Assembly (NCBI GenBank): GCA_030123805.1
Contig: JASJXV010000017.1
Location: 1 to 36,774 of the forward strand
Reading direction: 5' to 3'
From: Gammaproteobacteria bacterium
GTDB taxonomy: Bacteria; Pseudomonadota; Gammaproteobacteria; Pseudomonadales; Azotimanducaceae
DNA length: 36,774 bases
The notes under the pieces are model-generated. The model saw nothing but the letters and a program-made list of their open reading frames with translations, made no database searches and was not told the origin of the DNA. Made by a program: the position numbers and the translations under genes. Position 1 is the first letter of the stretch; every line of letters starts with the position of its first letter. Of this stretch, positions 1-36,774 are shown one piece after another.

Positions 1-125
1 GTCAAGTATTGGTGTTTCATCGGGTGGCTGAAAGGGCATCAGGCAACAAATATCTTGTAAATCCAGATTGCCTCCTGTAACATTCGCGCTCCTTGAAAAC
101 CCTTAAAAATGCGATATGTAGGCAA

Positions 126-554
126 ATGAAAACTTATAGCGCCAAATCAGAAACAGCAAAACGTGATTGGTACGTTATAGACGCGACGGATAAGACCCTG
201 GGGCGCATGGCAACTGAAATTGCTAATCGCCTGCGAGGCAAGCACAAACCGGAATATACGCCTCATGTTGACACTGGCGATTACATTGTCGTGGTGAACG
301 CGGAGAAAGTTAAGGTAACCGGTAACAAAACCAGCGATAAGATGTACTATCACCACTCTGGTTATCCTGGTGGTATCAAGTCAATTTCGTTTGAAAAATT
401 GCAGGAAAAAGCACCTGAACGAATAATTCAGCAGGCGGTGAAGGGCATGATGCCCAGGAACAAACTTAGTCGTGCAATGCTTTCCAAGTTAAAGGTATAT
501 GCTGGATCGGAGCATCCACATACGGCACAACAACCGGTTGAATTGAATATATAA
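126..554 (+). CDS. rplM: 50S ribosomal protein L13
   Basis: Large-subunit ribosomal protein L13, 142 residues, the usual length. The family core is clear from [16 protein letters not shown] at the N-terminus, through [18 protein letters not shown] and [12 protein letters not shown], to the C-terminal [16 protein letters not shown]. An upstream in-frame TTG at 93 would add 11 residues, but family proteins begin at MKTYSAK-type sequences, so the ATG at 126 is chosen; a weak AGG lies just upstream. Only 13 nt separate it from rpsI, so the two are surely cotranscribed as in other proteobacteria. Bases 1-125 would hold the promoter or leader, but I see no confident element there. Confidence 0.97.
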
Positions 555-567
555 GCAGAGAATTCAT

Positions 568-954
568 ATGACACAGTATTATGGAACTGGCCGACGAAAA
601 TCTGCAAGCGCCAGAGTATTTCTCAGACCTGGCAGTGGCTCAGTAGTCGTCAACAAAAAACCGCTTGACGAGTATTTTGGTCGTGAAACTGCTCGCATGA
701 TCGTTCGTCAGCCCCTGGAGTTGGTTGAATTAACGGACAAGTTTGACCTGATGATTACAGTTACCGGCGGCGGTGGATTTGGACAAGCCGGTGCAATTCG
801 ACACGGAATTACTCGAGCCCTGATGGATTATGACGAAACCCTGCGGCCTGTATTGCGAGATGCCGGTTTTGTCACAAGGGATGCGCGGGTCGTCGAACGT
901 AAGAAAGTGGGATTGCGCAAGGCACGAAAAAGACCGCAATACTCCAAGCGATAA
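568..954 (+). CDS. rpsI: 30S ribosomal protein S9
   Basis: Small-subunit ribosomal protein S9, 128 residues, close to the usual 130. It begins with the family signature [16 protein letters not shown], contains the glycine-rich [18 protein letters not shown] stretch, and ends in the basic tail [18 protein letters not shown]. The terminal Lys-Arg reaches the P-site tRNA in known ribosome structures. The gene follows rplM closely (AGAG ribosome-binding site) and is followed by a strong intrinsic terminator, so rplM-rpsI forms a two-gene operon here, separate from petABC. Confidence 0.98.
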
Positions 955-980
955 GTGAAAAACAGTCAGTGTTAATAATA

Positions 981-1008
981 AAGCCGGAGATATCTCCGGT
1001 TTTTTATT
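981..1008 (+). terminator. Intrinsic terminator of rplM-rpsI
   Basis: A perfect inverted repeat CCGGAGAT/ATCTCCGG (984-999) is followed at once by a run of seven T residues. It lies 27 nt after the rpsI stop codon, the expected place for a Rho-independent terminator. Confidence 0.9.
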
Positions 1009-1148
1009 ATTTACCAGATATTCATTGTTCAAAAAACACTTCATGCCCCACATCGGGAATTCATTATGATAAAATCACGGCGTTTTGTGGGTACCATTTG
1101 TGCGCCCGTTCAGGGTGTCATCATGCTTGAAAGAGGGGAGAACGAGTA

Positions 1149-1748
1149 GTGAGTGAAGACGGCAATAACCATAGCCGACGGCATTTTCTGATTGGCGCTA
1201 CGAGTGTTGTTGGCGCAGTGGGTGCCGTGGGTGCAGCAGTACCATTTGTTGCATCCTGGAATCCCAGTGCGAAAGCCAGAGCGGCGGGAGCGTCCATCAA
1301 GGTTGATATCAGCAATCTGCGGCCGGGTGAAATCATGGGGCCATTTCCCGAGTGGCGTGGCCAGCCCATATTCATAGTTCGGCGAACTGAAGAAACACTT
1401 AAAAATCTTACCAAATTAAATAATACTGTTGCAGACCCACAGTCACAGAGGGAAAGCCAACAACCATCCTATGCTCAAAATGAGTACCGCTCTCGCAAAC
1501 CGGAAATCCTGGTGGTCGTGGGTATCTGTACTCACCTGGGTTGTTCCCCTAAAGTCAGAATCAAAGCTGAACCGACTTCCTTCGATGAGAATTGGCTGGG
1601 CGGCTTTTTTTGTCCATGCCATGGTTCTGCCTTCGATCTGGCCGGTAGAGTTTATTCGGGCTTACCAGCTCCTTCCAATATGTTGGTGCCACCGCATTAC
1701 TATGAGAGTGAAAATATCATTGTCATTGGTGAAGAGGAGACGAGCTAA
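1149..1748 (+). CDS. petA: Ubiquinol-cytochrome c reductase, Rieske iron-sulfur subunit
   Basis: Rieske [2Fe-2S] protein of the cytochrome bc1 complex, 199 residues. It takes electrons from quinol at the Qo site and passes them to cytochrome c1. The N-terminus carries a twin-arginine type anchor (SRRHFLIG, residues 9-16, then a small-residue hydrophobic segment to about 35). The cluster ligands are in CTHLGC (127-132) and CPCHGS (155-160), giving the expected two Cys and two His plus the disulfide pair. The start is a GTG at 1149 with a strong GAGGGGAG site about 8 nt upstream; the next gene overlaps its stop by one base. A TATGAT box at 1065-1070 might be part of the promoter, but no good -35 partner is visible. 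Confidence 0.96.
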   Translation: MSEDGNNHSRRHFLIGATSVVGAVGAVGAAVPFVASWNPSAKARAAGASIKVDISNLRPGEIMGPFPEWRGQPIFIVRRTEETLKNLTKLNNTVADPQSQRESQQPSYAQNEYRSRKPEILVVVGICTHLGCSPKVRIKAEPTSFDENWLGGFFCPCHGSAFDLAGRVYSGLPAPSNMLVPPHYYESENIIVIGEEETS

Positions 1749-2998
1749 TGGCTGCAGCAAATGCCTTTAAGAATATCATGACATGGATCGACGATCGTCT
1801 GCCGGTGACCGAGACGTATGAAAAACACATGTCAAAGTACTACGCGCCGAAAAATTTTAATTTTTGGTATTACTTCGGAGTTCTTGCCACGGTCGTTCTG
1901 GCAATGCAGTTACTTACCGGTCTGTGGTTAACCATGAGCTACAATCCGACAGGTGAAGGTGCGTTTGCATCGATCGAATATATTATGCGCGATGTAGAAT
2001 ATGGTTGGTTGATAAGATATTTGCACTCTACCGGCGCATCGGCTTTTTTTGTGATAGTTTATGCGCATATGTTTCGTGGCATGATGTATGGTTCGTACCA
2101 GAAGCCAAGGGAGCTGATCTGGTTATTTGGTATGGCTATCTATCTCTTGCTGATGACTGAGGGATTCCTGGGATATTTGTTACCCTGGGGAAATCTGGCC
2201 TACTGGGCGGCACAGGTTATTGTTTCTCTGGCCAGTGTTATTCCTGTAGTTGGTGAGGATATCGCTATCTGGGTCAGGGGCGACTATCTGATGTCGGGCG
2301 TAACCCTGAATCGCTTCTTTGCTCTGCATGTATTTGCGGTACCTCTCATGTTGATCGGACTGGTGGTACTGCACTTCCTGGCTCTTCACGAAGTCGGATC
2401 CAATAATCCGGATGGTGTGGATATTAAAAAATACAAAGATGCCGAGGGGCGGCCCCTGGATGGTATTCCTTTTCACCCCTATTACACGGTCCATGATCTC
2501 GTTGCTATTGTTGTATTCCTGTTTATTTTTAGTATCGTGGTATTCTTCTTCCCCGAGGGAGGAGGCTACTTCCTGGAGGCGCCCAACTTTGAAATGGCCG
2601 ATCCGCTGAAAACCCCCGATCATATAGTGCCGGTCTGGTACTTCACGCCGTTTTACGCCATGTTAAGAGCCGTTACATTCCCGTTATTTGGCCTTGAAGC
2701 CAAATTGTGGGGGCTTGTCATTATGGCCGGAGCAATTGCGATTCTGTTTGTATTACCCTGGCTTGACAGGTCGCCGGTGAAGTCGATTCGATACAAAGGC
2801 CTGGCCAGCAAGATATTCCTCGGGCTGTTTGCCATAAGTTTCCTGGTCCTGGGTTATTTGGGCACTGTACCTCCTACGCCCGGAGTAACGGCGCTTGCAC
2901 AGGCATGTACTGCGATCTACTTTGCATATTTTCTACTCATGCCCTGGTACACAAGGGCAGAGAAGACCAAGCCGGTTCCAGAGAGGGTAACGGGATAA
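1748..2998 (+). CDS. petB: Cytochrome b subunit of the bc1 complex
   Basis: Integral membrane di-heme cytochrome b, 416 residues with about eight to nine hydrophobic helices. It contains both quinone sites. Heme-ligand histidines are visible as two pairs: His93 and His107 (LHSTGASAF...YAHMFRG), and His194 and His209 (LHVFAVPL...LHFLALHE). The Qo-site ef loop reads PVWY at 295-298 instead of the textbook PEWY, so the glutamate implicated in quinol deprotonation is replaced by valine; I recall this variant from other beta/gammaproteobacteria. The ATG shares one base with the petA stop, and its own stop overlaps petC in the same way. This indicates translational coupling of the three subunits. 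Confidence 0.97.
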   Translation: MAAANAFKNIMTWIDDRLPVTETYEKHMSKYYAPKNFNFWYYFGVLATVVLAMQLLTGLWLTMSYNPTGEGAFASIEYIMRDVEYGWLIRYLHSTGASAFFVIVYAHMFRGMMYGSYQKPRELIWLFGMAIYLLLMTEGFLGYLLPWGNLAYWAAQVIVSLASVIPVVGEDIAIWVRGDYLMSGVTLNRFFALHVFAVPLMLIGLVVLHFLALHEVGSNNPDGVDIKKYKDAEGRPLDGIPFHPYYTVHDLVAIVVFLFIFSIVVFFFPEGGGYFLEAPNFEMADPLKTPDHIVPVWYFTPFYAMLRAVTFPLFGLEAKLWGLVIMAGAIAILFVLPWLDRSPVKSIRYKGLASKIFLGLFAISFLVLGYLGTVPPTPGVTALAQACTAIYFAYFLLMPWYTRAEKTKPVPERVTG

Positions 2999-3810
2999 TG
3001 AAGAGGCTATTAGCTGTAATTGTTGCTTCACTTCCTGCCCTGGTTATGGCGGCCACGTCGGGAGTGCACCTGGAACATATGACACCGGACCTGGAGGACA
3101 AGGCTTCCTTGCAGAGAGGAGTAAAAACCTATTTGAACTACTGTATGGGTTGTCATTCCCTCAAATATCAAAGGTATGAAAGAACGGCAGATGATTTGGG
3201 TATTCCCCATGAGATGTTTCTTGAGAATCTGGTATTCGATAAAAGCATCCGCATTGGCGCGCTGATGGATAACGCAATGAATACCAAAAAGGCCAGGATC
3301 TGGTTTGGCACTGCATCACCTGATCTCACGCTGGTCACACGTTTGCGCGGGCTGGATTGGGTCTACACCTATTTGAAAACTTTCTATGTCGATGCGTCAC
3401 GGCCTTTCGGCGTAAACAATCTGGTGTTTGAAAATGTGGGTATGCCGCACATCTTTATGGAACTACAGGGAATACAGATAAGGAAAGGATGCAAAGAGCT
3501 ACCCAAAATTGCGGCTAATGGTGGTGAGATGAGAGATCCACTGACTTCTAAGGCAATAACTGAGGAAATTTGTGGCAGCGAAATCATCGACAGAGGTTTT
3601 AGTCCCCTTGAATTAAAGCCAGATTCAGGCAAGCTTACTGTGGAAGAATATGATCAGCTAGTCTACGATCTGGTGAATTTTCTGTATTATGTGGGAGAAC
3701 CCAGTCGGCTGGATAGGGAAAGAATAGGTGTCTATGTGCTGTTTTTTCTGGCCTTCCTGTTTGTATTTACCTATCTGTTGAACCGAGAATACTGGAAAGA
3801 TATTCACTAA
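2998..3810 (+). CDS. petC: Cytochrome c1 subunit of the bc1 complex
   Basis: Cytochrome c1, 270 residues. It accepts electrons from the Rieske centre and reduces soluble cytochrome c. Residues 1-19 form a Sec signal peptide (MKRLLAVIVASLPALVMAA). The heme c site is CMGCH (49-53). A methionine in NVGMPHIFMELQG is a candidate sixth ligand. A C-terminal transmembrane anchor (about GVYVLFFLAFLFVFTYLL) precedes a short basic/aromatic tail. An upstream in-frame start at 2905 would add 31 residues inside petB and lacks a signal peptide, so the ATG at 2998, overlapping the petB stop by one base, is the start. It closes the petABC operon. Confidence 0.96.
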   Translation: MKRLLAVIVASLPALVMAATSGVHLEHMTPDLEDKASLQRGVKTYLNYCMGCHSLKYQRYERTADDLGIPHEMFLENLVFDKSIRIGALMDNAMNTKKARIWFGTASPDLTLVTRLRGLDWVYTYLKTFYVDASRPFGVNNLVFENVGMPHIFMELQGIQIRKGCKELPKIAANGGEMRDPLTSKAITEEICGSEIIDRGFSPLELKPDSGKLTVEEYDQLVYDLVNFLYYVGEPSRLDRERIGVYVLFFLAFLFVFTYLLNREYWKDIH

Positions 3811-3919
3811 AGGACCGGGTTGGGTTGAATAGAAAGATCCTGCATCTATGATTGGGTAACCCGGATGAAACTTGGAACACGACTGAACATTCTGTAATTT
3901 AAATTATGAGGAGATATCA

Positions 3920-4552
3920 ATGGGTGTAGTTGCAAAACACGCCGCGATGATTCTGTATTCTGATGGGAGAGATCATTACAGTCAGCGGGTCAGGATGGTG
4001 CTCGCCGAGAAAGGAGTTGCAGTCGAAATCCTGGATGTGGATGTCGCTAATAAACCGGAAGACCTTATTGATTTGAATCCGTATGGTAGTCTGCCGACTT
4101 TGATTGATAGGGATCTGGTGCTATATCAATCGCAAGTTATTATGGAGTATATGGAAGAGAGATTCCCTCATCCACCACTCCTGGCCGTCTATCCCGTTGC
4201 CAGAGCGCAGAGCCGCCTCCTGGTATACAGGATTCAGAAAGATTGGTGTGGTCTGGTTGATACCTTAATGGCAGGTACATCCCGGGAATCAGTGCTTGAA
4301 AAAGCAAGAAAAGAACTGCGAGAAAGCCTGACAAGTATTGCGCCGATCTTTGATGAGAAGCCCTACTTCATGAGTGATGACTTTACTCTGGTGGATTGTT
4401 GTGTTGCGCCAATACTCTGGCGTCTAGAGGAGCTTGGGATTGATTTGCCGTTGAAACAGACCAGCGGTATACAGAATTACATGCAAAGAATTTTTGATCG
4501 AGAGACTTTTCAGTCAAGTCTGTCTGAAGCAGAAATGGATATGCGAGGTTAA
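3920..4552 (+). CDS. sspA: Stringent starvation protein A, GST-fold RNA polymerase-associated factor
   Basis: SspA, 210 residues, with a thioredoxin-like N-terminal domain ([22 protein letters not shown]...[19 protein letters not shown]) and an all-helical GST C-terminal domain. SspA lacks glutathione transferase activity in studied species. It binds the RNA polymerase-sigma70 complex during stationary phase or starvation. The surface Pro-His-Pro motif needed for that function in E. coli is present (residues 83-85, RFPHPPLL). The AGGAG at about 3908 and ATG at 3920 fit well. It follows petABC as in many gammaproteobacteria, but its normal partner sspB is only a remnant. Confidence 0.94.
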
Positions 4553-4607
4553 AATAAGACCCGCTACCTGGCTGCTGCGACCCGGAACGGAGGTGCAAGG
4601 AGATTGA

Positions 4608-4688
4608 ATGCCATCACCCTTTCTTCTCCGGGCGATCTATGCCTGGATATTGGATAACCAGTGCACGCCCTGCTTGATTGTGGAATAA
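4608..4688 (+). pseudogene. sspB: Truncated remnant of sspB (ClpXP specificity-enhancing factor)
   Basis: A 26-codon frame with a good ribosome-binding site (AGGAG, 5 nt before the ATG). It reads MPSPFLLRAIYAWILDNQ followed by CTPCLIVE and a TAA. This closely resembles the N-terminus of SspB (E. coli has RPYLLRAFYEWLLDNQLTP at the same place) and sits at the usual sspB position after sspA. SspB is normally about 110-165 residues: a dimeric adaptor that binds ssrA-tagged proteins and tethers them to ClpX through its C-terminal tail. Here everything after about residue 26 is gone. Only 18 nt separate the stop codon from the end of the convergent dolP gene, so there is no room for the rest. The homology call rests on my memory of the family and on position. 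A retained micro-ORF function cannot be excluded but is unlikely. Confidence 0.8.
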
Positions 4689-4706
4689 AACCGCATGTCC
4701 TGGGGG

Positions 4707-5267
4707 CTAATTAATATACTCGAATACTTTCACTATCTTCTGCACACCATAGGTTTTTCGGGCAACACGAACCGCAGCATCAGCTTCGTCTCGGGTAACT
4801 AATCCCATGAGATAAACCACGCCGTTTTCTGTAACTACTTTAATCCTGTTGGCCCGCACATTTTTCGATCCGATCAGTCTGGATTTAACCTTTGTTGTCA
4901 GCCAGGTATCGTTGCTCCGTGCAACCATTGACGTTGGACCTGAAACAGTAATTTCATTGTGTACCAAACGCACTTTGCGTATATTTTTCACTGTGGTTTC
5001 TGCGAGATTCCGGAGCTCATTGGAGGCCACTTGACCAGCCAGCAGAACCACACCGTTGAAGCTGACAACCACAATATGTGCTTTCCTCAGTTCAGGGGCG
5101 GCATTGGCGATGTTGGCATGGGAGCGGTTTTCGATGCTCTGATCATCGAGTAGCGCTCCCGCAGTCCTCTTGCCGTAATCCTCGGAAATAGGTGACCCGG
5201 ACTTCATGATACTGGAACAACCAGATAGTCCGAAACAAATAACCGAAATGATCAAAATGGACTTCAT
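4707..5267 (-). CDS. dolP: BON-domain outer-membrane lipoprotein (DolP/YraP-like)
   Basis: Lipoprotein of 186 residues with a signal peptide and lipobox LSGC (Cys17) followed by Ser-Ser, suggesting outer-membrane sorting. Two BON domains follow: about 48-110 (LRKAHIVVVSFNGVVLLAGQV...) and about 117-186 (TWLTTKVKSRLIGS...GVVYLMGLVTRDEADAAV). In E. coli the homologue binds anionic phospholipids and supports outer-membrane integrity and BAM function. It is the last gene of the minus-strand lpoA-yraN-dolP group and lies 15 nt after yraN. The diaA gene usual between them is missing. It is convergent with the sspB remnant. Confidence 0.9.
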   Translation of the reverse strand: MKSILIISVICFGLSGCSSIMKSGSPISEDYGKRTAGALLDDQSIENRSHANIANAAPELRKAHIVVVSFNGVVLLAGQVASNELRNLAETTVKNIRKVRLVHNEITVSGPTSMVARSNDTWLTTKVKSRLIGSKNVRANRIKVVTENGVVYLMGLVTRDEADAAVRVARKTYGVQKIVKVFEYIN

Positions 5268-5282
5268 ACTATCTCCCCGTAT

Positions 5283-5657
5283 CTAATCAAAAGCATTTTT
5301 AATCCAATCCAGTTTCATACCAACATCTGTTTGTCCGCTTGCAGAAATCACATCAAAGCGACATCGCTTGTCCGTATACTTTTTTTTCACCAGAAAGTGA
5401 TTGGCTGTTTTTATTATACGTTTTCTCTTGGAGAATGTGACCGTTTCCGCGCCAGATCCATAACGATTGCTCTTCCGATAACGGACCTCAACGAACACAA
5501 GAGTGTCTCGATCACGCATTATGATATCGATTTCACCGGTTTTGTAGCGGTAGTTTTGTTCCAGAAGTTCTAGTCCTTTGGATTTGAGGAATGCCAAAGC
5601 GGTTTGCTCGGCTACTTGCCCTACATGTAGATGGGCTGGTGTGTCTTCTGAACCCAT
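5283..5657 (-). CDS. yraN: UPF0102 family protein YraN
   Basis: Small UPF0102 protein of 124 residues, resembling restriction endonuclease-like (Holliday junction resolvase-type) folds. The diagnostic block is LELLEQNYRYKTGEIDIIMRD (about residues 29-49), then TLVFVEVRYRKSNRYGSG. The E-I-D and E-V-R residues match the positions of a PD-(D/E)XK-type core. The biochemical role is not established. Its ATG shares one base with the lpoA stop, the order found in many gammaproteobacteria, so it is translated from the lpoA mRNA. Confidence 0.92.
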   Translation of the reverse strand: MGSEDTPAHLHVGQVAEQTALAFLKSKGLELLEQNYRYKTGEIDIIMRDRDTLVFVEVRYRKSNRYGSGAETVTFSKRKRIIKTANHFLVKKKYTDKRCRFDVISASGQTDVGMKLDWIKNAFD

Positions 5658-7528
5658 TAGAAGTCCTGTCGTTGAGTAGATACGGGTAGTTGGTCTATCA
5701 CCATAGGGATAGCTCTCACTTTGCCGTTCTTTATTTGAGCCCAGGTCAGGCGTCTGACAATAACTCGATTATTATTCAATGTGAGTACACCCGTCATACC
5801 GAAAAGCTTATCACCAGGTATTTGCTCTAACTGATTCAGTCTGGGGTAAAGATGATAGGCATCGACTCCCAAAGCATAGAAGGGGGCCAGGGAGCCACGG
5901 GAAGCCTGCCAATTTTGTTGGATACTCTGGAACAAGGGACCTGATTCTGTGAGTTTCCAGGGGATATCGCAAAATCTGATCCCATTCAGATCGATGGAGT
6001 CAAGCCGCGAATCCGATCCGGAATTTATGTGGGACGTGGCATAGACTGGAAGATCTTCAGCGTAGAAGAATGCCAGAGTCGGGTTGATACCTCTGGCCTG
6101 ATTTGGATTAGCCAACAGGAATATAAAATCGATATCTCTCCTGCGCCGAGGGTTGAATTCGAATCGCTCACGGATAGTGCGGCGAAGATCCGATGCGCGT
6201 TTTTCACTTGCGTCTACTTGAAGTAGTGATTGTACCATTTCAGAGTAGTCTCGACTGGTACTGAAAAAAGTGACATCTGCAATATCACCGCCCAGAGAAC
6301 TCCAGGTGTCCATGAAGATTGTACCATTACGCATACCCCACTCATCGTCCGGTACTATCACCAGTGCACGCCTGAGTCCCTCCTGCCAGGCTTGCTTTGC
6401 CACTTGAACAACTTCGTCTTCAGGCGAGAGACTGAACTGGTAGATGTTTCTGGCAATCCCTTGTGGCGCACTTTTTTTTGCAGATGCGCGGTTCAACGCC
6501 AGGATTGGTACCGCTAATTCAGGCAATTTGTTGAGTTCAGCTACCTTGTTCTTGTCCAGTGGGCCTACAACAAACTCAGCTCCCTCATTGATTGCCTGTT
6601 GATACACATTGCCGATGTCAGCAGGGGAAGAATCGTAGATGGTGATTCGGGGCAGTGAATCATTGCGGCTTTTATTTTGGTAGTGAGCCGCTAGAAAACC
6701 GTCCCTGATTGCGTTGCCATAGGCAGCAAGTTCCCCTCGCAGGGGCAGGAGCAATGCTATTTGGCCAGGCTGGTTTCGCACGATATTGTCCAGCAGCATC
6801 AGACTTGAAGGAAGAAGTTTTGTTGCGGGATGATATGACCAGATCTGTCTCCACTTACTGAGCTCTTGCAACTGGGTGGTAGGATCATCTCGATATTTTT
6901 TGGCCAGGGCCGCTAGTGATAACCACCCTCTCATGTCACTGGTGACGGCCATAGTAGCGAGCCTGGTTAGCGTGTCTTCGGGAAGTTCAGTCAGAGCATT
7001 CCAGATGTTTTCATGATTCAGCAAACGTTGCTGGCTGTCTAGCAGGTTATCGATATAAATCAATTCAGTACCACTGGCAAGAAAGCTTCTGGCAGCATAG
7101 TATGCGGTTGCTCTCAATAGACTAAGCGATATCTGATCTTCCCGTGAAATCTCGCTCTCGGGGATATGCTCTGATGAAAGCCAGTTCAAGGCGTCTTTGG
7201 GTAGATCTCTGGCCAGAGCCAATTCGGCTTGAAATCTTATAAATTTTATTCTCTGTTGAGTTGTCAGATTTGGCTCGCGGATTGTGGATAGGACTAATTC
7301 TGCTTGTGATAAATCCTGGCGTGAAAGTAAGATTGCCATTGCTTTCAGTTTGAGTGTTTCCGATTCCGGCGAGGACGTTCGTTCAGCAGCGACGAGTAAG
7401 CTTTGCACATCATCTTTTTGAGATACGACTTTCTTTTCTTGCACGCTATCACGGCTTGGCTGTGATGCACATGCTGCAAGCGTCAGCATAATCACGATTA
7501 ACAGATAATTGCTCGTAAGAGGTTTCAT
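5657..7528 (-). CDS. lpoA: Outer-membrane lipoprotein activator of PBP1A (LpoA/LppC/YraM)
   Basis: Protein of 623 residues with lipoprotein signal peptide and lipobox LAAC (Cys20). The N-terminal part (to about 250) is helical and TPR-like. The C-terminal part has a periplasmic-binding-protein fold beginning at GQIALLLPLRGELAAYGNAIRDGFLAA and including the YATSHINSG segment. In E. coli LpoA spans the periplasm from the outer membrane and activates the peptidoglycan synthase PBP1A. It is the first gene of a minus-strand group with yraN and dolP and is divergent from rsmI. Length and architecture are normal, so PBP1A-dependent wall synthesis is expected in this organism. Confidence 0.93.
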   Translation of the reverse strand: MKPLTSNYLLIVIMLTLAACASQPSRDSVQEKKVVSQKDDVQSLLVAAERTSSPESETLKLKAMAILLSRQDLSQAELVLSTIREPNLTTQQRIKFIRFQAELALARDLPKDALNWLSSEHIPESEISREDQISLSLLRATAYYAARSFLASGTELIYIDNLLDSQQRLLNHENIWNALTELPEDTLTRLATMAVTSDMRGWLSLAALAKKYRDDPTTQLQELSKWRQIWSYHPATKLLPSSLMLLDNIVRNQPGQIALLLPLRGELAAYGNAIRDGFLAAHYQNKSRNDSLPRITIYDSSPADIGNVYQQAINEGAEFVVGPLDKNKVAELNKLPELAVPILALNRASAKKSAPQGIARNIYQFSLSPEDEVVQVAKQAWQEGLRRALVIVPDDEWGMRNGTIFMDTWSSLGGDIADVTFFSTSRDYSEMVQSLLQVDASEKRASDLRRTIRERFEFNPRRRRDIDFIFLLANPNQARGINPTLAFFYAEDLPVYATSHINSGSDSRLDSIDLNGIRFCDIPWKLTESGPLFQSIQQNWQASRGSLAPFYALGVDAYHLYPRLNQLEQIPGDKLFGMTGVLTLNNNRVIVRRLTWAQIKNGKVRAIPMVIDQLPVSTQRQDF

Positions 7529-7648
7529 ATGTCCCGACTAATTCTGCAACCAATAGTGGATATTACTACGGTATGATGAGTACGGGTACTGCCGAATGAG
7601 TGCGATCTGAAGTAAGAACCCGATTCATCAGAGCCACCTTGGTACAAT

Positions 7649-7686
7649 ACCGGGAGGCTGTCCGACATCTCGGACAGCCTCCCGGT
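7649..7686. repeat. Perfect 17-bp inverted repeat (hairpin) between lpoA and rsmI
   Basis: Arms 7649-7665 (ACCGGGAGGCTGTCCGA) and 7670-7686 are exact reverse complements separated by the four bases CATC. No T-run follows on either strand, and both flanking genes start here and point outward, so it is not an ordinary terminator. A TACAAT box at 7643-7648 directly precedes it on the plus strand. If this is the rsmI -10 element, the hairpin would form the very 5' end of that mRNA. Its function is unknown. Confidence 0.85.
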
Positions 7687-7719
7687 GCGATGCATTAGAA
7701 ACTGATTGGAGAATCCATA

Positions 7720-8565
7720 ATGTCAATGGGAAGTTTATATATCGTTGCCACTCCGATTGGTAATCTCGAAGATATCACTGATCGTGCCAAACGTGTTTTG
7801 TCAGAGGTGGATCTTATCGCGGCAGAGGATACGCGGCACAGCGCAAAACTACTGCGGCAGTTACAAATCAATACCCCATTAGTCGCCTTGCATGATCACA
7901 ATGAAAAACAATTTGCACCTGTATTGATAGAAAAGATCAAGGGCGGTCTTTGCATCGCATTGATCTCGGATGCCGGGACGCCACTACTATCCGATCCGGG
8001 TTTCTCTTTGGTGGATCTGGCCACATCGAGTGGTGTTGAGATTATACCCGTGGTGGGTGCAAGCGCCCTCATGGCGGCACTCAGTGTGGCGGGTATGCCG
8101 GTAGATCGATTTGTTTTTGAAGGATTTCTACCCGCGAAACAGCGCGCAAGACAAAAGCGATTGCAGTCGCTTGCAAATGAATCGAGAACGATTATTTTTT
8201 TTGAAGCTCCGCACAGAATAATCAGCACTCTCACCGATATGAAGGATATTTTCGGGGGTAAGCGACTGGTTTCAGTTGCCAGAGAATTGACTAAAGTCTA
8301 TGAGCAGGTGGTGCGTAAAGAACTCGATGACGTCCTTGGTAGTTTCGCAACAGGTGAGATAAAAGCCAGGGGAGAATTTGTGCTGCTGCTCCGGGGAATG
8401 GCAGGCAAACAGTCGTCTGCCGATCTGCCCGAGCTGCTTAAGGTTTTACTGGATGAGTTGCCACCCCGAAAAGCGGCTAGAATAGCCCATAAGCTGACCG
8501 GAGCAAACCGGCAAGAGTTGTACAAATTGATACTCAAGTTGAAGGGGAAATATGATTCAACGTAA
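7720..8565 (+). CDS. rsmI: 16S rRNA (cytidine1402-2'-O)-methyltransferase
   Basis: RsmI, 281 residues, of the tetrapyrrole methylase-like fold. It methylates the 2'-OH of C1402 in the decoding centre using S-adenosylmethionine. Recognisable blocks are LYIVATPIGNLEDITDRA (6-23), AAEDTRHSAKLL, ALISDAGTPLLSDPG and the PVVGASALMAALSVAG loop. The C-terminal RKAARIAHKLTGANRQELY region is typical. GGAG lies 8 nt before the ATG. A nearby partner, RsmH (C1402 N4-methyltransferase), is encoded about 1.2 kb downstream, so both modifications of the same base are encoded in this window. Confidence 0.96.
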   Translation: MSMGSLYIVATPIGNLEDITDRAKRVLSEVDLIAAEDTRHSAKLLRQLQINTPLVALHDHNEKQFAPVLIEKIKGGLCIALISDAGTPLLSDPGFSLVDLATSSGVEIIPVVGASALMAALSVAGMPVDRFVFEGFLPAKQRARQKRLQSLANESRTIIFFEAPHRIISTLTDMKDIFGGKRLVSVARELTKVYEQVVRKELDDVLGSFATGEIKARGEFVLLLRGMAGKQSSADLPELLKVLLDELPPRKAARIAHKLTGANRQELYKLILKLKGKYDST

Positions 8566-8620
8566 CACAGAGGCGTTTGCGCTGTAGTGGATTTTCCGTC
8601 AGAGCACATGCCTCATACAC

Positions 8621-8649
8621 TTGAGTTTATTGGATGTGAGCGTTATTCT
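8621..8649 (+). promoter_or_regulatory. Candidate sigma70 promoter of rnpB
   Basis: TTGAGT (8621-8626) and TATTCT (8644-8649) are separated by 17 bp. The predicted start, about 7-8 nt downstream, coincides with the 5' strand of the RNase P RNA P1 helix (about 8657). That agreement supports the assignment. Confidence 0.65.
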
Positions 8650-8656
8650 GCACAGC

Positions 8657-9026
8657 GAGAGTCGACCAGACAATCGCTATCCTTGTCTATTCCGAAAGGA
8701 CTGGCATGGCTAGAGGAAAGTCCGGGCTCCACAGGACGAGGTGCCAGGTAACACCTGGGGGGCGTGAGCCTACGGAAAGTGCAGCAGAAAATATACCGCC
8801 TAATACTGGCTTATCCCGTATAGGTAAGGGTGAAATGGTGTGGTAAGAGCACACCGCGCGTATGGTAACATTCGTGGCAGTGCAAACCCCACCTGGAGCA
8901 AGACCAAATAGGAATCCATTATGTGGTCCGCATCGAGGATTCGGGTAGGTCGCATGAGGTGTATGGTGACGTACATCCCAGATGAATGATTGTCCACGAC
9001 AGAACCCGGCTTATCGGTCGGCTCTC
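8657..9026 (+). ncRNA. rnpB: RNase P RNA, bacterial class A
   Basis: The catalytic RNA that trims tRNA 5' leaders, about 370 nt. Conserved elements are readable in order: GAGGAAAGTCCGGGCTCC (8704-8721), GGTGCCAGGTAACACCTGGG, GGTAAGGGTGAAATGGTG, GGTAAGAGCACACCGCGCG, CCAAATAGG, and the 3' block GAATGATTGTCCACGACAG followed by AACCCGGCTTATCGGTC. The ends pair as helix P1 (GAGAGTCGACC with GGTCGGCTCTC, one G-U). The GGTCGGCTC-type 3' strand and the E. coli-like order support class A. Ends are estimated from P1. No clear intrinsic terminator is visible in the AT-rich sequence just downstream. Bases 9027-9216 are otherwise gene-free. Confidence 0.96.
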
Positions 9027-9216
9027 AGTATATAAAATGAGTTATTTATTCCTAAATAGTCTAAAAACTAACACACTTAACAAGTTACTTTAAGTTTTAG
9101 TTGTATCTGGTTGTAATCACATCCGTTCCTGTGTATTCCTGATTTAAAGATGCAATTTTTTCGCTAAGTTATTGTGTTTAAAGACAAATTCACCTCTGAA
9201 ACGCTTTTCCTCTCAC

Positions 9217-9245
9217 TTGACAAGGGGACTGGCGGCTTTTACTGT
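9217..9245 (+). promoter_or_regulatory. Candidate promoter of the dcw cluster (Pmra)
   Basis: A perfect -35 box TTGACA (9217-9222) is followed after 17 bp by a weak -10 box TACTGT (9240-9245). It lies about 70 bp before mraZ, where the main promoter of the division and cell wall cluster is expected. The MraZ-like repeats begin over its -10 box. Confidence 0.6.
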
Positions 9246-9307
9246 GCCATCGTGAGAAAATGTGGGTAAAAGTGTGATTTTGTGGCATTAGGTTCCATCG
9301 AGTGGGG
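9243..9307 (+). promoter_or_regulatory. MraZ-box-like array with 10-bp periodicity
   Basis: TG-initiated pentamers recur every 10 bp: TGTGC 9243, TGAGA 9253, TGGGT 9263, TGTGA 9273, TGGCA 9283, a skipped unit at 9293, and TGGGG 9303. E. coli MraZ binds TGGGN direct repeats separated by 5 nt upstream of its own operon. The same spacing here suggests MraZ autoregulation of the cluster. Only two units match TGGGN exactly. Confidence 0.6.
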
Positions 9308-9315
9308 AATGCGTC

Positions 9316-9768
9316 TTGTTTAGGGGAGTTAACATCATCAATCTGGATTCCAAGGGTAGGCTTGCTATCCCTACCCGGTATCGTGATCTGTTGTCTGAAC
9401 ATTGTGACGGACATCTTGTGGTGACCATAGACACTGATGAACGTTGCTTGCTTGTCTACCCACTACCCAGATGGGAAGACATTCAGCGCAAAGTCGAATC
9501 TCTTTCCAGTTTCAATCCTGCCTCAAGGCGCGTTCAAAGGTTGCTCATTGGCCATGCAACGGATATCCAGTTGGATACTAATGGCAGAATCCTGTTGACC
9601 CAACCTTTGCGCGAATATGCGAAATTGGAGAAGAGAGCAGTGATGTTAGGACAGGGACACAAGCTGGAACTGTGGAGCGAGGATCACTGGATAGAAAGAA
9701 GAGATGCCTGGTTAGAGGAGGAGTCAACGATGGAAGGTCCCACCGAACTTCAGATGTTATCGCTATAG
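9316..9768 (+). CDS. mraZ: Transcriptional regulator MraZ
   Basis: MraZ, 150 residues, with two AbrB-like (SpoVT-type) domains: MFRGVNIINLDSKGRLAIPTRYRD at the N-terminus and a second copy around DIQLDTNGRILLTQPLREYA (about 84-103). In E. coli it is a ring-forming DNA-binding repressor of the dcw operon. The start is a TTG at 9316, selected because MFRG is the conserved N-terminus and GGGGA lies 7 nt upstream. It is the first gene of the cluster and is preceded by repeats that look like its own binding sites. Confidence 0.95.
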   Translation: MFRGVNIINLDSKGRLAIPTRYRDLLSEHCDGHLVVTIDTDERCLLVYPLPRWEDIQRKVESLSSFNPASRRVQRLLIGHATDIQLDTNGRILLTQPLREYAKLEKRAVMLGQGHKLELWSEDHWIERRDAWLEEESTMEGPTELQMLSL

Positions 9769-9809
9769 GGGACGATGTTCCCAGCAGGGTTCGTATACAG
9801 GTATTGACC

Positions 9810-10727
9810 ATGAACCATATGACCGTGTTGTTAAAGGAAGCGATAGATGAGTTGATGACAGATTTGCAGGGCAAGTATGTCGATTGTACCTATGGCCGAG
9901 GTGGACACAGTGCGGAAATCGTATCACGGCTGGGTATTGACGGGCGCTTGCTGGTGATTGACAAGGATCTTGAGGCTATTGAGCATGCCCGAGACAGGTT
10001 CGGAGATGAACCCAGAGTCAGCGTGGTGCATGGATCTTTTTCGATGCTGGAGAGGATTGTCACCGAAAACGGCATGGGGTTGCTGCACGGTGTATTGATG
10101 GATCTGGGAGTGTCATCACCACAACTGGATGACTCCGCAAGGGGGTTCAGCTTTAGCCGTCTGGGTCCGCTGGATATGCGAATGAATCAAACCGAAGGGG
10201 ACACGGTAGCAGACTGGTTACGGGTTGCAGAGGAAAGGGAAATTGCAGCCGTAATCAAAGAGTATGGAGAGGAAAGGTTCGCAAAAAGAATCGCGAGAAA
10301 AATAGTCACCGAACGTGGAGTGAGAGACGTAAAAACCACCCTGGACCTGGTGAAATTGATTGAGGATGCAATTCCTTTTCGCGACAGGTACAAACACCCG
10401 GCAACAAGAAGCTTTCAAGCCTTGAGAATCCATATTAACAATGAGTTGGACGATCTGCGAACCGGGTTGAATGAAGCTGTAGATCTATTGGCGAGGGATG
10501 GGAGACTGGTGGTTGTCAGCTTCCATTCTCTGGAAGACAGAATTGTTAAACGTTTTATCCGAGAAAAAGAAAAGGGCGATCCCTTTCCCGGGAAACTCCC
10601 AATCAAAGATGAAATGTTAAATAGAAAACTCAGGAGATTAGGCAAAGCTGCAAAGCCAGGCGCAGAGGAGATCAGCCGTAATCCCCGCGCAAGAAGTGCG
10701 GTGATGAGAGTTGCAGTGAAGTTATAA
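9810..10727 (+). CDS. rsmH: 16S rRNA (cytosine1402-N4)-methyltransferase
   Basis: RsmH (MraW), 305 residues, a class I SAM-dependent methyltransferase acting on N4 of C1402. It begins MNHMTVLLKEAIDELM. The SAM-binding motif is DCTYGRGGHS, followed by LGVSSPQLDDSARGFSF and LDMRMNQ. The C-terminal VVVSFHSLEDRIVKRF and RNPRARSAVMRVA are family hallmarks. The frame is open 46 codons further upstream, overlapping mraZ, but that extension is not like the family, so ATG 9810 is used (ATG 9816 is also possible). It sits second in the dcw cluster, 41 nt after mraZ. Confidence 0.95.
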   Translation: MNHMTVLLKEAIDELMTDLQGKYVDCTYGRGGHSAEIVSRLGIDGRLLVIDKDLEAIEHARDRFGDEPRVSVVHGSFSMLERIVTENGMGLLHGVLMDLGVSSPQLDDSARGFSFSRLGPLDMRMNQTEGDTVADWLRVAEEREIAAVIKEYGEERFAKRIARKIVTERGVRDVKTTLDLVKLIEDAIPFRDRYKHPATRSFQALRIHINNELDDLRTGLNEAVDLLARDGRLVVVSFHSLEDRIVKRFIREKEKGDPFPGKLPIKDEMLNRKLRRLGKAAKPGAEEISRNPRARSAVMRVAVKL

Positions 10728-10759
10728 GAAGGCCAGCGGGCACAATTGTCCTGGAACAT

Positions 10760-11086
10760 ATGATCTTGGAACATACGACCCTACAGATGCAATTATATAA
10801 ATACCTCATCAGTCGATCAGTCCTTACAGCATTGACTCTGGTGTCGATCCTGTTGGTATCGGCAGTTGGGGTTATTCATGTGGTTCACCTGAACAGGCAG
10901 TTATATGGAGAGTTGCAGAGTCTGCAGAAAAACCAGGATTTCCTGGATCACGAATATGAGAAGTTGTTGCTGGAACAGAGTGCCTGGTCAGAGTACAGCC
11001 GGGTGGAAAAAATCTCGCATTCGAAATTGGCCATGAGAATACCTGCAGCCAATGAAATCGTCATGGTGAAGGAGAGTGGCCGCTAG
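10760..11086 (+). CDS. ftsL: Cell division protein FtsL
   Basis: Small bitopic division protein, 108 residues from ATG 10760 or 99 from ATG 10787. A short cytoplasmic segment is followed by one transmembrane helix (about ALTLVSILLVSAVGVIHVVH). A periplasmic leucine-zipper-like coiled coil follows (LNRQLYGELQSLQKNQDFLDHEYEKLLLEQ). FtsL acts with FtsQ and FtsB to recruit and activate FtsWI at the septum. Sequence conservation is low in this family. The call rests on topology plus the position between rsmH and ftsI. The ribosome-binding site is weak for either start. Confidence 0.9.
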   Translation: MILEHTTLQMQLYKYLISRSVLTALTLVSILLVSAVGVIHVVHLNRQLYGELQSLQKNQDFLDHEYEKLLLEQSAWSEYSRVEKISHSKLAMRIPAANEIVMVKESGR

Positions 11087-11162
11087 AAGTATCGAAGCGG
11101 AATTTTAGACATTGGCGGGCTTGAATAATGGATCAAGGTGGGCTTATGGAGAGAGATAAGAG

Positions 11163-12815
11163 ATGACCTACATGCGGTTGAATATAGTGCTCGTCGGATT
11201 GCTGGGCGTCGCCCTGGTTATGATCTGGCGAGTCTTTGACCTGCATATAAGTGAGCGGAATTTTTTACAAAAGCAAGGCGATGCGCGAACTGTAAGAGTT
11301 GAGAAGATTGGTGCTCATCGAGGCATGATCAGGGATCGTCGCGGAAAACCGCTTGCCATTAGCAGTCCGGTCGGATCCTTGTGGGTGAATCCACGGTTGC
11401 TAGGCGATGGCGTGGAGCAAATTGAGTTGCTTGCTGAATTCATTAAAGTTGATCCACAGGTGGTGCGGAAAAAGTTGCACAAAAATAAGAACAAAAATTT
11501 TGTTTATCTGAAAAGGCATATCTCACCGGATCGCCTTAAACCACTTATAGACTTGAAAGTTCCTGGTGTTTACGTTGCAAGAGAGTTTCACCGCTTTTAT
11601 CCAGCAGGTGAAGTCACTGCGCACGTGTTGGGTTTTACCAATATTGACGATGAGGGCCAAGAGGGGATAGAGCTGGCTTATAACGATTGGTTAAAGGGGA
11701 AACCGGGCAGTAAAGAAGTGCTGAAGAATTTGTACGGTCAGGTGGTAAAAGACATTCGGCCCTTAGAAGAAGCAAGACCGGGAAGATCACTGTCGCTTAG
11801 TCTGGATTTGCGGGTTCAATATCATGCTTATCGAGAACTGAAGACGGCTGTGCAGCGCTATAAAGCCGAATCGGGATCGGTTGTCATTCTTGATGTGGCC
11901 ACCGGAGAAGTGTTGGCTATGGTCAATCAACCTTCGTTCAATCCTAACAACAGAGCAAAAATAAATCTTGACCATGTGCGAAACCGATCCGTCACAGATG
12001 TATTCGAACCGGGTTCTACCGTAAAGCCGTTTACGGTCGCAGCTGCCCTGCAGACAGGAAAGTTTAATGTCAAATCAAAAATTGACACACATCCCGGTTT
12101 CATCAGAGTCGGCAACAATACAATCAGGGATCCCAGCAATCGGGGAATTATGGAAGTGGCAGAAGTGATAATACATTCCAGTCAGGTGGGAATTACGAAA
12201 ATAGCGCTAAGTCTTGAGGCGCAAGACGTCTGGAACATGTTCAATCAGGTTGGTTTCGGACAGTCCACAGGGAGTGGATTTCCCGGAGAGAGCACCGGTG
12301 AGCTACCAAATTATCGTAGTTGGAAAGCCATAGATAGAGCCACATTTGCTTATGGGTACGGATTAACGGCAACACCACTGCAGATCGCAAGTGCTTATCT
12401 CACAATTGCAAGCGGGGGAATAAAGAGACCCGCCTCTTTTTTAAAGTCGCCGGATGTCCAAAATGTTCGTGTGATGGAGACGCATGTTGCTTCAGACTTA
12501 ATGGCCATGTTAAGGAAAGTCGTAACCGAAGGCACCGGATCACGCGCGAATATCAGTTCCTACACCGTTGCAGGTAAAACAGGGACAGTAAGAAAAGTGA
12601 GCGAAACAGGTTATCAAGATACTCGCCATCTGGCTTTTTTTGCAGGTATTACGCCCGCTGAAAATCCCAGACTGGTAGCTGTTGTACTGATCAATGACCC
12701 AAAATCAAAAGAATATAGCGGAGGTTCTGTTGCGGCGCCCGTATTTTCTCGCGTGATCTCGGGAGCTCTGCGGTTGTTGAATGTGCCTCCCAACAATATA
12801 GATGAGGCAGTCTAA
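11163..12815 (+). CDS. ftsI: Septal peptidoglycan transpeptidase, penicillin-binding protein 3
   Basis: FtsI (PBP3), 550 residues: N-terminal transmembrane helix (about 7-25), pedestal domain with GAHRGMIRDRRGKPLA (50-65), and class B transpeptidase domain from about 210. The active-site serine is in STVK (285-288). The second motif reads SSQ (339-341) where SSN is usual. The third motif is KTGT (472-475). With FtsW it makes septal cross-linked peptidoglycan. The start at 11163 has a GAGAGATAAGAG purine stretch upstream. Its TAA overlaps the murE ATG by one base. The catalytic domain is complete, so pentapeptide-containing lipid II must be available in the cell. Confidence 0.95.
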   Translation: MTYMRLNIVLVGLLGVALVMIWRVFDLHISERNFLQKQGDARTVRVEKIGAHRGMIRDRRGKPLAISSPVGSLWVNPRLLGDGVEQIELLAEFIKVDPQVVRKKLHKNKNKNFVYLKRHISPDRLKPLIDLKVPGVYVAREFHRFYPAGEVTAHVLGFTNIDDEGQEGIELAYNDWLKGKPGSKEVLKNLYGQVVKDIRPLEEARPGRSLSLSLDLRVQYHAYRELKTAVQRYKAESGSVVILDVATGEVLAMVNQPSFNPNNRAKINLDHVRNRSVTDVFEPGSTVKPFTVAAALQTGKFNVKSKIDTHPGFIRVGNNTIRDPSNRGIMEVAEVIIHSSQVGITKIALSLEAQDVWNMFNQVGFGQSTGSGFPGESTGELPNYRSWKAIDRATFAYGYGLTATPLQIASAYLTIASGGIKRPASFLKSPDVQNVRVMETHVASDLMAMLRKVVTEGTGSRANISSYTVAGKTGTVRKVSETGYQDTRHLAFFAGITPAENPRLVAVVLINDPKSKEYSGGSVAAPVFSRVISGALRLLNVPPNNIDEAV

Positions 12816-14290
12816 TGCAGGATAGGAATCCAGCCAGACGATTAAAGGATATCTTTCCTGAGACCCGCTTGCCTGAAACTCTGGTGGTCACAGGGTTGAG
12901 GTTGGATAGTCGGCTGGTTGAAGCCGGTGATCTCTTTTTTGCTATTCCGGGACGGGAAACAGATGGGAGAAAATTCATACCCGACGCCGTCAAGAATGGG
13001 GCCATTGCCGTACTCTACGAGGCGGGTGATGACCTGTCGCTCGAGCTGATTGATTCAATAAATATTCCCAACGAATCAGTACATGAACTTGGTAAACAGA
13101 TAGGCTGCATTGCCAGTAGATTTTACTGTGATCCGTCTGAAAAGATGAATGTTATTGCCGTAACTGGCACCAATGGCAAGACTTCCTGTTGCCACTTTTT
13201 ATCAGAGGCGCTGAACAAGTTAGGTGTTCGCTGCGGTGTTATAGGCACACTGGGCTATGGGGTTGGTGATCAGCTGAAGTCCTTCGGTCTTACAACACCC
13301 AATGCCGTGGATACGCAAAAGTATTTAGATGAAATGCTGGCGCAGGGCGCGCAAGCCGTGGTGCTGGAGGCTTCCTCTCATGGCCTGGACCAGGGGCGCC
13401 TGAATGGCACCAGGATCGGAATAGCGATTTTTACCAATATCACAAGAGATCATCTTGATTATCACAAGGACGAAAAAGGCTACAGAAACAGCAAAAAAAG
13501 TCTTTTCGAATTCCCGGATATAAAAACCGCAGTTCTCAATCATGATGATCTATTTGGTCGTGAAATGATCGCGGAATTGAAAGGCCGCATGCGAGTCATC
13601 AGCTATAGTACAGAAGATTCTATGGCGGAAGTTTACAGCACCGATATATCCCAGAATGCGGATGGTATAAGCGCGACGGTTACCTCGCCCTGGGGTGTTG
13701 GGTTTCTATCGACCAGGCTATATGGCGTGTTCAACTTGAGTAATTTGCTAGCTGTGCTGTGTGTGCTGTGCGCTGAAGGCTATCCGATGGATCTGGTGAC
13801 GGAGAGACTGGGAGAGCTTGACAATGTTAAAGGCCGAATGGATCGAATTGAGTCAGACAGTGGGGTTCACGTTGTAGTTGACTATGCACATACACCCGAT
13901 GCGCTGGACAAAGTCCTCAAGACGCTGCGCAATCATTGTAGTGGAGCCTTGTGGTGTCTGTTTGGTTGTGGTGGTGACAGGGATCGGGGGAAAAGGGCGC
14001 AGATGGGACGAATAGCCGTGCAGTTGAGCGATCACGTGGTGATAACCGACGACAATCCGCGGCATGAACCTTCCGAGGCTATCATCGAAGATATTCTTGC
14101 TGGCATTGAAGACCTTACTCAAGTGGTAGTAGAGACTGATCGGGCTAAAGCCATTCAGTTGGCGATCAGTCGGGCGAATCGTGACGATGTCTTGCTGATT
14201 GCCGGAAAGGGGCACGAAGATTATCAGGAGATAAAGGGGAAAAGATACCATTACAGCGATTTTGAAGAGGTGCGCCATGCCTTTAGCTAG
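12815..14290 (+). CDS. murE: UDP-N-acetylmuramoyl-L-alanyl-D-glutamate--2,6-diaminopimelate ligase
   Basis: MurE, 491 residues, an ATP-dependent Mur ligase adding the third stem residue in the cytoplasm. Three domains follow in order: N-terminal UDP-binding (VTGLRLDSRLVEAGDLFFAIPG), central ATPase with P-loop GTNGKT (118-123) and the KSLFEF lysine region, and C-terminal domain. The specificity motif is DNPR (413-416), which marks ligases that add meso-diaminopimelate. It is coupled to ftsI by a one-base overlap. The next genes should be murF and mraY. Instead murD starts 37 nt downstream. Confidence 0.95.
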   Translation: MQDRNPARRLKDIFPETRLPETLVVTGLRLDSRLVEAGDLFFAIPGRETDGRKFIPDAVKNGAIAVLYEAGDDLSLELIDSINIPNESVHELGKQIGCIASRFYCDPSEKMNVIAVTGTNGKTSCCHFLSEALNKLGVRCGVIGTLGYGVGDQLKSFGLTTPNAVDTQKYLDEMLAQGAQAVVLEASSHGLDQGRLNGTRIGIAIFTNITRDHLDYHKDEKGYRNSKKSLFEFPDIKTAVLNHDDLFGREMIAELKGRMRVISYSTEDSMAEVYSTDISQNADGISATVTSPWGVGFLSTRLYGVFNLSNLLAVLCVLCAEGYPMDLVTERLGELDNVKGRMDRIESDSGVHVVVDYAHTPDALDKVLKTLRNHCSGALWCLFGCGGDRDRGKRAQMGRIAVQLSDHVVITDDNPRHEPSEAIIEDILAGIEDLTQVVVETDRAKAIQLAISRANRDDVLLIAGKGHEDYQEIKGKRYHYSDFEEVRHAFS

Positions 14291-14327
14291 TTGCTCAGGC
14301 ACAAGTCTCAATATGGGGATTCTATAG

Positions 14328-15686
14328 ATGATGCAATCGACGCACAAAGTAATTGTCGGTCTGGGGAAAACCGGCTATTCCTGTGCGCGTTATTTTCGAG
14401 CGAAAAAGATTCCTTTCGAGATTGTCGATAACAGCGATAAACCGCCATATTTGCAGCAACTAAAGGAAGAGATGCCCGATATCAAAGTCAGTGCCGGAAC
14501 AGAGTGGCATATAGATCCGCGTGTTGTTCATGAGCTTGTGGTAAGCCCTGGCGTGCCTTTAAAGACAAAGGAAATTGTGTCAGCTAAAAAAGAAGGGGTA
14601 TCGATTACAGGCGATATAGACATTTTTAGCCATGCAGCCGCTGCTCCGATAATAGCAATCACAGGATCCAATGGAAAAAGCACGGTGACTACCCTGGTGG
14701 GCGAGATGGCCATGCGTGCGGGTTTGAGAGTTGGTATAGGTGGGAATCTGGGTATTCCGGCACTCGATCTACTGGATGAGCAAGCTGAGTTATACGTGCT
14801 GGAACTTTCGAGCTTTCAATTAGAAACCACACATAACCTTTCTGCACAGGTCGCGACCATACTGAACATAAGTGCAGATCATCTGGATCGATATGCATCT
14901 GAAGAGGATTATCGCAGAGCCAAGGAAAGGATATTCAGAGGGTGCTCCAGAGTAGTAATTAATAGAGCGGACACACACTGGCGTGAAGGAATTGATACAG
15001 ATGTCTGGAGTTTTGGGGAGGACGAACCAGCAACAGAGAAGCAAGCTGGATTGAGTTGGACAGATGGAACACCCTTTTTGATGTGCGGGTCGGAAAGATT
15101 GCTTCCGGCATCGGACCTGCAAACCCGAGGCAAGCACAATTTTATCAATGCATTAGCGAGCATTGCAATTGCACGTGCGGCAGAAATACCCATGGCGGCC
15201 ATTGTTGAATCTCTTCGAGTGTTTAAAGGATTGCCTTTCAGGTGTGAATGGGTTGCCAACATCAATGATGTAAATGTCTACAACGACTCCAAGGCAACCA
15301 ATGTCGGAGCCACAAACGCTGCTGTTTGTGGATTGGGGACAGGGCTCAAGGGCAAGATCCTGTTGATTGCCGGGGGTGAAGGTAAAGGTGCTGACTTTAC
15401 CCAACTGAAAAAATCTGTCAGTAAATATGCAACAGCAGCTATCTTGTATGGAAGGGATTCAAAGTTAATTGAGTCAGCAATTTCTGATGTGGTTGAGGTA
15501 GTGCGATGCAACAACCTAAGTGCTGCGTTCTCACAGGCAATGACCATAGCGTCACGGGGAGACGTCGTGTTGTTCTCACCTGCTTGCGCCAGCTTTGATA
15601 TGTTTGACGATTACATGCATCGAGGTGAAGCGTTTACCTCGGTAGTGAAAGAATATGTTGTCGGGGAAGGTGAGGGTCAATTATGA
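14328..15686 (+). CDS. murD: UDP-N-acetylmuramoyl-L-alanine--D-glutamate ligase
   Basis: MurD, 452 residues, adds D-glutamate to UDP-MurNAc-L-Ala. The N-terminal Rossmann-like domain begins VIVGLGKTGYSCARYF, the P-loop is GSNGKS (113-118), and the catalytic region ELSSFQLET and NISADHLDRY follow. The C-terminal domain includes VYNDSKATNVGATNAAV and the SPACASFDMFDDYMHRGEAF motif near the end, typical of MurD. Its TGA overlaps the ftsW start (ATGA). It directly follows murE, where murF and mraY would normally intervene. Confidence 0.95.
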   Translation: MMQSTHKVIVGLGKTGYSCARYFRAKKIPFEIVDNSDKPPYLQQLKEEMPDIKVSAGTEWHIDPRVVHELVVSPGVPLKTKEIVSAKKEGVSITGDIDIFSHAAAAPIIAITGSNGKSTVTTLVGEMAMRAGLRVGIGGNLGIPALDLLDEQAELYVLELSSFQLETTHNLSAQVATILNISADHLDRYASEEDYRRAKERIFRGCSRVVINRADTHWREGIDTDVWSFGEDEPATEKQAGLSWTDGTPFLMCGSERLLPASDLQTRGKHNFINALASIAIARAAEIPMAAIVESLRVFKGLPFRCEWVANINDVNVYNDSKATNVGATNAAVCGLGTGLKGKILLIAGGEGKGADFTQLKKSVSKYATAAILYGRDSKLIESAISDVVEVVRCNNLSAAFSQAMTIASRGDVVLFSPACASFDMFDDYMHRGEAFTSVVKEYVVGEGEGQL

Positions 15687-16855
15687 GCACTAGCATGGCC
15701 GTAAGACATCACTCTAGTCAGAAGGCTTCATTACCTTTTGATCCGGTGCTGTCAATGGTGACTGTCATTTTGCTTGTGTTGGGATATGTAATGATAGCTT
15801 CGGCGACAACCGAAATTTCGGCGAGACTTTATGGTAGTCCTCTCCACTTGTTGATCAAGCATAGTGTATTTGTGGTGATTAGTCTGTGTATAGGTTTTCT
15901 GACCCTGATGGTACCAGTAAAGAGGTGGCAGAAAATTGACTGGATACTGTTGGTTGTCGCATTTCTTCTGTTGATAGCGGTGCTAATACCAGGGGTCGGT
16001 CGTCAGGTTAACGGGAGCACTCGCTGGATATCGTTAGGATTCTTTTCAATTCAGGGTTCCGAGTTTGTAAAACTGTTCGTTATTGTGTACATGGCAGGAT
16101 ACCTCGTGCGCAGGAGAGAAGAACTACTTAACCAATGGGCCGGATTTTTCAAACCGCTTGCGTTGGTTTCCCTGATTTCAATATTGCTACTTCTGGAACC
16201 GGATTTCGGAGCAGTGGTCGTGATAATGGCTTCTGTCATGGGGCTGATATTTCTGGCTGGTGTACCTCTGGGCAAGTATGTTGGCGTTGTGATTGTAAGC
16301 GTCGTGACTGTTGCCGGTGCGGCTGTATTGCAGCCATACAGGTTGGCCAGATTTAACGCATTTACTGATCCCTGGGAATATCAATTTTCGGGTGGATATC
16401 AACTGACTCAAGCCTTGATTGCTTTTGGTAGAGGCGAGTGGTTTGGGTTGGGGTTAGGTAATAGTATACAGAAGCTGTTTTTCTTGCCGGAAGCCCACAC
16501 AGACTTTCTCTTCTCAGTTGTCGCGGAAGAATTGGGAGCTATTGGTGCAGTCCTCGTGATTTCTTTATTCGGCTGCATGATTACCAGAGGTTTCCTGATT
16601 GGAAAACGAGCCCAGTCCGGCGGGGATGCTTTTGCCGCATACCTTGCATTCGGTATCTCCTTCTTACTTGCTATCCAGGTCATTATCAACATTGGTGTGA
16701 ATCTGGGCCTGCTTCCCACTAAGGGATTGACGTTACCCTTCATTAGTTATGGCGGTAACAGCCTGGTAGTTAGTTGCATGCTGGTCGCTATCCTGTTGCG
16801 AATCGATTATGAGCAGAGATTGGTAGCGGCGAGTTCGAGAGATCGACATGGTTAA
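15683..16855 (+). CDS. ftsW: Septal peptidoglycan glycosyltransferase FtsW
   Basis: SEDS-family polymerase, 390 residues, about ten transmembrane helices. It polymerises lipid II at the septum as partner of FtsI. Family motifs include [36 protein letters not shown], the [23 protein letters not shown] loop, [18 protein letters not shown] and the C-terminal [18 protein letters not shown]. It begins in an ATGA overlap with murD and its 3' end overlaps murC by 8 nt. murG, which usually separates ftsW and murC, is therefore absent from this locus. Confidence 0.96.
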
Positions 16856-18299
16856 AAGATCTGTAAAACAAAGCGTGATTGAAATTCCTGAAATGAGACG
16901 AATTGATAGAATCCATTTCATTGGCATAGGTGGTGCGGGGATGTGCGGTATTGCTGAAATTTTGATAAATCAAGGCTATCGGATATCCGGTTCCGATTTG
17001 ACCAGAACTGCGGTAACTGAACGACTGGAAAAGATGGGTGCGACGCTGTTCTACAGACACGAGAAAAGCAACATAGTGGGTGCTGATGTAGTCGTGCGTT
17101 CAAGTGCTATTGATACATCTAACGAAGAGATACAGGCGGCAAAGGAAAAACATATTCCCGTTATAAGAAGAGCTGAGATGCTGGCAGAGTTGATGCGTTA
17201 CAGACATGGAATCGCAGTAGCTGGTACGCACGGCAAGACAACCACTACCAGCATGATCGCGTCTGTTCTTGCCAGCGGAGGACTGGATCCAACGTTCGTC
17301 ATTGGGGGATTGTTGAAGAGCGCCAATACCAATGCTCAGTTGGGTGCCAGCCGTTATCTTGTTGCAGAAGCTGATGAAAGTGACGCCTCTTTTTTACATC
17401 TTCAACCCATGGTGGTGGTGTTGACAAATATTGATACCGATCACCTGGGGACCTACGAGGGTAGTTTCGAAAAATTGAAGCATGCATTTATCGAGTTCGT
17501 GCATAACCTTCCTTTTTATGGTGTTGTGGTGTGCTGTATAGATGACCCTGTGGTCAGCGAAATTATCCCGAAATTGGACAGAAGTGTGGTGAGTTACGGA
17601 TTTGATTCTACGGCAGATTATTCAATTCTGGAAATGAGTCAAATTGGAAAACAGAGTAGGTTTACAGTGCAAAGAAAACCACAGGGCGATGAGTTGACTA
17701 TTACGGTTGGTATGCCGGGCCGGCATAACGTCCAGAATGCCACTGCTGCCATAGCCGTGGCGTCAGATGAGGGTATATCCAGGCAGGACATCCTCAGCGG
17801 TCTAGCCGGGTTTGAAGGCGTCGCGCGACGCTTTGAGGAGCATGGAGAATTCAGGAGTAGCCGGGGTTGTTTCCTTCTTATAGATGATTATGGCCATCAT
17901 CCAACTGAGGTTTTGGCTAACATCGAGGCTATTCGCGTGGGCTGGCCGGGAAGGCGATTAGTGATGATTTATCAGCCCCACAGATATAGTCGAACCCGTG
18001 ATTTGTATGAAGACTTTGTTGACGTCCTTTCCAAAGTTGATCTGTTGATACTTCTGGAAGTCTACGCTGCAGGAGAGCGAGAGATCAGTGGTGCCGATAG
18101 TCGCAGTCTTTGCGGGAGCATACGTCAACGAGGTCGTGTGGATCCGGTTTACGTGGAACGAATCGAGGCTGTACCGGCAGTGCTTGAAGACCTGATTAAC
18201 GATGGTGATATTGTCATAACTCAAGGTGCAGGTGAGACTGCAAAGCTGGCTAGAAATATCGCGGAACTATGGGCGAGTCGCAAGGTTGGTGTGCAATGA
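16848..18299 (+). CDS. murC: UDP-N-acetylmuramate--L-alanine ligase
   Basis: MurC, 483 residues, the first Mur ligase, adding L-Ala to UDP-MurNAc. The N-terminal domain shows [18 protein letters not shown]. The P-loop is GTHGKT (126-131). [17 protein letters not shown] and the [10 protein letters not shown] motif follow. The C-terminal domain carries [10 protein letters not shown] and YQPHRYSRT, diagnostic of MurC. It overlaps ftsW by 8 nt and ftsQ by 4 nt (ATGA), so murG, murB and ddlB are all absent around it. Its substrate UDP-MurNAc requires MurA and MurB, neither encoded in this window. Confidence 0.96.
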
Positions 18300-19066
18300 T
18301 ACTTGCGCCGATGAAAACAGAGATCTCAAAGCATATGAAGGTTATTGTAGTGTGCCTGGTAGTTATGTTGGCTATTGTTATCGCGCCTTTACTAAGTGGT
18401 TATTTCGGCACACTCCTGACTGTCAAAGTAAGGTTCATTGATATCCAGGGGATAGTATCAGACAGGAAAATAAATGCTGTAAATCGGCAGCTCGCCAACC
18501 TGAATCTTGAGGCGCTGACTATCGAAGAAATAAAGGTCGGACTGGAAGAACTGTCATGGATACGCCTTGCCAGTATACGAAAAATCTGGCCGGACAGAAT
18601 GAATATTCATTTAGAGGAACAAGTTCCTTTGGCTCACTGGAATGAAAATGAATACTTGAATAGTGATGGCAATGTGTTCAGTTCGGAGTTTCTGGGCGAT
18701 CATGACCTTCCCTTTTTACAAGGGCCAAAAGGTGCTGAGCGGCTGGTGATGTGGCAGTTTCAGAAATTGAACAGTGTGGTAGGTGTAACGGGTCGTACGA
18801 TTAGTTCGCTTGGATTAAACGATAGAGGTGGGTGGTCGTTTGTGCTTGGAGATATCTCAATAAGGTTGGGAAAGGAAGATATCATGGAACGGATGCGCAG
18901 ATTCCTGAGAGTCTACAGAGAGCTGGAGTCCGCCGATCGGTTTATGGATATTGCCGGCATCGACACTCGTTACCCGAACGGGGTGGCAGTGAACTGGAAA
19001 CAAAAAAAATGTTCGGGCGAATGTTACGCAGAAATTACTAGTCTGAAGAGAGATATTGCACTATGA
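18296..19066 (+). CDS. ftsQ: Cell division protein FtsQ
   Basis: Bitopic division protein, 256 residues from ATG 18296, which overlaps the murC stop as ATGA. An earlier in-frame start at 18269 would lie inside murC and is not preferred. A cytoplasmic N-terminus is followed by one membrane helix (about [20 protein letters not shown]). A POTRA domain follows ([19 protein letters not shown]...[35 protein letters not shown]) and then the FtsQ C-terminal domain. It links the cytoplasmic Z-ring to periplasmic FtsL/FtsB and FtsWI. Its TGA overlaps the ftsA ATG. Confidence 0.93.
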
Positions 19067-20295
19067 GTACTCCCTCTGGAAATCAAATGATTGTCGGGTT
19101 GGATATCGGAACTTCCAAGGTTGTGTGTATCGTTGGCGAGGTGACGCCTGAGGGCCTCATTGAAGTCGTTGGCATTGGTAGTCATCCGTCTCGGGGTTTG
19201 AAAAAAGGTATGGTTGTCAATATCGAGTCGACGGTAATGTCCATACAACGAGCAGTTGAAGAAGCAGAACTGATGGCGGGATGTCAGATTCATTCAGTCT
19301 CGGCCGGTATTGCAGGGAATCATGTTCGTAGCATGAATTCTCACGGGATTGTCGCTATCAGAGATCGAGAGGTGTATCAGCCCGATATAGAGCGAGTCAT
19401 AGACGCGGCTCGCGCCGTGGCGATACCTGCTGATCAGAAAATACTGCACATTCTGCCCCAGGAATTTGTTATCGACAGCCAGGAAGGTGTTAAAGAACCA
19501 CTCGGCATGTCAGGAGTGCGACTGGAAGCCAAAGTCCACCTGGTCACCTGTGCAGTCAACGCTGCACAGAATATTGAAAAGTGCATTCGTCGATGTGGAC
19601 TCGAAGTGGAGGAAGTCATTCTTCAGCAGTTAGCATCGGGCCAGGCCGTCCTTACGGAAGATGAGAAGGAGTTGGGTGTTTGTCTTGTGGATATTGGTGG
19701 TGGCACTACTGATATTGCAATCTTCACTGACGGTGCAATAAAACATACGGCGGTCATTCCAATTGCGGGTGATCAGGTAACTAACGATATTGCCATGGCC
19801 CTCAGAACGCCGACGCCACACGCGGAGGAAATAAAAATCAAATATGCCTGCGCTCTGGCTAAAATTGCTGGTGAAAATGAGATGATCAAAGTGCCGAGTG
19901 TTGGTGACAGAGCTGATAGAGACTTGTCGCGCCAGGCGCTGGCGGAGGTGGTTGAACCTCGATACGAAGAGTTGTTTACTTTGATACAAGCAGAATTGAG
20001 AAGAAGTGGGTTTGAAGATCTGGTGGCAGCGGGAATTGTGTTAACCGGAGGTGCGTCGAAGATGGAGGGTGTCGTCGAGCTCGCGGAAGAAATTTTTCAT
20101 ATGCCGGTGAGTATTGGAAGACCACAAGGTTTTTCCGGGCTGGTAGATATCGTGAAAAACCCCATCTATTCCACCGCCGTTGGATTGTTGCTTTATGGAA
20201 ACCAGAATGCGGTTAATGGGGAGTGGTCTGGTGCAGGAGTGGTGCAAGAAGGAATGCTTGAAAGACTCAAAAAGTGGTTTAAGGGGAATTATTAA
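19063..20295 (+). CDS. ftsA: Cell division protein FtsA
   Basis: Actin-like ATPase, 410 residues, that tethers FtsZ to the membrane. Visible features are the phosphate-1 motif VGLDIGTSKVVCIVGEV near the N-terminus, the SHS2/1C subdomain after it, phosphate-2 CLVDIGGGTTDIAIF (about 206-220), and the adenosine motif GIVLTGGASKMEGV. The C-terminal amphipathic membrane-targeting helix is MLERLKKWFKGNY. It starts in an ATGA overlap with ftsQ and is separated from ftsZ by 66 nt that contain two small hairpins. Confidence 0.96.
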   Translation: MSTPSGNQMIVGLDIGTSKVVCIVGEVTPEGLIEVVGIGSHPSRGLKKGMVVNIESTVMSIQRAVEEAELMAGCQIHSVSAGIAGNHVRSMNSHGIVAIRDREVYQPDIERVIDAARAVAIPADQKILHILPQEFVIDSQEGVKEPLGMSGVRLEAKVHLVTCAVNAAQNIEKCIRRCGLEVEEVILQQLASGQAVLTEDEKELGVCLVDIGGGTTDIAIFTDGAIKHTAVIPIAGDQVTNDIAMALRTPTPHAEEIKIKYACALAKIAGENEMIKVPSVGDRADRDLSRQALAEVVEPRYEELFTLIQAELRRSGFEDLVAAGIVLTGGASKMEGVVELAEEIFHMPVSIGRPQGFSGLVDIVKNPIYSTAVGLLLYGNQNAVNGEWSGAGVVQEGMLERLKKWFKGNY

Positions 20296-20300
20296 AATCG

Positions 20301-20337
20301 GGAACCTGTCAGGATTGTTCCTGCCAGTCTTCCTGGC
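20301..20337 (+). other. Two small hairpins in the ftsA-ftsZ gap
   Basis: GGAAC (20301-20305) pairs with GTTCC (20317-20321), and GCCAG (20323-20327) pairs with CTGGC (20333-20337, loop TCTTC). CAGG at 20310-20313 can alternatively pair with either CCTG copy. No T-run follows, and the ftsZ ribosome-binding site (AGGAG) lies shortly downstream. It could modulate ftsZ translation or mRNA processing, or be chance. Confidence 0.35.
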
Positions 20338-20361
20338 TCGCTTAAAATAGGAGATATAAAA

Positions 20362-21516
20362 ATGTTTGAGTTGGTTGATAGTGCACCTCAAAGCGCCATT
20401 ATCAAGGTGATTGGTGTGGGAGGTGGTGGTGGAAATGCTGTTCAGCACATGATTGATAGGAATATTGAAGGTGTTGATTTTATCTGTGCAAATACTGACG
20501 CACAGGCGTTAAAAAATCTCTCGGCAAAAACCATGCTGCAGTTAGGTTCATCCATCACCAAGGGACTGGGAGCGGGTGCAGATCCGGAACTTGGGAGGGA
20601 AGCCGCGCTGGAAGACCGTGAGCGCATCGCTGAAATTCTGGACGGTGCAGACATGGTTTTTATAACTGCAGGTATGGGTGGAGGTACAGGAACAGGCGGT
20701 GCACCGGTTGTAGCTGAGGTGGCAAAGGAACTGAATATACTCACGGTTGCCGTGGTGACCAAGCCTTTTCAATTTGAAGGGCGCAAACGACTGCAAATAG
20801 CGGAGGCTGGCATCAAAGAACTCGCAACCTACGTCGATTCGCTGATCACGATTCCCAATGAAAAGCTTCTGGAAGTCATGGGACCAGATACCCCCCTGCT
20901 GGAGGCTTTTAGCGCTGTGGATGATGTGCTTTTAGGCGCGGTCCAGGGAATTGCGGATCTGATCATCAGACCGGGCATAATGAATGTCGATTTTGCTGAT
21001 GTCCGCACGGTTATGTCCGAGATGGGAACTGCCATGATGGGTACCGGAGAAGCTAGCGGTGAGAATCGTGCCAGAGATGCCGCAAGATCAGCTATTCAGA
21101 GCCAATTACTGGAAGATATTGATTTCAATGGCGCGAGGGGAATTCTGGTAAATATAGCGGCCGGGGAAAACATATCTTTGGGTGAATTCGCTGAAGTCGG
21201 TGCAACCATTGAGGAGTTTGCTTCCGAGAATGCGACGATAGTTGTGGGCACTGTGATAGATCGGGATATGAATGATGAAATGCGTGTCACTATAGTGGCT
21301 ACCGGGTTGGGTCAGGTGGAAGCAGAAATGCCCAGAACGGTCATCGATAACACCAGAAAGCGCATCGCCGGCGATGGACAGATAGATTATGGAGGTTTCG
21401 ACAAACCGACAGTCTTGCGCAACAGCCAGCGGCAGGCACAGGATGATGCGCTGGCGGGTAAAGGTGACATGGAGTATCTGGATATCCCGGCTTTTCTGAG
21501 GCGGCAGGCAGATTGA
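20362..21516 (+). CDS. ftsZ: Cell division protein FtsZ
   Basis: Tubulin-like GTPase, 384 residues, forming the Z-ring. It begins MFELVDSAPQSAIIKVIGVGGGGGNAV. The tubulin signature GGGTGTG is at 106-112, and NVDFADVRTVM belongs to the C-terminal subdomain with the T7-loop region. A variable linker (about 315-370) precedes the conserved C-terminal peptide LDIPAFLRRQAD, which binds FtsA, ZipA and other partners. A good AGGAG lies upstream. All division hallmarks are intact. Confidence 0.97.
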   Translation: MFELVDSAPQSAIIKVIGVGGGGGNAVQHMIDRNIEGVDFICANTDAQALKNLSAKTMLQLGSSITKGLGAGADPELGREAALEDRERIAEILDGADMVFITAGMGGGTGTGGAPVVAEVAKELNILTVAVVTKPFQFEGRKRLQIAEAGIKELATYVDSLITIPNEKLLEVMGPDTPLLEAFSAVDDVLLGAVQGIADLIIRPGIMNVDFADVRTVMSEMGTAMMGTGEASGENRARDAARSAIQSQLLEDIDFNGARGILVNIAAGENISLGEFAEVGATIEEFASENATIVVGTVIDRDMNDEMRVTIVATGLGQVEAEMPRTVIDNTRKRIAGDGQIDYGGFDKPTVLRNSQRQAQDDALAGKGDMEYLDIPAFLRRQAD

Positions 21517-21661
21517 TCGATCAGCAAGTATAGTCGTGCAACTATTTGGATCTGTCGTGGTCTTAGATACGAGGCCGAATAGCTCACCGCATTTGAGTTG
21601 GTGTGCTTGGCTGGAAGCAATTATTTATGGGGGAATCGCTGTTACCCGTCGCCAAGTTTGT

Positions 21662-21773
21662 TATCATACGCCGCTTTTTTCTGGTGGCTAACCGGAAGGT
21701 AGGGTCACGCAAAGATAAATCATCCACTGGATTCAAACCAGATGATTAACGGCTTCAGATGAGTTAGCCGACC
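21662..21773 (+). promoter_or_regulatory. Candidate promoter and structured leader of lpxC
   Basis: The 293-bp ftsZ-lpxC gap contains a TATCAT box (21662-21667) with only a poor -35 partner. It is followed by a region able to form a closing stem GGT-GGCTAAC (21683-21692) with GTTAGCC-g-ACC (21763-21773, one bulged G). Inside is a second helix: AATCAT (21718-21723) and CTGG (21727-21730) pair with CCAG (21738-21741) and ATGATT (21742-21747). A purine-rich TCACGCAAAGATAAA lies between. This arrangement suggests a folded 5' leader about 40 nt before the lpxC start. No known riboswitch class is matched convincingly. Confidence 0.45.
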
Positions 21774-21809
21774 TCGAGCAGTCCATGCATATGAGAAGAA
21801 AAAAATAAG

Positions 21810-22724
21810 ATGATCAAACAGAGAACGCTGAAGAATATTATCAGAGCGACCGGGATTGGTGTGCACACAGGTGAAAAAGTCTATTTAACCCTCAAGCCTG
21901 CGCCGATAGATACGGGGATCGTATTCACAAGGGTTGATTTAGACCCACAAGTCAGGATAGAAGCACGTACAGAATTCGTAGGAGACACTACCCTCGCCAC
22001 CACTCTAGTCAAATCAGAACACCGTATCGCAACTATCGAGCATCTTATGGCAGCGTTTGCCGGTTTGGGTATCGACAACGCGGATGTTGAGGTCAGTGCA
22101 CCGGAAATACCCATCATGGACGGCAGTGCTGCAACATTTGTATTTCTGATTCAGTCTGCCGGGATTGAAGAGCAGCCGAGTCCCAAGAAATTCATTCGAA
22201 TCAAGAAGAAAGTCAAGGTCTCAGCAGTTGCATTCGATGATGAATATGCAATATTGGAACCTTATAATGGCTTCCGAGTAAGTCACACCATCGTTTATGA
22301 CAATCCTGTCATTAAAACCCAACAAGCCAGCGTAAATTTTTCTACCACTTCCTTCGTTAAGGAAGTCAGCCGTGCACGAACCTTCGGTTTTATGCGGCAG
22401 GTAGAACAAGCACAGGAAAATAACATGATGTTGGGCGCAAGCCTGGATAACGCAGTCGGAGTAGATGACTATCGAGTCTTAAATGATGATGGACTCCGGC
22501 AGGAAGATGAATTTGTCAGACATAAAATATTGGATGCTATTGGCGATCTATATGTATTGGGACATAGTGTTATAGGTTCGTTCGAGGGATACAAATCCGG
22601 GCACAAAACACACCATGCGTTGCGACAGGCGCTTCTCTCACAGCAAGATGCATGGGAAATCGTAACCTTCGGTGAGGAGGAGCAATCTCCAATTTCGTAT
22701 AGTCGCCCTATTTATGCAGATTAA
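21810..22724 (+). CDS. lpxC: UDP-3-O-acyl-N-acetylglucosamine deacetylase
   Basis: LpxC, 304 residues, the zinc deacetylase that commits UDP-GlcNAc to lipid A synthesis, so this organism makes LPS. The N-terminus [27 protein letters not shown] is characteristic. Zinc ligands are His78 (ATIEHLMAA), His238 and Asp242 ([11 protein letters not shown]). The catalytic His265 is in [13 protein letters not shown]. The upstream sequence is purine-rich (GAGAAGAAAAAAATAAG). It closes the dcw cluster as in most gammaproteobacteria. The C-terminal tail after the last helix is short. Confidence 0.97.
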
Positions 22725-22748
22725 AGGCTGCAAACAGCCTGGTTTGAT
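22725..22748. terminator. Hairpin terminator between lpxC and dciA
   Basis: AGGCTG (22725-22730) and CAGCCT (22735-22740) form a 6-bp stem with loop CAAA, directly after the lpxC stop. The T-rich tract on the plus strand is interrupted (GGTTTGATCATTTT), and on the minus strand the stem is followed by TTTAA. It probably serves the convergent pair lpxC and dciA. Confidence 0.5.
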
Positions 22749-22752
22749 CATT

Positions 22753-23205
22753 TTAGGGTGGTTTTGCTTTGGATAGCTTAATTAGCGCTTTGCGTAGTTG
22801 CTCATCTTCGATATATTTAGCAACTGAAGCAATATGTTTGGCGCTTTCGCTTGAAATTGACTGAGCAGGCCTGGTGTGTGAGGGGGGTGAATACGCGGGT
22901 CTGACGCTATATCGAACGCGATTCAAATGGCGGAATTCATCGACAGATTTCAGCTTTTTGATCATATCCTGCTCGATATATCGGAGTCGTGTGGCCCAAT
23001 GGGCATTATCAATTATTAGATGCAGACTATTGTTCCTGTAGGAAGATATCTTGATGTGGGATACCATCGCAGAGGGTAAACAGTTTTCAATGATCTGTTG
23101 GAACCCTTTCAAGATGCGGACTTTGTTGTAGAGACGATATAATGGGCCAGATGATTCCAGGAAATGGGTGGCTATTGGTTTCAGGTGGTATGAATTATTC
23201 GTCAT
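22753..23205 (-). CDS. dciA: DciA/DUF721-family replicative helicase loader
   Basis: Protein of 150 residues from ATG at 23205; an in-frame GTG at 23256 would add 17 residues. The DUF721 core spans about residues 15-90, with LYNKVRILKGFQQIIENCLPSAMVSHIKISSYRNNSLHLIIDNAHWATRLRYIEQDMIKKLKSV abbreviated here by its ends and the central HLIIDNAHWATRLRY motif. DUF721 proteins of bacteria lacking DnaC or DnaI assist loading of the DnaB helicase at replication. A basic/proline-rich linker and a helical C-terminus (YIEDEQLRKALIKLSKA) follow. Position between lpxC and an M23 peptidase/secA matches Pseudomonas. No clear ribosome-binding site is seen for either start. Confidence 0.8.
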   Translation of the reverse strand: MTNNSYHLKPIATHFLESSGPLYRLYNKVRILKGFQQIIENCLPSAMVSHIKISSYRNNSLHLIIDNAHWATRLRYIEQDMIKKLKSVDEFRHLNRVRYSVRPAYSPPSHTRPAQSISSESAKHIASVAKYIEDEQLRKALIKLSKAKPP

Positions 23206-23275
23206 ATCATTGGAATAATACTGTGGCAAATGCTTAACTGATGTTGATAATCGCACAGTAGCAGCACTGAATTAT

Positions 23276-24199
23276 ATGAAATTTATCGTAGTTAATCAGA
23301 AAAATGGCAGATCACGATCATTTAATGCCAATAAACTTATTTTAGGAATTGCAATTGCCGGTCTCCTGGGAGTTCCGGCTGCATTGGGTTATGCAACTTT
23401 CAAATTGGGGATGGAAAGAGCGGGTCTCACTGCTGATCTGGTTTCCAGATGGCGACAAGTACTTATAGATCAAGGTAAGGATGTCGAGATCGCAAAAAGA
23501 GATGCTGAGGATACTCTGGAAGCGTCTGCGCTTCGACTGGCTCAGTTGCAAGCCAAGATAGTTCGTCTTGATGCATTGGGAGAACGATTAACCAATATTG
23601 CCAAATTAGACGAAGGGGAATTCGATTTTACTCAAGCGCCTGCATTGGGAGGCCCAGAATCTTCTGAGCAGGGCGACCCCTATACCCCCCCGGCGTTTAT
23701 GGATGTATTGGCTCAGTTAGCGCAGGATATTGACAACAGAGAACTGCAGCTCAGCGTTTTGGAAACCCTCCTTACCGACCGCAAGATGCAAAGAGATGTT
23801 TTTATTGCCGGTCGCCCTGTGGGAAAAGGCTGGATGTCCTCACGATTTGGCAGACGTACAGACCCAATAAACGGCAAACTTGCATGGCATAACGGGGTGG
23901 ATTTTGCCGGTAAGCAAGGGGCAGATGTGATATCGGTTGCGGCAGGTGTTGTTGTTCATGCGGGTCCGCTTTATGGCTATGGTGAGATGGTAGAAATCAA
24001 CCACGGTGGAGGTTTTTCCACCCGTTATGGCCATCACCAGGAACTGTTTGTCAAAGTGGGTGATATTGTCAAGAAAGGTCAGATAGTTGGGCTGATGGGC
24101 AGCAGCGGACGATCCACCGGCCCGCACGTTCATTTCGAAGTCTATAAAAACGGTAGAGCAGTAGATCCATCCTCCTACATACATCGCGCAAGTCGTTAA
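23276..24199 (+). CDS. M23-family peptidoglycan endopeptidase, membrane-anchored
   Basis: LytM/M23 metallopeptidase of 307 residues. The order is a basic N-terminus, one transmembrane helix (about 21-41), a coiled-coil stretch (about 65-112), a linker, and a C-terminal M23 domain (about 184-303). Zinc ligands are His205 and Asp209 (WHNGVDF) and His286 in HVHFEV, with His284 as catalytic histidine. The GxG-rich YGEMVEINHGGGFSTRYGH strands are typical. The active-site residues are complete, so it probably cleaves stem-peptide cross-links in the periplasm rather than acting only as an activator like EnvC. It lies between dciA and secA as in Pseudomonas. It diverges from dciA and has no obvious ribosome-binding site. 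Confidence 0.92.
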   Translation: MKFIVVNQKNGRSRSFNANKLILGIAIAGLLGVPAALGYATFKLGMERAGLTADLVSRWRQVLIDQGKDVEIAKRDAEDTLEASALRLAQLQAKIVRLDALGERLTNIAKLDEGEFDFTQAPALGGPESSEQGDPYTPPAFMDVLAQLAQDIDNRELQLSVLETLLTDRKMQRDVFIAGRPVGKGWMSSRFGRRTDPINGKLAWHNGVDFAGKQGADVISVAAGVVVHAGPLYGYGEMVEINHGGGFSTRYGHHQELFVKVGDIVKKGQIVGLMGSSGRSTGPHVHFEVYKNGRAVDPSSYIHRASR

Positions 24200-24290
24200 T
24201 CCCTTCCAAAAATTATTCTTGCAGACATTCCCTGATGGGTTTGTTTTCGTCACTTATAGCCAGTAATCAGAACTTCAAAGAGATAACTCC

Positions 24291-27008
24291 ATGGTAATGC
24301 AGGTTTTTAGCAAGATATTTGGGAGTAAAAACGAGCGCGAACTCAAACGGATGGGACAGATTGTATCCCAAATTAGTGAGTTGGAAGACTCCATGGCCCA
24401 ACTCTCAGATGAGGAGATCAGAAACCATAGAGAGCTGTTCCAAAACAGGCTTGCCGCCGGAGAAACTCTGGATGACCTGTTACCTGAAGCGTTCGCACTT
24501 ACCCGAGAAGCAGCGAAGCGCAATATAAGACTGCGAATTTATGATGTACAGATGGTGGGAGGGATTACGCTCCACGAGGGACGTATCGCCGAGATGCGTA
24601 CAGGAGAGGGGAAAACGCTGGTTGCTACACTGCCTTTATACCTCAATGGGCTTATGGCAGAAGGCGTTCAATTGATCACCGTAAATGATTACCTTGCCAA
24701 GCGGGATGCTGCCTGGATGGGGCCCGTCTATGCAGCGCTCGGCATGACTGTAGGTGTAATCCACGCAGGTCAGACCGGGGAAGAAAAGAAACACGCCTAT
24801 GCGTGCGACGTCACCTATGGCACAAATAATGAATTCGGATTCGACTATCTGCGCGACAATATGGCATTTAATCCCGCTGAAAAAGTTCAAAGGAGATTGC
24901 TTTACGCTATCGTCGACGAAGTGGACTCAATCCTGATAGATGAAGCAAGAACGCCGTTAATCATTTCAGGTGGCATTGAAGACAACTCGGATCTGTATCG
25001 AGTAATCAACACGCTGATACCATCGCTAACACGGCAGGAAAAAACACCTGAAGACGTGCTAAACAAGGTTGAACCACCCGGCGACTATTTTGTTGACGAG
25101 AAGCAGAAAGATGTGGAACTCACTGAAAGTGGTCATCAACTGGTTGAAAAACTGCTAATCAAAAAGGGTCTGGTGGACAAAGACGGCAGTCTCTATGGCA
25201 CAGCAAATCTGAATCTGCTGCATCATGTTCATGCGGCACTGAAAGCCCATCTGTTATTCCATAGGGATGTGGAATACATGATGCAGGACAATGAAATTAT
25301 CATTGTAGATGAACACACGGGGAGAACCATGCCTGGCAGAAGGTGGTCTGGAGGAATTCACCAGGCGATCGAAGCCAAAGAAGGCGTACCGATTAGTCAG
25401 GAAAGCCAGACTCTGGCATCTACAACCTTTCAAAACTACTTTCGATTGTATGAAAAGCTGTCTGGCATGACAGGTACTGCGGATACCGAAGCATTTGAGT
25501 TCAGACAGATTTATGGCCTGGATGTTGTGGTAATACCAACCAATGTGCCAATGATCAGAAATGACCTTGATGATCTGATTTACATGACCAAGGAAGAAAA
25601 ATACGAAGCCATTGCTGTTGAAATTCGCCGCTTGAAAGCCAAAGGTGTGCCTATGCTGGTGGGAACCGCCTCCATCGAATCGTCAGAAGTGCTTTCTGCA
25701 CTGCTGGATAAAGCTAAAATCAAGCACAGCACGCTTAACGCCAAGTTCCATGAAAAGGAGGCTGAAATTATTGCCCAGGCGGGGCGATCGGGCACTGTGA
25801 CAATTGCGACCAATATGGCAGGTAGAGGTACGGACATTGTGCTCGGAGGAAACTGGGAGGCGGAAATCGCTGAACTCAAAGATCCGCAGCCGGAACAGAT
25901 TGAAGCGATCAGGAAGGATTGGCAGAAGCGCCATGATGAGGTAATCAAGGCAGGGGGCTTGTACATTCTGGGCACCGAGCGACACGAGAGCAGAAGAATA
26001 GATAATCAGCTTCGTGGTCGATCAGGCAGAATGGGTGATCCTGGCGAATCAAGGTTCTACCTTTCGCTGGAAGATGACCTGATGCGTATTTTTGCGTCGG
26101 ATCGCGTCAAGCGATTAATGCAGACTCTTGGCATGGAGAAAGGTGAAGCAATTGAGCATCGAATGGTTACCAACGCAATTGAAAAAGCGCAGAGAAAAGT
26201 GGAAGGACGAAACTTTGATATCCGCAAACAGCTACTCGAATATGATGATGTCGCTAACGATCAACGCCAGATGATCTATGCTCAGAGAAATGATTTGATG
26301 GAAGGTGATGATGTCACGGAAACCATTGATGCCCTGTTCGATGATGTAATCAGTCAGGTAATTGATGGTTTTATTCCACCGCAAAGCCTGGAAGAGCAAT
26401 GGGATATAGCTGGGCTGGAACAGTCTTGCCAGACCGAATTCAATGCTCGACTGACCATCAAGAAATGGCTTGATGACGATGATGAGTTGTATGAGGATTC
26501 CCTGAGGGAAAAAATTATTCATGAGATCAAGCAGGAATATGCAGCGAAAGGAAATCTGCTGGGTCCGGACATAAAAGTGTTCGAGAAGCAGATTATGCTA
26601 CAGATTCTGGACAACCTCTGGAAAGAGCATCTTGCTGCAATGGATTATTTAAGACAGGGAATTCACCTGCGTGCATATGCCCAAAAGCAACCCAAGCAGG
26701 AATACAAACGAGAGGCATTCGAGTTATTTGAAGAACTACTGAATGCGGTCAAATTTGAAGTGGTCAGATTCCTTGCGAAAGTACAATTTCGCCAGGAAGA
26801 AAATGTGCAAGACATGGAGCAGAAACGCAGGCAAGCAGAAGCCCGCAACAAGATGCAATTCCAGAAAGAGTCAGCATCATCGATAGGATCTGAACCAGAG
26901 GAGGTAGTCGCGACTCCCTTTGTGCGAAGAGAGAGAAAAGTAGGCCGTAATGAGCCCTGTCCATGTGGATCAGGAAAGAAGTACAAGTTATGTCACGGCA
27001 AGTTGTAA
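24291..27008 (+). CDS. secA: Preprotein translocase motor SecA
   Basis: SecA, 905 residues, the ATPase that drives proteins through SecYEG. The N-terminus aligns in length with E. coli SecA, favouring ATG 24291 over ATG 24297. Walker A is TGEGKT (104-109). [20 protein letters not shown] carries Walker B. Helicase motifs include [12 protein letters not shown] and [10 protein letters not shown]-like [15 protein letters not shown]. The helical scaffold and two-helix finger follow. A linker precedes the C-terminal zinc motif [13 protein letters not shown], which binds SecB and lipids. No secM-like regulatory ORF is visible in the 91-nt gap upstream. Confidence 0.98.
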
Positions 27009-27038
27009 TGAAGGCAACGTGAAGAAGGAAATGGAACT

Positions 27039-28253
27039 ATGGCTGTAGGCTTGCCACTAGCGGGTGAAGTATTACCCGTTGAGGGAGTTTCACTGGCCGT
27101 AACAGCGGCTGGAATCAAGGCTGGGGGAGAGTTGGATGCGGTGCTAATCTCCCTTGCAGAAGGATCAACTACGGTGGGTGTATTCACAAAGAATATCTTC
27201 TGCGCTGCTCCTGTGACTGTGTGTAAGCAGCATTTGGAGCTCGATAGGCCTCGCTGCTTTATCATCAACAGCGGTAATGCAAACGCCGCCATGGGCAACG
27301 CAGGTATTGAGGATGCTCTCCGAGTTTGCGAATTCATCGCGGCTTCATCTGAATTGAGAAAACAACAGGTATTACCCTTTTCCACGGGTGTAATCGGGGA
27401 GCGTCTACCGGTCGACAAAATAATATCTGCTCACCCGAAACTGCTCGCTGATTTGTCGACAGCCGGATGGACGGGGGCAGCCCGGGGTATTATGACAACT
27501 GATACGCGACCCAAGGCATGTTCAAAGCAGGTACTAATAAACGGCTCACGCATAACCATCACAGGAATCTGTAAGGGTTCCGGGATGATCCGTCCGGATA
27601 TGGCAACACTCCTGGTCTATCTCGCAACAGATGCATCAGTGGAGAAAGATCTACTGCAGTCACTATTACAAAAAGCAGTGGATCAGTCCTTCAACCGCAT
27701 AACGATTGACACAGATACCTCCACCAACGATTCATGTATGCTATCAGCGACCCACAAGTCCGGGATTTCAATCGATACAGCCGATGAGTCATTGGATCTG
27801 TTCTCAACCGCCTTGAACGCACTATGTCAGCAAATGGCGCAGGAAATAGTACGGGATGGTGAAGGCGCGACTAAATTTGTTGAAGTAAAAGTGCAACAGG
27901 GAAGAGACTCTGATGAATGCCTGGCGATTGCCTACGCGATTGCGGAGTCGCCATTGGTAAAAACGGCTCTTTTTGCCAGTGATGCTAATTGGGGACGCAT
28001 CGTAATGGCTATTGGGAAAGCAGGCGTGCAGGATCTGGACACCGGATTAATCGATATCTATCTTGGATCTGTGCGCATTGTGCACAATGGTGAGAGAGAT
28101 CCGGATTATCATGAGGAAATGGGTTCGGAAGTGATGCAGAAGGAAGAGATTGTTGTGCGCATAAGTCTTGGTAGGGGCAGGGTCGCTGAGTCTGTATGGA
28201 CTTGTGATTTGTCACATGACTATATTCAAATCAATGCTGAATATCGAACCTGA
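27039..28253 (+). CDS. argJ: Bifunctional glutamate N-acetyltransferase/amino-acid acetyltransferase ArgJ
   Basis: ArgJ, 404 residues, transfers the acetyl group from N-acetylornithine to glutamate in the cyclic arginine pathway, and in bifunctional forms also from acetyl-CoA. The self-processing site is intact: GSGMIRPDMATLLVYLATDA, with cleavage expected between Ala189 and the nucleophile Thr190. The oxyanion-hole region STGVIGERLP (115-124) and TNDSCMLSAT are typical. Whether it also uses acetyl-CoA cannot be read from sequence alone. It follows secA by 30 nt on the same strand, probably in one transcript, and ends in a hairpin shared with the convergent yacG. Confidence 0.95.
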   Translation: MAVGLPLAGEVLPVEGVSLAVTAAGIKAGGELDAVLISLAEGSTTVGVFTKNIFCAAPVTVCKQHLELDRPRCFIINSGNANAAMGNAGIEDALRVCEFIAASSELRKQQVLPFSTGVIGERLPVDKIISAHPKLLADLSTAGWTGAARGIMTTDTRPKACSKQVLINGSRITITGICKGSGMIRPDMATLLVYLATDASVEKDLLQSLLQKAVDQSFNRITIDTDTSTNDSCMLSATHKSGISIDTADESLDLFSTALNALCQQMAQEIVRDGEGATKFVEVKVQQGRDSDECLAIAYAIAESPLVKTALFASDANWGRIVMAIGKAGVQDLDTGLIDIYLGSVRIVHNGERDPDYHEEMGSEVMQKEEIVVRISLGRGRVAESVWTCDLSHDYIQINAEYRT

Positions 28254-28256
28254 TAG

Positions 28257-28274
28257 AAGGATCAAAGATCCTTT
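28257..28274. terminator. Hairpin between convergent argJ and yacG
   Basis: AAGGATC (28257-28263) and GATCCTT (28267-28273) are exact inverted repeats around AAA. They lie 4 nt after the argJ stop and 7 nt before the yacG stop. No strong T-run follows on either strand, so termination strength is uncertain. Confidence 0.5.
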
Positions 28275-28280
28275 AAGTGT

Positions 28281-28472
28281 CTAATCTTTTTCCAGATCAC
28301 CGGCAGTACTATCATCATATTCGGCATCGGCTGGAACAACCATGCGGCCGCTTGCCCATTCCCCCAGATCAAGCAATTTACAGCGGGCACAACAAAATGG
28401 CCTGAATTCGTTCTCTTTGGACCAGATTAGAGGCTTCTGGCAGTTGGGGCAGTTCACTTGTTTCTGGGTCAT
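28281..28472 (-). CDS. yacG: DNA gyrase inhibitor YacG, zinc protein
   Basis: Small zinc-finger protein of 63 residues. Zinc ligands are Cys8 and Cys11 (CPNC) and Cys27 and Cys31 (CCARC, spaced like E. coli). The signature RPFCCARCKLLDLGEWA matches, and an acidic C-terminal tail follows. E. coli YacG binds GyrB and inhibits gyrase. Its ATG overlaps the coaE stop (ATGA on the minus strand), so it is cotranslated with coaE. zapD, which stands between coaE and yacG in Enterobacteria, is not present. Confidence 0.93.
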   Translation of the reverse strand: MTQKQVNCPNCQKPLIWSKENEFRPFCCARCKLLDLGEWASGRMVVPADAEYDDSTAGDLEKD

Positions 28473-29074
28473 TCTTGATTAACCAATTTCAAATATTTGG
28501 TATGCAGTTCGGAAACACTCCGATCCAGCTGATCGATATCCTGATCATTCACGATAATGTCGTCAGCACTGGCCACTCGTTCCTCTCTTGAAGTTTGCGC
28601 CTTGATAATATTGCGCACCTGTTCTTCAGAGTTGTTATCTCGTGCCATGGTTCGCTCGATTTGCTGCTCCAGCGGCACGTCAACAACCAGGATACGCTGT
28701 GTAAATCTGGATTGCCCCGTCTCTATGAGCAATGGTGAAACCAACAGCGTATAGGGTGAAGCACTGGTTGCAAGCTCTTTTCTGATCTCCTCATTAATGA
28801 GTGGGTGTAAAAGCTGTTCCAGCCACTTTCTCTCCTGTTTGTCTTTGAATACTTTTTCTCTCATAATCGCTCGGTCCAGACTACCGTCAGCCTGGATGAC
28901 GGTCGCACCGAAGTGCTTCTGAATGGCCTTCAGAGCTGGTTTTCCGGGTTCAACAACAATCCGAGAAGCGATATCGGCATCTACAATATTGATGCCCAGT
29001 GCACGGAATCGGTCAGATACAGCCGTTTTACCGCTACCTATTCCCCCGGTTAGACCAACCACAAATCTACTCAC
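28469..29074 (-). CDS. coaE: Dephospho-CoA kinase
   Basis: CoaE, 201 residues from GTG at 29074, performs the last step of coenzyme A synthesis (ATP-dependent 3'-phosphorylation). The P-loop GGIGSGKT is at residues 10-17. VDADIASRIVVEPG and the LVVSPLLIET-like LLVSPLLIETG segment of the CoA domain follow, with VDVPLEQQIERTMARDN of the lid. The frame stays open upstream to an ATG at 29131, but that start lies 55 nt inside pilD and adds a non-family N-terminus. The GTG starts 2 nt after the pilD stop and gives the normal length. It belongs to the pilB-pilC-pilD-coaE-yacG series. Confidence 0.93.
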   Translation of the reverse strand: MSRFVVGLTGGIGSGKTAVSDRFRALGINIVDADIASRIVVEPGKPALKAIQKHFGATVIQADGSLDRAIMREKVFKDKQERKWLEQLLHPLINEEIRKELATSASPYTLLVSPLLIETGQSRFTQRILVVDVPLEQQIERTMARDNNSEEQVRNIIKAQTSREERVASADDIIVNDQDIDQLDRSVSELHTKYLKLVNQE

Positions 29075-29076
29075 CG

Positions 29077-29961
29077 TCAAATTCCGGATAGCGCGAATTG
29101 GTAATAAAGATTTTCGATCTGTTCCTGCCATATTAAAGTAACCAAACCTGCTATCGCCAGGTAGGGGCCAAAGGGGATGGGTTGCTGCCGGTCGCGCCCG
29201 AAAAATATCAACGTACCCCCTATTATCGCCCCACTGAGTGAGGAAAGAATTACTATGGTTGGCAGAGACTGCCAGCCCATCCAGGCGCCCAATACGGCAA
29301 GTAACTTAAAATCACCATAGCCCATGCCTTCCTTGCCTGTGATCAGTTTGAATGCCCAGTACAACAGCCACAGTAGCATGTATCCGGTTATGGCGCCCCA
29401 GAATGCATCCCTGAAGTCAACCAGGACATTGAAGGAATTGGCAATTAGTCCAAGCCACAGTAGCGGCAGAGTAATGTTGTCCGGGAGGATTTGATGATCG
29501 TAGTCGATCATTGCGAGGCAGATAAGGCACCAACTCAGAACCAGGGCAAATAGGCTGGCGGAGGTTAAGCCAAATTTAAACAATACGATAGCTGTGATTG
29601 CAGCGGTAAGCGTTTCAATAAGCGGGTACCTGATCGAAATGCGTATGCCGCAGTTTGAGCATTTACCACGCAGAAACAGATAGCTGATTACGGGGATATT
29701 TTCCCACGGCTTGATTTCGTGTGCACAGGAGGGACAGTGTGAATTGGGAAAGATCAGATTAAAGGTGCGCGTATGGGGTATGACACTATCCGGCTCAAGA
29801 ATCGTTTGTGCCTGGTTCTTCCAGTCCTGTTCCAGTATCTGCGGAAGGCGATAGATAACCACGTTGAGAAAACTGCCTATGATCAGTCCAAGCAACGCAC
29901 CGATAGTCAGGATCAAAGTTGGGAATTCTGCTTCGAGAATAACGAGAAAACTCTCTTCCAT
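29077..29961 (-). CDS. pilD: Type IV prepilin peptidase/N-methyltransferase
   Basis: PilD, 294 residues, inner-membrane enzyme that removes the leader from prepilins and methylates the new N-terminus. The first helix ends GSFLNVVIYRLP. The cytoplasmic zinc-binding loop has CPSC (76-79) and CSNC (101-104). Catalytic aspartates are Asp153 in IDYDHQILPD and Asp217 in GYGDFKLL. About eight membrane helices are present. Its substrates probably include the two GF(T/S)LIE pilins encoded at 33303-34266. It starts 16 nt after pilC. Confidence 0.96.
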   Translation of the reverse strand: MEESFLVILEAEFPTLILTIGALLGLIIGSFLNVVIYRLPQILEQDWKNQAQTILEPDSVIPHTRTFNLIFPNSHCPSCAHEIKPWENIPVISYLFLRGKCSNCGIRISIRYPLIETLTAAITAIVLFKFGLTSASLFALVLSWCLICLAMIDYDHQILPDNITLPLLWLGLIANSFNVLVDFRDAFWGAITGYMLLWLLYWAFKLITGKEGMGYGDFKLLAVLGAWMGWQSLPTIVILSSLSGAIIGGTLIFFGRDRQQPIPFGPYLAIAGLVTLIWQEQIENLYYQFALSGI

Positions 29962-29977
29962 TCAGTATTTTCCGGGT

Positions 29978-31198
29978 TTAGCCACCGACAACCGCACCCA
30001 TTTGGAAGATAGGCAAGTACATGGCGATAATCAGCCCACCGATAACCACACCCAGAAAAGACATGATCAAGGGTTCCATCAAGCTGGTTAATCCGTCCAC
30101 AGAAGCATCCACCTGCTCTTCATAGTAGGTTGCTGCTTTATCCAGCATGGTATCAAGCGCACCCGACTCTTCGCCGATTGCGACCATTTGAATAACCATA
30201 TTTGGAAATACATTCGTCTGCTTCATGGAATAATTGAGTTGTACACCACTGGACACGTCAATCTTTATTTTCTGAATGGCGTCGAAATAGACCACATTGC
30301 CTGCTGCGCCCGATACTGATTCCAGCGCGTCAACCAGTGGCACACCGGCAGCAAACGTGGTTGATAGTGTGCGGGCGAATCTTGCAACTGCAGATTTGTC
30401 GAGGATATCGCCAATTATCGGTAATTTCAGTTGCACTCGGTCCTGAGCATCTCGTACGGTTTTGAATTTTTTATAGGCCTGCTTGTAACCAAAGATCGAT
30501 GCGGCGATACTAATCACGATGATTAACCACCATTCCTGCATCCACTCGGACATACCGACGACAAATTGCGTGAACTCCGGCAGTTCCGCACCGAAACCCG
30601 CAAAAATCTCCTCGAATTGCGGCACCACCTTTATCAACAATATCCCGGAAACTACTCCTGCTACGACCAATACTGCGATCGGATAGTTCATGGCCGACTT
30701 GATCTTGGCTTTCAGTGCCTCGGTTTTTTCCTTATAAGTTGCCAGTCTGTCGAGCATAGTTTCCAGAGCACCGGATTGTTCACCGGCATCAATCAGATTA
30801 CAGAATAAATCGTCAAACTGATCGGGATGGCTTCTAAGAGCAGAAGCAAATGTATTACCCGCTGAAATATCATCGCGAATTCTCAAAATCAGCTTCTTCA
30901 TCCTATCATTGTCGACGCCATCAGCGACAATTTCGAAAGACTGTACCAATGGTACGCCAGCTTTCATCATGGTCGCTAACTGCCGAGTAAAGAGAGATAT
31001 ATCCTGGGGAGTGATCTTCTTTCCCGCGGTGAGAAAAGACAGTCCGACAGACTTTTTCTTGACTTTCTTTGGGTTAATGCCCTGCTTGCGTAGCTGGGCT
31101 TTCGCTACGTTGATGTTTTTACTGGTGATCTCACCGTGGCTCTTGCGCCCGGATTTATCCGTACCTTCCCACGCAAATGTCTGACTGGCAGCAGCCAT
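29978..31198 (-). CDS. pilC: Type IV pilus inner-membrane platform protein PilC
   Basis: PilC/GspF-type protein, 406 residues from ATG 31198; an in-frame GTG at 31210 sits too close to the AGGAG site to be favoured. N-terminal FAWEGTDKSGRKSHGEI and LRKQGINPKKVKKKS are family hallmarks. Two repeated T2SF domains follow (LFTRQLATMMKAGVPLVQSFEIVADG and FARTLSTTFAAGVPLVDALESVSG), with three membrane helices. PilC is thought to couple rotation driven by PilB or PilT to pilin addition or removal. The retraction ATPase pilT is not in this window. Confidence 0.95.
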   Translation of the reverse strand: MAAASQTFAWEGTDKSGRKSHGEITSKNINVAKAQLRKQGINPKKVKKKSVGLSFLTAGKKITPQDISLFTRQLATMMKAGVPLVQSFEIVADGVDNDRMKKLILRIRDDISAGNTFASALRSHPDQFDDLFCNLIDAGEQSGALETMLDRLATYKEKTEALKAKIKSAMNYPIAVLVVAGVVSGILLIKVVPQFEEIFAGFGAELPEFTQFVVGMSEWMQEWWLIIVISIAASIFGYKQAYKKFKTVRDAQDRVQLKLPIIGDILDKSAVARFARTLSTTFAAGVPLVDALESVSGAAGNVVYFDAIQKIKIDVSSGVQLNYSMKQTNVFPNMVIQMVAIGEESGALDTMLDKAATYYEEQVDASVDGLTSLMEPLIMSFLGVVIGGLIIAMYLPIFQMGAVVGG

Positions 31199-31246
31199 CT
31201 TATAGGTCACTCCTCTCGTTCAATTCGAAAACATAGCATAGGGCCA

Positions 31247-32971
31247 CTAGTGTCCACTGGTTACACGTTCAACCTCAACAAGGCTCGTGAGCCCATTGAT
31301 AACTTTGACGATGGCAGATTGGTTAATATCATCGAAGCCTTCATTTTGGCATACTTCCGCGATCTGAAGTGAATTACCATCTTCCATAATAATTTTGGAT
31401 ATCTCCTTGGTAACTTTCACCACTTCATAGATACCAATTCGACCCTTGTAGCCATTATTGCACTTGTCACAACTAGCCGGGCCGTACACTTCAACACCTG
31501 CCTCTATCTGTTCTTCAGTAAATCCCTTCTCTAGCAGGGCGCTGTTTGGAACATCCAATAGCACCTTGCAATGCGGACACAGTCTCCTGGCAAGCCTCTG
31601 GGCGACGATCAGATTGAGAGAAGTTGCCAGGTTAAAAGCGGGAAGGCCCATACTACGTAATCGTGTAACTGTTTCCGGTGCGCTGTTCGTATGTAGCGTG
31701 GACATTACCATGTGACCGGTTTGAGCAGCTTTGATTGCAATTTCCGCCGTCTCCAGGTCGCGAATCTCTCCTACCATGATGATATCCGGGTCCTGACGCA
31801 AGAAGGATCTTAGTGCTTCACTGAAATCAAGGCCAACCTTGGTATTAATGGGACACTGATTGATGCCTTCAAGGTTGATTTCAATCGGATCTTCGGCGGT
31901 CGAAATGTTCAGCTCGGGCGTATTGAGTATATTAATTCCAGTATAAAGGGATACTGTCTTGCCGCTACCCGTTGGTCCGGTAACCAGGAACATACCCTGG
32001 GGTTTGTGCAATGCTTCAAGATATAAGTCTTTCTGATAATCCTCATAACCCAGGGCATCGATGCCCATTTTCGCACTGCTTGGATCGAGTAAACGTAAAA
32101 CTATCTTCTCGCCAAACAGAACTGGGAGTGTGTTGACACGGAAATCAATAGACCTGGTTTTCGACAGCTTCAGTTTGATTCGACCATCCTGCGGTACCCG
32201 GCGCTCAGAAATGTCCATCTGGGACATAACCTTAAGTCTAGCCGCAATTTTTCTTGCCAGGGTCACCGGTGGTTTCGACACCTCATGCAGAATCCCGTCA
32301 GTTCTGTACCGGACACGGTAGGATTTTTCAAATGGCTCGAAGTGTAGGTCCGATGACCCCATTCTGATGGCATCCATCAGCATCTTGTTGATAAATCTGA
32401 CGACCGGCGTTTCATCCGCACCGCTGACACTATCGTCTTCATCCGCACCACCACCCGGTTCATCCACCCCTTCCAGATCAATATCATCCAGCTCGTCATC
32501 GTCCAGATCACCCAAACCATCATCTTCTTCGGACGCCAGGAATGAATCGATAAAAGCTGAGAGAATGTTCTCTTCGACTAAAATCGGTTCAGTGTTCAAA
32601 CCAGTAGCAAACTTGATTTCGTCGAGTCCAATCAGATTTGTCGGATCGGCAACAGCGACAAACAGTCTATTGCCTCGGTGTATTAGCGGAATAGCATGAT
32701 GTGTTCGGACCAGCTTTTCTTCAACCAAATGGGGTGGTATCGCATTCCTGTCGAAGACCGAAAGATCGAAAAGCGGGACTCCGTACTCTTCTGATGCAGC
32801 ATTGGCAATTGACTTGGCACTGACCAGGCCATTTTGTACCAGATGCGTGACGAAAGGGGTTTTTGATTTTCTTGCCGCATCGGATGCAACCTTCGCGTCT
32901 TCGCTTTCTATAAGACCATCTGCCACAAGACGCTTGGCAAGCCCGCTTAGTTGTATTGGATTGGCAGCCAT
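31247..32971 (-). CDS. pilB: Type IV pilus assembly ATPase PilB
   Basis: PilB, 574 residues, the hexameric extension ATPase. The N-terminal MshEN-type domain (about 1-145) contains LAKRLVADGLIESEDA. A strongly acidic linker follows (about 148-187, mostly Asp/Glu/Gly). The GspE ATPase domain starts near VVRFINKMLMDAIRMGSSDLHFEP. Walker A is GPTGSGKT (332-339). Asp box and Walker B lie around DPDIIMVGEIRDLETAEIA. The C-terminal zinc site has CPHC and CDKC. It is first of the minus-strand pilBCD-coaE-yacG run and is divergent from the pilin genes. No strong ribosome-binding site is visible. Confidence 0.96.
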   Translation of the reverse strand: MAANPIQLSGLAKRLVADGLIESEDAKVASDAARKSKTPFVTHLVQNGLVSAKSIANAASEEYGVPLFDLSVFDRNAIPPHLVEEKLVRTHHAIPLIHRGNRLFVAVADPTNLIGLDEIKFATGLNTEPILVEENILSAFIDSFLASEEDDGLGDLDDDELDDIDLEGVDEPGGGADEDDSVSGADETPVVRFINKMLMDAIRMGSSDLHFEPFEKSYRVRYRTDGILHEVSKPPVTLARKIAARLKVMSQMDISERRVPQDGRIKLKLSKTRSIDFRVNTLPVLFGEKIVLRLLDPSSAKMGIDALGYEDYQKDLYLEALHKPQGMFLVTGPTGSGKTVSLYTGINILNTPELNISTAEDPIEINLEGINQCPINTKVGLDFSEALRSFLRQDPDIIMVGEIRDLETAEIAIKAAQTGHMVMSTLHTNSAPETVTRLRSMGLPAFNLATSLNLIVAQRLARRLCPHCKVLLDVPNSALLEKGFTEEQIEAGVEVYGPASCDKCNNGYKGRIGIYEVVKVTKEISKIIMEDGNSLQIAEVCQNEGFDDINQSAIVKVINGLTSLVEVERVTSGH

Positions 32972-33107
32972 GACTAGATGATCCCGACTATTGAATTGCT
33001 TCTGATTATGAATAGAAACTATCCTGATCTGGAAGTTTACCGCTACCTATCACGGGTGTCGATAGAGGGCATGTAAATTGCCGGGAAGTAACCGACGAAA
33101 GATCGAG

Positions 33108-33124
33108 GTGACAAAAATTGTCAC
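33108..33124. promoter_or_regulatory. Inverted repeat in the pilB-pilA divergent region
   Basis: GTGACAA (33108-33114) and TTGTCAC (33118-33124) are perfect inverted repeats around AAA, followed by TTTTTGACA. It lies about 140 bp upstream of the pilB start and about 180 bp upstream of pilA. The symmetry suits a dimeric regulator site. On the plus strand the T5 tract after it could also act as a weak terminator. The rest of the 331-bp gap contains no further gene. Confidence 0.4.
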
Positions 33125-33205
33125 TTTTTGACACAACGGCGGATAATTTCTTGGCAGAATCAGGCAAATCGTATAAAAATTGATCATAAGTCAGCTTTTA
33201 TTCTG

Positions 33206-33214
33206 TGGTATGAT
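33206..33214 (+). promoter_or_regulatory. Candidate extended -10 promoter of pilA
   Basis: TGG-TATGAT (33206-33214) is a good extended -10 element about 90 bp before the pilA start; the -35 region is poor. A sigma54 promoter, common for pilA, was looked for: GGCAGAATCAGGCA at 33153-33166 has GG and GC one base too close, so I do not call it. Confidence 0.35.
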
Positions 33215-33302
33215 AATTGCATAACTTTTACGGACATCTGCCAGTGGAATTTAGTCACTGCGGATGATCTTTACTAATTTTACATTTTTGGAGCATCTGC
33301 CC

Positions 33303-33740
33303 ATGAACGCGAAAAAACTACAGCAAGGTTTTACCTTGATTGAATTGATGATTGTAGTTGCAATTATAGGCATCTTGGCGGCCGTTGCCTTGCCTGCATA
33401 TCAGGACTACATCAAGACAGCTAATATGACCAAGGTGACCGCGCACTACGAAGAAGCCATTCGTTTGGCTCGAACCACCTATGTTAAAGGCAATGTTCAA
33501 CTTGCTTTGAACTTAACCAGCACTGTGCCAGTTGATGCGGCTGGCTGGATTGCGATCTTTAATCGTGGCGAAAGTTTAGCCCCAGGCGGAGGTCCCGCCT
33601 ATCTTGCTGCCGCTGCAGATGATACGCTTGGAGCGATAGGTGTTGTTTCCCCAGACGCCACACTGGTGACCATTTCGCGACCTGCCTACCAGGACTTGCT
33701 TGCTGATTCAACCCCTGTAGTTGCAGCTGATGAGATGTAA
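33303..33740 (+). CDS. pilA: Type IV major pilin-like protein PilA
   Basis: Type IVa prepilin of 145 residues. A short basic leader (MNAKKLQQG) precedes the PilD cleavage site G/FTLIE. The mature protein starts with the canonical [28 protein letters not shown] helix core, written here only as its class, with Glu5 present. ATG 33303 (GGAG 9 nt upstream) is chosen over an upstream ATG at 33264, which would give an atypically long leader. The mature protein contains no cysteine, so it lacks the C-terminal disulfide-bounded D-loop of Pseudomonas or Neisseria pilins. The globular domain is Ala/Pro-rich. It is divergent from pilB and ends in a strong terminator. Confidence 0.92.
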
Positions 33741-33764
33741 TCATCAGATTATTACAGCTTAAAG

Positions 33765-33795
33765 AAGGGTGGATCTTTTGATCCACCTTTTTTTT
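33765..33795 (+). terminator. Intrinsic terminator after pilA
   Basis: GGTGGATC (33768-33775) and GATCCACC (33780-33787) form a perfect stem with a TTTT loop, followed by eight T residues. It separates the transcript of the first pilin from that of the second, suggesting different expression levels. Confidence 0.92.
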
Positions 33796-33867
33796 GTTTG
33801 ACAGTTACCGCCTGAAACTGAATCATGCAAGAAAATTAGGCTCGTAGCGTAGCAGGAGGTTATGGTC

Positions 33868-34266
33868 ATGACTGAATTTCAAACCACCCGGTTTTCTAAT
33901 AAGGCCCGGGGATTCTCGCTTATAGAGTTGATGGTAGCAGCCGGTATACTGGCGATTATTAGTGCCATAGCGATACCTTTGTATACCGACTACATAGAGA
34001 CCGCCCGCCTGGCTGTGATGTCCACCAACATTGAAACTATCCGTTTGTTTGAGGAAGACTATAGATTGAGTGAAGGCACATATATTGCCGGAACCTATAA
34101 TCCGGCGGATCCGGATGCTGGCGGTGGCCTCAAAGCCGTATTAGGCTGGGCACCACGAACAGAGCAGGACACTATCACCTATGTGGTAGACAATGTTTCG
34201 GCCAGCGGCTTTAGAGTGACAGCGACCAGCAGCCAGGGCGACACCATTGCGAAAACCTACCCCTGA
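33868..34266 (+). CDS. Second type IV prepilin-like protein
   Basis: Protein of 132 residues with a longer leader (MTEFQTTRFSNKARG) and a prepilin peptidase site G/FSLIELMVAAGILAII. Glu5 of the mature protein is present, and TDYIETARLAVMSTNIETIRLFEEDYR continues the N-terminal helix in type IVa fashion. The start at 33868 has AGGAGGT at a 7-nt distance; ATG 33862 would be only 1 nt from it. The C-terminal domain is short, lacks cysteine, and is not recognisably similar to the first pilin beyond the helix. It could be a minor pilin, an alternative major pilin, or a pseudopilin. Position after pilA and near pilBCD suggests pilus function. Confidence 0.85.
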   Translation: MTEFQTTRFSNKARGFSLIELMVAAGILAIISAIAIPLYTDYIETARLAVMSTNIETIRLFEEDYRLSEGTYIAGTYNPADPDAGGGLKAVLGWAPRTEQDTITYVVDNVSASGFRVTATSSQGDTIAKTYP

Positions 34267-34279
34267 TTAGTTGCAAAAA

Positions 34280-34426
34280 ATAGGGTCAGGTCTTGCCTTT
34301 TGCCTTCCCCTAATTGCCACTATAAACAAAACGGGTCGAGGTTTTCCAGAATAGGCGATCTTCCCGGGATGGGTGACTAGAATCAGTCGAAATACCCTAA
34401 AGGCAAAAGGCAAGACCTGATCCCAT
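34280..34426. mobile_element. 147-bp inverted-repeat element (REP/MITE-like)
   Basis: The ends are 27-bp imperfect inverted repeats matching at 25 of 27 positions: left arm 34280-34306, right arm 34400-34426. The shared core is GGTCTTGCCTTTTGCC or its complement. There is no coding frame inside. I associate GGGTCAGGTCTTGC-type termini with repeats mobilised by REP-associated tyrosine transposases, but this is from memory. No transposase gene is present in the window, so it would be a non-autonomous copy. Confidence 0.7.
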
Positions 34427-34687
34427 TCGCTTTTGATGTAAGCCATCTTTGCAATTGGCGTGTGAGTTGACCGGTTCTGCTGGGCGATATCGCAAGTTCA
34501 ATCTACCCCTTGCAAATCTAATTTGAATTGCTGAAGCGTCACCTGACTAGTGGTGGCGTAAACCGGCGTAGGGCGCTCGTGCATATTTCACCACTCACCA
34601 GTGTCATTTTGTCGACCCAGGGCAACCAGGGAAGCGTTTTCTTAGTAGAATGGCTTTGCATCCAGTCAAAATTAAATGGAGATTAGC
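34427..34687. other. Gene-free interval before the orphan ORF
   Basis: This 261-bp stretch lies between the inverted-repeat element and the small ORF. It contains the first copy of the 20-bp direct repeat and a short inverted pair AGTGGTG/CACCACT near 34550-34600. No credible coding frame, tRNA or terminator was seen. Confidence 0.5.
34477..34496 (+). repeat. Direct repeat copy 1 (with palindromic core)
   Basis: CTGCTGGGCGATATCGCAAG. It matches the copy at 34959-34978 at 19 of 20 positions. The centre GCGATATCGC is a perfect 10-bp palindrome. The two copies bracket the small ORF at 34688-34909. Confidence 0.8.
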
Positions 34688-34909
34688 ATGGTAGAAAAGA
34701 CAGAGATTAATTTGTATAAAGATCTAGGTTCCACCAATGCAGGTATGGCTCGGGGTTTTGCCGTTGCTGCTGTGTTAAATCTGCTCGATGCAGCTGCCCG
34801 TGGCGGAGACAAAACCAGCCTGATTGATGAATTGGGCGTGGCTGGAACCACTAATCGTATAAAGGTCATGGCTGACAAGATCCAGGAGGCGCTTAAGATC
34901 GAGGATTGA
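34688..34909 (+). CDS. Small protein of unknown function
   Basis: Frame of 73 residues from ATG 34688, with GGAG 6 nt upstream; an ATG at 34676 would add four residues but overlaps that site. I do not recognise the family. The sequence begins MVEKTEINLYKDLGSTNAG, has a small-residue helix (MARGFAVAAVLNLLDAAARGG, about 20-40), and ends in an amphipathic charged helix (RIKVMADKIQEALKIED). There is no signal peptide or clear membrane span. It is isolated between a MITE-like element and hipBA and is bracketed by direct repeats, suggesting accessory DNA. A good ribosome-binding site and balanced composition favour a real gene. Confidence 0.6.
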   Translation: MVEKTEINLYKDLGSTNAGMARGFAVAAVLNLLDAAARGGDKTSLIDELGVAGTTNRIKVMADKIQEALKIED

Positions 34910-34947
34910 TTTGAAAAGGCTCCCCGGACAAGCCGGACCGCTGTTAA

Positions 34948-34963
34948 ACCAGGTTACCCTGGT
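34948..34963 (+). terminator. Hairpin after the small ORF
   Basis: ACCAGG (34948-34953) and CCTGGT (34958-34963) form a 6-bp stem around TTAC, 38 nt after the ORF stop and running into the second direct repeat. There is no T-run, so it may be part of the repeat structure rather than a terminator. Confidence 0.3.
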
Positions 34964-34978
34964 GGGCGATATCGCAAG
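34959..34978 (+). repeat. Direct repeat copy 2 (with palindromic core)
   Basis: CTGGTGGGCGATATCGCAAG, the partner of 34477-34496, in the same orientation and 482 bp away. It is followed within 50 bp by the first hipBA operator. Confidence 0.8.
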
Positions 34979-35026
34979 GATAAGTTGATAAATTGAGTGA
35001 GTAATAAATCGCAAGACCCCATTCAC

Positions 35027-35044
35027 ATTACCGAGCGGGAATAT
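35027..35044. promoter_or_regulatory. HipB operator O1
   Basis: ATTACCGAGCGGGAATAT, an imperfect palindrome with half-sites ATTACCG and CGGGAAT around a 2-bp centre at 35034/35035. It is one of three related sites upstream of hipB. Confidence 0.7.
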
Positions 35045-35050
35045 CACCTA

Positions 35051-35079
35051 TTGATTTTGGGTAGATAGTTCATTATTTT
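35051..35079 (+). promoter_or_regulatory. Candidate hipBA promoter P1
   Basis: TTGATT (35051-35056) and TATTTT (35074-35079) are 17 bp apart. The -10 box overlaps operator O2, so bound HipB would block it. A second candidate, TTGTCC (35099-35104) and TAATAT (35122-35127), also 17 bp apart, overlaps O3. Confidence 0.5.
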
Positions 35080-35095
35080 CCCGAGCGGTAATATT
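35076..35095. promoter_or_regulatory. HipB operator O2
   Basis: TTTTCCCGAGCGGTAATATT, the same palindrome as O1 with its stronger half on the other side. Its centre (35084/35085) lies 50 bp from that of O1. It overlaps the -10 box of candidate promoter P1. Confidence 0.7.
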
Positions 35096-35122
35096 CGTTT
35101 GTCCAAGTCTCAAATTAGCGAT

Positions 35123-35144
35123 AATATTACCGAACGGGAATATT
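35123..35144. promoter_or_regulatory. HipB operator O3
   Basis: A 22-bp palindrome with half-sites AATATTACCG and CGGGAATATT around AA, one mismatch per pair of halves. Its centre is 49 bp from that of O2. It is the most complete of the three sites and ends 16 bp before the hipB start. Confidence 0.75.
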
Positions 35145-35160
35145 TATGAGGACACCTTAG

Positions 35161-35385
35161 ATGCGATTAACTACAGAGAAAATTGGCCACTTTGCGAAAA
35201 AAGTACGCAAGTATAAGGGTGTTACGCAATCTGATCTCGCATTAACATCCGGTACAGGTTTGCGATTTGTAAGTGACTTGGAGAACGGGAAGTCAACCTG
35301 CGAGATCGGTAAAGTTCTAACGGTTCTGCAGACTTTGGGCGTCAAGATCGAACTTACACTTCCACACACAACAGTGAGGGTGTAA
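35161..35385 (+). CDS. hipB: HipB-type antitoxin and transcriptional repressor
   Basis: XRE-family helix-turn-helix protein of 74 residues. The HTH spans about 7-60 (IGHFAKKVRKYKGVTQSDLALTSGTGLRFVSDLENGKS abbreviated by its ends), with GVTQSDLA and GLRFVSDLENGK as the two key helices. HipB proteins bind their own promoter as dimers and neutralise HipA by complex formation. GAGGA lies 8 nt upstream. The hipA start follows after 3 nt, the usual antitoxin-first order. Three palindromic operators upstream support autoregulation. Confidence 0.92.
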   Translation: MRLTTEKIGHFAKKVRKYKGVTQSDLALTSGTGLRFVSDLENGKSTCEIGKVLTVLQTLGVKIELTLPHTTVRV

Positions 35386-35388
35386 TCC

Positions 35389-36627
35389 ATGGCACGAACT
35401 CTGGACGTGTATCTCGATCGGAATATCATCGGCCACCTAACCCAAGATGAGGGTGGTCAGATGAGGTTTGAGTACGAAGAGTCATGGCTCAGAAATCCGG
35501 AAGCTATTCCTCTCTCTCAATCACTACCTTTGCGTGCAGATCGCTTTAGGCAGAAGGAGTGCCGGGGCTTCTTTGGCGGAACTTTGCCTGAGTCAACCAA
35601 CCGCAAGACCATAGCAAGAATCCTTGGCATAAGTGACAAAAACGACTTCGCAATGCTTGAGCAGATCGGTGGAGAATGTGCAGGTGCTGTCACCTTGTTA
35701 CCGGAAGAGAAATCAATTCCAGAAGCAGATAACAACTATAGGGATCTGCCTGATGAGGAACTTGCCAGAATTCTGCGAGAACTTCCCAACCGGCCGTTGA
35801 TGGTGGGAGACCATGGTATCAGGCTATCACTAGCTGGAGCACAAGACAAAATTGCTGTTCGGCTCGAGAATGGAAGGATATCGATTCCACTCGGCAGCGC
35901 ACCGAGTACCCATATACTTAAACCGGCTATCGCGACGTATGAAGGTGTAGTATTCAATGAGGCTTTCTGTATGGCTCTAGCAAAGGATGTAGGTCTTTCT
36001 GCCGCCTTGGCGACTATCGGGGGCATCGAAGACATCGACTACCTGCTCATAGAACGCTTCGATCGTCATAGGGAAGAGGATGGTCAGATCCGCCGGTTGC
36101 ACCAGGAGGATTTCTGTCAGGCCTTAGGTATTCCGTCAGAACTAAAGTACCAGGACGAGGGAGGTCCCACGCTTAAAGACAGCTTTGATCTCTTACGCGC
36201 TATCTCAAGTTCACCCGTCGTGGACCTGAGGGCACTACTAGATGCGATTATATTCAACATCATCATTGGCAATCACGACGCGCACGCGAAGAACTTCGCG
36301 TTGCTATACATGCCAGATCGAAGTACAACCCTCGCTCCACTTTACGATCTCGTTTCAACAGTGTTCTATCCAGAGCTAAGTGACAAGATGGCGATGAAGA
36401 TCGGTGGAGAAGGAAAGTCCTCGCTTGTCGTTCCGAAAAATGTCGAGAAATTCGCAAAGGATACCGGTCTTGCCGTCCCGCCAACGCTAGCACGCTTTCC
36501 AGCTCTTGCTGATGCTGTTCTGGCGTCGATCAAGGGAGTCGAAAAACCAAATCAGATTTCTGAAGAAGTTGCAAAACTAATCAGTAGACGCTGTGTGAGT
36601 ATCATTTCAAGTTTCAGCAACAGGTAA
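35389..36627 (+). CDS. hipA: HipA serine/threonine-protein kinase toxin
   Basis: HipA-family kinase of 412 residues, full length. The N-terminal couple_hipA/HipA_N part begins LDVYLDRNIIGHLTQDEGG. The Gly/Ser-rich phosphate loop SLAGAQDK (147-154) carries the likely autophosphorylated Ser147, equivalent to E. coli Ser150. The catalytic loop is GNHDAHAKN (294-302, Asp297), and the metal-binding Asp320 is in LAPLYDLVST. E. coli HipA phosphorylates glutamyl-tRNA synthetase and triggers growth arrest and persistence. The target here cannot be read from sequence. All kinase residues are present, so it is probably active. Nothing is visible in the 147 bp downstream. Confidence 0.94.
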   Translation: MARTLDVYLDRNIIGHLTQDEGGQMRFEYEESWLRNPEAIPLSQSLPLRADRFRQKECRGFFGGTLPESTNRKTIARILGISDKNDFAMLEQIGGECAGAVTLLPEEKSIPEADNNYRDLPDEELARILRELPNRPLMVGDHGIRLSLAGAQDKIAVRLENGRISIPLGSAPSTHILKPAIATYEGVVFNEAFCMALAKDVGLSAALATIGGIEDIDYLLIERFDRHREEDGQIRRLHQEDFCQALGIPSELKYQDEGGPTLKDSFDLLRAISSSPVVDLRALLDAIIFNIIIGNHDAHAKNFALLYMPDRSTTLAPLYDLVSTVFYPELSDKMAMKIGGEGKSSLVVPKNVEKFAKDTGLAVPPTLARFPALADAVLASIKGVEKPNQISEEVAKLISRRCVSIISSFSNR

Positions 36628-36774
36628 TCTAAATAGAACAGTGCGCGATTTCATAATTGGGTTGCTTTACTGCATTGGGTCATATTGCGAAGCAATGCAT
36701 CTTGAATAGTCGTTTGTGTATAGAAATAGGACTCGATGGTCCGTCAACACGGCCTCCGACCAATTGCTTACGAA
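36628..36774. other. Gene-free window end
   Basis: The 147 bp after hipA contain no convincing coding frame, terminator stem or repeat. The sequence is cut by the window edge. Confidence 0.5.

Follow-up and report, generated by a model that had tools for sequence, protein, structure and literature searches.

The locus analysed here raises the question of what function three evenly spaced palindromes have in front of a hipB-hipA gene pair, and what holds them at such regular distances. They were studied in a contig stretch of 36,774 nucleotides from a draft gammaproteobacterial genome, referred to below as the window. The reading favored in this study, with a probability of about 0.8, is that the palindromes are autorepression operators of the local HipB and that the HipB-HipA complex sets their spacing, probably through HipA-HipA bridging.

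Judged by domains, gene order and motifs, the two genes would form an intact hipBA type II toxin-antitoxin module. They lie on the same strand, with the antitoxin gene directly upstream of the toxin gene (Table 1). HipA of the window scored 181.5 bits for HipA_C and 90.7 bits for Couple_hipA, both above the cut-offs, and 100.1 against a cut-off of 27.8 for TIGR03071; no other Couple_hipA gene was found in the draft genome. The kinase motifs SLAGAQDK (P-loop), HDAHAKNF and PLYD are intact and align with E. coli HipA. HipB scored 26 bits for HTH_3 (cut-off 23) and 67 bits for TIGR03070 (couple_hipB, Y4mF antitoxin), for which the cut-off is 71.65, so that it is a clear relative of that family lying slightly below the formal threshold. 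A 77-aa reading frame (34676-34909) upstream of the operator region, ending about 117 bp before O1, had no Pfam or NCBIfam match at E 0.001. The module is adjoined by type IV pilus-like genes (29978-34266; pilC-like and pilB-like on the minus strand, two pilin-like on the plus strand), which were assigned by eye from translations, and a bacterial RNase P class A RNA (328 bits) is found at 8658-9029.

Table 1. Features of the hipBA locus and its upstream region in the window
Feature	Position	Strand	Remarks
Operator O1	35027-35042; 18-bp form 35026-35043	.	ATTACCGAGCGGGAAT; centre 35034.5; kept in relatives
First candidate promoter	TTGATT 35051-35056 / TATTTT 35074-35079		hexamers of the initial annotation, over O2
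Operator O2	35077-35092; 18-bp form 35076-35093	.	TTTCCCGAGCGGTAAT; centre 35084.5; kept in relatives
-35 of conserved promoter	35099-35104	+	TTGTCC; TTG 23 bases after start of 18-bp O2 in relatives
-10 of conserved promoter	35122-35127	+	TAATAT; begins 3 bases before 18-bp O3
Operator O3	35126-35141; 18-bp form 35125-35142	.	ATTACCGAACGGGAAT; centre 35133.5; overlaps conserved -10; kept in relatives
hipB	35161-35385	+	74-aa HTH antitoxin/repressor; HTH_3 over cut-off
hipA	35389-36627	+	412-aa HipA-type kinase toxin; HipA_C and Couple_hipA over cut-off

The initial annotation had described three palindromes as HipB operators of a type distinct from that of E. coli, and a direct reading of the sequence bore out their centres and their distances of 50 bp (O1-O2) and 49 bp (O2-O3). 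The palindrome pattern given there is matched with zero or one mismatch at each site, on one strand or the other, the ATT half of O2 being broken at its first base; all remaining matches in the window carry three mismatches. When an 18-bp consensus was derived from the operators of relatives (TATTMCCGNNCGGKAATA), O1 and O2 differed from it at one position each and O3 at none, and a scan of the window with up to three mismatches returned four matches against 0.32 expected. The distinction from the E. coli operator, TATCC-N8-GGATA, also held, with no site of that type at up to two mismatches between 31784 and the end of the window.

The palindromes were also looked for upstream of close hipBA homologues, and they were present. 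Relatives of hipB were found by a scan of genome contigs in 55 loci (56 with the window), from records titled Proteobacteria, Acidobacteria, Cytophagales, Verrucomicrobia, Nitrospinota, Armatimonadetes, Phycisphaerales and others. Three sites were present in 38 of these 56 loci, four in 4, two in 8, one in 4 and none in 2, the two site-less loci lying at contig ends, where just 24 and 1 bp precede hipB. The even spacing noticed earlier is real and strongly conserved, as 93 of the 96 neighbouring distances were 48-50 bp (48 bp in 2, 49 bp in 62 and 50 bp in 29), with 97, 101 and 134 bp for the other three. As controls, the initial 300 bp counted from the start of hipB contained three sites across the 56 loci, and shuffled upstream sets contained 1.5 on average. 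Given this conservation of sites and spacing upstream of hipB relatives, the palindromes are very probably HipB operators.

The same association was recovered without reference to genes. In a search for the paired motif with 35-65 bp allowed between sites, run on 369 genomes from the taxonomic class of the window, 14 genomes matched, and every listed pair was 48-50 bp apart; the backward-pattern control gave no match. A HipB-like HTH frame was beside or overlapping the paired sites in all 18 loci that were read. An operator-array class is defined here by two or more sites resembling TATTMCCGNNCGGKAATA that lie 48-51 bp apart in front of hipB, together with a HipA that falls in the 50-bp part of the kinase tree described below, and the window belongs to this 48-51 bp CCGnnCGG class by its sites, its spacing and its HipA. 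One exact paired-motif pattern had no match in viral contigs.

Several unusual arrangements were seen among the relatives. Truncated hipB remnants lay beside surviving paired operators at 49-50 bp in L080 (genome G267) and L087 (G136), while in L090 (G240, about 2-1491) the paired operators and a HipB-like gene were followed, as judged by eye, by an ATPase-like frame in place of hipA. In L102, L105 and L108 an extra CCGTACGG site occurred about 20-35 bases past the predicted hipB start and 50 bp from the previous site, where it encodes Pro-Tyr-Gly-Asn of the predicted HipB; either the hipB start codon is further down in these loci or the operator is part of the coding sequence.

It could be supposed that the palindromes belong to a different regulator, or that a dispersed repeat came to lie here by chance, and the 3.49-Mb draft genome does contain 18 further places within one mismatch, compared with 10 for the backward pattern. 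However, 16 of these near-matches are inside open frames of at least 100 codons, no further site lies within 250 bp of any of the 18, and the paired sites in the 369 genomes occurred only with HipB-like genes, so that we regard this explanation as most improbable. None of the 18 scored above 14/16 on the 18-bp consensus. The genome search for a HipB regulon, which the initial annotation had proposed, thus gave no sign of one, the near-matches being single and mostly within open frames, and the idea was rejected.

Two candidate promoters had been placed within the array, one with its -10 under O2 and the other with its -10 under O3. Both have a 17-bp spacer and both are weak, with 8/12 each (the first by scan, the second by hand count); neither was listed by a stricter promoter scan. 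In an alignment of relatives on O2 and O3, 29 with 49-bp O2-O3 spacing shared a common TTG and gaTAaTATT running into O3, and in 17 with 50-bp spacing the -10 part was retained with a weaker -35 part, TAaTATT being kept at the O3 position in both sets. The second candidate of the window, TTGTCC/TAATAT, coincides with this conserved promoter. The hexamers of the first are present in the window, but they have no conserved counterpart, as no conserved -35/-10 pair was found between O1 and O2 in the 32 and 10 loci aligned, and the promoter over O2 was rejected for this reason. A mechanical promoter scan placed the best -10 at O3 in only 25 of 54 loci, and in the window it listed the first promoter as best, tied at 8/12. 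Since the conserved promoter falls at O3, this operator would cover the -10 and the probable start, and O2 sits just upstream of the -35.

The sequence of the operators was associated with the type of the HipB recognition helix, as far as can be read from sequence. All 56 HipBs of the close family carry RF(I/V/L)..(L/V/F)E.G in the recognition-helix region, and E. coli HipB is without an RF-type helix. Among 100 varied hip loci with arrays, scored by a uniform rule in which the RF-type pattern ends in GK, the strict CCGnnCGG core was present in at least one site in 24 of 29 loci with the RF-type helix versus 4 of 71 without it, and in at least two sites in 21 of 29 versus 1 of 71, relatedness among the rows being uncorrected in both counts.

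The spacing was also surveyed across the hip superfamily. Couple_hipA genes (TIGR03071) were sought in partly overlapping sets of 249, 289 and 274 genomes, and upstream DNA was taken for part of the listed matches; of 203 hip loci, including that of E. coli, 180 were usable and 23 were dropped for having no scored HipB or less than 120 bp upstream. A de novo test, in which a pair of similar palindromes with no assumed motif had to beat 100 of 100 block shuffles, detected arrays in 100 of the 180 upstream regions versus 5 of 180 coding controls; the 80 loci with no significant array by this test were left unclassed. The 184 neighbouring distances in the 100 array loci fell mainly at 26-28 bp (78) and 47-51 bp (66), with 6 each at 36-39 and 70-72 bp and the other 28 scattered, including 8 at 30-31 bp. 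Two successive distances were equal within 1 bp in 59 of 67 loci with at least three sites. With HipBs grouped into 48 clusters at 50% identity, the modal class was 26-28 bp in 21 clusters, 48-51 in 13, 70-72 in 3, 36-39 in 1 and other in 10. The operators inside the 50-bp class include CCGnnCGG, ATCGA..TCGAT, ATCCT..GGAT and TTTATC..GATAAA, and because one class holds such varied operators, the spacing is kept while the sequence drifts, as would be expected if contacts between the proteins of adjacent complexes determined the distance.

In the loci with 70-72 bp (L213, L236 and L241) the first toxin frame is HipS-sized, at 103-121 aa, and their spacing is in line with the 53-bp gaps and 18-bp sites of Legionella hipBST in the available portion of PMC10653801. 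Two observations count against this correspondence: L243, which is of the same kind (117-aa first frame), has a 31/43/28 spacing, and no array was detected in L132, L238, L244 and L271 (first frames 110-125 aa). At 10.5 bp per turn, 49.5 bp corresponds to 4.7 turns, 27 bp to 2.6, 38 bp to 3.6 and 71 bp to 6.8. The recurring turn fraction suggests that the classes have a rotated contact in common; the values drift, however, and the series is broken by arrays with 24 and 30-31 bp. A strict ladder of 10.5 bp was rejected and is kept only as a suggestion, as 27, 38, 49.5 and 71 bp agree better with increments of about 11 bp, and the 24- and 30-31-bp arrays do not fit.

One explanation of the even spacing is that O1-O3 are three independent HipB sites without cooperation, whose distances were passively inherited from a tandem duplication of about 50 bp, with only O3 repressing. 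Such a reading could draw on the lack of a conserved promoter between O1 and O2, and also on Legionella hipBST, where, in the sections of PMC10653801 available, HipB alone bound each of the three sites with no affinity difference seen, and intermediate occupancy was raised by the authors, in contrast with the cooperativity of E. coli. However, passive inheritance would permit indels, and the spacers are little conserved outside the promoter, yet 48-50 bp is kept across phyla and is shared by unrelated operator sequences. Independent sites therefore seem distinctly unlikely to us.

The spacing classes were then placed on a phylogeny of HipA kinases. In a tree of 59 kinases (31 of the 27-bp class and 28 of the 50-bp class), the spacing label changes only once, and this single change was obtained in 200 of 200 bootstrap trees, with a branch support of 100/99. 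The 59 kinases were taken from 96, leaving out 32 without a spacing label, four labelled as other and the long-branch L213, and for the window, 12 close relatives and E. coli the labels were assigned manually. With 79 kinases and five classes, four changes were required, which is the minimum possible, versus a shuffle mean of 29.9; this figure comes from a quick method with 20 divergent kinases added, their labels set by hand and long branches among them. In this wider set the sole 38-bp locus, about one helical turn shorter, is nested in the 50-bp group, and the four loci labelled as 31 bp form their own clade. Among the top 30 positions listed, residues 343-350, 188, 191, 195 and 196 of E. 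coli HipA were mostly present in the 27-bp kinases and lacking in all 28 of the 50-bp kinases, and several class-specific residues accompany them; together these are candidates for a bridging surface.

HipB also follows the same spacing split, and since HipB co-evolves with HipA, the tree alone cannot tell which protein sets the spacing. HipB on its own could possibly do so through HipB-HipB contacts or DNA bending, in accordance with its being the DNA-binding part and with its type tracking the spacing class. Nevertheless, about 50 bp is kept while the HipB helix type and the operator sequence change, and the roughly 31 bp free between 18-bp sites would be a wide span for a 74-aa protein; this explanation is considered rather unlikely. 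Bridging by HipA is favored because the spacing follows the HipA kinase clade while the operator sequence changes freely. HipA would also be a natural bridge because, according to the available text of PMC7029023, the hipA7 change of E. coli is believed to disturb the dimerisation of HipA within HipA/HipB/operator complexes.

In the mechanism proposed here, HipB dimers carrying HipA would bind O1, O2 and O3; O3, over the -10 and start region of the single conserved promoter, would block RNA polymerase, and O2 and O1 would raise occupancy cooperatively, with HipA-HipA contacts between adjacent HipB-HipA complexes fixing the distance at 49-50 bp. The three palindromes are well supported as putative operators of the local HipB, whereas HipB binding and repression at O1-O3 are what we infer from them, and contacts between neighbouring complexes by HipA-HipA bridging may, less certainly, impose the spacing. 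Legionella hipBST, where HipB was found by gel shifts to bind the operator arrays upstream of the genes (PMC10653801, sections available), speaks in favor of this reading of the sites. The initial annotation had suggested cooperative wrapping or looping of the promoter. Simple looping or wrapping on the same face fits poorly because 49.5 bp makes 4.7 turns, which puts neighbouring dyads off one face of straight DNA, but the cooperative part of the suggestion, in the form of assembly through HipA, is plausible.

A broader generalisation, to which we would give slightly less than even chances, is that each HipA kinase clade has a structurally constant hip operator spacing of its own (about 27, 50 or 71 bp, and rarely 38 bp, in steps of about one turn), fixed by HipA-HipA bridging, with the sequence drifting along with the HipB helix. 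As the array of the window is in the 50-bp class, the kinase toxin, and not the antitoxin alone, would then be the ruler of its own repression complex. A simple reading rule follows, in which the operator spacing predicts the kinase clade. As far as the available portions of the literature found show, the part of HipA in repression has been elucidated chiefly with the promoter layout of E. coli, and a layout that has nearly twice that spacing, is conserved in different phyla and goes with another kinase clade offers a natural second case. Changing the spacing would be a direct probe of HipA bridging, the contact thought to be disturbed by the hipA7 persistence change (PMC7029023, available text).

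Literature searches with the motif strings returned matches, none of them on hip genes, and none of the matches listed dealt with the window motif or with hip spacing classes, which is not proof of absence; operator spacing was not given in the available parts of PMC8262856, PMC11990009, PMC11487325 and PMC3434061. Promoters with three operators are already known from the hip genes of Caulobacter and Legionella, the novel element here being the strictness of the 49-50 bp spacing and its connection with a kinase clade. In E. coli, too, hipB is preceded by palindromes of 18 bp that end in TAT...ATA, the last of them near the start codon, and E. coli HipA aligns with that of the window over residues 7-324. 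However, the sites at hipB of E. coli K-12 are four exact matches to TATCC-N8-GGATA at distances of 28, 39 and 28 bp, compared with three at 50 and 49 bp in the window, the inner half-sites are TATCC rather than TATT(A/C)CCG, and E. coli HipA is on the opposite side of the spacing split in the kinase tree. The hipBA1 and hipBA2 promoters of Caulobacter crescentus resemble the window by description only, having three operators (PMC8545095) and identical inverted repeats at intervals (PMC7029023) in the text available from these sources. Legionella hipBST is alike in having three operators at even intervals in front of hipB, of which the closest is 24 nt from the start codon, but it is a three-gene module with 53-bp gaps, taken here as about 71 bp from centre to centre, and with a motif described as differing from earlier hipBA operators (PMC10653801, sections available).
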